The notes under the pieces were generated by a model. The model worked only from the letters and a program-made list of their open reading frames with translations. It had not been told where the DNA came from and did no database searches. The position numbers and the translations under genes were made by a program. DNA of 51,688 nucleotides from Oscillospiraceae bacterium (GTDB lineage Bacteria; Bacillota; Clostridia; Oscillospirales; Oscillospiraceae), in NCBI GenBank assembly GCA_017502265.1, contig JAFVVI010000001.1:1-51688 (forward strand). Direction: 5' to 3'. Below, piece after piece: positions 1 through 51,688 of this stretch; the first letter of the stretch is position 1; each line of letters begins with the position of its first letter.

Positions 1-144
1 ATGCTTTTCATGACTTGCATCCACGCTGCCAGGTACCAGTTCCTGCATCTTCTGACCACAGCAGAAGGGCTTGGGACCTGCGTTGTTGACCATCTCTACG
101 ATATTGCCGCACACGGGACAGATATAAAATTTCACGTTTTTCAT
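1..144 (-). CDS. Desulfoferrodoxin-type superoxide reductase, N-terminal part (cut by window edge)
   Basis: First 48 codons of a gene that runs leftward out of the window. The start at 144 has GGAGG 8 bases upstream. The product begins MKNVKFYICPVCGN and carries Cys9, Cys12, Cys28 and Cys29, the CxxC...CC spacing of the desulforedoxin-like Fe(Cys)4 centre at the N-terminus of desulfoferrodoxins. In that family a second, C-terminal iron centre reduces superoxide to peroxide using electrons from rubredoxin; a rubredoxin gene lies at 50488-50643. The C-terminal catalytic domain is outside the window, so full-length status cannot be judged. It fits an anaerobe's oxygen defence. Confidence 0.85.
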   Translation of the reverse strand, partial: MKNVKFYICPVCGNIVEMVNNAGPKPFCCGQKMQELVPGSVDASHEKH

Positions 145-259
145 ATTGTTTTCCTCCATATTTTGAAGTAGTATTTGTTTTTCTTTATGGCCTTATTCTA
201 CCAGAGGAATTTGTTTCCTTCCGTGACTTCCTCACATTCCAAGCGGATTTACAAATCGT

Positions 260-289
260 TTATGCATTCTTGCGCGGTTGTGATATACT
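260..289 (+). promoter_or_regulatory. Sigma-A-type promoter for the small protein gene at 322
   Basis: TTATGC and TATACT separated by 18 bases, about 30 bases before an AGGAGG ribosome binding site and the start at 322. The sites were read by eye. Confidence 0.5.
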
Positions 290-321
290 GATTTCAGAAA
301 TCAAATTAGGAGGAAATCAGT

Positions 322-543
322 ATGGAGAAATTCATTCCCTACGAGAAGCTTTCCAAGAAGGAAAAACGCAAGATTGACCAGGCCCGGCGGCAGACCTGGG
401 GCGAGCTGAATCCCGTCACCCGGAAGCCCACAAACAGCAAGGCCTACAACCGAAACAAAGCCCGGAACTGGAAGCGTGAGATTTCACGAGATCCAGTTCC
501 GGGACTTTTATTTGCATCTCTCCCCAACTCTATGCTATCATAA
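322..543 (+). CDS. Small basic protein of unknown function
   Basis: 73 residues starting MEKFIPYEKLSKKEKRK, preceded by AGGAGG at good spacing. The N-terminal two thirds are rich in Lys and Arg and contain a conserved-looking stretch, WGELNPVTRKP, of a type I associate with short uncharacterised Clostridia proteins; I cannot name a family. A strong terminator hairpin (461-503) lies inside the reading frame, so about the last 27 codons are encoded by the terminator and the promoter beyond it. Either the protein truly ends in a terminator-encoded tail or a frameshift has extended it. It is monocistronic by position. Confidence 0.6.
   Translation: MEKFIPYEKLSKKEKRKIDQARRQTWGELNPVTRKPTNSKAYNRNKARNWKREISRDPVPGLLFASLPNSMLS
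461..511 (+). terminator. Intrinsic terminator embedded in the end of the 322 gene
   Basis: A 12-base perfect stem (461-472 with 492-503) with a second inner stem CGTGA/TCACG, followed by ACTTTTATTT. It separates the small gene from the HAD gene. Confidence 0.7.
497..541 (+). promoter_or_regulatory. Promoter of the HAD/amidohydrolase pair; its upstream part is repeated at 19717
   Basis: TTGCAT (512-517) and TATCAT (536-541, with TGC just before it as an extended -10) are 18 bases apart. The 22 bases 497-518 are identical to 19717-19738, where they form the -35 side of the alcohol dehydrogenase promoter. Confidence 0.6.
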
Positions 544-577
544 CCCTACATCCATCTACTCCCGGGAGGAACCGACC

Positions 578-1258
578 ATGTCCATTCAGGCCGTCATCTA
601 TGATATGTATGAAACGCTGGTGACGCAGTTTTGCAGTCCGCTGTACTACGGCACCCAGATTGCCGAAAATCTGGGGCTTTCCCCGGCGGAATTTCTACCC
701 GGCTGGCGGGCCACCGAGGAAGCTCGTGCCACGGGGAAGCTGACCTTTGAGGAGACGATGGGACGGCTGATGAAGGCCCACGGCATCTATACCCCCGAAA
801 CACACCGGGAGGTGGTGGACAAGCGCATCGCCATCCAGGCGGACTGCTTCCGCCATCTGCACCCCGGAATCCTGCCCATGCTGTCCGGGCTAAAGGCACG
901 GGGCATCCGCATCGGGCTGATTACTAACTGCTTCTCCGAGGAGGCAAAGCTCATCCGGGAAAGCAAACTGTATCCCTACTTCGATGCCCATTGCCTCTCC
1001 TGGGAGGAGGGTGTCCGCAAGCCCGATCCGGCCATCTACCGCACCTGCCTGCGCAGGCTGGGCATCGCCCCGGAAAACTGCCTGTATGTGGGCGACGGCG
1101 GCAGTTTCGAGCTGGAAACGGCCCGGAGCCTGGGACTGCAGGCCGTCCAGGCCACCTGGTACCGCCAGTCGGCCTTTGAACACAAGCAGGCCGCCCTCCG
1201 CACCAATTTCCCCCAGCTCAGCGACCCCATGGAAGTGCTGGACTGGGTCACCAAATAA
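578..1258 (+). CDS. HAD-superfamily hydrolase (haloacid-dehalogenase-like)
   Basis: 226 residues. The start at 578 was chosen because GGGAGGA lies 7 bases upstream; an upstream in-frame start at 476 would run through a terminator and the promoter. Four HAD motifs are visible: nucleophile Asp9 in YDMYETL, ITNC (motif II), RKPDPAIY with the motif III Lys, and VGDGGSFE (motif IV). Tyr replaces the usual second Asp of DxDxT, as in 2-haloacid dehalogenases, so either dehalogenase or phosphatase activity is possible; the substrate is unknown. The stop is 19 bases before the amidohydrolase start, indicating a two-gene operon. Confidence 0.85.
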   Translation: MSIQAVIYDMYETLVTQFCSPLYYGTQIAENLGLSPAEFLPGWRATEEARATGKLTFEETMGRLMKAHGIYTPETHREVVDKRIAIQADCFRHLHPGILPMLSGLKARGIRIGLITNCFSEEAKLIRESKLYPYFDAHCLSWEEGVRKPDPAIYRTCLRRLGIAPENCLYVGDGGSFELETARSLGLQAVQATWYRQSAFEHKQAALRTNFPQLSDPMEVLDWVTK

Positions 1259-1277
1259 CACTGTCAGGAGAGATACC

Positions 1278-2828
1278 ATGCAGATTTTTCACAACGCCGT
1301 CGTCTATACGGGCGACGATTTTACCGATGCCTTCGCCGTGGAAGATGGCCGATTCGTGGCCATCGGAGCCGAGGCCCTGGCTCTTCAGGGCGAGCGCATC
1401 GATTTGAATGGAGCCTTCGTCTGCGCCGGATTCAATGACAGCCACATGCACCTGCTGAACTACGGTCAGGCCCTCCACATGGCACCCCTGGCGGCGCATA
1501 CCAGCTCTCTGGCCCAGATGCTCCGGTGTCTAAAAAATGCCGCCCCCGACCGGGGATGGATCATCGGCCGAGGCTGGAATCAGGATCGATTCTCCGATGT
1601 CCGCCGGATGCCTGATCGCCACGATCTGGACACCGTATCCGCCGAACTGCCCGTCTGCGCCGTCCGGGCCTGCGGTCATGCTCTGGCAGTCAACACCAAA
1701 GCGATGGAGGTGCTGGGCATCACCGTCAGCATCCCCTCCCCCGATGGCGGCGAGATTGACTTTGAAAATGGCCGCTTCTTCGACAATGCGATGGATCTGG
1801 TGCTGAACGCCATCCCTGCCCCGGACAAGCAGACCCTCAAGGGCTACATCCGCACCGCCTGCCGTGATCTGAACCGCCGGGGCATCACCAGCTGTCACAG
1901 CGACGATTACTGCGTGTTCCGGCAGATTCCCTGGCAGACCGTGAACGATGCCTACCGGGAGCTGGAGGCCGAGGGTGCGCTGACCGTCCGGATCCGGGAG
2001 CAGGCAAATCTCACCACCGTCCCCGACTTGATGGAATCTATCCGCACCGACCATCCTGCCACCGACCGCTTCTCGATGGGACCGCTGAAGCTCCTGGGCG
2101 ACGGCGCACTGGGCGCACGGACCGCCTTCCTCAGCCGTCCCTACGCCGACGAACCCGGCACACGGGGCCTCTCCGTCTTTACCGGGGCGCAGTTCGACGA
2201 GCTGATCGGCACGGCCCATGCGCATGGCATGCAGCTGGCCGTCCACTGCATCGGCGATGCCTGCCTGGATCTGGTGCTGGATGCCATCGAAAAGGCGCAG
2301 GCGGAGCATCCCCGTGCGGATGCCCGTCACGGCATCGTCCACTGCCAGATCACCCGGCCCGACCAACTGGAGCGCATCGCGAAGGGGAAGCTCCATGTCT
2401 ACGCCCAGTCCATCTTCCTGGACTACGACATCCACATCGTCCGCCAGCGTGCCGGTGACGAGCTTGCGCAGAGCAGCTACGCCTGGAAGACCCTGCTGGA
2501 CATGGGTGCCACCGTCAGCAACGGCTCCGACTGCCCGGTGGAGGCCCCGGATGTCCTCGCCGGCATCCAGTGCGCCGTGACCAGGCAGGACTTAAGCGGC
2601 TGTGCCCCTTACCTGCCCCACGAGGCCTTCACCATCAAAGAAGCCCTCGACAGCTTCACCCAGGCAGGCGCATACGCCAGCTTCGAGGAGCATACCAAAG
2701 GCCGCATCGCCCCCGGACACTGCGCCGACTTCGTGGTGCTGGGCGAAGACCCGTTCCGAACCGCCCCGGCAAAGATCAAGGATATCCCCATCCTCCAAAC
2801 CTGGCTGGAGGGCGAACAGGTGTGGTGA
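1278..2828 (+). CDS. Metal-dependent amidohydrolase of the YtcJ/AtzF-like (amidohydrolase 3) group
   Basis: 516 residues starting MQIFHNAVVYTGDD behind CAGGAGAG. It shows the amidohydrolase pattern: a short beta-sandwich start, the metal-binding His56-x-His58 in NDSHMHL, later histidines in VHCIGDAC and HGIVHCQI, and the catalytic Asp in SNGSDCPVEAP, ending with a HCADFVVLGEDPF segment. Length and order match YtcJ-like proteins of about 520-550 residues, cytoplasmic zinc or iron hydrolases of amide bonds with mostly unknown substrates. It shares an operon with the HAD gene. A longer in-frame start at 984 lies inside that gene and lacks a ribosome binding site. Confidence 0.85.
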   Translation: MQIFHNAVVYTGDDFTDAFAVEDGRFVAIGAEALALQGERIDLNGAFVCAGFNDSHMHLLNYGQALHMAPLAAHTSSLAQMLRCLKNAAPDRGWIIGRGWNQDRFSDVRRMPDRHDLDTVSAELPVCAVRACGHALAVNTKAMEVLGITVSIPSPDGGEIDFENGRFFDNAMDLVLNAIPAPDKQTLKGYIRTACRDLNRRGITSCHSDDYCVFRQIPWQTVNDAYRELEAEGALTVRIREQANLTTVPDLMESIRTDHPATDRFSMGPLKLLGDGALGARTAFLSRPYADEPGTRGLSVFTGAQFDELIGTAHAHGMQLAVHCIGDACLDLVLDAIEKAQAEHPRADARHGIVHCQITRPDQLERIAKGKLHVYAQSIFLDYDIHIVRQRAGDELAQSSYAWKTLLDMGATVSNGSDCPVEAPDVLAGIQCAVTRQDLSGCAPYLPHEAFTIKEALDSFTQAGAYASFEEHTKGRIAPGHCADFVVLGEDPFRTAPAKIKDIPILQTWLEGEQVW

Positions 2829-2905
2829 CAGATACCTCTCCCCTTTGACAACCACACATTTCCCTGATAAGATAAGTTTCGCAATCAACAGGAGGTAATT
2901 TCCAT

Positions 2906-3874
2906 ATGTTTTTACTGCTTCTAGGTTTTCTGATTTATGCCCTCATCCGGGAGATTCTATACAGAAAAACCGTGTATTATAAGGTCACCCATGTTCCCTA
3001 CCTTCGGATGCGCCGGGATTTAGGACGATTTGGCGAATTCCTGACATACCGTTATCTCCGTAAACATGAGAAAGAAGGCGCTAAATTTCTATTCAACCTC
3101 TATATCCCCAAGGGTGAAGACGGCACCACCGAGATTGATGTGCTGATGATTTCTCCGAAAGGACTTTATGTCTTTGAAAGCAAAAACTACAGCGGCTGGA
3201 TCTTCGGCAGTGAACACCAGCCCAAATGGTATCAGACGCTTCCTCAGGGGCGTGGAAAAAGTCACAAAGAAGCCTTCTATAATCCCATCATGCAGAATAA
3301 GACCCATATCAAGCATCTGAAAGCCATGTTGGGCGAAACCATTCCCATGCACTCCATCATCACATTCTCCGACAGATGTACCCTGAAAAATGTGCAGGTC
3401 AAGAGCACCGATATCCATGTGATTAACCGCAATGAAGTTGTTGGTGTGGTGGCAACCATCGCATCCCGTCAGCCCGATCTCCTGACCACTGCCCAAATTC
3501 AGGAGATCCATGACCTGCTCTACCCCTACACCCAAACGGATGATGCCGTGAAGCAGAAGCATATCGAACGCATCGAGCAGGCAATTCATTCCGATCCTGA
3601 GGAGCCGACGGTGACTGCCGCACCCATTTCTCCCCTCCAGCAGACTCCTTCTGAAGTTCCCACACTTCAGGAGACTTCTACTGAAGTTCCAACAACACAG
3701 GAAATCTCCACAGAAGTCCCCGATATCCTGCCTGAGCCGAAAACGACACCTCTGCACTGTCCCAAATGCGGTGCAGAACTGGTTCTGCGGACAGCAAAGA
3801 AAGGTTCCAATGCCGGAAACCAGTTCTATGGCTGTTCCAATTTCCCCAAATGCCGGTACATTCGGAGTGTGTGA
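2906..3874 (+). CDS. Membrane-anchored NERD-domain protein with topoisomerase-type zinc finger
   Basis: 322 residues with an AGGAGG site upstream. A hydrophobic stretch (residues 1-17) is followed by a NERD domain (about 36-190) with the nuclease-like pattern GE (43-44), EID (76-78) and ESK (91-93). Next comes a Pro/Thr/Glu-rich linker with near-repeats of QETSTEVPT (about 245-280), and a C-terminal zinc ribbon with Cys285, Cys288, Cys310 and Cys316, as in the topoisomerase I C-terminal finger. NERD plus zf-topo proteins are widespread and thought to act in DNA processing, but their function is not established. Two short spacings link it to the YgjP gene downstream. Confidence 0.85.
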   Translation: MFLLLLGFLIYALIREILYRKTVYYKVTHVPYLRMRRDLGRFGEFLTYRYLRKHEKEGAKFLFNLYIPKGEDGTTEIDVLMISPKGLYVFESKNYSGWIFGSEHQPKWYQTLPQGRGKSHKEAFYNPIMQNKTHIKHLKAMLGETIPMHSIITFSDRCTLKNVQVKSTDIHVINRNEVVGVVATIASRQPDLLTTAQIQEIHDLLYPYTQTDDAVKQKHIERIEQAIHSDPEEPTVTAAPISPLQQTPSEVPTLQETSTEVPTTQEISTEVPDILPEPKTTPLHCPKCGAELVLRTAKKGSNAGNQFYGCSNFPKCRYIRSV

Positions 3875-3889
3875 CCAAAGGAGCATCCC

Positions 3890-4426
3890 ATGACCCCCAT
3901 CCCCTATACCCTCATCCGCAGTGACCGGAAAAGCATCGGCATTCAGATCACCGCTGACGGTGTGGTCGTCCGTGCGCCGAAGCGGCTGTCTGCCGCTGAG
4001 ATCGACCGCTTTGTCCAGAGCAAGCGGAGCTGGATCGAGGCCCATCTGTCGAAGATTCCGGCCCCCCAGCCCAAATTCACCCAGACTGAGATCGAAGCAC
4101 TGGCGCAGAGAGCCTTGACCGTCATCCCCGACCGGGTGCGGCACTTCGCCCCCATCGTGGGCGTAAGCTACGGGCGCATCACCATCCGCAACCAGCGCAG
4201 CCGCTGGGGCAGCTGCTCCGGCAAGGGCAATCTCAATTTCAACTGCCTGCTGATGCTGACCCCCAGCTTTTGTCTCGACTATGTGGTGGTCCACGAACTG
4301 TGCCACCGCCTGGAAATGAACCACTCGCCAAAATTCTGGGCGCAGGTGGAACGGGTACTGCCGGACTACCAAAAAAGCCGGGAATGGCTGAAAGAACACG
4401 AAAAAGAGCTGATTGGAAGATTGTAA
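3890..4426 (+). CDS. YgjP/M48-type zinc metallopeptidase domain protein
   Basis: 178 residues. The gluzincin motif HELCH (His135, Glu136, His139) with His145 nearby, and the family-specific RWGSCS at 105-110, identify the YgjP-like (DUF45, WLM-related) group; length is normal for the family. The start follows GGAGCATCCC closely. It begins 15 bases after the NERD gene and ends inside a shared terminator, so the two are probably co-transcribed. Family members are cytoplasmic, and in other bacteria are often next to restriction or DNA-repair genes; the substrate is unknown. Confidence 0.85.
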   Translation: MTPIPYTLIRSDRKSIGIQITADGVVVRAPKRLSAAEIDRFVQSKRSWIEAHLSKIPAPQPKFTQTEIEALAQRALTVIPDRVRHFAPIVGVSYGRITIRNQRSRWGSCSGKGNLNFNCLLMLTPSFCLDYVVVHELCHRLEMNHSPKFWAQVERVLPDYQKSREWLKEHEKELIGRL

Positions 4427-4453
4427 AAAGGAGAGGCCAAGCCTCTCCTTTTT
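4425..4453. terminator. Bidirectional terminator between convergent genes
   Basis: A 13-base perfect stem AAAAAGGAGAGGC / GCCTCTCCTTTTT with loop CAA. It serves the YgjP gene on the plus strand and the flavodoxin-like gene ending at 4459 on the minus strand. Confidence 0.85.
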
Positions 4454-4458
4454 ACATA

Positions 4459-5076
4459 TCATCTGATAAAATTCGTAGCGATTCCCTTTTCCCGCTCCGG
4501 CAAACCATACTTCTCCTTACCCAGCGCAATGGCCTTCATCAGAAACGCCATATTCCTGGCCAGGGTGCGCATGGTCTGCATGCCCTCCTCGTCATGGACG
4601 GCCTCGCCGGGTGCGCCGCCGTGGACGGAGTTCCAGTACTGGCTGGAGGCCACGGGCATGCCGCTGATGGTGAAATACTTGTTCAGCTGGTCGAAGGTGG
4701 CGGAGCAGCCGCCGCGCCTTGCCACGGCCACGGATGCGCCCACCTTCATGCGCTTGTCGAAATGGGCGCTGAAGAAGAGCCGATCCAGCACTGCGGCGAG
4801 GGTGGCATTGGCGGAGGCATAGTACACGGGGCTGGCTGCCACCAGACCGTCGGCCTCCCGGAATTTGTCGGCGATCTCATTGACCCCATCGTCAAAGACG
4901 CACCTGCCGGTCTTATGACAGCTTCCGCAGGCGATGCAGCCCCGGATGCCCAGATGCCCCACCTGGACCACCTCGGCCTCGATGCCCTCTTCTCCAAAAA
5001 TCTTCACCATCTCCGCAAGGGCGGCGGCGGTGTTGCCGCTGGCTTTGGGGCTTCCGTTCAGCAGTAAAACCTTCAT
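4459..5076 (-). CDS. Flavodoxin-fold NADPH-dependent FMN reductase with a four-cysteine motif
   Basis: 205 residues starting MKVLLLNGSPKASGNT, the FMN-phosphate loop of the NADPH-dependent FMN reductase/iron-sulfur flavoprotein family. Cys47, Cys50, Cys53 and Cys59 (CIACGSC...C) match the compact motif that binds 4Fe-4S in archaeal and clostridial iron-sulfur flavoproteins, and SPVYYASANA is the second FMN-binding segment. The start at 5076 has CGGAGG 7 bases upstream; a longer frame to 5187 would cross the promoter at 5101-5129. It is a probable cytoplasmic electron-transfer or detoxification flavoprotein and forms a single-gene unit. Confidence 0.85.
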   Translation of the reverse strand: MKVLLLNGSPKASGNTAAALAEMVKIFGEEGIEAEVVQVGHLGIRGCIACGSCHKTGRCVFDDGVNEIADKFREADGLVAASPVYYASANATLAAVLDRLFFSAHFDKRMKVGASVAVARRGGCSATFDQLNKYFTISGMPVASSQYWNSVHGGAPGEAVHDEEGMQTMRTLARNMAFLMKAIALGKEKYGLPEREKGIATNFIR

Positions 5077-5100
5077 ATTCCTACCTCCGTTTTTTCTTAC

Positions 5101-5129
5101 AGTATACCGCAGATCCCGGCTCGGCGCAA
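5101..5129 (-). promoter_or_regulatory. Promoter of the flavodoxin-like gene
   Basis: On the minus strand, TTGCGC (5129-5124) and TATACT (5106-5101) with a 17-base spacer, about 25 bases before the start at 5076. Confidence 0.65.
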
Positions 5130-5148
5130 GAAAGAATCGGGGTATCCA

Positions 5149-5179
5149 AACCGCTCTCATGCGTATTTTGAGAGCGGTT
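5149..5179. repeat. Perfect 11-base inverted repeat between divergent promoters
   Basis: AACCGCTCTCA (5149-5159) and TGAGAGCGGTT (5169-5179). There is no T tract on either side, so it is more likely an operator or processed hairpin than a terminator. It lies about 20 bases upstream of the minus-strand -35 and 90 bases upstream of the plus-strand -35. Confidence 0.55.
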
Positions 5180-5269
5180 CGCATCATTTACAGGCATTAT
5201 TATAGATCGCCTAATTCTGCATTCCGTTAAGCAAGGAAGGTAAGCTACGATATATCTCTTTATTGGCAG

Positions 5270-5298
5270 TTGATATTGTCGAATTTTGGTGATAAAAT
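5270..5298 (+). promoter_or_regulatory. Promoter of the ExbB/ExbD-like cassette
   Basis: TTGATA and TAAAAT with exactly 17 bases between them, about 40 bases before the start at 5338. Confidence 0.7.
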
Positions 5299-5337
5299 AT
5301 ATAATACCTAGTGATTTTACACAGGGAGGAAAATGAA

Positions 5338-5808
5338 ATGTTCGATAAACTCTTTTCTAGCTTTACAGGTATTGATACCTTTATTTTGTTCGTAGCAATT
5401 TCGACAGTTTTCGTGTTTCTTTATTGCCTGAACAGAGCCAAAGTGATTAATAACTATGTAGATGAGTGGAAACGCACTAAGAATCCTGACCTTACATCTT
5501 ATGTACACGACGAACTTGCAGTTGCCTATAACCTATTCTTAACTTTAATTTCCATTTTTCCACTATTGGGTATGTTTGGCACCGTTATGGGACTGCTTAA
5601 TGTCAACTTTTCTACCGGAAACATGGATGATGTAAAGGCAAATTTCTTCACCGCTCTTACCTCTACCGCATGGGGCATTATTTGCTCTGTTGTGTTCAAA
5701 ATTCTCAATGCATTCTACTCCAACTGGATTGAGACTCAAATCGACGATTCCAAGAAATTGGCCGAGATTCTCGGCCCCAAGCACAAGCGTTCTAAGAAAT
5801 CCAGGTGA
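5338..5808 (+). CDS. MotA/TolQ/ExbB-family proton channel subunit, short form
   Basis: 156 residues; GGGAGGA lies 11 bases upstream of the ATG at 5338. Three membrane segments are clear: about 13-31, 66-88 and 103-127. The second contains FPLLGMFGTVMGLLN and the third ALTSTAWGIICS, matching the APLLGLLGTVxG and TAxG signatures of ExbB/TolQ. The protein is much shorter than typical ExbB (about 230-250), with only a small cytoplasmic loop (32-64) and a basic tail. Family members form a pentameric, proton-driven stator around a dimer of ExbD-like subunits. It is followed after 4 bases by the ExbD-like gene. The AT-rich codon use differs from the genes to its left. Confidence 0.85.
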   Translation: MFDKLFSSFTGIDTFILFVAISTVFVFLYCLNRAKVINNYVDEWKRTKNPDLTSYVHDELAVAYNLFLTLISIFPLLGMFGTVMGLLNVNFSTGNMDDVKANFFTALTSTAWGIICSVVFKILNAFYSNWIETQIDDSKKLAEILGPKHKRSKKSR

Positions 5809-5812
5809 TTCC

Positions 5813-6373
5813 ATGAAACGAAAAGATGTCTTACTGGATTTTACCCCCTTGTTGGATGTTACACTGATTCTCCTGTTCTTCTTCCTGTTATTCAGTACAT
5901 TTGAAGTTGAAGAAGCAAAGATCAAATTGAACAATCAGATTGAAGCTGCTGAACAGCAAATGCAGGAAGCAAATTCATTGGCGGAACAGTTGAAAGAAGA
6001 TCTAGAGATTGTTGAAAATGCAAGTAACCGTCAAGCATCTAATATCGAAGCTCTTTTAGAATTCAATCGTAGTGCAAATGTCAAACTGATTCTTTCCATG
6101 AAGGGCGGAAACGCAACCGTTAAAATCTCACAGGGAGATACAATAATAGCAACAACTACTCCCGATGGGGATTTAGCAGGAATCATCTGCACTGCACTAA
6201 AAAATGCTGGCTACACAGAAAATGATACTGTTCTTTGCGAGTTTATTTTGAACGGTTCAGAACCAGGAACTAAAATAGCATATCAAAAAATTAAGCAGAA
6301 TTTGATGTATGTAAAAGCTGATTTCAACTATTTCTATTACTCTGAAACCGATATTTCGATAGGAGAAGATTAA
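5813..6373 (+). CDS. ExbD/TolR-like stator partner with coiled coil
   Basis: 186 residues. The start at 5813 lies just after the ExbB-like stop. The N-terminus FTPLLDVTLILLFFF is a textbook ExbD/TolR transmembrane helix, with Asp15 at the position of the essential proton-carrying aspartate. After the helix there is a heptad-rich, Glu/Gln-rich coiled coil (about 32-75), then an extracytoplasmic domain of about 110 residues that resembles neither the OmpA-type peptidoglycan-binding domain of MotB/ZorB nor an obvious TolR fold. It is expected to form the inner dimer of the proton motor. It abuts the third gene without a gap. Confidence 0.82.
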   Translation: MKRKDVLLDFTPLLDVTLILLFFFLLFSTFEVEEAKIKLNNQIEAAEQQMQEANSLAEQLKEDLEIVENASNRQASNIEALLEFNRSANVKLILSMKGGNATVKISQGDTIIATTTPDGDLAGIICTALKNAGYTENDTVLCEFILNGSEPGTKIAYQKIKQNLMYVKADFNYFYYSETDISIGED

Positions 6374-6778
6374 ATGAAGAAATTGTTGGGCATTCTAATC
6401 GCCATTATTATTGTCATCGTTATTTTTACCTTGCTTGGAAACGGTCTTGGGTTTGGATTTGGTAAAGGTAAAGGTGATGGAAGCGGCGAAGGAACTAGAG
6501 ATAACAATACAAGTACCGTTTCTGATGCAACAGAAGATAACGAAACAAAACCTACAACCGAAGATGTCGATAAGGCAGCAACGATTGCGGTAACTGTTTT
6601 TGAAAATGACTATATTTATCAGAATAAGAAAACTAGCTTGGATGATTTCATCAAGGAATTGAAAGTCATCGACTATGCCTTTGTTGTCGAGGTAACCGAT
6701 GATAATGCCTCTTTGAAAGCATACAACAACCTTATCGAAGCCCTCGAAGAAGAGTCGATTGAGTATACGGAAAAGTAA
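6374..6778 (+). CDS. Small single-pass membrane protein, third member of the ExbB/ExbD-like cassette
   Basis: 134 residues; the ATG directly follows the previous stop codon, with GGAGA in the preceding coding sequence. The N-terminus MKKLLGILIAIIIVIVIF is a membrane anchor. A Gly/Asn/Thr-rich linker (22-63) leads to a compact alpha/beta segment (about 66-134) with the rhythm of the ExbD periplasmic domain (a short strand, ENDYIYQNKKTSLDDFIKEL, then strand and helix). This suggests a second, linker-tethered ExbD-like domain outside the membrane. I know no named family. Perfect operon context implies it works with the channel. Confidence 0.7.
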   Translation: MKKLLGILIAIIIVIVIFTLLGNGLGFGFGKGKGDGSGEGTRDNNTSTVSDATEDNETKPTTEDVDKAATIAVTVFENDYIYQNKKTSLDDFIKELKVIDYAFVVEVTDDNASLKAYNNLIEALEEESIEYTEK

Positions 6779-6787
6779 CAAGAAAAA

Positions 6788-6821
6788 CGAGGAAGTGGTC
6801 CCCCACTTCCTCGCTTTCATT
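6788..6821. terminator. Bidirectional terminator after the ExbB/ExbD-like cassette
   Basis: An 11-base perfect stem CGAGGAAGTGG / CCACTTCCTCG with loop TCCC, then CTTTCATTTT. It sits between convergent genes. Confidence 0.8.
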
Positions 6822-7760
6822 TTATTCTCCCCACTCCTGCGCAAACAGTCCACCTGCGCCGCCGGTATGCACAAACAGCACATTATCCTCCGGCTTGTAG
6901 CAGCCCTCTCTGGCTCTGCGCACCAGACCTGCAAATGCCTTGCCGGTGTAGCAGGTGTCCAGGACGATGCCCTCCAGGCGCATCATCATGGCGATGGCTT
7001 CGTTGCCCTCGGCGGAGGGAATGGAGTAGCCGGGGCCCCACATTTCCAGCAGGTCGGGGGTGGGGATGTCCACGGTGATGTCCAGCAGGTCGGCAGCTTC
7101 GTGCATGAGCCGGGGGACGATGACCTCGAAGGGGTCGTTGTCCACCATGGCGCACAGGACCCTGGTTTCCGGCAGGTGGAGCTTTGCGCCCAGGACACAG
7201 CCGGCCGCTGTGCCGCCGGAGCCGCAGGCGCAGACCACATGGTCGAACCGCACGCCGGAATCGGCCACCTCCTTCATGCAGTCGATGTAGCCCAAGGTCC
7301 CCAGGGCGTTGGAGCCGCCACAGGGGATCTTGTAGACCTTCCTCCCCAGTTCCTCGCCGATGCGGTCCATCTCGGCGTAGATGTCGTCGTAGCTGTCGGT
7401 GTCCATGTACCGAACCTCCACGCCCATCAGGTGGTTGAGAATCTGGTTTCCCTTCCGAGCGGTGACGCCCCGCTTTTTCAGTACCAGGATGCAGTCCAGC
7501 CCCAGCCGCAGGGCGCAGGCGGCGGTGAGCATGGCGTGGTTGCTCTGAGCCTGCCCGGTAGTCATCACCAGGTCGCAGCCCTTGTTTTTTGCATCCCGGA
7601 GCAGGTATTCGAGCTTGCGGACCTTGTTGCCGCCCAGGGCCACGCCACACAGGTCGTCCCGCTTGATCCAAACATTGGTCCCCAGCTCCCGGCTCATGTT
7701 CGGCAGACGGTACATGGGGGTCGGGAACAGTCCCAGGGATTCTTTTTCAAAATGGTTCAT
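6822..7760 (-). CDS. PLP-dependent D-cysteine desulfhydrase / ACC-deaminase-family enzyme
   Basis: 312 residues. WIKRDDLCG and GGNKVRKLEYLL with Lys46 as the PLP Schiff-base lysine define the tryptophan-synthase-beta fold ACC deaminase/D-cysteine desulfhydrase family; CGSGGTAAG is the PLP-phosphate loop. The activity cannot be fixed by eye; D-cysteine desulfhydrase is the common assignment for bacterial members of this length. The start at 7760 is preferred over the ATG at 7775 because GAGGAGG lies between them. It follows the CPBP gene at a 12-base spacing, so the two form a minus-strand operon. Confidence 0.85.
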   Translation of the reverse strand: MNHFEKESLGLFPTPMYRLPNMSRELGTNVWIKRDDLCGVALGGNKVRKLEYLLRDAKNKGCDLVMTTGQAQSNHAMLTAACALRLGLDCILVLKKRGVTARKGNQILNHLMGVEVRYMDTDSYDDIYAEMDRIGEELGRKVYKIPCGGSNALGTLGYIDCMKEVADSGVRFDHVVCACGSGGTAAGCVLGAKLHLPETRVLCAMVDNDPFEVIVPRLMHEAADLLDITVDIPTPDLLEMWGPGYSIPSAEGNEAIAMMMRLEGIVLDTCYTGKAFAGLVRRAREGCYKPEDNVLFVHTGGAGGLFAQEWGE

Positions 7761-7771
7761 GGTAGTCCTCC

Positions 7772-8497
7772 TCATTCGGCTTTGTGCAGCGCAAGATACC
7801 AGGCGTATCCACCTGCGATCACCGCAAGCAGCACGCCGGAAATCACCTGCCGCTGCATGGTCCCGGCGGCTTCATTGGCAAATGCACTTAAGCCATTAAA
7901 AACGCTGTGGGTGATGATGCACGGCACCAGGCTCTTCGTCCTGCAAAAAATCATCACAAAGGCAAAACCGACGGCCACTGCATACATCACCTGCAGCAGA
8001 TTCGGCAGCAGCTCTGCCCCGGAGCCATTGAACAGGTTCACGATATGCCCGATGCCAAAGGTCACGCTGGAAACAACGATGGCAGACCGCACACCGTCCT
8101 TCGCCATCGCCTGGAACAGAAGCCCCCGGAAGATCAGCTCCTCCAGAAAACCGACACAGAACATGGACAGGATGTACAGCACCGTTTCCAGCGGCGGCTG
8201 ATGAAGCCGCACGCCATACCACAGATTCGCCGTCAGCAGCAGGATCAGCGGCGCATAATACAGCATCTTTGCCGAGGCGATTTGCGGTTTGCACAGACCG
8301 TATTTTCGGGTCAACCCATGCTTTCTGACGAAGAGAAACAGTCCTGCGGACAGCACAGCCAGAATCGGCAATGTCACAAGCTTGGGGATGCCCAAAGCCT
8401 GCGAAAGATTGTCGCCAGCGGATGCAAGGACAACATACGCCACGATCCACGCAATCGCAAACCAAAGCTCGCTCCGGTCATATAGTTTTTTGAGCAT
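7772..8497 (-). CDS. CPBP-family intramembrane glutamic protease
   Basis: 241 residues, with about seven hydrophobic segments. The CPBP (CAAX protease/bacteriocin-processing) motifs are present: EELIFRG (Glu119, Glu120, Arg124), FGIGH with His151, and a third motif THSVFN. The start MLKKLYDRSE at 8497 has AAGGAGGAG 7 bases upstream. In Firmicutes, members process peptides or provide bacteriocin self-immunity, but this one has no bacteriocin gene beside it. It is the first gene of the operon with the PLP enzyme. Confidence 0.85.
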   Translation of the reverse strand: MLKKLYDRSELWFAIAWIVAYVVLASAGDNLSQALGIPKLVTLPILAVLSAGLFLFVRKHGLTRKYGLCKPQIASAKMLYYAPLILLLTANLWYGVRLHQPPLETVLYILSMFCVGFLEELIFRGLLFQAMAKDGVRSAIVVSSVTFGIGHIVNLFNGSGAELLPNLLQVMYAVAVGFAFVMIFCRTKSLVPCIITHSVFNGLSAFANEAAGTMQRQVISGVLLAVIAGGYAWYLALHKAE

Positions 8498-8524
8498 GGG
8501 ATCTCCTCCTTGGGTGTTTTCTAT

Positions 8525-8554
8525 AGTGTAGCAGGTGGGGAGTGGGGTTGTCAA
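8525..8554 (-). promoter_or_regulatory. Promoter of the CPBP/PLP-enzyme operon
   Basis: On the minus strand, TTGACA (8554-8549) and TACACT (8530-8525) with an 18-base spacer, just upstream of the ribosome binding site for 8497. The rest of 8555-8730 shows nothing I recognise. Confidence 0.7.
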
Positions 8555-8730
8555 ATGGTGGAGGGGGAAATGCAGCAGATTCTGAGGATAGGTCGATTCA
8601 TACAGCGATTGCCGCTTTTTCCCTCCGAAATTGCTATATTCCCAATTGGTATTATTTTATAGAGACCAACTTCACACACTGCGTCCACGAAAGCTGTTTC
8701 CTCATGCTTTCTTAAAAATACGCTCTCACC

Positions 8731-8759
8731 TTGCCTTTCTGCGCTTCTTTCGATATACT
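8731..8759 (+). promoter_or_regulatory. Promoter of the large GHKL-ATPase gene
   Basis: TTGCCT and TATACT, spaced 17 bases, about 40 bases upstream of the start at 8802. Confidence 0.65.
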
Positions 8760-8801
8760 ATCTTTAAGAGTGAAAATTACTGTTCTACAGGAGAAATAGA
8801 G

Positions 8802-11800
8802 ATGTACCAAGATATCCAGAAGGAAATTGCGAAAATACGTGCCAAATATCTACAATCCGCCGAGGAAATCGTTAGTGGATATAATCGTGAATGTGGATTG
8901 TCTCGGGATTATGAAGGGCGTCAAATGTTTGAATTGCTTCAAAACGCTGACGATGAAGCTATCGACTCCTTCGGCAAGGTACGAATTGCCTTTGACGGCA
9001 AAACGCTTTCCGTTTCCAATAGCGGTAACCCGTTTACTTTTCCGGGCGTCAAATCGCTTCTTTACCCTAATGCAAGTCCCAAGCGCATCCATTCTAACAA
9101 AATTGGCTGCAAAGGCCTTGGTTTTCGCTCCATTCTGACGTGGGCCAATTCGGTTACGATTGCATCTACAGAATTTACCATACAGTTTTCCCGAGAATAT
9201 GCTGTAGAATTTCTGAAATCCATTTTAATGGATTGCCCATCTCTGTCTGACGAGATTAATAAACTATCCCCCGATTCGTATCCAATCGCAACACTGACAT
9301 GCCCCAAAATTCTAGCGCATCATTCTCTTGCAGATGGGTATGCAACGAGTATCATCATTGATTGCAAAGACGAAGCACTTTCTCAGATTGATCATCAGAT
9401 TAAGAGTCTCGAATTTGAAGAACTGATTTTCCTGCCCAATCTCAAGGAAGTTGAAATTATCTGCCCAGATTACCATAAAAGTTTTTTCAAAGTATCTGAA
9501 GGCGAGGAAGTAATCATCGAGGCTTGTGATCATCTGAACGGTTCCAGTGTTTGCTCTACCTGGATGCTGTACAAAAAACACGGCACCATCAGTGATGAAA
9601 ACGGTAATGGCAAAGAGTACGAATTCATCATTGCGTATGACCCTTCAGCAAAGAGTTGCGGTCATGTTCTGTACTCTTATTTCAAGACAGATGTCAAGCT
9701 GCAATTCCCTGCATTGATCCACGGCACCTTTGAATTGACCAGCGATAGAAACAATCTCCTAAAGGGCAGCAGTATTAATCAGCAGCTTATCCCCTTGCTT
9801 GCAGACTTCATGGTAGATACAGCAGTAAATATTTCTTCGACGCACTCTATCTGCAATTACGAGCCCTTGAAACTGGTTATCTCACCAGATATGGATCTGA
9901 TTCTCAAAGAGACATATCGGTTAGACGATCTTTTGAGAGATAAAGTCAAAGACAAGAAAATACTTCCCACAATCGATAATCATTATATATCAGTCAATGA
10001 CAGCCCCAAGTATTCTGCCTCACCCTTTGATACCATTCTGAAACCTGCGTTTTTTAATACTTTGCTGAAACGACCAGATGACCTAACAATCGAGGATTAC
10101 CTGCGAAACAAACTCAAAATCACCTTTTTCTCTTATTCGGATTTCTGCAAACAGCTAAACTGCCATATCAACAAATACTCCATATCCCAAAAAGCAGACC
10201 TCATTTCATATACCAACAAGCAATTTAGATCCTTTTCTTCACCGGATCTCTTTCCGCATTTGCTGGTGGACAGCGACGGAAACAGCATCACAGCCCCAGA
10301 CAAGGTATATCCTTTGCCCAATGAAGAAACCGTGATCGCATTGCCCGATTGGGTAAAGATTCGCTTTCTAAATGCCGAACTGGAAGCACACCTTTATGAA
10401 ACGCTGCAGATTGGCAAAAATCGAAGAACGTTAGCAGCCGAACTGTCCAGATACAATCTGGAGGAGTATAGTTTTGATCGTCTTCTGCGCGGCGTTATTA
10501 GCCAGGTTGATGCACAAATAGACACTGCCGAAAGATGCGGTGATATTCTACGTTGGCTTTGGAATTACTATATCAGCGGAAACAACGAATCGTTTGCAGG
10601 TGTTAATGTGAAAGTCCTGTGCAGAAACGGTGAAATCTGCTATGCAAATGAGTGCTATCTGGGTTATGAATATGGAAATCGATTAGGAGAACGCATTATT
10701 TCACAATTCTCGAACCGCTTTGTCGCATTGGATGAATTATCTCTCGACTGTCACGACAGTGCTGAAATCGCCGGTTTTTTACAGTGGCTTGGTGTTTCAA
10801 AATACCCCCGAATTGCTACAAAGGAGTTAATCGGGTCCGAAAAGAGCCTGTATTTGGATGCATGCAGTCCCTTCCACTGCGATGACGGTTGTACCTACAC
10901 CCGCGAAAAATTCAGCCGCACTGAGCATACAAAAGTTATCGTTACAACCTTTGAGAAAATGGATCTGATCATCGAGAAGGCTGAGTTTAACGACATTATC
11001 GCCTGGCTGATTTCTGACCCCCAGGCACAGAAACTAATCCGTTCCGAAACGGAAGATACTACTTCAGAATCCTCTATAAAGGGCATCCCACAAGGTAAAG
11101 GTAAGTCCCGATCTGTCAAACCGCAACACATGATTTCGTATTTCCGCTTCTATTTAGCGCAAAAGGAATGGATTACAGGAATTGATGGAACCAAGGCACC
11201 ATCCAGCCGATGCTGTTTCGAGGATATAGAATTGAGTCCTTTCATTCTTGTTCCAGCTATCGATTCTGATGCTCTGCGATCAACCACAGGGCGAAATTGT
11301 AGAAAGGAATCAGAGGTACTGCTCAATCGCCTTGGTGTCGCGGATACGTTCCAGGAGATGGATAAGTCCATTATCTACCAGGCTCTGATGAAGCTCCCTA
11401 CACTGGACAGAGAATGTACCAAGGGCAAAAACCTTTACCGAAAACTCATCAGGGAGAACAAGACTCCGGATACGTATACCGAGGACAATCCCTCATATGA
11501 TGAATTTATCCACAGCGGACAAGTGCCGGTTAAATGTGGCGGAATCAAGCGTTACATCCCTGTTCAGGACGCATACTACGCCGACAAACGAGTATTCAGT
11601 AACGAAATTCTGAAATGTTTCAATATTCTGGATATTGATAACCGCTCCGGTGAAGAGAAAGTCAAGAAGTTGTTCGGTGTACGGCCTCTGAAGCACATTG
11701 ATGCGGAACCCTGTGGAACTATACAGCTTCACCCCCTGGATGAAGAATTTAAGAAAGAGTATCTGCAGTTTCTCCCCTTTGTCTATGCGTGTCGAATTGG

Positions 11801-13457
11801 GCTTAAAAACGCAAGCGTTGATTTCAGAAAACTGAAATCAACCAAGCTCTCACTCTGCAGTCAAATTAGTATCCAATACCAGATGGATACCGGAACAAGA
11901 ATTACTACGCTCAACGATTATGATCCCGTCTATTTGAAAAGCAAGAATCTCGCATATATCAAGGTTCCGCAATCGCAAACCTCTTTTACTGATCTGAAAA
12001 AAGAATTTGATTTTGCGGACTCTGTAGCCGAGCTGATCACTACAGTCCTCGATGTGAGCGATGGAAAAGAATTTTTCCGTGATTTGTTCCGAGAGAACAA
12101 TGCAGTTCGTGAAAAGAAAATGCAGATTGATAAAGGCGATGATCAACTCAAACTCCTAAAAAATTCTCGCAGACTGTTTGAAGCTGAAACAAATTTACGG
12201 GATGACTTCTGGGCAGCAATCGCAGAATCCGCAGGAAAGCATCTTACCAACGGAACTAGCGCAAATGAGATAATCTCCCAGTTGAATCTCTCGTCTGATA
12301 TTGATGCCGATTTGAACTACGACAGCATTAACTCCATCGAAAATGCCCCTCTTATCATTCAGATTTTCCAATTTCTCGGGATTGATCTGGATGACTTCAA
12401 TGCTATCACAACACATCATATCAATATCACTCCATATTGGATTGATAAAGTCAAGAAAAAGGCACAGATATACCGTCCGAAATATCTTGCCAACATCTAT
12501 GAAATGCTGTTGGAATCGGACAACCATACCGAGCAATACGACCAGTACTGTGACGATTACGATTTCGCAGAATATAGTATTGAAAACTCTGTTTATGTAG
12601 ACATAGACGCAGTATTTCACGACCAATTCGGTATCGCATTCAATGAACTTGACAGTTACAAAGAGAATACCATTGAGGAGATTCTTGCCGAAGCCCGTTC
12701 TGACATAGGCGAGGAGATATTATCTGTGCTTGAAGCCAGTTATCCGAAGTCAGTAATCGAAGCACATTTGCTTTTTGGTCAAATACCGGCATTGATGCAC
12801 AAAAAAGACAATCTATCTACGCAATCATCACCGGAATCCCATGTTTCCCCCAACACCAATATCCAAGCAATGATGGATCATGTTTTTTCTTCAAGTCCGT
12901 CTGGCCTTATTCAAGTTGAGCTTGAGCGGTCTTCATCGAAAATCACAGCCGGCAAGCCGACAAAGTCTGGTTTTCACATCCGCAGAGTCTACCCTGAAGC
13001 AGCGGATAAAACCAAACAGGACGATGGTTTTATTGGAGAGGCGACAGTCTATAGGGAGTTGGCTGCACTGTATCCCTCAACTCGTTGGATATCCGGCAAT
13101 GCAGAAAAAGCAGGCCGAATTGCGAAAGGTGACGATACATGCGGATACGATATTCGCTACAATGATGCCCATGGCAATACGCAGTATGTAGAAGTAAAAG
13201 CTTCCAGGAACAATGAAGTCGTGTTTTACATGTCTGACAATGAACTAAAATTTGCACGCAGTCACGCCTCCTGTTACGAAATAATCTATGTCGTAATTGG
13301 TGATGATGGACATGCGGCCCATCAACCGTGGAGACTGGGGCATTTATTTGAGCTTCCAACAGGCGAGGATTTATTTGACAACAGCAAATTCTCCATTAGC
13401 AGCAAAGAATACTACATCAATGCCACTGCATCTAATGTTGATATCACCAGTAAATGA
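8802..13457 (+). CDS. Sacsin-like GHKL ATPase with C-terminal DUF3883 (defence-type protein)
   Basis: 1551 residues. The start at 8802 has CAGGAG at good spacing; an upstream frame to 8631 crosses the promoter. The N-terminus carries a GHKL/Hsp90-type ATPase as in sacsin: FELLQNADDEAID (N box), SNSGNPF, and KIGCKGLGFRSI (glycine-rich lid), roughly residues 30-135, with TSDRNNLL later. The long middle is unassigned. The C-terminal 130 residues (GFIGEATVYRELA... QYVEVKASRNNEV) match DUF3883, a restriction-endonuclease-like fold with an ExK. Such proteins occur in defence islands. It stands alone, AT-rich, between its own promoter and a strong terminator, consistent with a transferred single-gene system. 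Confidence 0.82.
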   Translation: MYQDIQKEIAKIRAKYLQSAEEIVSGYNRECGLSRDYEGRQMFELLQNADDEAIDSFGKVRIAFDGKTLSVSNSGNPFTFPGVKSLLYPNASPKRIHSNKIGCKGLGFRSILTWANSVTIASTEFTIQFSREYAVEFLKSILMDCPSLSDEINKLSPDSYPIATLTCPKILAHHSLADGYATSIIIDCKDEALSQIDHQIKSLEFEELIFLPNLKEVEIICPDYHKSFFKVSEGEEVIIEACDHLNGSSVCSTWMLYKKHGTISDENGNGKEYEFIIAYDPSAKSCGHVLYSYFKTDVKLQFPALIHGTFELTSDRNNLLKGSSINQQLIPLLADFMVDTAVNISSTHSICNYEPLKLVISPDMDLILKETYRLDDLLRDKVKDKKILPTIDNHYISVNDSPKYSASPFDTILKPAFFNTLLKRPDDLTIEDYLRNKLKITFFSYSDFCKQLNCHINKYSISQKADLISYTNKQFRSFSSPDLFPHLLVDSDGNSITAPDKVYPLPNEETVIALPDWVKIRFLNAELEAHLYETLQIGKNRRTLAAELSRYNLEEYSFDRLLRGVISQVDAQIDTAERCGDILRWLWNYYISGNNESFAGVNVKVLCRNGEICYANECYLGYEYGNRLGERIISQFSNRFVALDELSLDCHDSAEIAGFLQWLGVSKYPRIATKELIGSEKSLYLDACSPFHCDDGCTYTREKFSRTEHTKVIVTTFEKMDLIIEKAEFNDIIAWLISDPQAQKLIRSETEDTTSESSIKGIPQGKGKSRSVKPQHMISYFRFYLAQKEWITGIDGTKAPSSRCCFEDIELSPFILVPAIDSDALRSTTGRNCRKESEVLLNRLGVADTFQEMDKSIIYQALMKLPTLDRECTKGKNLYRKLIRENKTPDTYTEDNPSYDEFIHSGQVPVKCGGIKRYIPVQDAYYADKRVFSNEILKCFNILDIDNRSGEEKVKKLFGVRPLKHIDAEPCGTIQLHPLDEEFKKEYLQFLPFVYACRIGLKNASVDFRKLKSTKLSLCSQISIQYQMDTGTRITTLNDYDPVYLKSKNLAYIKVPQSQTSFTDLKKEFDFADSVAELITTVLDVSDGKEFFRDLFRENNAVREKKMQIDKGDDQLKLLKNSRRLFEAETNLRDDFWAAIAESAGKHLTNGTSANEIISQLNLSSDIDADLNYDSINSIENAPLIIQIFQFLGIDLDDFNAITTHHINITPYWIDKVKKKAQIYRPKYLANIYEMLLESDNHTEQYDQYCDDYDFAEYSIENSVYVDIDAVFHDQFGIAFNELDSYKENTIEEILAEARSDIGEEILSVLEASYPKSVIEAHLLFGQIPALMHKKDNLSTQSSPESHVSPNTNIQAMMDHVFSSSPSGLIQVELERSSSKITAGKPTKSGFHIRRVYPEAADKTKQDDGFIGEATVYRELAALYPSTRWISGNAEKAGRIAKGDDTCGYDIRYNDAHGNTQYVEVKASRNNEVVFYMSDNELKFARSHASCYEIIYVVIGDDGHAAHQPWRLGHLFELPTGEDLFDNSKFSISSKEYYINATASNVDITSK

Positions 13458-13603
13458 AGCAGGATTACCCTATCTCGATCTTGTTCCAGCTTCCCTTAAT
13501 GCACTTCCCAAATCATGTCCATCTGTCCCTGTTCTTTGTTTGCTGCATTTCAAAATCTGACATTTGTCTAACCTGCTATTATCTCTTTTCTGTACTGCAA
13601 CAT

Positions 13604-13643
13604 AAACCCTGGCACCCGAAATATTCGGGTGCCAGGGTTTTGA
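13604..13643. terminator. Very strong terminator after the GHKL-ATPase gene
   Basis: A 17-base perfect stem (13604-13620 with 13624-13640) and a 3-base loop, flanked by A and T runs. Confidence 0.85.
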
Positions 13644-13930
13644 CTACATGTCCAGCCATAGAAACAACTGGAATACAGGCAATTCTGCGGAGCAATTCGT
13701 GCCGGATGGGTTCAAGCACCGCAGTGAAAACACCTAGAAATCTATATATCACCATAAGTAATCGTTTTTTTACTTTGCTCTCCCAAAGACCGTGGGGCCG
13801 AATCTCAATGACTGGCCTTAAACCGCCGTTTTCCACATAGAAAACGGCGGTTTTTTCATTTACGTTTTTGTATCTAGTGCGGTTTTGATAATCAATCTTT
13901 AATAAAAGCAAAAACGATTGTGTCCAGTAG
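13641..13930. other. Non-coding stretch with a second terminator-like hairpin
   Basis: No convincing gene. The clear structure is a 14-base perfect stem (13820-13833 with 13840-13853) followed by a T run. A minus-strand frame of 110 codons runs through both this hairpin and the one at 13604, and lacks a good ribosome binding site, so I do not call it. Confidence 0.5.
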
Positions 13931-14155
13931 TTACTTCATTCTCTCCCATTCTTCTGGTACAAATGCCATCTGACCAGTTTCAATGAATTTACGAAGCTCA
14001 TGGAAAATCCCCTTTATTTCAGCTTTATGTGAAATCACACCTTGCTACAGTACTTCTTCTGTACCATCAACTGTTTTTTATGCCGTTGGAACAGCGACAT
14101 GAATAGAAGCCCAAGTAATCGCAGACAGTTTAGACCTCAGCAACAGAATCGGATC
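13931..14155 (-). pseudogene. Decayed gene fragment with two in-frame stops
   Basis: Read on the minus strand from 14155, one frame gives a coherent peptide beginning DPILLLRSKLSAITWASIHV, then a TAA, KTVDGTEEVL, a TAG, and finally a segment ending KFIETGQMAFVPEEWERMK before a normal TAA at 13931. The amino-acid composition is protein-like across both internal stops, indicating a broken gene rather than chance. I do not recognise the family. It sits downstream of the ABC-F gene in the same direction. Confidence 0.5.
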
Positions 14156-14200
14156 TTAATATTTGCGGCTGCGAAGTAGCCAGGGCGTGCATCCGTTTCC

Positions 14201-15667
14201 TTACAGTTCCACAATCTTCGTTGCCACATTGTCACAGAACGCCTTATCGTGCTCCACAAACAGGATCGTGGGCTGGTACTCCTTCAGCACCGCCTCGATC
14301 TGCATTCGGGAGATGATGTCTATGTAGTTCATTGGCTCGTCCCAGATGTGCAGGTGCATGGGTTCGCAGATGGAACGGGCGAGGAGGACCTTTTTCTTCT
14401 GGCCTGCGCTTAAGGCGGACATATCCTTCTCCATCTGCGCCTTCGGCACATCCAGCTTCGCCAGCATGGCCAGAAACAGGCTCTCGTCGATGCCGGACTC
14501 CCGTGCAAAGTCCGTGAGCTTCCCCCGGAGACCCGAGGTGTCCTGATTCACATAGGAGATCTTCAGCCCGTTGCCCAGCCAAGCTGCGCCGGTGTGGGGG
14601 ATATTTTCGCCGCACAGGAGCTTGATGATGCTGCTCTTGCCGCTGCCGTTGGCACCTTGCAATGCGATCCGGTCGCCCATGCGGATCTCGAAGCTGATGT
14701 TTTCGCACACCGCACCGCCGCCGTAGTCGATGGTCACATTCTTCAGCTCCGCCAGCCGCTTCGTGTGGAAGGGGGTCTGGAAAATTTTCAGATCGTCGCT
14801 GCGCTCGATGTTTTTGAGAAGCTTGGACTTCTCCTCGATGGCGGCGGTCTGGCGTTTTTCGATGGCCTTGGAACGGGCCATCATTTTCTCCGCCTTGTGG
14901 CCCACATAGCCCCGGTCGAAAACATGGGAGCCGATCTTGGTGGCCTCGGTGCGGTCTGACCAGGCGGCCTTCTCCCGGGCCGTCTCCTCCAGCCGGGAGA
15001 TCTCCCGTTTCAGCTTCTCATTCTCCGCCTGCTCGAAGGCATCCTGTCGGGCCTTGTTCTCCCACCAGGTGGAGAAATTCCCCTTGCTGATCTGGATGTC
15101 CGACTTGTTGATGGACAGGATGTGATCCACGCAGCCGTCCAGGAAGGAGCGGTCATGGGACACCAGGATAAAGCCCCGCTTGCTGCTCAAATACCGGCTC
15201 ACCAGCTCACGGCCCCGGATGTCCAGATGGTTGGTGGGCTCGTCGATGAGCAGGAAGTTGTTCTCCTTGGAAAACAGCACCGCAAGCTGCAATTTTGTCT
15301 GCTCGCCATTGCTGAGTGTTCCGTAGGGACGGTACAGCACCTCGTCCTCCAGCGCCAACTTCGCCATTTCCCGGGCCACACGCCAGTATTCGTAGTCGGG
15401 GTGCATCTGTTCCACCGCATCGATGGCCAAAACGCTGGGATCGACCACATGGTAGGGAAAATAGGAAAAGGCCACGGAAGCGGAAATGCTGCCCCGGTAC
15501 TCGTACTTCCCCAGCAAGAGATTCAGAAAGGTGGTCTTGCCCCGGCCGTTGCGCCCGGTGAAGCCCAGCCGCCAGTTGGTGTCCAGCTGAAAGCTGACAT
15601 TTTCAAAGATATTTTCATAGCTGCCGTCATAGGCAAAGGTCAAATTCGTAACATTGATTAAAGACAT
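14201..15667 (-). CDS. ABC-F ribosomal protection protein (Lsa/CplR-like)
   Basis: 488 residues, no membrane segments, two ABC cassettes. The first has Walker A GRNGRGKTT (38-46), signature LSNGEQTK and Walker B LLIDEPTNHLD. The second has GANGSGKSS, LSAGQKKK and WDEPMNYID. The N-terminus MSLINVTNLTFAYDGSYE and overall length resemble the Lsa/CplR antibiotic-resistance ABC-F proteins, which bind the ribosomal E site and displace lincosamides, pleuromutilins and streptogramins A. The start at 15667 has GGAGGG 6 bases upstream. It is preceded by a leader with promoter, short peptide and terminator, the usual drug-inducible arrangement. The exact resistance class is inference. Confidence 0.85.
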   Translation of the reverse strand: MSLINVTNLTFAYDGSYENIFENVSFQLDTNWRLGFTGRNGRGKTTFLNLLLGKYEYRGSISASVAFSYFPYHVVDPSVLAIDAVEQMHPDYEYWRVAREMAKLALEDEVLYRPYGTLSNGEQTKLQLAVLFSKENNFLLIDEPTNHLDIRGRELVSRYLSSKRGFILVSHDRSFLDGCVDHILSINKSDIQISKGNFSTWWENKARQDAFEQAENEKLKREISRLEETAREKAAWSDRTEATKIGSHVFDRGYVGHKAEKMMARSKAIEKRQTAAIEEKSKLLKNIERSDDLKIFQTPFHTKRLAELKNVTIDYGGGAVCENISFEIRMGDRIALQGANGSGKSSIIKLLCGENIPHTGAAWLGNGLKISYVNQDTSGLRGKLTDFARESGIDESLFLAMLAKLDVPKAQMEKDMSALSAGQKKKVLLARSICEPMHLHIWDEPMNYIDIISRMQIEAVLKEYQPTILFVEHDKAFCDNVATKIVEL

Positions 15668-15690
15668 AGTGCCCTCCAAAGCATATTAAA

Positions 15691-15719
15691 ATGGCCGCAG
15701 GAAGTCATCCTGCGGCCAT
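15691..15719 (-). terminator. Attenuator hairpin just upstream of the ABC-F start
   Basis: A 12-base perfect stem ATGGCCGCAGGA / TCCTGCGGCCAT (15691-15702 with 15708-15719). On the minus strand it is followed by TTTAATAT and ends 24 bases before the start codon. It is positioned to stop transcription before the gene. Confidence 0.7.
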
Positions 15720-15921
15720 AAACGCACAATCACCCTACGGGCACACTGATGCAAAAGACCGAAAGGATCCACACTTCCTGCATTTTGGGCACGACGAATA
15801 GAAGCGACGGTTTCGCCGCTTTCGTCCGTATGCCCAGGTAATCAGCAGGTAACAGTGTACATCCTTTCAACTCCATTCTCTTTGTTTTCTTGATTGTAGC
15901 AGAATTAATGAGATCCTGCAA
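15720..15921 (-). promoter_or_regulatory. Promoter and attenuation leader of the ABC-F gene
   Basis: Promoter: TTGCAG (15921-15916) and TACAAT (15898-15893), 17-base spacer. The roughly 200-base leader contains a short peptide ORF (15862-15842), then a long stem-loop spanning 15835-15787 (GGGCA/TGCCC, GACGAA/TTCGTC, AGCGGCG/CGTCGCT), then the terminator hairpin. This matches the architecture of ribosome-stalling attenuators upstream of vga/lsa/msr-type genes. Confidence 0.65.
15842..15862 (-). CDS. Putative six-residue leader peptide of the ABC-F attenuator
   Basis: ATG TAC ACT GTT ACC TGC TGA encodes MYTVTC, with GGAG 8 bases before the ATG. It lies about 30 bases after the predicted transcription start. 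A longer alternative frame (ATG 15876, 48 codons) overlaps it; the short one has the better ribosome binding site. Its CCTGC could pair with GCAGG in the terminator, linking its translation to attenuation. This is inferred from sequence only. Confidence 0.4.
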   Translation of the reverse strand: MYTVTC

Positions 15922-15928
15922 GTGCTTT

Positions 15929-16318
15929 TTATTCCGTCACCTCATAGAGCCAATCGATGATGCCGCCGAATTCCTTGATATTCGTATACCCCAGCTCCAC
16001 CAGGGCCTCGGCTGCGATCTTGCTCCGGCGGCCGCTGCGGCAGTAGACCAGGATCAGCTGGTCCTTGTCCGTCAGCACCTCCTCAGCCTTTTCCATGATC
16101 TCGTCGTGGGAGATCTGGATGGCACCGGGGATGTGGCCCTGGTCATATTCCTCCCGCGTCCGGGTGTCGAGGATCACATAGCCTTGTTCGGTGTCCATGA
16201 TCGTCTTGGCTTCCTGCGCCGTGATGTTCACATACATCGCCTCCTGCTCCTTTCCATTAGATTGCCCACAGGCGGTCAGAAGAATCGCCGCCAGAAGGAG
16301 AAACATCCATTTTTTCAT
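15929..16318 (-). CDS. Rhodanese-domain lipoprotein
   Basis: 129 residues starting MKKWMFLLLAAILLTACGQS. This is a lipoprotein signal with the lipobox cysteine at 17, so the protein is anchored outside the membrane. A single rhodanese domain follows, with VILDTRTREEYDQGHIPGA and the active-site loop CRSGRRS. The family transfers sulfur or binds oxidised thiols, and extracytoplasmic single-domain forms are common in Clostridia. The start at 16318 overlaps the stop of the upstream lysophospholipase gene as ATGA, indicating translational coupling. Confidence 0.88.
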   Translation of the reverse strand: MKKWMFLLLAAILLTACGQSNGKEQEAMYVNITAQEAKTIMDTEQGYVILDTRTREEYDQGHIPGAIQISHDEIMEKAEEVLTDKDQLILVYCRSGRRSKIAAEALVELGYTNIKEFGGIIDWLYEVTE

Positions 16319-17238
16319 CGCTTGATCCACTCCGCAATCAATTTCCGTACCTCTTCCGCACCGCTCTTTTCCTCATGGAGCAGATCATGTCTTGCCCCGG
16401 GGAACAGCTTTAATGTCACATTCTCCATGCCGGTTTTCTTCATGCGGTTATAGATTGCCTGGACACCTTTTCCGCCATCGCCCACAGGATCATCCTGTCC
16501 GGAAATCAGCAGGATCGGCAGGCCGGTATCCCATCCATCATATTCAAAGGTGCTTCCGCTCCGCTTCATGGAGCCCAGCAGTTCCCAGAACAGACCCGAA
16601 GAAATGTCCTTGCGCACCAGGGGATCTTCCAGATATTTGTCAAGCTCCGCCTCATCGGCACAGAGCCAATCGGCGCTTGTGCGGTTGGGCTTGAATTTCT
16701 GGTTGTAAGTGCCGAAGGAAAGCTGCCGCACCAGATCGGTGGTTCCGTCAAACCCGGCCTTTTTGATCTGTCCCTTCACAATCCAGCGCATAACCGACAG
16801 CAGCCATCCGGGCTGATGTCCGCTTCCCATGATGATGGCGCCGGACAGCACACCCTCGTCCGGATACTTTGTCAGATATTCCCGGAGCAGGAACGAGCCA
16901 AGGGAAAAGCCCAGCATGAAGTGGGGCATGCCTGGAAACCGCCGCTGCAGATGCTCATAAAACAACTGCATATCCTCGATGGAGGCCGCCCAGCCGCCTT
17001 CCCCAAAGGAAGCAACTTCCGGGTCGCCGGGATTTGCGCCATGTCCACGCAGATCAAAGCCCGCCACTGCGATCCCCATAGGACACAGGTATTCGGCAAA
17101 GGCTTCGTACCGTCCCATATGTTCCGTCATACCGTGGGTAATCTGCAATACCGCTTTCACTTCCCCATCCGGCATCCAAAGTCTGGCCGGCAGTTTGGCT
17201 TCCCCATATCCTGCGAATTCAAATAATTCCCATTTCAT
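16315..17238 (-). CDS. Alpha/beta hydrolase, lysophospholipase/monoacylglycerol-lipase type
   Basis: 307 residues. HGMTEHMGRYEAFAEYL (oxyanion region), FDLRGHGANPG, the nucleophile elbow GFSLGS, a late Asp in LISGQDDPVGDGG and the catalytic His in PGARHDLLHE make a complete lysophospholipase-type alpha/beta hydrolase. There is no signal peptide. CAGGAGGTTATGCC precedes the start. It is first in a two-gene operon with the rhodanese lipoprotein. The promoter and hairpin of the dispersed element at 17308-17373 lie upstream in the same direction. Confidence 0.88.
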   Translation of the reverse strand: MKWELFEFAGYGEAKLPARLWMPDGEVKAVLQITHGMTEHMGRYEAFAEYLCPMGIAVAGFDLRGHGANPGDPEVASFGEGGWAASIEDMQLFYEHLQRRFPGMPHFMLGFSLGSFLLREYLTKYPDEGVLSGAIIMGSGHQPGWLLSVMRWIVKGQIKKAGFDGTTDLVRQLSFGTYNQKFKPNRTSADWLCADEAELDKYLEDPLVRKDISSGLFWELLGSMKRSGSTFEYDGWDTGLPILLISGQDDPVGDGGKGVQAIYNRMKKTGMENVTLKLFPGARHDLLHEEKSGAEEVRKLIAEWIKR

Positions 17239-17422
17239 GGCATAACCTCCTGTTTTTGCGTATATTCTACCATATCCTTTTCCCGGCGGAAAGAGGTTTC
17301 TTTACAAAAAGAAGCGGCCTCCGCAGAAGCCGCCCAACATAAATATCATACCACACCTGTTTTCTCCTGTCCATTCTCAGTTTCTCCAACTTTTTGCGTC
17401 CATTCTTATGGAACATCCCATC

Positions 17423-17451
17423 TTGAAAAGTTTGGGTTCTCGCTGTATTAT
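17423..17451 (+). promoter_or_regulatory. Plus-strand promoter of element copy A
   Basis: TTGAAA and TATTAT with a 17-base spacer. Copy B has TTGTAA and TAATAT at the same place with the same spacing. Confidence 0.7.
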
Positions 17452-17457
17452 GAAGAT

Positions 17458-17602
17458 ACAAAAAAGGAGTGAGTCCAATGTACTAAGCAAACTCCCCTAA
17501 AAACAAATCTATAGAAAGTAAGAGGTTACGAAAATGAGTGATCCCATCATCCACTAATGACCCTTGATCTTGAGTAAATCAAAAGATCAAGGGTCATTTC
17601 TT
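17458..17602 (+). ncRNA. Putative small RNA with two mini-ORFs (copy A)
   Basis: Predicted transcript of about 145 nt from the promoter at 17423 to an intrinsic terminator with a 15-base stem (17557-17571 with 17583-17597). It contains AAGGAG 8 bases before ATG TAC TAA (17478-17486), then AGAGG before ATG AGT GAT CCC ATC ATC CAC TAA (17534-17557, MSDPIIH). The copy B terminator stem has compensating changes, which supports an RNA function. I do not recognise it as a named RNA family. Confidence 0.6.
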
Positions 17603-17628
17603 TGCGCTCCGAAAGGGGCGATTTTTTA

Positions 17629-17657
17629 TTGTCTGGGGTTCGTCTTCGTGGTATAAT
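17629..17657 (+). promoter_or_regulatory. Promoter of the acetyltransferase operon
   Basis: TTGTCT and TATAAT with a 17-base spacer, about 20 bases before the ribosome binding site for 17685. Confidence 0.75.
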
Positions 17658-17684
17658 GATGCCATCAATTTTCGAGGTGATATG

Positions 17685-18302
17685 ATGGCTTTCAACCTGA
17701 TCGATTTGGAAAACTGGGAACGCAGAGAGTTCTATGAGCATTTTATCAACCGGGTGGTCTGCACCTATTCTGCCGTGGTGAATCTGGATATCACGAATCT
17801 GAAGGGACAGAAGCTGTACCCAGCCATGATCTGGCTGCTGACCAAGACCGTCAATGATATGCCGGAGTTTCGGACCTCGCTCACGCCGGAAGGTCTGGGC
17901 ATCTACGACGATATGCACCCCATGTACACGGTGTTCAACAAGGAAAACAAGAACTTTTCCGGCATCTGGTCCTGGTTTTCGGAGGATTACAAAACCTTCC
18001 TGAAGGGCTACGAGGACGATGTGGCCCGTTACAGCACCTCCACCCGTTACACCCCCAAGCCCGGGACCCCTGCCAATTCCTTCAACATCTCTATGGTCCC
18101 CTGGGTGGAGTTTACGGGCTTCAACATCAATGTCTTTGACGAGGGCAAGTTCCTGCTGCCGATCTTTACGATGGGCAAGTTCTTTGAGCGAGACGGCAAA
18201 CGGCTGCTGCCGCTGGCCATCCAGGTGCATCATGCCGTCTGCGACGGATACCATCTGGGCGTGTTTGTGGAGAAGCTTCAGGGTTATATCGATCAGTTTT
18301 AA
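17685..18302 (+). CDS. cat: Chloramphenicol acetyltransferase (CatA-like)
   Basis: 205 residues starting MAFNLIDLENWERREF, close to the start typical of type A CATs. The signature HHAVCDGYH, with catalytic His and structural Asp, is intact, as are YTVFNKENKNFSGIW and NISMVPWVEFTGFN. CATs are cytoplasmic trimers that acetylate chloramphenicol with acetyl-CoA. At 205 residues it is slightly shorter than the usual 213-220, mainly in one loop, so it may be a chromosomal xenobiotic acetyltransferase rather than a proven resistance gene. The ATG at 17685 is preferred over 17682 by spacing from GAGGTGAT. The TAATG overlap couples it to the next gene. Confidence 0.82.
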   Translation: MAFNLIDLENWERREFYEHFINRVVCTYSAVVNLDITNLKGQKLYPAMIWLLTKTVNDMPEFRTSLTPEGLGIYDDMHPMYTVFNKENKNFSGIWSWFSEDYKTFLKGYEDDVARYSTSTRYTPKPGTPANSFNISMVPWVEFTGFNINVFDEGKFLLPIFTMGKFFERDGKRLLPLAIQVHHAVCDGYHLGVFVEKLQGYIDQF

Positions 18303-18817
18303 TGGATCAGATGAAAAAACAGATCGCAAATATCATCACTTTCTGCCGCATCCCTGGCAGTATCGGGCTATTGTTCTGTCCCGTGTTTTCTGCTTGCTTT
18401 TATGGGCTATACATATTCTGCGGTCTGACCGATATGGTGGACGGAACCATTGCAAGAAAGACAGGTGCCGCCAGTTCATTTGGTTCAACGCTGGACACCG
18501 TTGCCGACTTTCTCTTTGTAATCGTTTCTTTTGTGAAGCTGGTGCCGGTGATCCAGATTCCCATATGGATCTGGGTCTGGGCGGCTGTCATTGCGGTGGT
18601 GAAGCTGGTCAATCTGGTTTGGGGGATCACGCAAACGAAGCAGATACCTGCTCTGCACACCATCGCCAACAAAGCCACAGGCCTATGCCTGTTTCTATTG
18701 CCGCTGACGATTTCCTTTGTGGATCTGCGGTATACAGCCCCGGTGGTATGTGTCCTTGCAACGATAGCGGCCATCCAGGAAAGGTATTACATCGCAACAG
18801 AACGCAATGTCGTTTAG
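18302..18817 (+). CDS. CDP-alcohol phosphatidyltransferase
   Basis: 171 residues with about five membrane segments. The family signature D-G-x2-A-R-x8-G-x3-D-x3-D is complete in VDGTIARKTGAASSFGSTLD followed by TVAD. These integral membrane enzymes displace CMP from CDP-alcohols to make phospholipids such as phosphatidylglycerophosphate. The gene shares one base with the cat stop (TAATG), so its translation depends on the acetyltransferase gene. It is somewhat shorter than PgsA, and the alcohol substrate cannot be read from sequence. Confidence 0.85.
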   Translation: MDQMKKQIANIITFCRIPGSIGLLFCPVFSACFYGLYIFCGLTDMVDGTIARKTGAASSFGSTLDTVADFLFVIVSFVKLVPVIQIPIWIWVWAAVIAVVKLVNLVWGITQTKQIPALHTIANKATGLCLFLLPLTISFVDLRYTAPVVCVLATIAAIQERYYIATERNVV

Positions 18818-18825
18818 AGAAGAAT

Positions 18826-18860
18826 ATCACAGGCAATGTGGGATTTGCCTGTGATTTTTT
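18826..18860 (+). terminator. Terminator of the cat operon
   Basis: An 11-base perfect stem ATCACAGGCAA / TTGCCTGTGAT followed by TTTTTTC. Confidence 0.85.
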
Positions 18861-18861
18861 C

Positions 18862-18890
18862 TTGACATTTCCGCCCTTTCCCCTTACAAT
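18862..18890 (+). promoter_or_regulatory. Promoter of pnuC
   Basis: Consensus TTGACA and TACAAT, spacer 17. It begins only 2 bases after the preceding terminator tail. Confidence 0.8.
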
Positions 18891-18896
18891 CTCATC

Positions 18897-19003
18897 AGAA
18901 TATTGGACTGCCACCGGGTAGTAAGCGAAAGCGCTTGTTTGCACATCGTTAGGTCTTTGAAGATGTGTGGATGGGTGCTTATTTTTTATGTTTTGGAGGG
19001 CTT
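18897..19003 (+). promoter_or_regulatory. Structured 5' leader of pnuC, riboswitch candidate of unknown class
   Basis: About 107 nt between promoter and start. It contains a short hairpin AAGCG-AAAG-CGCTT, a CACATC/GATGTG pairing, and a GCAC...GGGTGC pairing followed by TTATTTTTT, which looks like a terminator immediately before the GGAGGG. The layout suits transcription attenuation by a ligand. I could not match it to a known riboswitch consensus. Confidence 0.4.
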
Positions 19004-19693
19004 ATGAAAAAACTGATCAATTACTTTTCCAGAGGGGAACTGACCCTGTGGGGCGGCTCTGCCGGGCTGATCCTGGTGTCCTTTTTCCTCTTTGACCGGG
19101 TGAATTTCATGACGCTGGCGGCCTCGCTGATCGGCACGACCTCGCTGATCTTCAACGCCAAGGGCAATCCCATCGGGCAGGCTCTGATGATCCTGTTCAG
19201 TCTGCTCTACGGTCTGATCTCCTACACCTTTTCCTACTTTGGCGAGATGATCACCTACCTCGGCATGACCGGCCCCATGGCACTGTTTGCTTATGTTTCC
19301 TGGCTTCGCAATCCCTATAACGGGAACCATTCGGAGGTGGCGGTGAACCGGCTGGGAAGCAAGGAGCTTGCACTCATGTATGCGCTGACCGCCGGGATTA
19401 CCTTCGGATTCTATTTCATTCTGGACCACTTTGGCACCGCCAATATGCTCCCCAGCACCCTGTCCGTGACCACCAGCTTCATCGCCGTCTACCTGACCTT
19501 CCGCCGCAGTCCCTACTTCGCCCTGGCCTACGCCGCCAACGATGTGGTGCTGATCGTCATGTGGACCATGGCGGCAAAAGAGGACATCAGCTATCTGTCC
19601 GTCATCATCTGCTTTGTGATGTTCCTCGTGAATGATTTGTACGGTTTCGTGAGCTGGAAGCGGATGGAGAAGCGGCAACTGAATATGGCATAA
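19004..19693 (+). CDS. pnuC: PnuC-family nicotinamide riboside transporter
   Basis: 229 residues with seven predicted membrane segments. TLAASLIGTTSLIFNAKGNPIGQ and YFALAYAANDVVLIVMW are characteristic PnuC segments; the latter carries the conserved N-D-x-V-L-x-x-x-W motif of the substrate pathway. PnuC imports nicotinamide riboside by facilitated diffusion, trapped by phosphorylation inside the cell; some members carry other vitamins. The start at 19004 follows TTGGAGGG; an earlier in-frame ATG at 18965 lies in the leader and lacks a site. It is a single-gene unit with its own consensus promoter and structured leader. Confidence 0.88.
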   Translation: MKKLINYFSRGELTLWGGSAGLILVSFFLFDRVNFMTLAASLIGTTSLIFNAKGNPIGQALMILFSLLYGLISYTFSYFGEMITYLGMTGPMALFAYVSWLRNPYNGNHSEVAVNRLGSKELALMYALTAGITFGFYFILDHFGTANMLPSTLSVTTSFIAVYLTFRRSPYFALAYAANDVVLIVMWTMAAKEDISYLSVIICFVMFLVNDLYGFVSWKRMEKRQLNMA

Positions 19694-19716
19694 CCGGTTC
19701 CTCAGTTGCATCGCAA

Positions 19717-19760
19717 TTCCGGGACTTTTATTTGCATCGTTGCGCTTCCTGAGCTATAAT
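19717..19760 (+). promoter_or_regulatory. Promoter of the alcohol dehydrogenase gene, sharing 22 bases with 497-518
   Basis: TTGCAT (19732-19737) and TATAAT (19755-19760), spacer 17. Bases 19717-19738 are identical to 497-518. Confidence 0.7.
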
Positions 19761-19788
19761 AGTCCCAAACACACAGGAGGTACATCCC

Positions 19789-20856
19789 ATGAAAGCCCTG
19801 ACCTACATCGAACACGGCAAATTTGCCCTCATGGACAAGCCCAAGCCCACGATCCTCGACCCCAGAGATGCGGTCGTCCGAGTTACTTTGGGCAGTATCT
19901 GCACCAGCGATCTGCACATCAAGCATGGGTCGGTGCCCCGGGCGGTTCCCGGCATTACAGTTGGCCATGAGATGGTGGGCGTGGTGGAGGAAGTCGGCTC
20001 CGCAGTGACTACTGTGAGGCCCGGTGACCGGGTGACGGTAAATGTGGAGACCTTCTGCGGCGAGTGCTTCTTCTGCCGGCACGGCTTTGTGAACAACTGC
20101 ACCGACCCTAATGGCGGCTGGGCACTGGGATGCCGCATCGACGGCGGACAGGCGGAGTTCGTCCGGGTACCCTATGCGGATCAGGGTCTGAACAAGATCC
20201 CCGATTCTGTTTCTGACGAGCAGGCACTGCTGGTGGGCGATGTGCTGGCCACCGGCTTCTGGGCCGCCCGGATCAGCGAGATCACCCCCGATGACACCGT
20301 CCTCATCATCGGCGCAGGCCCCACGGGCCTATGTACCCTCATGTGCGTGCTTCTGAAGAACCCCAAACGAATCATCGTCTGCGAAAAAGATCCGGCACGA
20401 ATCGCCTTCGTCCACGAGCATTACCCTGAAGTGCTGACCTGCACCCCGGACGAGTGCGAGGCCTTCACCCTCGCCAACTCCGACCACGGCGGCGCCGATG
20501 TGGTGCTGGAAGTGGCTGGCGCAAAGGACACCTTCCGTCTGGCCTGGACCTGCGCCCGGCCCAACGCCATCGTCACCGTGGTAGCCCTCTATGACGAGCC
20601 CCAGACCCTTCCCCTGCCCGACATGTACGGCAAAAACCTCACCTTCAAAACCGGCGGTGTCGACGGCTGCGACTGCGCCGAGATCCTGCGGCTGATTGAA
20701 CAGGGCAAAATCGACACCACGCCGCTGATCACCCATCGCTACAAGCTGGAAGACATCGAGGAGGCTTACCGGGTGTTTGAGAACAAGCTCGATGGGGTGA
20801 TTAAGGTGGCTGTGGAGCCAAAAAATAAAAATAGTTACCGCCTCGGTCAAAGATGA
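19789..20856 (+). CDS. Zinc-dependent medium-chain alcohol dehydrogenase
   Basis: 355 residues preceded by AGGAGG. It shows the complete medium-chain dehydrogenase pattern: catalytic zinc ligands in SICTSDLH and GHEMVG, structural zinc cysteines in CGECFFCRHGFVNNC, and the NAD(P) Rossmann motif IIGAGPTGL. The absence of a clear substrate pocket signature leaves the alcohol open; relatives include 2,3-butanediol, sorbitol and threonine dehydrogenases. The final codons run into the shared terminator at 20835-20868. It is a single-gene unit. Confidence 0.88.
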   Translation: MKALTYIEHGKFALMDKPKPTILDPRDAVVRVTLGSICTSDLHIKHGSVPRAVPGITVGHEMVGVVEEVGSAVTTVRPGDRVTVNVETFCGECFFCRHGFVNNCTDPNGGWALGCRIDGGQAEFVRVPYADQGLNKIPDSVSDEQALLVGDVLATGFWAARISEITPDDTVLIIGAGPTGLCTLMCVLLKNPKRIIVCEKDPARIAFVHEHYPEVLTCTPDECEAFTLANSDHGGADVVLEVAGAKDTFRLAWTCARPNAIVTVVALYDEPQTLPLPDMYGKNLTFKTGGVDGCDCAEILRLIEQGKIDTTPLITHRYKLEDIEEAYRVFENKLDGVIKVAVEPKNKNSYRLGQR

Positions 20857-20868
20857 CTGAGGCGGTAA
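20835..20868. terminator. Bidirectional terminator between the dehydrogenase and the restriction operon
   Basis: A 15-base stem TTACCGCCTCGGTCA / TGACTGAGGCGGTAA with one G-T pair and loop AAGA. The dehydrogenase stop codon lies inside it. Confidence 0.8.
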
Positions 20869-20879
20869 TTTGCTATGAT

Positions 20880-22097
20880 TTATATTTCGACTACTTTAAT
20901 CTCTCCATTATCGAGGAAAAGAGGATGCGGGAATCTTACTGTCCTATACTCCGCAGGGAAGGTTATCTCAATATAGTCAGAACCAATTTCCACGACTGTG
21001 CCATACCCACATTTTTCGTGAAAAACAAGACTACCGCGCTTAATTCTTTCTGAATAAGGACCCATAAAACGGTGACCATTTCTGTGTATCATATGATCTG
21101 GCTCAGTAGCAATCCAAATTTCAGTTTCCCATGCTATTTCTTCAGGGCAAGAACGATATGCCTCATAATTATTAAAGGCTGTTATAAAAACACATTTCGA
21201 GGCAGCACTACCCATCATTTGCTCTAGCTCATATTTTCTTTCCGCTGTAATCGGATTAGAAGAATGATATGCTTCAATTAGATAAATCCAATCCTTAACT
21301 TCGGAATAAGCAACAACATCCGGGAGCTTACCCTGGGAGATATCACCGATTCCAAGTTTCTCCATCGTATCAGATTCGTTAATGACACCATATTTATTGT
21401 CAGAATCTCCACAATAGAGTATCTTTGCACCAAATCCGAAACGAGGCAGAAATTCTTGAATAATCTGCTGTTGAATCTGATTATGTTCTCCGTCTTTTAA
21501 TTGGAACTCTTGCCCATCTGCGGTGCGAACGGTAATCTTGGGAATATCTCTCTTCTGTTCCAATCGTTCGGCATATGTTTTATGCGAACGATTAAAAATG
21601 TCGACTTGCTTTTTCCAGTCTTTCTGATGGTATGTGCGGATAATTTTTGAATACTCTACACTAACCTTATATCCTCTAGTGGAATCGCTCAGATTAGAAT
21701 CCGGTTTGGATTGCACAACAATTCCTGCGATGAGAAGCCGTTTCAAACCGTGACGAAGGACATAATCATATGACCCTTTACTTGTAGAATCTTCGAGATG
21801 TTGGTTGTAAAAATCAATCATCTGTTTTGTAGTGACGGCATATGTTTTGTTTGCATCTTTTATTTTCGCCCAGTCTTTGGTTGTTTTTACATCTCCAACC
21901 GCTAAGAGGGCCATAGCAATCTTTTCCTTGCGAATATCGGTCAAATCGTCTGTAGGGATTCCTAATGCTTGAACAATATGGAGTGCTTCACGAATCAGCT
22001 TCTGCACATCGGGAGATTTTTCAGAAAACCCTTTCTTATATCCATTGGCGGTCTTGCGACCTTTGTAGTCTATGACAGGCAAATCCAAGTTAGGCAT
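20880..22097 (-). CDS. BsuBI/PstI-family type II restriction endonuclease with C-terminal extension
   Basis: 405 residues. The segment about 220-350, with KLPDVVAYSEVKDWIYLIEA followed by a HSSNPITAERK stretch, is the PD-(D/E)XK core of BsuBI/PstI enzymes; the N-terminal winged-helix-like part is also typical. BsuBI and PstI are about 316-326 residues. The extra C-terminal 55 residues (from about 350: LVFHEKCGYGTVVEI, then ITFPAEYRTVRFP) resemble the small beta-barrel found at the end of UvrD/PcrA helicases. The start at 22097 has AAAGGAG; it overlaps the methyltransferase by 8 bases. Relatives cut CTGCAG, but the partner here is a C5 methyltransferase. Confidence 0.82.
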   Translation of the reverse strand: MPNLDLPVIDYKGRKTANGYKKGFSEKSPDVQKLIREALHIVQALGIPTDDLTDIRKEKIAMALLAVGDVKTTKDWAKIKDANKTYAVTTKQMIDFYNQHLEDSTSKGSYDYVLRHGLKRLLIAGIVVQSKPDSNLSDSTRGYKVSVEYSKIIRTYHQKDWKKQVDIFNRSHKTYAERLEQKRDIPKITVRTADGQEFQLKDGEHNQIQQQIIQEFLPRFGFGAKILYCGDSDNKYGVINESDTMEKLGIGDISQGKLPDVVAYSEVKDWIYLIEAYHSSNPITAERKYELEQMMGSAASKCVFITAFNNYEAYRSCPEEIAWETEIWIATEPDHMIHRNGHRFMGPYSERIKRGSLVFHEKCGYGTVVEIGSDYIEITFPAEYRTVRFPHPLFLDNGEIKVVEI

Positions 22098-23073
22098 TTT
22101 TATCTCCTTTCCGATTTTGCAAGTAATCAATTACAGATAGCGCAAGATGATATGCAAACATAGGAGGAACTGCATTTCCAATTTGTGTGAACTGGCTTTC
22201 TTCATTACCTGAAAACTCAAACCAATCTGGAAAACTCTGTAGTCTCGCCGCTTCTCGAACGGTAATCCTTCTTCTTCTCCCATCTGCTAAACGAATTCTG
22301 TGCATATCACTAGTAGCACCAGCAAGGTTACGACAAGTTAGGGTTCTTGCAGGTCGATCCATATGCAAATCTCTGGGATTCTTGCATTTAGATGCTGCTT
22401 CATATTTGGCTATATACTGATCCATTGCTGGTGTAAGAAATGCTGCGTTCTCTGGAATCTGAGTTGCCAACTCGCCTAATGCTTCCCCAGCTGTAATGCG
22501 ATAGTCGTTCTCAACAGGAGGAATAAATCCGCCACGATGTCCAATCATCACCATTCGTTCACGAGTTTGAGGAACATCAAATCGATCCATTTTAATTACT
22601 GTTTTGAAAACGGTATAATCCAAAGATTCAAATTCATCGGTCAGCATTTTGAAATAGTCGGCATTTTGTTCAGGAAGACCTTTCACATTCTCGCAAATCC
22701 ATATATCTGGATCAATCTTTCGAATTGCTTCAATAAAAGAAGGAAAGCCATTGCGTGAATCTTCCTTGCCGAGTTGCTTACCTCGACGACTAAACGGCTG
22801 ACATGGAGGCCCACCGATTACAATCTGCACTTTGGGGAAATCCATATCAGGAGTAATCATTACCTGATGACATTCAGACCTCAGGTTTTTCCGATATGTT
22901 TCACAACAATCCGCTACCATTTCATATCCAATAGTTTTGATTCCTGCTGCTTCAAATCCTAATGACAAACCGCCACATCCAGCAAATAAGTCAATCGCTG
23001 TGTACTGTTGCACATCTGGTATTTGAAGGGTTTGGTTCAAAAACTCGATATAATCCAAATATTCTCTAGCCAT
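22090..23073 (-). CDS. DNA (cytosine-5) methyltransferase of the restriction system
   Basis: 327 residues with the ordered C5-methyltransferase motifs: DLFAGCGGLSLGFE (I, S-adenosylmethionine), GGPPCQPFS with catalytic Cys91 (IV), CENVKG (VI), QTRERMVMIG (VIII), RTLTCRN region, and QIGNAVPP (X). The target-recognition region between VIII and IX is short. It modifies the site recognised by the downstream endonuclease to protect the host. It is first in the two-gene operon, as expected for safe establishment after transfer, and GGAAGAAC precedes its start. Confidence 0.9.
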   Translation of the reverse strand: MAREYLDYIEFLNQTLQIPDVQQYTAIDLFAGCGGLSLGFEAAGIKTIGYEMVADCCETYRKNLRSECHQVMITPDMDFPKVQIVIGGPPCQPFSRRGKQLGKEDSRNGFPSFIEAIRKIDPDIWICENVKGLPEQNADYFKMLTDEFESLDYTVFKTVIKMDRFDVPQTRERMVMIGHRGGFIPPVENDYRITAGEALGELATQIPENAAFLTPAMDQYIAKYEAASKCKNPRDLHMDRPARTLTCRNLAGATSDMHRIRLADGRRRRITVREAARLQSFPDWFEFSGNEESQFTQIGNAVPPMFAYHLALSVIDYLQNRKGDKNA

Positions 23074-23113
23074 AATTAGTTCTTCCTATCGAGGGTACAT
23101 TATTCTACTTTAA

Positions 23114-23142
23114 ATTATATATGAGAAGAACAAAAAAGTCAA
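23114..23142 (-). promoter_or_regulatory. Promoter of the restriction-modification operon
   Basis: On the minus strand, TTGACT (23142-23137) and TATAAT (23119-23114) with a 17-base spacer. Confidence 0.75.
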
Positions 23143-23196
23143 ATAGTGCTACACCTTGAGAATTGGTTCACAGATTACAAAAACACAACCGTCTCC

Positions 23197-24303
23197 TTAT
23201 CTTTTGGCAAAGTATTCGTCAATGGCAACCATCCGGCTCATTTGCTTCACACTGAAGGGACAGCGTTCCTCGCAGTGTCCGCACTGGAGGCAGGCGTCTG
23301 CCTTGGTTGCCAGCTTGGTGTAATGGTTGGCGGCGATGTCATCACCAGCCAGAGCCAGATCGTAATATTTGTTCACCAGACCGATGTCGATGCCTGCGGG
23401 GCAGGGCTGGCAGTGGTTGCAGTAGACGCAGGTCCCGGTGATGGTGTCGGCGGTGAAGGTGCCGATGACGGAATAGTCCTTCTCCTCATCGGTGGCCTCC
23501 AGGAATTTCAGCACCTGATCCAGATGCTCCATCGTCTGCACACCGGGCACAGCCACCAGCACGCCGGGCCGGTCGATGGCATATTGCAGGCACTGATTGT
23601 GGGTCAGCGCCACACCGAAGGGGGACTGGTCCGCCGTCAGAAGCTGACCGGCGAAGAAGGGCTTCATGACGGAGATGCCCACGCCCTCGGTCTCGCACCG
23701 CCGGAACAGGTCGAACCGCTCCTGCACGGAGCCGATGCCGTACTCGTCGCCCTTCTCGAAATCATAGGCCGGGTTGATGGAGAACATCATCATATCGATC
23801 AGGCCGGTGTCGAGAATGCGGTTTGCAACGGAAGGGGTATGGGAGGAGAAGCCGATGTGGCGCACGATGCCCTGCGCCTTCAGCTCCTTTAAGTAATCCA
23901 AAACACCGATCTCGATGAGCTTGTCGAAATCTTCATCCTCATCCACACAGTGCAGGAAGCCGAAGTCCACATAGTCAGTTCCCAACTGCTCCAGTTCCCA
24001 GAGGAAGGTCTTTTGAATGGTGTCAAAATCCCGGCACCAGCCGTATTCGCCGTTCTCGTCGTAGACGGCACCGAAATGCACCTGCAAAAACACCTGCTCC
24101 CGGCGGCCTGCGATGGCCCGGCCCACGGGGGCATAGGTGGCTCCTGCGGTACACATATCGAAAAAGTTGATGCCGTGATCGATGGCCTTGCGGACAATAG
24201 CTTCGATCTCGTCCACAGGGGTGGTGCCGATGCCGCCGAAGCCCAGACTCAGGACACCGAATTTCTCCGTTTCATTTCCGTGGGGAAGCTGTCTGTATTC
24301 CAT
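23197..24303 (-). CDS. Aldo/keto reductase with C-terminal ferredoxin domain (1)
   Basis: 368 residues. The TIM-barrel aldo/keto reductase part (about 1-270) shows FGGIGTTPVDE, GINFFDMCTAG and GFLHCVDED. The C-terminal part contains CVYCNHCQPCPAGID and CLQCGHCEERCPF, two Cys clusters typical of 4Fe-4S ferredoxin domains, so electrons may come from iron-sulfur carriers as well as NADPH. It is last of six minus-strand genes and starts 3 bases after the stop of the paralogous reductase gene. The substrate is unknown. Confidence 0.88.
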   Translation of the reverse strand: MEYRQLPHGNETEKFGVLSLGFGGIGTTPVDEIEAIVRKAIDHGINFFDMCTAGATYAPVGRAIAGRREQVFLQVHFGAVYDENGEYGWCRDFDTIQKTFLWELEQLGTDYVDFGFLHCVDEDEDFDKLIEIGVLDYLKELKAQGIVRHIGFSSHTPSVANRILDTGLIDMMMFSINPAYDFEKGDEYGIGSVQERFDLFRRCETEGVGISVMKPFFAGQLLTADQSPFGVALTHNQCLQYAIDRPGVLVAVPGVQTMEHLDQVLKFLEATDEEKDYSVIGTFTADTITGTCVYCNHCQPCPAGIDIGLVNKYYDLALAGDDIAANHYTKLATKADACLQCGHCEERCPFSVKQMSRMVAIDEYFAKR

Positions 24304-24306
24304 AAG

Positions 24307-25410
24307 TTACGCCTCCGATGTTTCAAATTTCTCTGCGATGGTTTTCATATGGTCCACAACAGACAACTTCTGGGGACAATACTTTTCGCAGGAATGGCAA
24401 CCAATACAATCGGATGCCTTGCCTGCAGATAAAACCATCTGGTGATAGGTGGGGATGATTTTCCAGTCATCCCCGGGATAACAGGTGATCTCGTTATAGA
24501 GTTTGATGTACTTAGGGATGGGGATCTGCTTGGGACAATGGCTCACGCAGTAAGCGCAGCCGGTGCAGCCAACGGCTGTTTTGCCCCGGATGATTTCTGC
24601 CACATCTGCAAGAAGGGCCGTTTCTTCACCGGTCAGAGGTTCAAAGGGCCGGATATTGGCGCGTACCTGCTCCATAGTACCCATGCCGCTTAAGGCTATT
24701 TCCACCCCGGGCAGAGACTGTACGAACCGCAGCGCCCAGTCGGATGGGGTCCAGTTTGGGTGGACTGCCCGAAGCTTTGCTTCCGCATCCTCCGGGAGCT
24801 TTGCCAACGTGCCGCCCTTCACCGGCTCCATGACCATCACAGACTTGCCGTGGCGCAGGCAGGTTTCATAGCACTTCCGGGACTGGATGCCCTCGCTTTC
24901 CCAGTCCAGGTAATTCAGCTGCATCAGCACCACATCCACCTCCGGGTGGGCGGTCAGGATTCTGTCCAGCAGAGCTGCATCACCGTGGTAAGAAAAACCG
25001 ATTCGTTTCACCTTTCCCTCTGCCTTCTTCTCCCGCAGGAAACGAAACTCGTCATATTTTTCGGCGATGGCATAATTATCATCGTTGAGCCAGTGGAGCA
25101 TCAAAATATCGAACCATTCCACACCGCAGCGGGACAGTTCCTCGTCAAAATACTTCTGGCAATCCTCGTAGCTCTTGAAGAGGTATCCGGGCAGCTTGTC
25201 ACAAAGCTGAAAGCTGTCCCGATGCTTTCGTTCCACAACACATTTGCGAATCGCTGCTTCGCTCAGACCATTCAAATAGGTATAGCAGGTGTCAAAGAAC
25301 ACACCGCCCCCGTCCATGAATACGTCTACCATGGAACAGATGGTCTGCCAATCCAATTCCCCGTCCTTTTTCGGCAGGCGCAGGAAACCAAATCCCAGTT
25401 TGTTGATCAT
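24307..25410 (-). CDS. Aldo/keto reductase with C-terminal ferredoxin domain (2)
   Basis: 367 residues starting MINKLGFGFLRLPKKDG. Barrel features include FFDTCYTYLNGLSE, LMLHWLNDDN and KRIGFSYHG. Cys clusters CTGCAYCVSHCP and CIGCHSCEKYCP mark the C-terminal 4Fe-4S domain. It is a paralogue of its downstream neighbour; the pair may act on related carbonyls or together. Its ATG at 25410 overlaps the nitroreductase stop as ATGA. A longer open frame to 25932 is out of register with the real upstream gene and was not used. Confidence 0.88.
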   Translation of the reverse strand: MINKLGFGFLRLPKKDGELDWQTICSMVDVFMDGGGVFFDTCYTYLNGLSEAAIRKCVVERKHRDSFQLCDKLPGYLFKSYEDCQKYFDEELSRCGVEWFDILMLHWLNDDNYAIAEKYDEFRFLREKKAEGKVKRIGFSYHGDAALLDRILTAHPEVDVVLMQLNYLDWESEGIQSRKCYETCLRHGKSVMVMEPVKGGTLAKLPEDAEAKLRAVHPNWTPSDWALRFVQSLPGVEIALSGMGTMEQVRANIRPFEPLTGEETALLADVAEIIRGKTAVGCTGCAYCVSHCPKQIPIPKYIKLYNEITCYPGDDWKIIPTYHQMVLSAGKASDCIGCHSCEKYCPQKLSVVDHMKTIAEKFETSEA

Positions 25411-26093
25411 AAGGTCACACTTCCAATATAGGAATATCCCGGCAGATCGGTGATTTGGTCTGCCTTGAAGAACCGGAAGCCTTCGTTGGCGACATACAGG
25501 TGCGCCAGTGCGATACCTGCATCCAGCCGGGAACCCTTCCTGGAGCAGTACACATGGATGGTGTCGCCCTCGTGGGTGAAGTACCAGGGCTGGCTGTTGA
25601 CGGCCGAGGGTGCCAGACGAGCCGGTTCCAGTCTGGAATCGGGGGTGTCTGCGATTTGGGCCAGGGACTTGCGCTTGAAGCCCTTGAAATCGTGGCGAAG
25701 CTGGTCGCCCTTGGGGTGGCCGAAGGCCAGCATGATGACGAACTTCATGCCCTCCACGGTCACGGCGGTTTTGGGGTTCATCCGGCCCATGCCAAGCCAG
25801 CAGACGCCAAGGCCCAAAGTCTGTAAGTATAGATCCATCTGCTGGAACAGGAAGCCGATGTTCTCCAGGTACCCGTCCGCTTCCTCGGAGTAAATGGCGA
25901 TGAGCTGGGGCGTGGTCCAGGGGCAGATGCACTTGACCTTATCCCGGCTCACGATGTCCATGCGGACCTTGATTTCCGGGTACAGGGGCTTCATGGGGAA
26001 GGCCTTGATGGTTTCGATGGCCGCAGCATCCACGGGAACATTCGTGAAGCTCCGGCAGGATTTGCGATGGCAGATCATTTCGTTCAGGTTCAT
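25407..26093 (-). CDS. Nitroreductase-family flavoprotein
   Basis: 228 residues starting MNLNEMICHRKSCRSF, the RxSxRxF start of FMN-dependent nitroreductases, with WLGMGRMNP and PSAVNSQPWYFT typical of the clostridial 'TM nitroreductase' subgroup. It is a cytoplasmic FMN dimer with an unknown acceptor. GAGGAGG lies 6 bases before the start. The stop overlaps the next gene as ATGA and the start overlaps the TIGR04076 gene by 4 bases, so translation is chained. Confidence 0.85.
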   Translation of the reverse strand: MNLNEMICHRKSCRSFTNVPVDAAAIETIKAFPMKPLYPEIKVRMDIVSRDKVKCICPWTTPQLIAIYSEEADGYLENIGFLFQQMDLYLQTLGLGVCWLGMGRMNPKTAVTVEGMKFVIMLAFGHPKGDQLRHDFKGFKRKSLAQIADTPDSRLEPARLAPSAVNSQPWYFTHEGDTIHVYCSRKGSRLDAGIALAHLYVANEGFRFFKADQITDLPGYSYIGSVTL

Positions 26094-26407
26094 GCGTCTG
26101 CCTCCTCGTTCAATGCCTCAAGATAGAAACTCACAGGTCTGAATCCGTCATTGCAGGAAATCATGGCGGACTTGGGATCCTTCATCCAGCCGTCGTAGAA
26201 GTTTCCGCCGCCGTGGGCAAGCGTCATGACAAAAGCCGAGATGCTGTCCCAGGCGCTGTCGCAGAAGCCCTCCGGCTTCGCCCATCCATTGGCGATCCAG
26301 ACCTGACCCTCCGCCACATCGCAGGCATGCTGGATGGGATTCTCATATTTCTCCATCAAATCCGGATAACTTGCTTTGCGTACCGCAGTAATACGAACTT
26401 TTTTCAT
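26090..26407 (-). CDS. TIGR04076-family small protein
   Basis: 105 residues starting MKKVRITAVRKASYPDLMEKY, with HACDVAEGQVWIANGW and ISCNDGFRPVSFYLE, the pattern of the TIGR04076 family, short cysteine-containing proteins common in anaerobes with no settled function. The start at 26407 overlaps the alpha/beta hydrolase stop as ATGA. It lies in the same chain of overlapping genes as the nitroreductase and reductases, suggesting a redox role, which is inference. Confidence 0.8.
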   Translation of the reverse strand: MKKVRITAVRKASYPDLMEKYENPIQHACDVAEGQVWIANGWAKPEGFCDSAWDSISAFVMTLAHGGGNFYDGWMKDPKSAMISCNDGFRPVSFYLEALNEEADA

Positions 26408-27153
26408 AATGCTTCTCCAATCCATTCTGTAAGCATCCGCACATAATGCGCCGGATGGTTGATGCTCAAATCCCCATGCCGCAGGCCGGGCAGGATCTCC
26501 ATCCTGCTTCCCGGAATGGCTTCCCGGAGCAGTTCGGCAGAATCCCGGATGCTTTTCTGCTCTTTGGCACCGGCCACGATTTTTGTCTTTGCCGTGGTTT
26601 CGAACAGATCCGGCTTGATGGTGTACAGGCTGTTGGCCTTCAGGAAAGCGATCATATCCGCTTTTCCGATTTTGCAGGTGTCCCGGAAATAATCGTCGAA
26701 CAGCTCCCGGGGGATACCCAGGTAATCCGCCTGCAGTTTGGCAAACCACTTCTGCTTGATCAGTCCGTAGCTCATGCCGAAAGTGGGGCCGATCATCGCC
26801 GCAGTCAGCTTCGAGGGCTTGACCAGCGCACTTTCGATCAGAGCATATCGGCAGATGTCTTTCCGCTGAGAAAGCATCTCCACAGCGATCTGACCGCCCA
26901 GCGACAGGCCGCCGAGTACCAGGACCTGCCCACCAAAATGGGCATCGATGTAAGAAATCAGCCGGGCCGCATTGTCCTCGATGGTGGTAAAGGGTGCATC
27001 GCTGTCTGCATGGCCGTCCAAAACCGGAAGCACCACATGATACTGCTCTGCGAGCCGCTTCGCAACCTCACGGTAGTTCCACCAGGAGAGTCCGCCGCCG
27101 TGCAGGAGCATGACTACATCCCGATTCTGTTGTCCATATTCCATAACTGTCAT
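26404..27153 (-). CDS. Alpha/beta hydrolase
   Basis: 249 residues. LLHGGGLSWWNYR (oxyanion), the nucleophile elbow GGLSLGGQ and the late His in PGLRHGDLSINHP form a complete alpha/beta-hydrolase triad pattern, similar to small esterase/lactonase-like members. There is no signal peptide. It overlaps the upstream TatD stop and the downstream TIGR04076 start by 4 bases each. Confidence 0.85.
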   Translation of the reverse strand: MTVMEYGQQNRDVVMLLHGGGLSWWNYREVAKRLAEQYHVVLPVLDGHADSDAPFTTIEDNAARLISYIDAHFGGQVLVLGGLSLGGQIAVEMLSQRKDICRYALIESALVKPSKLTAAMIGPTFGMSYGLIKQKWFAKLQADYLGIPRELFDDYFRDTCKIGKADMIAFLKANSLYTIKPDLFETTAKTKIVAGAKEQKSIRDSAELLREAIPGSRMEILPGLRHGDLSINHPAHYVRMLTEWIGEAL

Positions 27154-28025
27154 GGGTTGTCCTCCAAAACCGGCAGATGGAACAGCCGGATCGTGTTTTC
27201 CGTGGTTGCCTGCTCCACTTCGTCAGCCGAAATGCCTTTCAGCTCGGCAATCTTCCGGATGACTGCCGGGAGGATCAGCGAGGTATTCCTGGCCCGGCGC
27301 AGGAGCTTGGGCTGGATCACATCCTTGCAGTAGGGCAGGATGAAGGGCGCATCGGTTTCGAGCAGAATGCGCTCCAGAGGGATGTGCGGGATCGCTTCCC
27401 ACAGCTCCTGCGCCCGTTCCTCCAGCTGCAAGACGGAGCCGCCGATCCCGATGTGGTATCCCAGCTTCAGATACTGCTCTGCGATCTCTTTGGAGCCATA
27501 GAAGCAGTGGACCACGCCGCCCAGCTTTCTGGCCGGATGCCATCTGAGTATCCGAAGTACATCTTCGTGGGCATCCCGAACATGGAGGATCACAGGCTTC
27601 TTCCGCTTCCATGCCAGATCCAGCTGGTAGAGAAACCAGAGATACTGCGTCAGCCGGTGCTGTTCCTCACGCTTGTAGTGATAGTCCAGACCGATTTCGC
27701 CGATGGCGATCACACCGGGCGTTTTCGCATATGCATCCAGTTTATGCCGGTCAGACCAGGTTTCAAAAATGGATCTGGTGGGATGGACCCCGATGGCAGG
27801 AAAGATCCGTCCAGGATACTGCGCCGCAAGCTCCAGCACTTCCCCGCAGGATTGCAGACTCACACCGGGTTCAATTGAGTATGGGATATTGGCATCCTGT
27901 AGTTCCCGGAAGAGCTGTTCCCGGTCCCCCTCCCTGAGGGTATATCCATCCTGGTCATGCGACAAATAGCGAAACGGTTTCTTATAGGCGCCGTTATTGT
28001 AATGTGCGTGGGAATCGATGATCAT
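27150..28025 (-). CDS. TatD-family metal-dependent hydrolase
   Basis: 291 residues starting MIIDSHAHYNN, the metal-binding HxH. Further ligands are seen in AIGEIGLDYH, VILHVRDAHED, VVHCFYGS and LLETDAPF, the standard TatD order. TatD proteins are magnesium-dependent nucleases or D-aminoacyl hydrolase-like enzymes. The start at 28025 has GGAGGGATATCC upstream and is preferred over 28043. It is the first gene of the six-gene operon, behind the promoter at 28050-28078. Confidence 0.88.
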   Translation of the reverse strand: MIIDSHAHYNNGAYKKPFRYLSHDQDGYTLREGDREQLFRELQDANIPYSIEPGVSLQSCGEVLELAAQYPGRIFPAIGVHPTRSIFETWSDRHKLDAYAKTPGVIAIGEIGLDYHYKREEQHRLTQYLWFLYQLDLAWKRKKPVILHVRDAHEDVLRILRWHPARKLGGVVHCFYGSKEIAEQYLKLGYHIGIGGSVLQLEERAQELWEAIPHIPLERILLETDAPFILPYCKDVIQPKLLRRARNTSLILPAVIRKIAELKGISADEVEQATTENTIRLFHLPVLEDNP

Positions 28026-28049
28026 GGATATCCCTCCTTCCATGTTTCT

Positions 28050-28078
28050 ATGATAATTCCTTCCCGAAGATGTGTCAA
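28050..28078 (-). promoter_or_regulatory. Promoter of the TatD-to-reductase operon
   Basis: On the minus strand, consensus TTGACA (28078-28073) and TATCAT (28055-28050), spacer 17. Confidence 0.8.
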
Positions 28079-28197
28079 TTGTGGGTTTTGTATCCCATTA
28101 GGGTACACCCTAGTGACATACTCAAAACGCACCGTTTTCTGTGTCATACAAGTCAGTTTTAGTATTTTGAAATATTGCAGAATTAACACCCAGTTCA

Positions 28198-28226
28198 TTG
28201 AAACAATTCCGGACTTGTGGTACAAT
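28198..28226 (+). promoter_or_regulatory. Promoter of the serine recombinase gene
   Basis: TTGAAA and TACAAT with a 17-base spacer, about 30 bases before the start at 28257. Confidence 0.75.
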
Positions 28227-28256
28227 ATTGGCAGAATTTGAAGGGGGTGCTGTCCC

Positions 28257-28817
28257 ATGAGAGTAGGCTATGTCCGCTGCTCCACCGCCGAGCAGAACGA
28301 AGCCCGCCAGCTGAAGATGATGGAGGAACAGAAGGTCGAGAAGATCTTCATCGATAAGGCCAGCGGCAAGAATACGGACCGCAAGGATTTCAAAGCCATG
28401 ATGGCCTTCGTCCGTGCCGGCGACACGGTGATCGTAGAGAGCATCTCCCGCATCGCCAGAAACACCAAGGATCTGCTGACCATCATTTCCAGTCTGACGG
28501 AGAAGGGCGTGGAGTTCGTCAGCCTGAAGGAGAATATCGATACCACCACTCCCCATGGCCGGTTCATGCTCACCGTTTTCGGTGCCCTGGCTGAACTGGA
28601 ACGCGAAAGCATCCTAGAACGCCAGCGCGAGGGTATCAAAATTGCAAAGGCTGAAGGTAAGTATAAAGGCCGGAAACCTGTGGCAGTCGATGAGGCAAAG
28701 TTCCGTGCTGTCTGCGCACGATGGAGGGCTGGCGAGATCACGGCCACGGCTGCGATGCAGGAGGTTGGGTTGAAGGCGAATACGTTTTATCGACGAGTTA
28801 AAGAACTTAATCTTTGA
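28257..28817 (+). CDS. Small serine recombinase (resolvase/invertase family)
   Basis: 186 residues. GYVRCSTAEQNEARQ with catalytic Ser9, the arginine-containing SISRIARN and the E-helix start GRFMLTVFGALAELERESI define a Tn3-resolvase/DNA-invertase catalytic domain. A C-terminal helix-turn-helix (about 150-184: ITATAAMQEVGLKANTFYR) follows. Length is normal for a resolvase and too short for a large serine integrase. AGGGGGTG precedes the start. It marks the left side of the accessory region; I see no inverted crossover pair or transposase next to it. Confidence 0.88.
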   Translation: MRVGYVRCSTAEQNEARQLKMMEEQKVEKIFIDKASGKNTDRKDFKAMMAFVRAGDTVIVESISRIARNTKDLLTIISSLTEKGVEFVSLKENIDTTTPHGRFMLTVFGALAELERESILERQREGIKIAKAEGKYKGRKPVAVDEAKFRAVCARWRAGEITATAAMQEVGLKANTFYRRVKELNL

Positions 28818-29062
28818 TTCCCCGATGGGCCAGTAATAATAAAGTCCTCCTTTTGGGGCATTAACTCAAGCGATATTGAAAACAACAATACTTTTGAGTG
28901 AAGTCCTCACGCGTTGCCTACGAACGATACAGACCACACAACAGGTTGCAATGTTTACTGGATGGTCTTTTGTGCTTCCGTTCTACTTTATACTTTTGCC
29001 AATGTAGTAGAGTAAAATAATTTATACTATGAAAAATACTCTAACTCTAAAAAGGGCACGCA
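28818..29062. other. AT-rich intergenic stretch without a gene
   Basis: I find no coding frame, tRNA or strong terminator here. It separates the recombinase from the AAA+ operon, whose promoter starts at 29063. Confidence 0.5.
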
Positions 29063-29091
29063 TTGATTTTTCTTTTTGTTATCCTTATAAT
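29063..29091 (+). promoter_or_regulatory. Promoter of the AAA+ operon
   Basis: TTGATT and consensus TATAAT with a 17-base spacer. The transcript would have a leader of about 115 nt. Confidence 0.7.
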
Positions 29092-29179
29092 AAACACACT
29101 TACAGAATTGATTTAGTCTTTTTTCGTGTAACTTACAATCCCTATTGGGGGACGGTGATTCCCTAAGAAGAAATACAAT

Positions 29180-29193
29180 GACGGTATACCGTC
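29180..29193. promoter_or_regulatory. 14-base perfect palindrome, operator candidate
   Basis: GACGGTATACCGTC, 22 bases upstream of the start at 29215 and inside the predicted leader. It is a likely dimeric-repressor site or a small RNA hairpin. Confidence 0.4.
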
Positions 29194-29214
29194 CACCGAA
29201 CAGGAGGATGAAAT

Positions 29215-29862
29215 ATGCAACAACGTTTTGTGAAGGAAACCATTTTGGCAATGAATCCAGTTGCCTTTGGGCGCATGAAATCGGCCTTGGTCGGAGAGTA
29301 CATACAGTTTCGCATCGTTACCCCAGAGCGCATAACAAAAGAAACTTTAGCAGAAAAGCTTCATGACTATTTCGAGAAGATCCAATATAAAACCGGGAAA
29401 AAATTTGAAGATCTGCTGAAGAATTACACGGCTGTACTGGATTCTCTTGTGGAGCCCCATGTGGCAAAGACACCCCAGTCGAAGAAGAATGAGCCTACTC
29501 CAATTACCCCTCGATCCAGAAAGTATTACGAAAAAGCGGTTGAGATTAAACAGGCATTGAAGAGCCTAACGGACTTAACTGACTATTCCAGACTCATGCT
29601 GTGCCTTTATGCATCCATTATCAATAGCAACGAAGAAAAACTCAGAAATCTGGATTTTGCGCTTACCTGTTTGAATCCTGATGTAATTATAGCTGCGATG
29701 AAAAACGAGAAGGCATCTGCACTATTCGGCAAGAAGAATCCTAAACCCCGGTTCGACACATCTGATCCGTATGCTACGGATAGTAGTTTCTTTGTAATTG
29801 TAATTATTATGCTGTATGCCATTATCGGTGACAACCTTGAGGAGGATCTGGAGAATGAGTGA
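29215..29862 (+). CDS. Unknown protein with C-terminal membrane segment, first gene of the AAA+ operon
   Basis: 215 residues with AGGAGG 6 bases upstream. It is mostly helical and charged (about 1-180), with SDPYATDSSFFVIVIIMLYAI forming a probable membrane or hydrophobic helix near the end (190-207). No motif is recognised. Its stop overlaps the next start (ATGAGTGA), so it is translated with the 344-residue protein. Low GC and its position next to a recombinase suggest acquired DNA. Confidence 0.65.
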   Translation: MQQRFVKETILAMNPVAFGRMKSALVGEYIQFRIVTPERITKETLAEKLHDYFEKIQYKTGKKFEDLLKNYTAVLDSLVEPHVAKTPQSKKNEPTPITPRSRKYYEKAVEIKQALKSLTDLTDYSRLMLCLYASIINSNEEKLRNLDFALTCLNPDVIIAAMKNEKASALFGKKNPKPRFDTSDPYATDSSFFVIVIIMLYAIIGDNLEEDLENE

Positions 29863-30889
29863 AGTAGCTATTGCACAGGTCATAGCGGACTTGCTTCCTT
29901 ACGCAAACAAGGATGGTGTCATCGAAATTGTTATGCGTGGTGTCAAGAAACGGTTCAGTTCTTTCCAGAAGGTTGCTCTTGCTGACCTCAAGCATGGAGA
30001 GACTAAGGAACTCATGGAGAAAGCAATCCACGCGCTGAATCAGGGGCAGCAGGGTTCCGTAAAAAATATGAAGATTCTGCAGAATGTAGCCCAAATGCAG
30101 AACCTCGGTCTGGTGCTAAATGGTCTGAATCTGTGTGCCACTTGCGCTGGCTTTGCTATCATGTTTGCGAAGCTGGATAAAATGAGTGCGGAGATCAACC
30201 ACCAGATCAGCAGACTTCAGGCCACGATCAAGCAGGGCCACGATGTCCAGACCGGATTTGAATTTAATAAGGTTTTGGCTGACTATCAGGATATGCTTGA
30301 CAGCCGCAGAAGACAGCAACCCTACTCCGAGGCCCAAATGCGTGATTTGGTAGATCGAGAGTATAACGTTTTGATTCTTCTGATCAGTGTGCTTCAGAAC
30401 GATCTTGCATCCAATAAGAAAATGATACTGGATTCTATTTTCTCTATGCTGGCAATGCTGACCATATCGCTGCGTTATTTTGATGAGCAGTATTATTTCA
30501 ACAACCATGAGGTTCTGGGCGATTCTGATGTATGGCATTCTTCTCATACAAAATGGATGAATGTTTATGATATTCTGTCTGCTACATGGTTTGTTGAATT
30601 ACTCCAGGATTACGGAATCTTCGAGGCCGGATTCAGCACGATGGAGACCGATGTTTATTACAACGCATTGATCGAACAGGTGGACGATTTGCGGCAGGAA
30701 ATCGAGGACAACCAGGTTCTGATTATTACTGTCGCTGATCCGGAACTGCTTAGAACATTGCATGATGTCACCACCAGAGATGTCAGAGAAACCATCGGAG
30801 CTGCAATCGATATTGCCTTCGCCGGTATCGATGAGGAAACTGTAGCTGAAGTCCGCAAAAATGCTTTGGCACAGGTGGCCGCAGTGTAA
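29855..30889 (+). CDS. Unknown helical protein, second gene of the AAA+ operon
   Basis: 344 residues starting MSEVAIAQVIADLLPYANKDG. A moderately hydrophobic patch (about 87-105, LGLVLNGLNLCATCAGFAI) is followed by a coiled-coil-prone segment (KLDKMSAEINHQISRLQATI) and an alpha-helical body. This pattern recalls membrane-associated or pore-like helical bundles, but I cannot assign a family. It overlaps the previous gene by 8 bases and lies 15 bases before the AAA+ gene, so it is a likely functional partner. Confidence 0.65.
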   Translation: MSEVAIAQVIADLLPYANKDGVIEIVMRGVKKRFSSFQKVALADLKHGETKELMEKAIHALNQGQQGSVKNMKILQNVAQMQNLGLVLNGLNLCATCAGFAIMFAKLDKMSAEINHQISRLQATIKQGHDVQTGFEFNKVLADYQDMLDSRRRQQPYSEAQMRDLVDREYNVLILLISVLQNDLASNKKMILDSIFSMLAMLTISLRYFDEQYYFNNHEVLGDSDVWHSSHTKWMNVYDILSATWFVELLQDYGIFEAGFSTMETDVYYNALIEQVDDLRQEIEDNQVLIITVADPELLRTLHDVTTRDVRETIGAAIDIAFAGIDEETVAEVRKNALAQVAAV

Positions 30890-30904
30890 ATCTGGAGGCA
30901 TAAT

Positions 30905-32257
30905 ATGAATGTAGATATAAAAAACGCACTGGATAAACTGCTCCTTGTGTGCAATCATATCCAGACCAATGCCCCAGCCGGAAGTAGCGCAAAAAACATT
31001 CGCGACCTGGTTATTGCCGACATTTTCAGCTTTATTGGCACCATCTCTATTGCCAAAGCAGATGATCGCAAGGCTTTATTTGCAAAAACTTATTTGGATG
31101 GTGCGGTTTATACAGAGCCAGCTGGTGCATTAGCCATTCTCTGTCAAGTGGACAACAATGCATCAGCTATGCATGGGTTGAAAGCATCTGCACTGTATAT
31201 TTCATTCCTGTTTGAACTTGGAAGACATTACACACTGAGCAAACATGATAAGCGAGATATTGACGTCACCAAGTTCGCCATGCATATCAAGCAGCTGAAC
31301 GATTATGTTTCCAGCCACAGTATTGTGTCTACAAAAAAGTCAGAGCAAGTTGAAGTGACAGCGGATTGCAAAGAACTTGTTGCTCAGGTTGCTGTTGAAA
31401 CTACACCTTCCGGTAACCTCCAGGATGCCGAACCCGAGGAAAGTTTGGAGGAACTGCTTGCACAACTGCATGGTCTGATTGGTCTTTACGGAGTAAAGGA
31501 AGAAGTGAATTCTCTTATCAATCTTCTGAAAATGAAGCAACTCCGGGATGCGCGCGGCCTGAAATCGCCGAATGTATCCAAGCACCTTGTATTCCTTGGA
31601 AATCCCGGAACCGGCAAGACAACAGTTGCGCGGTTGCTGTCAAAGATTTATAAGCAGTTGGGTGTACTGGAGAAAGGCCAGCTAGTTGAAGTTGACCGTG
31701 GCGGCTTGGTTGCGGGATATGTTGGGCAAACAGCAATCAAGACCCAAGAGCGCATTGACGAGGCCATGGGCGGAGTCCTGTTTATTGATGAAGCCTATAG
31801 CCTTGTAAAAGGTGGCACTGACTTTGGGCAGGAGGCTATCGATACACTCTTGAAGGCGATGGAAGATAAGCGTGATAGCTTCGTGGTCATTGTTGCTGGC
31901 TATTCTGGCCCGATGGAGGCATTCTTGGAGTCTAACCCTGGCCTCAAATCCCGCTTTAACAAAAATATCGTTTTTGAGGATTACACTAAGGCCGAATTGT
32001 TTGCGATTTTCAAGGCTTTTTGTGCCCCATATGGTATGGATCTGAACACAGATGCGGAATCGTGCCTAATGGCATATCTGGATCACCTAATGGAGCATAA
32101 GCCTGAGAACTTTGCTAACGGCCGTGAGATGCGAAATTTGTTTGAAACTATGGTGGCCAATCAGGCAAATCGCCTAGCAGAGATGAATAGTGTATCTGAT
32201 ACAGACCTGTGTGTATTTACAACTGAAGACCTCCCTACCTGGATAACGAGTTGCTGA
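30905..32257 (+). CDS. CbxX/EccA-type AAA+ ATPase
   Basis: 450 residues. The N-terminal 180 residues are helical and unassigned. LHGLIGLYGVKEEV opens a CbxX/CfqX (SpoVK/EccA) AAA+ module with Walker A GNPGTGKT (232-239), pore-loop-like GGLVAGYVGQT, Walker B VLFIDE (291-296), sensor-1 and arginine-finger region NPGLKSRFN, and NGREMRNLFE. Family members are hexameric remodelling ATPases, such as Rubisco activase CbbX or EccA in type VII secretion. The N-terminal region is unlike the TPRs of EccA. It completes the operon with two unknown proteins, one of which may be its substrate. Confidence 0.85.
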   Translation: MNVDIKNALDKLLLVCNHIQTNAPAGSSAKNIRDLVIADIFSFIGTISIAKADDRKALFAKTYLDGAVYTEPAGALAILCQVDNNASAMHGLKASALYISFLFELGRHYTLSKHDKRDIDVTKFAMHIKQLNDYVSSHSIVSTKKSEQVEVTADCKELVAQVAVETTPSGNLQDAEPEESLEELLAQLHGLIGLYGVKEEVNSLINLLKMKQLRDARGLKSPNVSKHLVFLGNPGTGKTTVARLLSKIYKQLGVLEKGQLVEVDRGGLVAGYVGQTAIKTQERIDEAMGGVLFIDEAYSLVKGGTDFGQEAIDTLLKAMEDKRDSFVVIVAGYSGPMEAFLESNPGLKSRFNKNIVFEDYTKAELFAIFKAFCAPYGMDLNTDAESCLMAYLDHLMEHKPENFANGREMRNLFETMVANQANRLAEMNSVSDTDLCVFTTEDLPTWITSC

Positions 32258-32381
32258 ACAAATGTTATCGCGCATAGCACATAATCGGGTCAAAACCAAA
32301 AACTATATGCCATTATCAAAAGCTGATTTTATTCGCTAATGCGAAGTAACGGGGTTTAGACAATATAATGGAGGGGATAAA

Positions 32382-34367
32382 ATGAGAAAGAGAATCGTCG
32401 CAGGATCGCTTGTACTCATCATGGTATTATCTATGATACTATCTGCTTGTTCCCAAGCAACACAAAGCTGTTCTGAAACTACCACCGATGTGCAAAATCC
32501 ATCTAATGCTACTGCGGATGCAACTGTCGAGGCACCGAGCACATCTTCTGCTGAAAACGGATATTCTACCGTTGGGACCACCACAGAACCGACAATCGAA
32601 TCTACTGTAGCGCCCACCACTGCACCTACTGAACCGCATGTTACAACTGAGCCTGAAGAAGAAAAAGATGAGTTTGGCCTGACTGAACAACAGCGCAACT
32701 CGTATTCGATGCTTTATTTCCTGGCGATTACCGCCGAAGAGATACGTATTTCAAAAGATAACCGCCTGGTGTTAGAAGATATTTATACTTCACTGTTCAA
32801 TGATATCAATCCCGGTGCTATTGATGAAACAACGCAGAACCATCTCGAAAATTTGAGAAATGTGATTGAGGATTACCTCGATATTTCAACCAAAAGAGAG
32901 CGGCTGCAATATCTCTACAACCAAGAAAAAGCTGCAAGCATTCGAAGTGCTGTTCCAGATCCATTGGCAATTCTTTCTATTGTAAACGCTCTTGATTGGA
33001 GGAAAATGGCGACTAGCGTTGTTTTTACTGTTGTTGACTCCTATAACAACTACAAAAATTCAAGCGAGGCTGCCGATTTGGAGTACCTGATGAACGGCTG
33101 GGAACTCGATGACGAAGCAACTGAAGCCATGCGAAAGAACCGGCGGAGAGCATTCAATTACATGGTCGATATTGTCCAGGAATATGGCTTGGACGGCAAG
33201 CTGACACTTAGTGAAACGTCGATTGAAACCTTTGCAGAGATCTGTGGAATTGAAGCTTTAGAAGAGAAAATCAGACGGTTGGAGACCGAGGAAGAAACAT
33301 ATCAGCTTCTTGGAAACTACTGGCTTGAACTTGCTAATTGTTATTTTGAAACCAAACAGTATCAGAAATGCCTATCTTGTGTTGAAACATACAACAAGTT
33401 ATCTACCAGTATTTACCGCAAAGACTATAATTACGTTCAGATTCTTCCCAAAGCTATTGTTGCATTGCGCTATGTAGAGCAGGGCGAACCTTATGTAACT
33501 AGAGCCATCGCTTTTGCAGATGATATTATCGAAAATACTGAGACTAAGGAATGGGCTGTAAGGTACTTTGCTGCCCAGACTTATCTGGATTTGTATGCAA
33601 AAACCAATAACCGTGACTATTTGGAGTCTGCGTACAACATTGCATATGATAATGTAACCGTTCTATTAGACGAACAGCGTAATCTCAATGCTACATTTCT
33701 TGCAGAGGTGAAGGAAGTTACTATCGAAGAACCGGACTACCGTTACCTAACTGAAGCGCAGAAGAAAGAACGTGAAAAAGAGCACAATGAAGAGTTGAAG
33801 CGCCTTAAAGCATACAACAAAGAAATGATAAAAGCTAGAGAAACCGAACTCCCGCCGCTGTATGAGCCATTGGTGCTGAATTGTGATCTACTCATTGCTC
33901 TTGCTGAAGAAATGAACATCAGTTATGCTGATAAAACAAAAATCAAAGCAATTCTTCAAACTGACAATAATGGTATTTTCTTATCAGACGCAGTAAATGA
34001 TAGGTATTCCTTCGCAACAAGCAGTACTCACTATACAATTGAGCTTGACTGCGATCATATCGTTATCCCTGCCAATCTGTTAACAGAAGGCGCAAAAGTT
34101 GTTGTCAAAGTAACTACTGAAGGTAAAACTACAACTTTTGACGATTGTGTGATAACCAAGGTTGATCGCAAAGGGCAAACAGTTGATACCTTCTACGGTA
34201 CATATACAAGCAAAACAATGAAGGGCTACAATTGGTCTGCCAGTGCTACGGTTCAGCTACAAATATTTAACGGCGAATCATATGAGCCGATTACCTTCAA
34301 TTACAGAGTTGTGGAGTATAAGGATAATTGGTTGATTCCGGATAAGGTGGTGTTTGAGCAGATATGA
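32382..34367 (+). CDS. Large surface lipoprotein with Thr/Ser-rich linker and TPR-like middle
   Basis: 661 residues; GGAGGGG upstream. MRKRIVAGSLVLIMVLSMIL followed by SAC gives a lipoprotein signal with the lipid-bearing Cys at 23. A low-complexity Thr/Ser/Pro/Glu spacer (24-95) holds it away from the membrane. The body is helical; a segment with YQLLGNYWLELANCYFETKQ has TPR-like periodicity. Residues 455-490 are a highly charged helix, and the end is beta-rich. No catalytic motif is recognised. The stop overlaps the start of the metallo-beta-lactamase gene (ATGA), so the two surface proteins are made together. Confidence 0.75.
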   Translation: MRKRIVAGSLVLIMVLSMILSACSQATQSCSETTTDVQNPSNATADATVEAPSTSSAENGYSTVGTTTEPTIESTVAPTTAPTEPHVTTEPEEEKDEFGLTEQQRNSYSMLYFLAITAEEIRISKDNRLVLEDIYTSLFNDINPGAIDETTQNHLENLRNVIEDYLDISTKRERLQYLYNQEKAASIRSAVPDPLAILSIVNALDWRKMATSVVFTVVDSYNNYKNSSEAADLEYLMNGWELDDEATEAMRKNRRRAFNYMVDIVQEYGLDGKLTLSETSIETFAEICGIEALEEKIRRLETEEETYQLLGNYWLELANCYFETKQYQKCLSCVETYNKLSTSIYRKDYNYVQILPKAIVALRYVEQGEPYVTRAIAFADDIIENTETKEWAVRYFAAQTYLDLYAKTNNRDYLESAYNIAYDNVTVLLDEQRNLNATFLAEVKEVTIEEPDYRYLTEAQKKEREKEHNEELKRLKAYNKEMIKARETELPPLYEPLVLNCDLLIALAEEMNISYADKTKIKAILQTDNNGIFLSDAVNDRYSFATSSTHYTIELDCDHIVIPANLLTEGAKVVVKVTTEGKTTTFDDCVITKVDRKGQTVDTFYGTYTSKTMKGYNWSASATVQLQIFNGESYEPITFNYRVVEYKDNWLIPDKVVFEQI

Positions 34368-35242
34368 GAAAGAAGATTACGTCTCTTTTTCTGCTCGTAG
34401 TCACGCTAATCATTCTTTGCTCTTGCTCCCAAAAGAAAGAATCAACAACTGAAATCGGTAGGGATTCCTATTTTAGGATTTATTTCCTGGATGTTGGACA
34501 AGGCGATGCAGCAGTGGTTGAGTGCGACGGTCAATATATGCTGATTGATGGCGGTGACACTTTTGCCGAAGATACCGTATATGATTTCTTAGTATCGAAG
34601 GGTATTAGCAAACTGGAAATACTTGCGATCTCTCACCTTCATAAAGACCATATTGGCGGGCTACCCAAAGTACTAACATACGCAACAAAAATCTCGCATA
34701 CCATATGCAATGCAGATTTTGCTTCAACAAAAGCATTTACGGATTTTGAGAAAGAACTGCTACTAAATGGAGCAAGTATTGAAATACCTAAAACATCGCA
34801 AATCCCCGGGGAAGGGCAAACTTATTTTCTTGGGAGCGCAACAGTTGAGGTTGTATATGCAAGTGCCGAACACGAAAACGATTCATTGGTTTTACTGATT
34901 ACTTACGGTGATACTAGATTTCTGTTCACTGGCGATATCGAAGATGCCGCGCAGACATGGATATCAGACAAATACCAAAGCGATAACGATGAACCCTATA
35001 AAATTGATTTGATAAAGATGCCGCATCATGGCTCTTACTCCAGAACCCTTTATCGCTTTTTAAGAACATTTATGCCGGACTATGCTATTATCTCTGTAGG
35101 TCAGAATAATTATGGTCATCCACACCAAGAAACCCTTGACTTGCTCGACAGCAAAACCTATAACCCCAAAGTGTATCGAACCGACCTGGACGGCGATATC
35201 ATAGTAAAATCCGATGGTAAAAGTGTGACAATTGAAGACTAA
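34364..35242 (+). CDS. ComEC-like metallo-beta-lactamase-fold lipoprotein
   Basis: 292 residues. A lipoprotein signal ends at LCSC (Cys21), placing the enzyme outside the membrane. The fold follows the soluble domain of ComEC/Rec2: FLDVGQGDAAVVE, LIDGGDT, the metal motif SHLHKDHIGG, LFTGDIE, MPHHGSYS and GHPHQE. In ComEC this domain is a nuclease that degrades one DNA strand during uptake; free-standing secreted forms may be nucleases or phosphodiesterases. It is translationally coupled to the large lipoprotein. Confidence 0.85.
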   Translation: MRKKITSLFLLVVTLIILCSCSQKKESTTEIGRDSYFRIYFLDVGQGDAAVVECDGQYMLIDGGDTFAEDTVYDFLVSKGISKLEILAISHLHKDHIGGLPKVLTYATKISHTICNADFASTKAFTDFEKELLLNGASIEIPKTSQIPGEGQTYFLGSATVEVVYASAEHENDSLVLLITYGDTRFLFTGDIEDAAQTWISDKYQSDNDEPYKIDLIKMPHHGSYSRTLYRFLRTFMPDYAIISVGQNNYGHPHQETLDLLDSKTYNPKVYRTDLDGDIIVKSDGKSVTIED

Positions 35243-35245
35243 GTT

Positions 35246-35296
35246 AAAGCGCATCGTAGCCAATCAATAGGCAGCGATGCGCTTTCCTCTTCTTTT
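35246..35296 (+). terminator. Terminator of the lipoprotein operon
   Basis: An 11-base stem AAAGCGCATCG / CGATGCGCTTT with an 18-base loop, followed by a pyrimidine-rich tail ending in TTTT. Confidence 0.6.
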
Positions 35297-35365
35297 ACCA
35301 AAAGTAACTGTCAAAAAAGCAAGCCACTGCGCTAACGAATATTTGAGCTACCCTGCCTACACTTT

Positions 35366-35771
35366 TTATTCCAGGGTAGCTTTTAGCCGGCAGGAATCTC
35401 CGTTCATGTCCAGCACATGACTGCGGCAAGTCAGCCAGTCAATCAGGGTAGTTACCTTTGTGGTATTCTCAAACAAGTCCGTCCATTTGAAGAACAGCAG
35501 GTTTGTAGTCAAAATAGTACTGAGATAACATCATTGAGCTAGCTGCAATCGAATTCTTCCATGTTTTCATGTACGGGAACCCGATAGCTTTGAGTCATCT
35601 GCGGTTCTGTTTTTCCTGACGTGATGCCGTCTCGTCTATCATAAGCCCCAGCAGGATGTCGGCAAAGCCTGCGGATGGATCTACCCGCCGCAAAACCTCC
35701 TGGTATTCCGTAAAGGATGGCATCTTCAGCTGCTTTGCATAGAGTCGGATCAGTTTATCCGCTACATTCAT
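35366..35771 (-). pseudogene. istB: IS21-family IstB remnant with large internal deletion
   Basis: The minus-strand frame from 35771 reads MNVADKLIRLYAKQLKMPSF... GFADILLGLMIDETASRQEK, the N-terminus of the IS21 helper ATPase IstB. After an in-frame TGA and a frame change it continues LKAIGFPYMKTW, then jumps to TNLLFFKWTDLFENTT and TLIDWLTCRSHVLDMNGDS, the IstB C-terminus. The Walker motifs of the ATPase core are missing. This is a clear dead gene, overlapping the istA remnant by ATGA as in intact IS21 elements. Confidence 0.75.
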
Positions 35772-36060
35772 ATGGCATCACCTGCCTTTCCCCGCAGAAA
35801 GGTGTCATAGTGATGCAGATCCACTGTCTGCACCACGAGGTTATCCTCAGTCCGGATGTGAGCGCCGCTGTAGTAAAGCCGGGCGTAGAACAGGTTGACC
35901 ACCGTTTTGATACCATTCAGATAGACGGCAGCTTCGCCCCAGGCTATTTACGGGGCATCTCCTGTGGGGAATACCCGCAGAACAAAGGCATCCTGGAGCT
36001 TTGCCCGGAGTTCTCTGGCTAACCGTCTGACGGACGTCTCACTACCGTTAAATCTGCATT
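35768..36060 (-). pseudogene. istA: IS21-family IstA transposase remnant
   Basis: The minus-strand frame reads GSETSVRRLARELRAKLQDA, then FVLRVFPTGDAP, a TAA stop, WGEAAVYLNGIKTVVNLFYA and a tail ending DLHHYDTFLRGKAGDAI. This corresponds to the IstA segment just before and at the start of the DDE core, fused to the extreme C-terminus, so the catalytic centre is deleted. The left boundary is approximate. Together with the istB remnant it shows an old IS21 insertion decaying inside the island. I found nothing further in 36061-36180. Confidence 0.65.
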
Positions 36061-36201
36061 CGACCACCAGACAGAAGTAGTTATGTATGGCCGTGTGGTG
36101 CTACTTCTATTCTTCAATCGCATCTGTAGAAAAACTGATATCAGGCTACACGTAGCCTAATAGTGGCATGCATAGCCTATATAATGCTCCAAAATTCTAT
36201 A

Positions 36202-36215
36202 TTCTATTAATAGAA
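36202..36215. promoter_or_regulatory. 14-base palindrome upstream of the XRE gene, operator candidate
   Basis: TTCTATTAATAGAA, 23 bases before the start at 36239 and about 20 bases after a TATAAT at 36179-36184. It is a plausible autoregulatory site for the XRE repressor. Confidence 0.45.
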
Positions 36216-36238
36216 ACAAACTTTGGAGGCGACTTTTC

Positions 36239-36481
36239 ATGGATACAATTGCTGCTGTTAGAAATAGAATTTTGCAGCTGTGCGGAGAACATGAGATTAG
36301 CATAAATAAGCTTGCTACAGTATCGGCATTACCTCCCTCCAGCATTAAAAATATACTATATGGAAAAAGCCAAAATCCCAAGCTTATCACAATTAAGATG
36401 ATTTGCGATGGATTGGGAATTACCCTGGGGGAGTTTTTCGCTGCGCCAGAATTTGATGCGTTAGAACAAGAATTAGTTTAA
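36239..36481 (+). CDS. XRE-family transcriptional regulator of the nuclease module
   Basis: 80 residues, essentially one Cro/C1 helix-turn-helix (ISINKLATVSALPPSSIKNI, then KMICDGLGITLGEFF). TTGGAGGC precedes the start. It is followed after 51 bases by the 402-residue gene and then the nuclease gene, all on the plus strand. A repressor in front of a nuclease is a common arrangement in defence and toxin modules. The palindrome at 36202 is its likely target. Confidence 0.85.
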   Translation: MDTIAAVRNRILQLCGEHEISINKLATVSALPPSSIKNILYGKSQNPKLITIKMICDGLGITLGEFFAAPEFDALEQELV

Positions 36482-36532
36482 CTGACCCCTCATAAAAGCG
36501 ACAATAAATTAAACACAGAAAGAGGCATTTTT

Positions 36533-37741
36533 ATGAGTATACCCACATTTCTCGATAGAGATGATTATCTGCAAAACCCTGTCATGCGCCGTTTCCTAAA
36601 AAATCATAAGATTGACTTGGTGGAAAATCGTGCAGACTATATCAATGCAATAGAAGCATATGCCTCCCAAAACGAAGGGTGTAAAGAAGAAACCGACAAT
36701 TGGCTTCTGAAAGTAGCAAAGGAAGGAAGTAAGGAAATCTGTTTCAGAAAGATATATAACATCGAAAATTGGTGCCGAGATCCCTCTCTTGTGGAGGCCA
36801 AAATTAGAGAAGTATATCCAGAATGTCCTAACCAAAATATTCTAACCTATCGTAACACCGGTGACCGTACTATGATTGGTTATCACATTCTTACAAATGA
36901 GAAGGACGAAGTAAATAAACTTGAGTTTACATTTTCCAGTCTTTTTTATTATGGTGAAGTAGGCGAACTGGGTGATGCAACTATTTTCCCTGTTTTTGTC
37001 GAAGTATATCTAGACAAAGGGTTTATCGTCAGTAGAGCCAAAGCCAAATCTACACTTTTTAAATTCGATCCCAACAATGCATACCTGGATAGCAAGTATA
37101 AAATTGACACATCTGATTATGCAGTCTCAGCGATTGATGAAATTGCAGCGCATTTTTCCCTAGAAACAATAACTAACACTAAAATTGTGAAGCATGAAAA
37201 TTCTCAGATGCTATATAATCTATATCAGAAGTATTCCTTTACACCTGAGGATGTAGTCGAAAAAGTTGCTTCACAGAATCAACTTGTGAATGCCTTTGTC
37301 GACGGCATTTTTAGCAGTCTTTCCTTAGACATTCGCAACAAGGAACGAGCACTCCTAGATGCAAAAATATTGGTAGAAAAGTTCATCTCAATTAACGGCA
37401 ATAATGAAGATATATTTAAACAGGATCGTCCGGCCTATCTTATCAAAGTTACTGCTGACGATGAAATTGAACTTACCAAAATTGATACCACCTCTGCTAA
37501 AACTGTTCCATTGCAGTGTACTGAGGCGTTTTTTGACAGCAAAAAATCTGTCATTAAGAGCCAAAAATGTAAGCGCTTAAATCTAATCTTTAAGCGTGCA
37601 GATGAAACATATTTTGGAAAGAATAACCCTCTGGTGGTGCAGCTAGGTACACATAAGGATCATGGCTATTTGAAGACTATGCAGTATGCGGAGGAGGCTG
37701 ATATTCAAAATGTTTTACAAGCAGTTTTCGAAAATTACTGA
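36533..37741 (+). CDS. Unknown 402-residue protein of the XRE/nuclease module
   Basis: 402 residues with an AGAGGC site before MSIPTFLDRDDYLQNP. It is a soluble, acidic, mixed alpha/beta protein with no membrane segment and no motif I recognise. It ends 32 bases inside the start of the nuclease gene, which indicates translational coupling. Given the partner, it may be a specificity, sensor or inhibitor subunit; that is inference. It is AT-rich, like its neighbours. Confidence 0.65.
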   Translation: MSIPTFLDRDDYLQNPVMRRFLKNHKIDLVENRADYINAIEAYASQNEGCKEETDNWLLKVAKEGSKEICFRKIYNIENWCRDPSLVEAKIREVYPECPNQNILTYRNTGDRTMIGYHILTNEKDEVNKLEFTFSSLFYYGEVGELGDATIFPVFVEVYLDKGFIVSRAKAKSTLFKFDPNNAYLDSKYKIDTSDYAVSAIDEIAAHFSLETITNTKIVKHENSQMLYNLYQKYSFTPEDVVEKVASQNQLVNAFVDGIFSSLSLDIRNKERALLDAKILVEKFISINGNNEDIFKQDRPAYLIKVTADDEIELTKIDTTSAKTVPLQCTEAFFDSKKSVIKSQKCKRLNLIFKRADETYFGKNNPLVVQLGTHKDHGYLKTMQYAEEADIQNVLQAVFENY

Positions 37742-38780
37742 TGCACTAAACCCTGTTTTTGTAGAGAATTTTGATTTTTGGCTTGCAACTCTACCCAAAA
37801 GCAATCAGAAGAATATTACTGCATCAGACGTCTCTTCAAGGTTAGGCGTAAAGTATTCTCTTGCAGAGGCAATCTTGTCGTTCGCCTGTATTGAGGGTAT
37901 TATAGAAAAGTATTATTTGGTAAAATGTCCAGATTGCGATTATACTTTAGAAACATTAACACCCGGACAATTGGCAACTTCTTTGTGTACTCCCTCGTAC
38001 TGCCTTGAATGTGGTGAAAACAAAAGAATAACTACTGATGATATCTATACAGCGTACAAAGTAGTTCTTCAGCCCAATGTATCGGAGACAGAAATTGCTC
38101 AAGCAATTGAAAGGCGTTTGAACCTGGGTACATCCACCAATCTAAATTTTACAAAGGCTGACTCACTCTCGAACAACTTGTTGAACATCTATGCAGAATT
38201 CTATAATCCAAGTGAGTCAGCATATCAAAAGTTTACAGAGCTGAGAGGCAAACTTGACCTGGATTATGGAACTAACACCACAGCAAAAGGAAAAGCACTT
38301 GAAAATCTAATTCTAGAAATCTTTAACCAGATCGCTTATGTTGTAGGCACGAATGATGTAAAAACAAAAACCAACCAGTTTGATTGCACTATGCTATGTG
38401 GAATTAAAACCATTAACCTTTCTGTATTCAACTATCTAGCACCTTACTTTATTGTTGAATGTAAGAACGAAAAGAAGAAACCCGACAACACATATACAAA
38501 TAAGCTAGAAAGTATCTTGCACACAAATGACGCGCAGTTAGGCATTGTTTGGGGACGCAAAAATGCAACTAACCCCTGTTTCACTATTTCCCGTGAGCAT
38601 TACCTAACCAAGCGGGATACCGCAAAACAACAAATCATCATTACATGCTCCGATACTGATCTGGATTATCTTATTGAGAAACGTGTTAACCTGCTACGAT
38701 ATCTGGAGTTCAAAATATTCCAGATTACCAGTAACAGCCCTGATTCTACATTTGAAATGTTTACATTTACGTCAGTCTAA
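37710..38780 (+). CDS. PD-(D/E)XK-type restriction nuclease with zinc ribbon
   Basis: 356 residues. A winged-helix-like N-terminus (SDVSSRLGVKYSLAEAIL) is followed by a zinc ribbon with CPDC (about 79-82) and CLEC pairs. The C-terminal half contains AKGKALENLILEIF, TNQFDC and YFIVECKNEKKK, the E...D...ExK layout of a PD-(D/E)XK nuclease as in Mrr-like or type II enzymes. No methyltransferase is nearby, so self-protection must come from another mechanism. The start at 37710 is preceded by GGAGGAGG and overlaps the upstream gene. Confidence 0.72.
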   Translation: MFYKQFSKITDALNPVFVENFDFWLATLPKSNQKNITASDVSSRLGVKYSLAEAILSFACIEGIIEKYYLVKCPDCDYTLETLTPGQLATSLCTPSYCLECGENKRITTDDIYTAYKVVLQPNVSETEIAQAIERRLNLGTSTNLNFTKADSLSNNLLNIYAEFYNPSESAYQKFTELRGKLDLDYGTNTTAKGKALENLILEIFNQIAYVVGTNDVKTKTNQFDCTMLCGIKTINLSVFNYLAPYFIVECKNEKKKPDNTYTNKLESILHTNDAQLGIVWGRKNATNPCFTISREHYLTKRDTAKQQIIITCSDTDLDYLIEKRVNLLRYLEFKIFQITSNSPDSTFEMFTFTSV

Positions 38781-38789
38781 ACACACACA

Positions 38790-38830
38790 GGTGCGCCAAG
38801 ACATACTATGTCATGGCGCACCCGATTTTA
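38790..38830 (+). terminator. Terminator of the XRE/nuclease module
   Basis: A 9-base stem GGTGCGCCA / TGGCGCACC with an inner ACAT/ATGT pairing, followed by CGATTTTATT. Confidence 0.65.
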
Positions 38831-39013
38831 TTGAACCAAAATTTCTTTTCTCAAGAGATATCCAACCTTAACGTGCTCAATAAATCCCGCCTTTTCATGA
38901 TCCCTGCAGAGGGTACAGACGGTGTAGATGATCTCATCGATTTCCTGCAGCGGTTTCCCGTTCATGAGGTGGTAGAGCTCCTCAAATTCAGCTTTGATGG
39001 CTGCGTTGTCCAT
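38828..39013 (-). pseudogene. 5'-truncated copy of the small gene at 39961
   Basis: The minus-strand frame MDNAAIKAEFEELYHLMNGK... EIIYTVCTLCRDHEKAGFIE is closely similar to residues 38-97 of the protein encoded at 39961-40254, lacking its first third. The start at 39013 has no clear ribosome binding site, and upstream codons (GLLALSAGSNS) look like the worn end of the missing part. It is best read as a partial duplicate. Confidence 0.6.
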
Positions 39014-39292
39014 ACTATTAGAACCGGCAGAAAGCGCCAACAACCCATGATGTGACCTCGAACAAGCGTGACCAGTACGCTGCACTGATCCAGCCGGAGG
39101 AGTCCCCCACCATGCCAGTCAGAGCAGAGATTGTCCTGCTCCCGGGGCCGGAACCCGGCCTCTCCTTTGAAAAGTTCAACTTTGACAAGGAAAGGCTAGG
39201 ATGGTCGATAGGCTTGAGAAACTCGGTCAGCAGTGTTGACTCGATATACCGATTCTATCGGCATAAAACCGCATATATCGGTATTCTGTTCG

Positions 39293-39322
39293 TGATAATT
39301 ACCGTTTTACTTTGTGTATAAT
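39293..39322 (+). promoter_or_regulatory. Promoter of the second XRE gene
   Basis: TGATAA and TATAAT with an 18-base spacer, 25 bases upstream of 39348. Confidence 0.5.
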
Positions 39323-39347
39323 AGAAGACACGAAAGGCGGGGGCATT

Positions 39348-39659
39348 ATGGATAAACTCTTTGTAAGAAATCGGATTTCTGAGTTGTGCGCAAAGAAACG
39401 TGTTTCCAAATACAAAATGAGCCTGGATCTGGGACATAGCAAAAGCTATATCCAGAGCATCTCCTCCGGCAAGGCTCTGCCGTCCTTCTCCGAATTTCTT
39501 TGTCTTTGCGATTATCTCGGTGTCACACCCAAGGAATTCTTCGATGCAGACATCAAAGAACCGCAGTTGGTTTGCAAACTGAAAGAGCTGGCCAAGGATC
39601 TGGCCGAAGATGATCTGGTCGCTCTGATCACTCTTGCAGAACGCTTGGCTGATAAGTGA
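39348..39659 (+). CDS. XRE-family transcriptional regulator
   Basis: 103 residues starting MDKLFVRNRISELCAKKRVS behind AAGGCGGGGG. The helix-turn-helix KYKMSLDLGHSKSYIQSISS is followed by CDYLGVTPKEFFD and a short acidic helical tail (about 72-103) for dimerisation. It is a single gene with its own promoter; no partner is apparent on the plus strand. A possible target is the Fic operon on the opposite strand. Confidence 0.85.
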   Translation: MDKLFVRNRISELCAKKRVSKYKMSLDLGHSKSYIQSISSGKALPSFSEFLCLCDYLGVTPKEFFDADIKEPQLVCKLKELAKDLAEDDLVALITLAERLADK

Positions 39660-39960
39660 TTCGGGTCTATCTACTTTAGAACGGAGTTCGCCCAGATACG
39701 GAACTGGGTACCATGCAGGAACTTGACCCGGTAGCCAACGGAGATAATGACAACCAAGCTCAAATATTCCGCCGACTTGTCCGAATTTGCAATGTGCATT
39801 TTTTGCACATTGCTTTTTTCATCTAATTCGCCTCGCCTTTTAACATCTTTTTTGCGTTTTAACATCACAAATGTTATTTGTTAATATTGGTGTTGAAAGC
39901 TTCTTTGAGGGTTGCTCTCTACATACGGGAGGGACAGTATTCCCTCCCGTACATTATCAT
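39660..39960. other. Non-coding stretch with two hairpins
   Basis: Contains a strong terminator at 39789-39819 (10-base stem GCAATGTGCA / TGCACATTGC, then TTTTTTC) and an 11-base inverted repeat TACGGGAGGGA / TCCCTCCCGTA at 39924-39951 next to the Fic-operon end. No gene is seen. Confidence 0.6.
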
Positions 39961-40254
39961 TTATTTCGCCAACTCCTGGCCCAAGCCAATACCAACCTTA
40001 ACACCCTCAACAAATCCTGCCTTCTCGTGATCCCTGCAAAGGGTACAGACGGCGTAGATGATCTCATCGATCTCTTTCAGGGGCTTGCCGTTCATGATTT
40101 CGTAGAGCCTCTCGAAGTCGGCTTTGATTTCCTCGTTATCCATGCCGGTGGTGTCGTTATAGGCATCGTACAGCAGGTCCAGGAGGTTCTGGTTGGGTAA
40201 CTGCTGGGTAGTCAGTTGGGTTTGGAGGGCAGTCAGGTAGTCATTCATCTTCAT
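39961..40254 (-). CDS. Small DUF6809-like protein coupled to the Fic gene
   Basis: 97 residues starting MKMNDYLTALQTQLTTQ, with AGGAGGG in the end of the Fic gene. It is a helical, acidic protein with a CTLCRDHEKAGFVEG motif; short proteins of this shape are grouped as DUF6809, though I am not certain of membership. Its start lies 14 bases inside the Fic gene, so it is made with Fic. By position it could be the Fic antitoxin, which is inference. A truncated relative lies at 38828-39013. Confidence 0.65.
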   Translation of the reverse strand: MKMNDYLTALQTQLTTQQLPNQNLLDLLYDAYNDTTGMDNEEIKADFERLYEIMNGKPLKEIDEIIYAVCTLCRDHEKAGFVEGVKVGIGLGQELAK

Positions 40255-41197
40255 TTTTCAGGCCCTCCTTATATTCTTCCGGCTGGTAGAATTCTGCAGC
40301 TTTCTGGAGCTTCTGGAGTTCGATCTGGGATTCGAAGCGGGACTGGGCTTCCATGACCACATCGACCAGCTCGTAGCGGTCAACAAACCATTCCCGGATG
40401 CCCTGGAGGTATCTGGATCGCCGCTTGTCGTCGAGGATGAAGGGCATGATGTCGTGGCGCAGGCATTCCTTGAACATGATCAGGCGGCCCACACGGCCGT
40501 TGCCGTCGTCGAAGGGGTGGATCTGCTCGAAGCGCACATGGAATTCCAGGATCTGGTTCCGCTCGATCTCCGCCCGGGTCTCATAGTATTCGATGAGCAT
40601 GGTCAGACTGGAATGGATCTGACTGCCCTGGATCATGGGGCGGTCCCTGTTCTTGGGGATCGTGGTGCGGTACTCGCCGGGGCGCACCCGCTGGCGGTAG
40701 GCATCCACCGTGCCGGCCATCAGGAGCTCGTGGAGCTTCCGGATGAACTTCGTGTCCAGCGGCTCCATCACATGGTCCAGGATGTAGTCGACGCAGTGGA
40801 TGTGGTTCAGTGCCTCGATCACATCGGACACCTTCAGCGGCTCGAAGGACTCCCGGATCTTGCCCTTGCGGTAGATGCTCTCCACCTGCCCACGGGTCAG
40901 GCGGTTGCTGGCCATGCGGCAGGAGGAGTAGGTCAGGTCGATGACCACATAATCGTACAGCCCGTGAAAATTCTTCTTTTTCTTCTGTTTTCTCAGGGTT
41001 TTGGCCAGTTCCGGCAACGCCTCTTCCTCTGCATACTTGAAAACTGTCCTCGCACTGCGGACTGCATCCTCCGGAATCCTCCAGGCCCCGTCCTTGCACA
41101 CCGCTCCGGAGATCCGTCCCTGTCTGCACAATCTTCTGATCAACGAGGAGGAAACTCCCCATTTTTCGGCAATATCCCTTGCTAATACATACTGCAT
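40241..41197 (-). CDS. Fic-domain protein with N-terminal helix-turn-helix
   Basis: 318 residues starting MQYVLARDIAEKWGVSSSLI, an excisionase/MerR-like DNA-binding helix-turn-helix (1-45). The Fic core has the catalytic motif HPFDDGNGRVGR (His227), which transfers AMP or other nucleotides to protein hydroxyls. The position of the inhibitory motif (S/T)xxxE(G/N) reads Ser92-C-R-M-Ala96-Ser97, so the autoinhibitory glutamate is missing. The start at 41197 has AAAGGACG; a longer frame to 41317 lacks a site. It overlaps the DUF6809-like gene. Confidence 0.85.
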   Translation of the reverse strand: MQYVLARDIAEKWGVSSSLIRRLCRQGRISGAVCKDGAWRIPEDAVRSARTVFKYAEEEALPELAKTLRKQKKKKNFHGLYDYVVIDLTYSSCRMASNRLTRGQVESIYRKGKIRESFEPLKVSDVIEALNHIHCVDYILDHVMEPLDTKFIRKLHELLMAGTVDAYRQRVRPGEYRTTIPKNRDRPMIQGSQIHSSLTMLIEYYETRAEIERNQILEFHVRFEQIHPFDDGNGRVGRLIMFKECLRHDIMPFILDDKRRSRYLQGIREWFVDRYELVDVVMEAQSRFESQIELQKLQKAAEFYQPEEYKEGLKNEDE

Positions 41198-41396
41198 AGT
41201 TTCGTCCTTTCTGTTGGGGTATCGGGCTGAAAAGGGTGGAACACCCCGGTACCCGGAACACTTTTGTCTTGAATTTATCCTGAAATACGACGAAACACAG
41301 TGGTCCAGCTGGCACATAATGGATTGATATTCAATGATTTTGGACTATATGTACCGATTATACCAATTGTATGCACCATGTCCCCAGCAAAAGGAC
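41198..41396. other. Non-coding end of the accessory region, with an inverted repeat at the tRNA scar
   Basis: No gene. CCATGTCC (41376-41383) and GGACATGG (41393-41400) form an 8-base inverted repeat whose right arm overlaps the start of the tRNA-derived sequence. This is the kind of symmetry expected at an integrase core site. Confidence 0.45.
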
Positions 41397-41441
41397 ATGG
41401 CATTCAAGAGGTCAGCGGTTCGATCCCGCTTATCTCCACCA
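41397..41441 (+). other. 3' half of tRNA-Ala(GGC): probable attachment-site scar
   Basis: Starting in the anticodon loop (ATGGCAT), the sequence continues through the anticodon-stem 3' arm TCAAG, variable loop GAGGTC, T arm AGCGG-TTCGATC-CCGCT, acceptor 3' strand TATCTCC, discriminator A and CCA. No 5' half precedes it: the 5' acceptor strand, D arm and 5' anticodon arm are absent. It therefore cannot encode a tRNA and marks where an integrating element recombined with a tRNA-Ala gene. Confidence 0.75.
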
Positions 41442-41467
41442 AGACCAACCGAAAGGTTGGTCTTTTT
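41441..41467 (+). terminator. Terminator of the former tRNA-Ala transcript
   Basis: A 10-base stem AAGACCAACC / GGTTGGTCTT with loop GAAA and a T tail, directly after the CCA end. Confidence 0.8.
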
Positions 41468-41529
41468 CGTTGTCTGAGAGTCTTTCAGGCAAACAACATC
41501 GCTGTAAACAGAAAGATCGCAGCCCGCTA

Positions 41530-41558
41530 TTGCACATTGCCTTCTCCCGCGCTATAAT
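41530..41558 (+). promoter_or_regulatory. Retron promoter
   Basis: TTGCAC and TATAAT with a 17-base spacer. The predicted start (about 41565) coincides with the a1 repeat of the retron RNA. Confidence 0.75.
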
Positions 41559-41564
41559 TGCAAC

Positions 41565-41731
41565 AGGAACAATAGCTTTTGTCAGACCACTGGCACCGGC
41601 AGCGAGTCGCTGCCGGGCAGCGCAAATCCCACGTATTCGCTTCGCTCAGACGAACTGCTTGCGGTATTACCGCACACGCTGTGTGCTCTGGATACCCCTG
41701 CGCACTTCGCTGTACAGCATTGTATTGTTCC
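41565..41731 (+). ncRNA. Retron msr-msd RNA
   Basis: The a1/a2 repeats GGAACAATA (41566-41574) and TATTGTTCC (41723-41731) pair perfectly. The next base, G41575 in an AGC context, is the expected branching guanosine. An msr hairpin CCGGCAGCG-AGT-CGCTGCCGG (41596-41616) follows. The msd part has closing pairs GCGCA/TGCGC (41620-41624 with 41699-41703) and ATCC/GGAT, with inner hairpins TTCG/CGAA and TGCGG/CCGCA. Exact msr/msd boundaries are estimated. Confidence 0.75.
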
Positions 41732-41758
41732 AAACCTGCAGCAAGGGAGGAAAGCAAC

Positions 41759-42673
41759 ATGATCGTATACAGGGAGCTTTCCTCCCTTGAACGGGATCTC
41801 GGCATCCGCGCCAAGACGCTCTATGCCGTCAGCAACAACATCGGCAAGCATTACCGCATGGTAAAGCTCCCCAAGAAGCGCGGCGGCTGCCGCGATCTGT
41901 CCGTTCCGGATGAGGTGCTGAAATCCATTCAGAGGCGGATCGCCGAGGTGCTTCTGATCCACATGCCCGTGTCCCGCTATGCCAAGGCCTATCGGTTCGG
42001 CAGCTCCACCCTGCGCAATGCGGAGCTCCATGTGGGCAAGCAGGTGGTGCTGAAGCTGGACATCCTCCACTTCTTCGACAGCATCCGCTACTCCACCGTG
42101 AAGGACAGGGTGTTTCCGGAGGAAATCTACGCGGAGCCTCTGCGGATCCTGCTGACCATGCTCTGCTATTACAGGGATGCCCTTCCACAGGGCGCGCCCA
42201 GCTCTCCGGCCATCACCAACATCATTCTGTATGAATTTGACGAGCTGGTCGGTCAGTGGTGCCGGGAGCGTGGAATCGCCTACACCCGGTACTGCGACGA
42301 TATGACCTTCTCCGGCGACTTTGATCCGGCGGAGGTCATCCGGTTTGTCAGACCGGAGCTGAAGAAGCTGGGCTTCCTGCTGAACGGGCAGAAAACCAAG
42401 GTACAGCGCCCCGGTCAGCAGCAGAGCGTCACCGGCATCGTGGTCAACGAGAAGCTGAGCATCCCCGCGGACTACCGCCGCAGGCTCCGGCAGGAGCTGT
42501 ATTACTGCCAAAAATTCGGCATCCGGGAACATCTGCAGAAAATCGGTCCGGAGATCCCGGAGGAGACTTATCGGATGCAGCTATCCGGCAAGGTCAACTA
42601 TGTACTTCAGTTTTCTCCTGATGATAAAGATATGCTGGAAGCCAGAACGTGGCTGCGGCAGTCAATCAAATAA
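41759..42673 (+). CDS. Retron-type reverse transcriptase
   Basis: 304 residues with AAGGGAGG 8 bases upstream. Retron hallmarks are all present: NAELH (87-91, the NAxxH of region X), first catalytic Asp101 in LKLDILHFFD, QGAPSSP (144-150), YCDD (178-181) and VTG (224-226, region Y). It primes on the 2'-OH of the branching G in its own RNA to make multicopy single-stranded DNA. It has no fused effector domain, and the next co-directional gene (43469) is a peptidase with its own promoter, so no effector is evident. It lies just outside the tRNA-Ala scar and is GC-rich, unlike the island to its left. Confidence 0.88.
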   Translation: MIVYRELSSLERDLGIRAKTLYAVSNNIGKHYRMVKLPKKRGGCRDLSVPDEVLKSIQRRIAEVLLIHMPVSRYAKAYRFGSSTLRNAELHVGKQVVLKLDILHFFDSIRYSTVKDRVFPEEIYAEPLRILLTMLCYYRDALPQGAPSSPAITNIILYEFDELVGQWCRERGIAYTRYCDDMTFSGDFDPAEVIRFVRPELKKLGFLLNGQKTKVQRPGQQQSVTGIVVNEKLSIPADYRRRLRQELYYCQKFGIREHLQKIGPEIPEETYRMQLSGKVNYVLQFSPDDKDMLEARTWLRQSIK

Positions 42674-42677
42674 GCAA

Positions 42678-42713
42678 TCCCTCCTGCGGCTTGGTCACCG
42701 CAGGAGGGAATTA
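42678..42713. terminator. Bidirectional terminator after the retron
   Basis: A 12-base perfect stem TCCCTCCTGCGG / CCGCAGGAGGGA with an 8-base loop, then ATTATC. It is shared with the convergent DUF1349 gene. Confidence 0.75.
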
Positions 42714-42730
42714 TCATGGCAGCTCTATTT

Positions 42731-43342
42731 TCACACTTCGTCCGGCTGCTGGCCGTCGTGGGCCAGCCATTTGCATTCCGTCAGCTCCATGTCGGTGAAG
42801 ACCGCCCTGAAGGAGGAATCCTCCGGAGAGCAGGCGTAGATGCCGAAGCGGATCTTTCCGCCGCCCTGCCACATATGGCACACCCGCATCTGGGAAAAAT
42901 GCACGCCGTCGGCGGAGCACTCGATGCAGTAATCGTCCTCCCGGCGGCTGAGCCGGTACCACATGGACTTGACGCCGGCATCGATTTCGGTGGTGGCCCA
43001 GTCGGAATAGCCCAGATTCGTGACCACGCTGCCCAGATGCTGGAAGCGCTCATTTTCATATTCGATGGAGCCCTTGAGCCAATTGTCACTGTCGAGATAC
43101 ATCACGATGCCGCACTGGTCAAACCGATGGTGGCTCTCTTCAAAGGATGTCTTCACCGTGAAGCTGAAATACTTCTCCTCCGTCTCCATCTGGAAGACCG
43201 GGGCATTGTCGTTGCGGAAGTGATAGTATGTCCGCTGCCACAGGTCGGTGTGGGGTCCGGTGACGATCTCCACCCTGTCCTCGGACACGGCAAAGGCCGC
43301 CGGCTCCCGGGTCCATTTAAAATCACGGATGCTGAATTTCAT
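42731..43342 (-). CDS. DUF1349 family protein (concanavalin A-like fold)
   Basis: 203 residues starting MKFSIRDFKWTREPAAF behind AAAGGGGAG. DQCGIVMYLDSDNWLKGSIE and GKIRFGIYACSPEDSSF are characteristic of the DUF1349 'regulation of enolase 1'-like family, a lectin-like beta sandwich of about 200 residues that probably binds carbohydrates. There is no signal peptide, so it acts in the cytoplasm. Its promoter has an operator-like inverted repeat. Confidence 0.85.
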   Translation of the reverse strand: MKFSIRDFKWTREPAAFAVSEDRVEIVTGPHTDLWQRTYYHFRNDNAPVFQMETEEKYFSFTVKTSFEESHHRFDQCGIVMYLDSDNWLKGSIEYENERFQHLGSVVTNLGYSDWATTEIDAGVKSMWYRLSRREDDYCIECSADGVHFSQMRVCHMWQGGGKIRFGIYACSPEDSSFRAVFTDMELTECKWLAHDGQQPDEV

Positions 43343-43369
43343 AGGTTTCTCCCCTTTCATTTCGGTACT

Positions 43370-43398
43370 ATGGTAATCGTTTTCGATTCCTGTGTCAA
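43370..43398 (-). promoter_or_regulatory. Promoter of the DUF1349 gene with an operator-like inverted repeat
   Basis: On the minus strand, TTGACA (43398-43393) and TACCAT (43375-43370), spacer 17. The spacer holds AATCG-TTTT-CGATT, resembling LacI-type or weak cre sites. Confidence 0.6.
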
Positions 43399-43403
43399 TC
43401 CTA

Positions 43404-43432
43404 TTTACAAAAACCGCAAATTATGGTATAAC
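43404..43432 (+). promoter_or_regulatory. Promoter of the M13 peptidase gene
   Basis: TTTACA and TATAAC with a 17-base spacer; the start codon is about 37 bases further on. Confidence 0.7.
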
Positions 43433-43468
43433 AAACCCATAAAAATCTTTTCAGAAAAGGAGAAAATT

Positions 43469-45367
43469 ATGGAAAAAATCCGTATTCAGGACGATCTGTA
43501 CACCTACGTCAATCAGGCAAAGCTGGACGAGCTGGTGATCCCCGACGATATGCCCGTTATGGGCAGCCCCATGGCCCTCATGACCGGCATCGAGAAGCTC
43601 ATGATCGGTGAGTTCAACACCATGTGCAAGGAGGGCGCCTATCCGGGCGACCATATGGCCCGGGCCTGCACCCTGTACCGCCTTGCCAAGGATGTGAAGC
43701 GGAAGGCAAAGCACGGCATCAAGCCCGCCGTGAAGCACCTGTCCATCCTCAAGAAGCTCGGCACCATGCGCAGCTTCAACCTGCACGCCAAGGAGCTGCT
43801 CCTGCGCAGCATCGCCATGCCTCTCGACCTCGCCGTGGAGCCCAACATGACCGACACCAATCATCACTGCGTGATGATTCAGGGCCCCCGGGTGATCCTG
43901 CCCGACGCCTCCTACTACGCCGAGGGCAAGGAGCAGCAGCGCGATCAGCTGCTCACCCTGTGGAGCGGCTTTGCCCGGCAGATCCTGACCCACGCCGGCC
44001 ACAGCGCCGAGGAGATCGATCTGCTGCTGGGCGACACGCTGGCCTTCGACGCTGCAGTCGCCAAGTACGTCAAGACCCGGGAAGAGTGGTCCGAGTACGT
44101 CAAGATGTACAACCCCATGAAGACCGGCCGGGTGGCCGGCATGGTCAAGCCCCTGAACCTGAAGAAGCTGCTGAGCGACCTGTTCGGCTATGTGCCCGAG
44201 GAGATCATCGTCACCGAGCCCCGGTTCTTCAAGAATTTCAAGGAGGTCTTCAACGCCGACACCTTTGAGATGTACAAGCGCTGGGCCTATGTGCTGACGC
44301 TGGTGGGCAGCTGCAGCCTGCTTTCCGAGGAGCTGCGGGAGCTGGGCGGCGCTTTCAGCAGAGCCCTCTCCGGCATCGCTGCCGCACCCAAGGCCGAGAA
44401 GTTCGCCTATCAGCTGGCCTCCAGTGAGTACAGCGAGCCTGTGGGCCTGTACTACGGCGAGAAGTACTTCGGCGAGGAAGCCAAGAAGGACATCACCGAC
44501 ATCGTCCGGCAGATCGTGGCCACCTACCAGAAGCGCATCGCCGAGAACGACATCCTCGAGCCCGAGACCAAGGAAAAGGCCATCCTGAAGCTCAACAAGA
44601 TGGGCCTGAAGATGGCATACCCCGACCGGGTGGAGTCCCTCTACGACAAGCTGGTCTTCGACGAGCGCAAGTCCCTGTTCGACATTGTCACCTCCCTCCA
44701 CCGCGTCCGCATGGAGGAGAACTTCGCCAAGCTCGGTCAGGATGTGGACCGCACCCACTGGGCCATGCCCGGTCATCTGGTCAACGCCTGTTATGATCCC
44801 TTCGTCAACGACATCACCTTCCCCGCCGCCATTCTGCAGCCCCCCTTCTACTCCATCCATCAGTCCAGAAGTGAGAATCTGGGCGGCATCGGTGCGGTCA
44901 TCGGCCACGAGATCTCCCACGCCTTCGACTCCAACGGCGCTAAGTGCGACGAGCTGGGCAACCTGAACAACTGGTGGACCAAGGCCGACGAGCGGAAGTT
45001 CCAGAAGAAGGTCAACGCCATGATCAAGCAGTTCGACGGCATCGAGCTGCCCTGGGGCGTCTGCAACGGCAAGTTCACCGTCAGCGAGAATATCGCCGAC
45101 AACGGTGGCATGGCCGTCACGCTGGACATCATGTCTCACTCCGAGGGTGTTTCCTTCGAGGAGTACTTCACCAACTGGGCCCGGGTCTGGTGCCAGAAGG
45201 CAAAGCCCGAATACCAGAAGCTCCTGCTGCAGGTGGACGTCCACGGCCCCGCCTATCTGCGCGCCAATATGCCTCCCCGGAACTTCCCCGAGTGGTACGA
45301 GACCTTCGGCGTGAAGAAGTCCGACAAGATGTATCTGGCTCCCTCCAAGCGCATCGTGATCTGGTAA
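43469..45367 (+). CDS. M13-family zinc endopeptidase (PepO/neprilysin-like)
   Basis: 632 residues starting MEKIRIQDDLYTYVNQAKLD, with AAAGGAG upstream. The gluzincin motif HEISHAFD with the downstream ENIADNGG glutamate, plus NACYDPFVNDITFPAAIL and the C-terminal substrate-binding NMPPRNFPEWYETF, identify an intact M13 peptidase of normal length. There is no signal peptide or membrane anchor, so like PepO of lactic acid bacteria it is a cytoplasmic oligopeptidase. Very GC-rich, codon-biased sequence suggests high expression. An in-frame extension to 42716 crosses a terminator and the promoter and is not used. Confidence 0.92.
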   Translation: MEKIRIQDDLYTYVNQAKLDELVIPDDMPVMGSPMALMTGIEKLMIGEFNTMCKEGAYPGDHMARACTLYRLAKDVKRKAKHGIKPAVKHLSILKKLGTMRSFNLHAKELLLRSIAMPLDLAVEPNMTDTNHHCVMIQGPRVILPDASYYAEGKEQQRDQLLTLWSGFARQILTHAGHSAEEIDLLLGDTLAFDAAVAKYVKTREEWSEYVKMYNPMKTGRVAGMVKPLNLKKLLSDLFGYVPEEIIVTEPRFFKNFKEVFNADTFEMYKRWAYVLTLVGSCSLLSEELRELGGAFSRALSGIAAAPKAEKFAYQLASSEYSEPVGLYYGEKYFGEEAKKDITDIVRQIVATYQKRIAENDILEPETKEKAILKLNKMGLKMAYPDRVESLYDKLVFDERKSLFDIVTSLHRVRMEENFAKLGQDVDRTHWAMPGHLVNACYDPFVNDITFPAAILQPPFYSIHQSRSENLGGIGAVIGHEISHAFDSNGAKCDELGNLNNWWTKADERKFQKKVNAMIKQFDGIELPWGVCNGKFTVSENIADNGGMAVTLDIMSHSEGVSFEEYFTNWARVWCQKAKPEYQKLLLQVDVHGPAYLRANMPPRNFPEWYETFGVKKSDKMYLAPSKRIVIW

Positions 45368-45388
45368 TCATTCTATTTTTCGCAAAAG

Positions 45389-45414
45389 CGGGGTGCTTCA
45401 GCACCCCGTTTTTG
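45389..45414 (+). terminator. Terminator of the M13 peptidase gene
   Basis: An 8-base GC stem CGGGGTGC / GCACCCCG followed by TTTTTG, extended by GCAAAA/TTTTGC outside it. Confidence 0.85.
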
Positions 45415-45453
45415 CGTTTGTCACAGCAAATCTCACAGGAGGTGCACAATACC

Positions 45454-46704
45454 ATGAAAATCGGTTTTTCCAAAAGGGATATCACCCCGCCGCCCGGGGT
45501 CGTGCTGGGCGGCTATGCCGGTTATCGCCCCTGCGGCGGCGTCCACGATCCCCTTTTCTGCAGGGCCGTGGTGCTGGAGCAGGAGGGCGAACGCTTCTGT
45601 CTGGTGTCACTGGATCTTGCCTGCGTGGATGAAAGCCTGTACCGCCGGATCGGAGGGGCCGTTTCCTCTCTGGGGATCCAGCCGGAGCATCTGATCGTCT
45701 GTGCCATCCACAGCCACGCCGCGCCCCACGGCGTCATCGCCGGGGAGGGGCCGCTGACCGCGGTGAACTGCTCCGCGCAGGAGGGCGCCCCGGAGTTTCT
45801 GGGCTACATGGAGGAGCTTGTCCGCAAAGCGGCAGCGGCATGCCGCACCGCCTGCGAAAATCTGGAGCCTTTCCTGATCCGTACCGCCAAGGGCGCCACT
45901 CCTCCCGTGGGCTCCGAGCGGCACACCGGTGCAGCGCCGGGAGGCGATCTGACGGTGATCCAGTGCAGGACGGAAAGTGGGAAGCTGCTGACCCTCGCCA
46001 ATTTCCCCTGCCATCCCACCGTCCTCGGCCCCGACAATCTGCTGGCTTCCGCAGACTTCACCGCCGGCATCGAGGCGCTGATCGGCGGCGATCTGGCGGT
46101 ATTCCTCAACGGCGCCGCCGGCGACATCAGCACCCGTTTCACCCGGCGGGAATCCTCCTTCGACGAATGCGCCCGGATGGGCCGCATCGCGGCAGAGCAC
46201 ATCCGCGCCGCCATCAAGGGGCTGCCCTTTTCCCAGCCGGAGCCCCTGCGGGGCATCCACACCACGGTTTCCCTGAAGCCACGGCCCATAGAGCCGCTGG
46301 AAACCGCCGAAGCAGCCCTCCGGGAGCACACCGCCCGATGGGAGAGCGCCAAGGCCGCAGGCGCCGACGCCCAATCTCTTCGGCTGCTGAAAACCTATGT
46401 GGAGGGTGCTTGGGTGAATCTGGAATTCGCCAAATCCATGGCGGGCATCCATCGGCTCGATCTGCCGGTGACGGTCTTCCGCTTCGCCGGTCTGGACTTC
46501 GCCGCCATCCCGGGAGAGCTCTACTCCACATTGCAGCCCGAGGGGCTTTCCGTCATCGCCTACGCCAACGGCTATTTCCGCTACATCTGCCCGGAGGAAG
46601 CCTACGACGCCAACCAGTATGAAGCCATGGCCGCCATCCTCGCCCGGGGCGAGGGCGAGCGGCTGATCGGCAGCATCCAGCAGCTGCGCCGCCGGCTCCA
46701 GTAA
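45454..46704 (+). CDS. Neutral/alkaline ceramidase-like hydrolase
   Basis: 416 residues with AGGAGGTG upstream. MKIGFSKRDITPPPGVVLGGYAG is the hallmark start of the neutral ceramidase N-terminal domain family. Metal- and nucleophile-region motifs follow: CAIHSHAAPH, ANFPCHPTVLG and FLNGAAGDIS. Characterised members are longer secreted ceramidases with a C-terminal domain; this single-domain form without a signal peptide belongs to the shorter, uncharacterised bacterial group, so the amide substrate is uncertain. It is monocistronic between two terminators. Confidence 0.85.
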   Translation: MKIGFSKRDITPPPGVVLGGYAGYRPCGGVHDPLFCRAVVLEQEGERFCLVSLDLACVDESLYRRIGGAVSSLGIQPEHLIVCAIHSHAAPHGVIAGEGPLTAVNCSAQEGAPEFLGYMEELVRKAAAACRTACENLEPFLIRTAKGATPPVGSERHTGAAPGGDLTVIQCRTESGKLLTLANFPCHPTVLGPDNLLASADFTAGIEALIGGDLAVFLNGAAGDISTRFTRRESSFDECARMGRIAAEHIRAAIKGLPFSQPEPLRGIHTTVSLKPRPIEPLETAEAALREHTARWESAKAAGADAQSLRLLKTYVEGAWVNLEFAKSMAGIHRLDLPVTVFRFAGLDFAAIPGELYSTLQPEGLSVIAYANGYFRYICPEEAYDANQYEAMAAILARGEGERLIGSIQQLRRRLQ

Positions 46705-46710
46705 GCATAA

Positions 46711-46750
46711 AAAAGGCCCGGAATTGGAACTCCAATTCCGGGCCTTTTCC
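46711..46750. terminator. Strong bidirectional terminator between convergent genes
   Basis: A 17-base perfect stem AAAAGGCCCGGAATTGG / CCAATTCCGGGCCTTTT with loop AACT. Confidence 0.9.
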
Positions 46751-46751
46751 G

Positions 46752-47135
46752 TTACACCGTAATCTCGATCTGGTTGTCCTCCAGCGCCACGACACAGCTT
46801 TCATAATAGCCGTCACCGGTGGTTCTGGGGCCGCTGATGACCCGGTAGCCGTCCGCTTTCAGCCGCCGGGTCAGCGCATCCACGGCCTCTTTGCTGCCCA
46901 CGCTGAACGCAATGTGGGCATAGCCCGTGCGGCTGAGGGTCTTTTCGGCATCCTCCATACCGGGCTTGTGCATGAGCTCCAGCCGGGCGCCGTCCCCAAA
47001 GGTCAGGAAGTAGGAGCGGAAGCCGGTTTTGAGGTTGTGGTAGCCGTCGTTGGACGCCGCCTGAAAATAGGTGACGAAGAACTCCCGCGCCTTCTCGAGA
47101 TCGGTTACATACATGGCAATGTGTTCGATCCGCAC
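46752..47135 (-). CDS. VOC/glyoxalase-superfamily protein
   Basis: 127 residues beginning at a GTG: MRIEHIAMYVTDLEKAREFF, the first beta-alpha-beta-beta-beta module, with a second module around GYAHIAFSVGSKEAVDAL ending DNQIEITV. Potential metal ligands are His5, Glu in RLELMHK, His in YAHIAF and the final Glu. It resembles lactoylglutathione-lyase-like proteins of unknown substrate. GGGGGATAACC lies before the GTG, 3 bases after the stop of the cyclase gene; it is the last gene of the MATE-cyclase-VOC operon. Confidence 0.85.
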   Translation of the reverse strand: MRIEHIAMYVTDLEKAREFFVTYFQAASNDGYHNLKTGFRSYFLTFGDGARLELMHKPGMEDAEKTLSRTGYAHIAFSVGSKEAVDALTRRLKADGYRVISGPRTTGDGYYESCVVALEDNQIEITV

Positions 47136-47137
47136 GG

Positions 47138-47722
47138 TTATCCCCCTCTCCCGATCAGGTACGCCCGGCAGGGGGCGCCGTCGCTGCCCGACAGATTCAG
47201 GGGCGCGGCGCTGAGGAAATAGCGTCCCTCCGGGATATTGTCCAGAACCACGCCCTCCAGCAGGGCGATGCCCCGGCGCAGGAGGGTCAGATGCACCGCC
47301 ATGGGGGCATCCTCCGGGCCCACGGACTGGCTCTCGTTGCCAAGCAAGCAGATGCCCGATTCCGCGAAGACATCTGCCGCTCCGGCGGTAACGGTGGCCT
47401 TTCCCGCGATCAGGATGCGCCCGGCACCATCCGCTTTGGCAAGGATACATTTTGCATCTTCAGCTTCCACACTGCCCTCATGCCGGGCCACATGGCACTC
47501 GCCCACGAAGACGTCCAACGGCATCTGCTCCACGGTCTTTCCGTTCCCGAGGAAATGGAAGGGCGCATCGATGTGGGTGCCGTTGTGGGCGCACATGGAA
47601 AAGGCGGTCAGATTGTAGACGTCTCCCCGGTCGGTGGCGCTGAGACGCTGCCGCTCCGGCTTCGGGTCGCCGGGGTAGACCGCGCAGGAGAAGACCTCCT
47701 GAGAAATGTCGTAGAGTTTCAT
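47138..47722 (-). CDS. Cyclase-family (kynurenine-formamidase-like) metal hydrolase
   Basis: 194 residues starting MKLYDISQEVFSCAVYPGDP. The motif HNGTHIDAPFHF is the HxGTHxDxPxH metal site of the cyclase/KynB family, with a late Glu/His region at LLGNESQSVG. The family hydrolyses amides such as N-formylkynurenine or acts in antibiotic cyclisation; no tryptophan genes are near. Its ribosome binding site GGAGG overlaps the end of the MATE gene. Confidence 0.87.
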   Translation of the reverse strand: MKLYDISQEVFSCAVYPGDPKPERQRLSATDRGDVYNLTAFSMCAHNGTHIDAPFHFLGNGKTVEQMPLDVFVGECHVARHEGSVEAEDAKCILAKADGAGRILIAGKATVTAGAADVFAESGICLLGNESQSVGPEDAPMAVHLTLLRRGIALLEGVVLDNIPEGRYFLSAAPLNLSGSDGAPCRAYLIGRGG

Positions 47723-47723
47723 G

Positions 47724-49061
47724 TCAGACCTCCAGTCGGCGGGTGGATTTTGCCATATGCCATGCGCTGTAGGCGGCTGTGAGCAGCTCCGTCAGGAGCA
47801 TGGCGTACCAGATGCTGTCCGCACCGGCCACGGCGGGGAGCACCAGAATGAGGGCGCCGCTGATGACCACGCCCCGGGCCAGCGATGCGGTCATGGCGAG
47901 GTTCGCCTGCATCATGGCCTGAAAATAATAGGTGGCGAAGACATTGAAGGGCAGCAGCAGGAAGGAAACGCCGTAGATGCGCAGGATCGCCGGAGCGATT
48001 TCGGCCACGGCAGGGGTGGGCGTCATGAAAAAGTTCAGGATCTGCTCCGGGAACAGCAGCATCACCGCCGTCCAGAAGACGCCCATGACCGCGCTTGTCG
48101 CCAAGCCGTATTTCAGGCACCGGCGGATGCGGTCCGGCTGGCCCGCGCCGTAATTCTGGGAGATGATGGGCTGGGCCGCCTGTCCCGCGCCGTAGGCGAG
48201 GCACTGGGCAAAGGGCATGACCTGCGCGAGAACGCCGTAGACCGACAGGGCGTCGGAGCCCAGATGGCCCATGATCTGCCGGTTGAAGAGGATGCCGATG
48301 ATGCCCATGGCGAGGTCGGTGACGGCGGTGGAGCAGCCGTTGAGGGTGATGGCGCCGAGCTTTCGCAGGACACCCGTGGGCCGGACAAGGCGCAGGGTAT
48401 TTTTCTTCCCGAAAAAGTGGAAGAGCATGACGAAGATGCCGACGTACTGCCCCGCTGCCGTGGCAAGGCCCGCGCCGGCGATGCCCATATCCAGCACAAA
48501 AACGCAGACATAGTCGCCCACGCAGTTGAAGGCACCCCCCGCCAGCACCGCAGCGGTGGCGAGGTCGGGATTGCCGTCGTTTCGCAGGTAGGCGGACAGG
48601 ATGTTGCTGAAGACACAGCAGGGAATGGCAAAGAGGATGGGCTTCAGGTACAGCTTCGCAAGGTGCAGCATTTCCTCATCCGCGCCGAAGAAGCAAAACA
48701 GCTCCTCCTGAAATACGCCGATGACCACCATAGCGGCGGTGGAGAGGGCCACGCCGTAGAGCAGGGACAGGGTGAAATATTCCTGCGCCTCCTCTTCCCT
48801 GCCGCTTCCCCGGCAGGCGGCGAAGAGCACCGAGCCGCCGATGCCCGCGAGCAGTCCCAGACAGAAGATGATGCTCCACAGGGGGCTGAACACCGCCAGC
48901 GCCGCGCTGCCGATGGGGCCGTGGTACTGGCCCACCATCATGGCGTCCACCACACCGAAGATCGATGCCACCATGGCGCTGCCCGAGGCGGCAGCCAGAT
49001 ATTTGAAATAAATGGGGCGGATATCGCCCCGAAGCAAGTCCATAGAGTCTTTCGCGCGCAA
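47724..49061 (-). CDS. MATE-family multidrug/Na+ antiporter
   Basis: 445 residues with twelve hydrophobic segments in two homologous halves. FGVVDAMMVGQYHGPIGSAA in the first half and GAGQAAQPIISQNYGAGQ in the second are MATE hallmarks; the FNVFATYYFQAMMQA segment is typical of the DinF/NorM-like clostridial group. The TTG at 49061 has GGAGGG 11 bases upstream; an ATG at 49043 is the alternative start. It is first in the operon with cyclase and VOC genes. The TipAS-type regulator upstream on the same strand may control it. Confidence 0.88.
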   Translation of the reverse strand: MRAKDSMDLLRGDIRPIYFKYLAAASGSAMVASIFGVVDAMMVGQYHGPIGSAALAVFSPLWSIIFCLGLLAGIGGSVLFAACRGSGREEEAQEYFTLSLLYGVALSTAAMVVIGVFQEELFCFFGADEEMLHLAKLYLKPILFAIPCCVFSNILSAYLRNDGNPDLATAAVLAGGAFNCVGDYVCVFVLDMGIAGAGLATAAGQYVGIFVMLFHFFGKKNTLRLVRPTGVLRKLGAITLNGCSTAVTDLAMGIIGILFNRQIMGHLGSDALSVYGVLAQVMPFAQCLAYGAGQAAQPIISQNYGAGQPDRIRRCLKYGLATSAVMGVFWTAVMLLFPEQILNFFMTPTPAVAEIAPAILRIYGVSFLLLPFNVFATYYFQAMMQANLAMTASLARGVVISGALILVLPAVAGADSIWYAMLLTELLTAAYSAWHMAKSTRRLEV

Positions 49062-49146
49062 GGGTCAGGCTCCCTCCTTTTGGATTTCTACCGCTATTTT
49101 AGCGTTTCCGGAGAGATTTGTAAACAGGCTTGGCGGCAAAAAAGAA

Positions 49147-49169
49147 AGGGGGAAGCATCGCTTCCCCCT
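49147..49169. terminator. Left copy of the GGGGGAAGC hairpin flanking repeat R1
   Basis: A 10-base stem AGGGGGAAGC / GCTTCCCCCT with loop ATC. It is identical to 49372-49394. On the minus strand it is followed by TTTCTTTTTT. Confidence 0.75.
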
Positions 49170-49339
49170 CAGACTGTCAAAAAAGCCTCGCAGAGTTTGC
49201 CGCGTCAGCGGCAAATAGAATCAAAATCATTTTCTGTCGGGGCGTGTACCTGACAGAAAATACTTCTCAGGCTGCAAGTGTGCGAGTTGTGCGCCCTTGG
49301 CGCACAAGGAGTGCGCGCAGCAGACTGCAAAAAACTGGC
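49170..49339. repeat. 170-bp dispersed repeat, copy R1
   Basis: Matches 50285-50454 with about 5 differences in 170 bases, same orientation. Internal structure: TTTGCCGC-GTCA-GCGGCAAA (about 49197-49216), ATTTTCTGTC/GACAGAAAAT (10-base inverted repeat, 49229-49261) and GTGCGCC-CTT-GGCGCAC (about 49289-49305). There is no coding capacity beyond short chance frames. Confidence 0.85.
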
Positions 49340-49371
49340 AAAAAAGGCCAGAGGCCTTTTTCGCCAAGCTA
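49340..49371. other. Extra hairpin between repeat R1 and its right flanking terminator
   Basis: AAAAAGGCC-AGA-GGCCTTTTT (49341-49361) extended outward by TGGC/GCCA. It is absent next to copy R2, where the flanking terminator follows the repeat after two bases. Confidence 0.6.
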
Positions 49372-49394
49372 AGGGGGAAGCATCGCTTCCCCCT
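49372..49394 (-). terminator. Right copy of the GGGGGAAGC hairpin, end of the MerR gene
   Basis: Same 23 bases as 49147-49169, located 17 bases after the MerR stop on the minus strand. On the plus strand it is followed by TTT. Confidence 0.75.
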
Positions 49395-49410
49395 TTCCGG
49401 ATGGGTTTGA

Positions 49411-50166
49411 TCAGATCCAGCGCTGGACGGCGTCGCAGAGCAGCTGGGCGCAGCCCTCCACGGCCCGGTCGTAATAGGCCGTGAACCGCCCGTCGGCGAC
49501 GTACATCATGGCGATGCCCCGGTGCATCTGGGCAGAATATTTGGGATTTGCCAACGTCAGCCACTGTCTGTGGAGCTGGGCGATTTCCTTTGCTTCCTCA
49601 CTGTCTGCGCCGGCATTCGCCTTCACAGCGGACTCCAGACGGCTGAGGATCTCAGCCTCCAGCGTCTGCCACCGGGCAAATTCCTCCTCGGTCAGGTGCA
49701 TCATCTGCCGGTTGGCGGCGTCCACCTGTTCCCTGCCGTATTTCTGCCGGGCTTCGGCGCCGTATTTGTCTTCGTTTTCCCGGAGCAGTTCTTCTTTCAA
49801 TGCCCGGAATTTTTCTCTGTCGCTCATCGTTTCTTCTCCTTTCAAGTGTCGGATGGTCTGCTGCACCGTCCGGATCAGCGCCTCGGTCTGACTTTTCCGA
49901 TCCTCCAGTGCCTGCAGGTGCTCCTCCATGGCCGTCAGCATATCGAAATCCTTTTCATACAGGATTTTCTGAATGGTTTTCAGCTCGAAGCCCCGCTGGC
50001 GGTAGAAGAGGATCTGCTGCAGCAGCATCACCTTTTCCGCCCCGTAGCAGCGGTAGCCGCCCTCCGTCACCCGGTCGGGCTTCAGCAGGCCGATCTCGTC
50101 GTAATAGCGCAGTGTGCGGGTGCTGACCCCCGCCAGCCGGGACAGCTCCCGGATGCCGTATTCCAT
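49411..50166 (-). CDS. MerR-family regulator with TipAS antibiotic-binding domain
   Basis: 251 residues starting MEYGIRELSRLAGVSTRTLR, the MerR winged helix, with RRYYDEIGLL-type continuation, a dimerisation coiled coil (about 80-115) and a C-terminal helical domain (about 145-251, with MMHLTEEEFARWQTLEAEIL and YSAQMHRGIAMMYVADGRF) matching TipAS, the fold that binds thiopeptides and other drugs. GGAGGTGAGTCC precedes the start. It is probably autoregulated and may activate the downstream MATE gene. Confidence 0.88.
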   Translation of the reverse strand: MEYGIRELSRLAGVSTRTLRYYDEIGLLKPDRVTEGGYRCYGAEKVMLLQQILFYRQRGFELKTIQKILYEKDFDMLTAMEEHLQALEDRKSQTEALIRTVQQTIRHLKGEETMSDREKFRALKEELLRENEDKYGAEARQKYGREQVDAANRQMMHLTEEEFARWQTLEAEILSRLESAVKANAGADSEEAKEIAQLHRQWLTLANPKYSAQMHRGIAMMYVADGRFTAYYDRAVEGCAQLLCDAVQRWI

Positions 50167-50185
50167 GGACTCACCTCCTGAGAAC

Positions 50186-50216
50186 AGGATAACACTTGAC
50201 GCCGCGTCAATGTCAA
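50186..50216 (-). promoter_or_regulatory. MerR-type promoter with 19-base spacer and central palindrome
   Basis: On the minus strand, TTGACA (50216-50211) and TATCCT (50191-50186) are 19 bases apart, the overlong spacing MerR activators correct. The spacer contains the perfect palindrome TTGACGC-G-GCGTCAA (50210-50196). Confidence 0.85.
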
Positions 50217-50260
50217 GGACTTTTTTCATTTTATTTCTTTACCGGCTGTCTGTCAATAAA

Positions 50261-50284
50261 AAACCACGGCTTTCGCCGTGGTTT
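50261..50284. terminator. Left copy of the ACCACGGC hairpin flanking repeat R2
   Basis: A 10-base stem AAACCACGGC / GCCGTGGTTT with loop TTTC. It is identical to 50457-50480. On the minus strand it is followed by TTTTATTG. Confidence 0.8.
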
Positions 50285-50454
50285 CAGGCTGTAGAAAAAG
50301 CCTCGCAGAGTTTGCCGCGTCAGCAGCAAATAAAATCAAAATCATTTTCTGTCGGGGCGTGTACCTGACAGAAAATACTTCTCAGGCTGCAAGTGTGCGA
50401 GTTGTGCGCCCTTGGCGCACAAGGAGTGCGCGCAGCAGACTGCAAAAAACTGGC
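50285..50454. repeat. 170-bp dispersed repeat, copy R2
   Basis: Second copy of the repeat at 49170-49339. The first internal stem has one change (GCAGCAAA), which is a C-A mismatch on the plus strand but a G-U pair if the minus strand is the RNA. Confidence 0.85.
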
Positions 50455-50456
50455 GA

Positions 50457-50480
50457 AAACCACGGCTTTCGCCGTGGTTT
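50457..50480. terminator. Right copy of the ACCACGGC hairpin, end of the rubredoxin gene
   Basis: Same 24 bases as 50261-50284, 8 bases after the rubredoxin stop on the minus strand. On the plus strand it is followed by TTTTTCGG. Confidence 0.8.
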
Positions 50481-50487
50481 TTTTCGG

Positions 50488-50643
50488 TTATTCAGCGGAG
50501 AAATTGTCCTTGTCCACTGCGCAGAGGGGGCACTCGAAGTCGTCGGGGAGATCCTCCCACTTGGTGCCGGGGGCAATGCCGCCCTCGGGGTAGCCCTGAG
50601 TCTCGTCGTATTCCCAGCCGCAAACGTCGCAAATATATTTCAT
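50488..50643 (-). CDS. Rubredoxin
   Basis: 51 residues, MKYICDVCGWEYDETQG at the start and FECPLCAVDKDNF near the end. The two CxxC pairs bind one iron; length and spacing are those of a classical rubredoxin. It is a small cytoplasmic electron carrier, the usual donor to superoxide reductase and rubrerythrin in anaerobes. GGAGGTAATCACT precedes the start. Its upstream region is the minus-strand half of dispersed element copy B: promoter TTTACA/TATGAT at 50795-50767, then a terminator-like hairpin at 50756-50732. Confidence 0.95.
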   Translation of the reverse strand: MKYICDVCGWEYDETQGYPEGGIAPGTKWEDLPDDFECPLCAVDKDNFSAE

Positions 50644-50731
50644 AGTGATTACCTCCGTGTGTATTTTTTGTATTTTTGATGGCTTTATACTACCACGGAA
50701 AGCGAAATCATTCTGTGACTTTCTCACAAAC

Positions 50732-51026
50732 AAAAAGCGGCGGCACGCAGGCCGCCCAACATAAACATCATATCACATCTGAATGCCTCTGTAAATGCTC
50801 CGTTTCTCCAAACTTTTGCCCATTCTTTTATGGAAGATCCCATCTTGTAAAATCCACAGAAGCGCTGTAATATGAAAGTACCACAAAGGAGTGAGTCCAA
50901 TGTACAAGTAAATCTCTAAACTACAGAAAGAGAGGTTACGTAAAATGCTGGAGCCCAACAACTGCATGAAGTGACCCCTGATGCGTCGGTATCATTCGCC
51001 GGCAAAATCAGGGGTCACTTCTTTTG
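50732..51026. repeat. Copy B of the roughly 295-bp bidirectional element (copy A at 17308)
   Basis: Same order of blocks as 17308-17602. Minus strand: TTTACA (50795-50790) and TATGAT (50772-50767), spacer 17, then hairpin GGCGGC-CTGCGT-GCCGCC (50756-50739) and a GCTTTTTG tail, upstream of rubredoxin. Plus strand: promoter TTGTAA (50845-50850) and TAATAT (50868-50873), spacer 17. Confidence 0.75.
50880..51026 (+). ncRNA. Putative small RNA with two mini-ORFs (copy B)
   Basis: About 145 nt, ending at a 14-base terminator stem AAGTGACCCCTGAT / ATCAGGGGTCACTT (50969-50982 with 51007-51020) and CTTTTG. It contains AAAGGAG before ATG TAC AAG TAA (50900-50911, MYK) and GAGAGG before ATG...TGA (50945-50974, MLEPNNCMK). 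The second stop lies in the terminator's left arm. Confidence 0.6.
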
Positions 51027-51058
51027 CAGGGACACCCCGGTTGGGGTGTCCCTGTTTT
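51027..51058 (+). terminator. Second terminator downstream of the copy B RNA
   Basis: A 12-base stem CAGGGACACCCC / GGGGTGTCCCTG with loop GGTT and a TTTTAT tail. Confidence 0.75.
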
Positions 51059-51075
51059 ATGCTCCGGTGCGCCGC

Positions 51076-51102
51076 AAAAAGGGCGGCCCGAAAGGGCCGC
51101 CC
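51076..51102 (-). terminator. Terminator of the SLH-domain gene
   Basis: On the minus strand a 9-base stem GGGCGGCCC / GGGCCGCCC with loop TTTC and a TTTTT tail, about 110 bases after the stop at 51215. I see nothing else in 51103-51214. Confidence 0.75.
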
Positions 51103-51214
51103 TCTGCGATTTGGGAGCTTACTGTTTCAGATGTGTACAATGCCGGACCACACGTGTTTTACTCGTCTGTCGACACGCACAAGCTGCGACAGTTTACTTG
51201 TCGGCGTTGCCGAC

Positions 51215-51688
51215 TTACTTGTTATAAGTGCGGTACAGGAAGGTGACGACCTGTGCGCGGTTGCAGATGTTGTCCACACCGAAGGCGGTGGTGGAGATGC
51301 CGTTTGTAATGTCGTTCTCAACAGCCCAAGCAACTGCAGTGGTGTAGAACTGGCCGTCCTTCACGTCGGCGAAGGAAACCTCAGCCTCGGACTTGGGGCT
51401 GCCCATGGCGCGCCACAGGAACGTGACGACCTGGGCACGGTTGCACTCGACCATGGGGCCGAAGGTGGTCTTGGTCAGACCGTTGGTGATCTCATTCTCC
51501 ACGGCCCACAGAACGGCCTTGTAGAAGAAGTCGCCCTCCTTCACGTCGGTGAAGGGATTCTCCTTGGTGGTGGGCTCGGGGGAACCGGCGGCACGCCACA
51601 GGAAGGTGACGACCTGTGCACGCTGGCAGTTGCCGTCGGGGTTGAAGAGGGTGTCGGTGGCACCGGTGGTGATGCCCTTCTCAACGGC
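51215..51688 (-). CDS. S-layer-homology (SLH) domain protein, C-terminal part (cut by window edge)
   Basis: 158 codons open to the right edge. Three SLH repeats are visible, each built as FxDVKxGxFYxxAVxWAVExxITxG followed by CNRAQVVTFLWRAxG; for example ENPFTDVKEGDFFYKAVLWA and VSFADVKDGQFYTTAVAWA. SLH triplets anchor surface proteins to pyruvylated secondary cell-wall polymers. The protein ends directly after the third repeat (LYRTYNK), the usual position for a C-terminal anchor. The functional N-terminal part is outside the window. Confidence 0.92.
   Translation of the reverse strand, partial: AVEKGITTGATDTLFNPDGNCQRAQVVTFLWRAAGSPEPTTKENPFTDVKEGDFFYKAVLWAVENEITNGLTKTTFGPMVECNRAQVVTFLWRAMGSPKSEAEVSFADVKDGQFYTTAVAWAVENDITNGISTTAFGVDNICNRAQVVTFLYRTYNK

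Follow-up and report, generated by a model that had tools for sequence, protein, structure and literature searches.

The window, the 51,688-nucleotide stretch of Oscillospiraceae DNA that was analyzed, contains two copies (R1 and R2) of a repeat, each of which lies between two identical hairpins and just behind an open reading frame (Table 1). The two copies, which had been placed at 49170-49339 and 50285-50454 with an identity of about 97%, are indeed present and are 97% identical over 176 nt. The identical hairpins foreseen on either side of R1 were found at 49147-49169 and 49372-49394; those around R2 are identical as well, as had been proposed, but measure 25 nt and not 24. The repeat had also been described as 170 bp long, and this length has to be corrected, as R1 reaches 49371, is 202 nt long, and has its left end repeated in inverted orientation at the right. 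The ends of the element, which is about 203 nt long, are thus terminal inverted repeats (CAGnnTGTCnAAAAA). R1 and R2 are the only copies in the window's genome (1.41 Mb, 82% complete). Further, a contig of another MAG (G107:C86, L293) is 99.9% identical to the window and has both copies, which shows that R1 and R2 are not an artefact of one assembly. This contig sits in a MAG of another species, where it is probably mis-binned or a contaminant, and its source may be the window's own species. No empty site was found for R1 or R2, the only close orthologue (in G107) having both copies.

Table 1. Features of the R1 and R2 region, in coordinates of the window
Feature	Coordinates	Strand	Remarks
Left target hairpin, R1	49147-49169	.	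23-nt target duplication; same as 49372-49394
R1, full-length element, 202 nt	49170-49371	+	Left end CAGACTGTCAAAAAAG; right end inverted
R1 left terminal inverted repeat	49170-49185	+	Consensus CAG..TGTCaAAAAAG (157 copies); same end type on IS1182-family insertion sequences
R1 structured core	49185-49326	+	Covariance-model match; covariation
R1 right terminal inverted repeat	49358-49371	-	Inverted copy of left end
Right target hairpin, R1	49372-49394	.	Same as 49147-49169
Putative MerR-like regulator, open reading frame between R1 and R2	49411-50229	-	Named by reading the sequence; R1 just behind its stop
Left target hairpin, R2	50260-50284	.	25 nt; same as 50456-50480
R2, right-truncated copy	50285-50455	+	About 31 nt fewer than R1, including the right terminal repeat
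R2 structured core	50300-50441		Covariance-model match
Right target hairpin, R2	50456-50480	.	Same as 50260-50284
Putative rubredoxin-like protein, open reading frame	50488-50733	-	Named by reading the sequence; R2 just behind its stop

A search of 60 genomes, in each of which no more than 14 candidates were scored, gave matches to the repeat in 15, the window's own included, and nine other genomes of the genus gave at least 10-19 matches each, some of the copies being in two pieces. An exact 20-nt pattern of the element was present in 28 of the 136 genomes of the genus, which is an undercount, as expected of exact-match searches (genomes that contain the element and were missed by the pattern include G007, G021, and G035). 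A scan of named genomes returned at least 120 stretches with the repeat; among the matches listed, most were in Oscillospiraceae bins, and Papillibacter cinnamivorans was represented too. We note that contigs of MAGs often stop in or beside the element (e.g. L046, L049, and L054-L057), and copy numbers from such assemblies are therefore probably too low. By script, 217 nonredundant left ends were collected from 322 loci, of which 60 were dropped because they had no right end or less than 60 nt beyond, leaving 157 copies from Faecousia and related Clostridia; these include orthologues in close species (L084/L251 and L022/L239) and one near-palindromic copy (L197) that was counted on both strands. 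The element is 201-207 nt long in 114 of the 157 copies and 160-310 nt long in the others.

Paired flanks, which had been predicted for copies at other loci, proved to be the rule, as 120 of the 157 copies stand between direct repeats of 15-40 nt. A hairpin lies inside the direct repeat in 117 of these 120 cases, the centers of hairpin and repeat are no more than 1 nt apart in 115 of these, and the length of the direct repeat rises with that of the hairpin (Spearman 0.65). With a 2-nt trim allowed for repeats and random windows alike, 116 of the 120 long direct repeats were at least 70% self-complementary about their center, compared with 180 of 20,000 random windows. This figure and the many matches in other genomes of the genus show that the pattern is not due to chance. 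The duplicated hairpins vary in sequence from site to site. Their foot is A/T-rich, the first letter of the repeat being A in 88 and the last letter T in 82 of 117. Whole-hairpin flanks were also seen by eye at two loci from other genera of the family (L427 and L435). Rough calling of open reading frames at 105 sites gave 38 convergent, 44 co-directional, 16 divergent, and 7 unclear arrangements of the neighboring genes, with an intragenic position possible for 23 sites. Overall, insertion is precise and takes place in palindromes, which are for the most part terminator-like hairpins, and the majority of insertions have one whole hairpin on each side.

The two copies of the hairpin are identical in 59 of the 117 pairs and differ at 1-7 places in the remainder. 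Between the copies, 3 base pairs are compensated, 55 are intact in one copy only, and 8 fall into neither class, which indicates that the differences mostly represent decay; selection acting on the hairpin copies through compensatory change was rejected on the same counts. The compensated base pairs, seen at L084, L268, and L279, keep the stem in each copy.

The 37 copies with no long direct repeat are heterogeneous. In 19 of them a hairpin lies directly against the left end, in 24 against the right end, and in 14 against both; for a single side, random positions gave 146 of 3,000. At L013, L058, L061, and L239, the same hairpin is present on both sides with an indel between the copies, a situation that our ungapped test misses. 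Two different hairpins are found at the ends of L073, L083, L194, L211, and L253, which fits recombination between copies. Finally, L010, L070, L101, L074, and L196 have repeats of 4-10 nt only, in one arm or off the hairpin, implying that the mover can also make short duplications. Duplication of the whole hairpin is thus the usual but not the sole outcome of insertion.

To look for empty sites, a sequence with a single hairpin between the two flanks was assembled for each of five insertions in one genome (G020) and compared with 136 genomes, with 2 candidates scored per genome, so that a missing match means little. Uninterrupted matches in other species were obtained for three of the five: L009 is empty in G063, L085 in G063 and G140, and L084 in G140 and G143 (the first match in G143 being cut by a contig end). 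In each of the five alignments, from three genomes, the empty allele has one hairpin and lacks both the element and the second hairpin. The G140 and G143 sites do not differ over the stretch displayed and may thus be one source. The L084 site is filled in G063 (L251) and in G142 (L385), indicating that this insertion is older, and L022 is filled in G142 also; L086 gave no match spanning the junction among the 2 candidates scored in each of the 136 genomes. Insertion was accordingly accompanied by duplication of the whole hairpin. Hence, the original prediction, in which a mobile element enters terminators and the entire hairpin is duplicated, is borne out, both by hairpins that differ between sites and by orthologous empty sites with a single hairpin at three insertions. 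The outcomes that would have spoken against it, a majority of copies with no paired hairpins or empty sites with two hairpins, were looked for among copies other than R1 and R2 and did not occur.

The ends of the element resemble those of insertion sequences (ISs) of the IS1182 family. Transposases of this family (NF033551) were detected in 42 of the 136 genomes of the genus, 17 of them above the family's cut-off, and no match was detected in the window's own, 82% complete genome. By a hand count, a family match is present in 12 of the 28 genomes with the exact pattern of the element and in 30 of the 108 others, a weak co-occurrence. The 5′ ends of the ISs in the genus are mostly CAGnnTGTCnAAAAA(G or C), and their 3′ ends consist of CAGnn(T or C)GT, an A-rich stretch, and CCC; the short element has AAAAAG at its left and AAAnCCC at its right end and so matches the two IS ends in kind. 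Terminal inverted repeats of one type are therefore common to the element and the IS1182-family ISs, and target choice and target duplication are alike in the element and the CAG-ended ISs. At 202 nt, the element is too short for a transposase, the open frames of six ISs being 488-507 amino acids long and that of L111, a gene with an internal stop, 433. The similarity of element and ISs is confined to the ends, with interior matches at chance level, from which it follows that the element is not a simple internal deletion of an IS. The lack of an IS-derived interior is not decisive because many MITEs share with their IS only the ends.

For nine ISs of the genus, both ends and their flanks could be inspected by eye. 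The same hairpin stands at both outer ends of five (L111, L112, where it has diverged, L150, L153, and L156), and two different hairpins stand at the ends of three (L148, L149, and L168). In the ninth (L154), flanking copies of about 40 nt near 1390 and 2904 are inverted and not direct. L156 is a composite with nested copies of the IS end on its left side (1166-1403); IS1272 has likewise been reported with left ends in tandem (PMC5678879).

The ends and repeats of ISs across the phylum were obtained by script from IS copies compared in pairs; G090 and G098, with no match between their loci, and G128 and G022, with both loci at the same place, were dropped from the comparison. Outside the genus, ISs with CAG-type ends have hairpin direct repeats of 16-35 nt at 16 of 17 loci in six genomes (the end in G179 has G as its first letter, GAG), and the one locus without such a repeat, L408, seems to reflect a boundary that the script misplaced. 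ISs with other ends have hairpin direct repeats at none of 23 loci in eleven genomes, where two chance repeats of 6 and 8 nt were noted; the ends are GGGG-like in nine of these genomes, CAGACTGTG in G392, and CAGGCTGTG in G339, and the G392 group has no duplication. In a tree of 26 transposases (one of 27, L366, was dropped, as it is shorter than 400 amino acids), the 13 CAG-ended proteins lie on one side of a branch with support of 100/100, at a split where, according to the program's warning, long branches meet; three of the five rows labeled "other" (L117, L157, and L158) are family members from the window's genus without an end assignment. Pfam domains DDE_Tnp_1_6, DUF772, and DDE_Tnp_1 were present in all three proteins searched. 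The ISs of the CAG clade thus have the same type of end as the element and mostly the same whole-hairpin flanks, and a transposase of the IS1182 clade is strongly suggested as the mover.

The interior of the element contains a strongly covarying core. In an alignment of 37 diverse copies over 221 columns, RNAalifold predicted 44 pairs, of which 28 have changes on both sides, and the covariance analysis that had been proposed for the core thus came out in favor of structure. Paired cells amount to 95.0%, compared with 82.0% in shuffled and 40.9-45.2% in slid alignments, and double-change cells to 217 compared with 15-34 when slid, a control that favors the structure because the latter was derived from the same alignment. 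Of the 7 pairs in the stem formed by columns 107-114 and 163-171, 6 have changes on both sides; one pair appears as G-U in 31 of the 37 copies and as A-U in the other 6, which suggests that the left-to-right strand is the constrained one. The third hairpin of the core (columns 126-150 of alignment A1) has many changes and stays palindromic.

Of 394 genomes from the order, 55 gave a match to a covariance model of the core in which the first hairpin was left out; the matches come from 24 of 168 genera, and many of those genomes have at least 8 copies. The same model found no core in 21 IS loci (best E 0.12). Rfam 15 had nothing at gathering score over the core in positions 48900-51000 of the window or at 17 further loci, and an Rfam search of the window at E values of up to 5 gave only matches far under the gathering scores; a known Rfam 15 RNA was therefore rejected as an identity for the core. 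At L443-L462, L429, and L442, from another family, the core occurs in many copies without clean terminal repeats and with further hairpins after it. By eye, 17 of 20 copies retrieved from family f7 have no terminal repeat left of the core, and remnants of terminal repeats are present at the other 3 (L449, L452, and L460). The core may be dispersed as an independent unit.

Taken together, we consider it highly probable that R1 and R2 are MITEs, non-autonomous DNA transposons, and that their ends are those which a single clade of DDE transposases in the IS1182 family recognizes. Recombination between terminators had been raised as an alternative. If this process, or gene conversion, spread the repeat along with its hairpins, it would produce copies and ISs with two different hairpins at their ends, and such cases exist (L045, L073, L083, L194, L211, and L253; L148, L149, and L168). 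However, most copies have the same hairpin on both sides and yet a different one from other copies, the element has terminal inverted repeats, and at three insertions the empty site has one hairpin and no element. Such recombination can explain at most the minority with two different hairpins, and as a general account it is very improbable. We find it harder still to credit that a short, ordinary duplication was made beside a hairpin and that the second hairpin was there beforehand or arose afterwards because a terminator was selected for. Copies with 4-10-nt duplications do exist, also in G002 beside whole-hairpin copies, but a single hairpin is seen in all five empty-site alignments (three genomes, three insertions), and in 59 of 117 pairs the hairpin copies do not differ.

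The transposon reading could also be right and the mover come from outside the IS1182 family, with an end shared by convergence, in keeping with the missing family match in the window's genome and the weak co-occurrence (12/28 versus 30/108). Nonetheless, this appears improbable given that both ends of the element match IS ends in kind (AAAAAG and AAAnCCC) and that, among the ISs examined, whole-hairpin duplication is seen with the CAG clade only. Somewhat less improbable, though still unlikely, is that the repeat is a functional RNA locus (e.g. a 3′-end regulatory RNA) with incidental mobility. The both-side changes in 28 of 44 pairs, the excess of paired cells over the slid control (95.0% versus 40.9-45.2%), and the occurrence of the core across the order (55 of 394 genomes) speak for such a function, whereas the many copies, their patchy occurrence between related species, and a mixed orientation relative to neighboring genes (by rough calling of open reading frames, 30 antisense and 14 sense among the 44 co-directional sites) speak against it. 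Group IIC introns insert behind terminator hairpins; an intron of this type was rejected, as positions 48900-51000 of the window gave no group II intron match and a target duplication is present. Replacement of the stem-loop in the manner of IS1272 was likewise rejected, as the hairpin here is present on both sides.

If the element is a MITE of this clade, the transposase of an IS would move it in trans. The target would be an extruded cruciform or, alternatively, a palindrome to which a symmetric dimer of the transposase binds. Each of the two opposed hairpins would be attacked at its 5′ foot by one of the element's two 3′ ends, and repair of the gaps would then copy the hairpin, which would in this way set the length of the target duplication. 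As a consequence, the upstream gene would keep its terminator, and the element would be shielded from transcription on both sides. A more far-reaching proposal, which we make tentatively and rate a little short of an even chance, is that the clade reads DNA shape and cuts the feet of extruded cruciforms, so that the hairpin dictates the duplication length and the host's terminator is copied, a built-in harmlessness, and that the MITE, as a passenger of the clade, contains a structured RNA or single-strand DNA from an undescribed family that is conserved across the order and may itself serve transposition.

The element is thus most probably a MITE of a hairpin-duplicating IS1182 clade; the targeting of stem-loops by the IS1182 family is already known. 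The results provide genome-scale evidence, with empty sites, for whole-hairpin duplication, which in the literature surveyed had been only a hypothetical branch of a model for this family. Among the ISs examined, the outcomes in which the hairpin is copied or not copied split along one branch of the transposase tree, and the mechanism can therefore be tested by comparing enzymes. The findings further suggest how such elements spread behind genes without breaking termination and point to an undescribed structured core that is repeated in many gut genomes.

The closest described system is IS1272/TnSha1, an IS1182-family element with 16-bp ends that targets stem-loops of varied sequence, several of them just behind genes, and deletes or replaces the stem-loop with no target duplication (Wan et al. 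2017, PMC5678879; Furi et al. 2016, PMC4923244). Its transposase belongs to the same family as those of the ISs studied here, although IS1272 itself is outside the tree of 26 proteins; IS1272 removes the stem-loop, whereas the element studied here has it intact on both sides. Some IS1182 members are said to target palindromes (Siguier et al. 2015, cited in PMC5678879 and PMC4923244), a point for which, according to Wan et al. (PMC5678879), detailed data had not been provided. Of the three pathways set out by Wan et al. in 2017 (PMC5678879), pathway b (Fig. 13 legend and Discussion) is a hypothetical duplication of the whole stem-loop, presented as a possible branch and not for IS1272; the element and its ISs, with 120 long duplications and empty sites, look like the outcome of that pathway. 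The original prediction knew of no described element with this behavior, which holds insofar as no report of whole-hairpin target duplication as an observation was found in the literature surveyed and does not hold for stem-loop targeting, already published for IS1272. The target duplications of IS1182-family members in ISfinder are variable, from 0 to 60 bp, which would fit, and curators may thus have seen cases.

With prokaryotic MITEs as characterized in PMC10969869, the element shares its short length, the lack of a transposase, terminal inverted repeats, direct repeats, and an intergenic preference; it differs in its target duplication, which is a whole hairpin of variable length, and in its covarying core. 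As far as the literature surveyed goes, ISs that target REP sequences (ISPpu9 and IS1111) also choose palindromic extragenic sites. REP-targeting ISs recognize particular repeat sequences. Unlike the targets of those ISs, the hairpins entered by the element described here have a shape, and not a sequence, in common.
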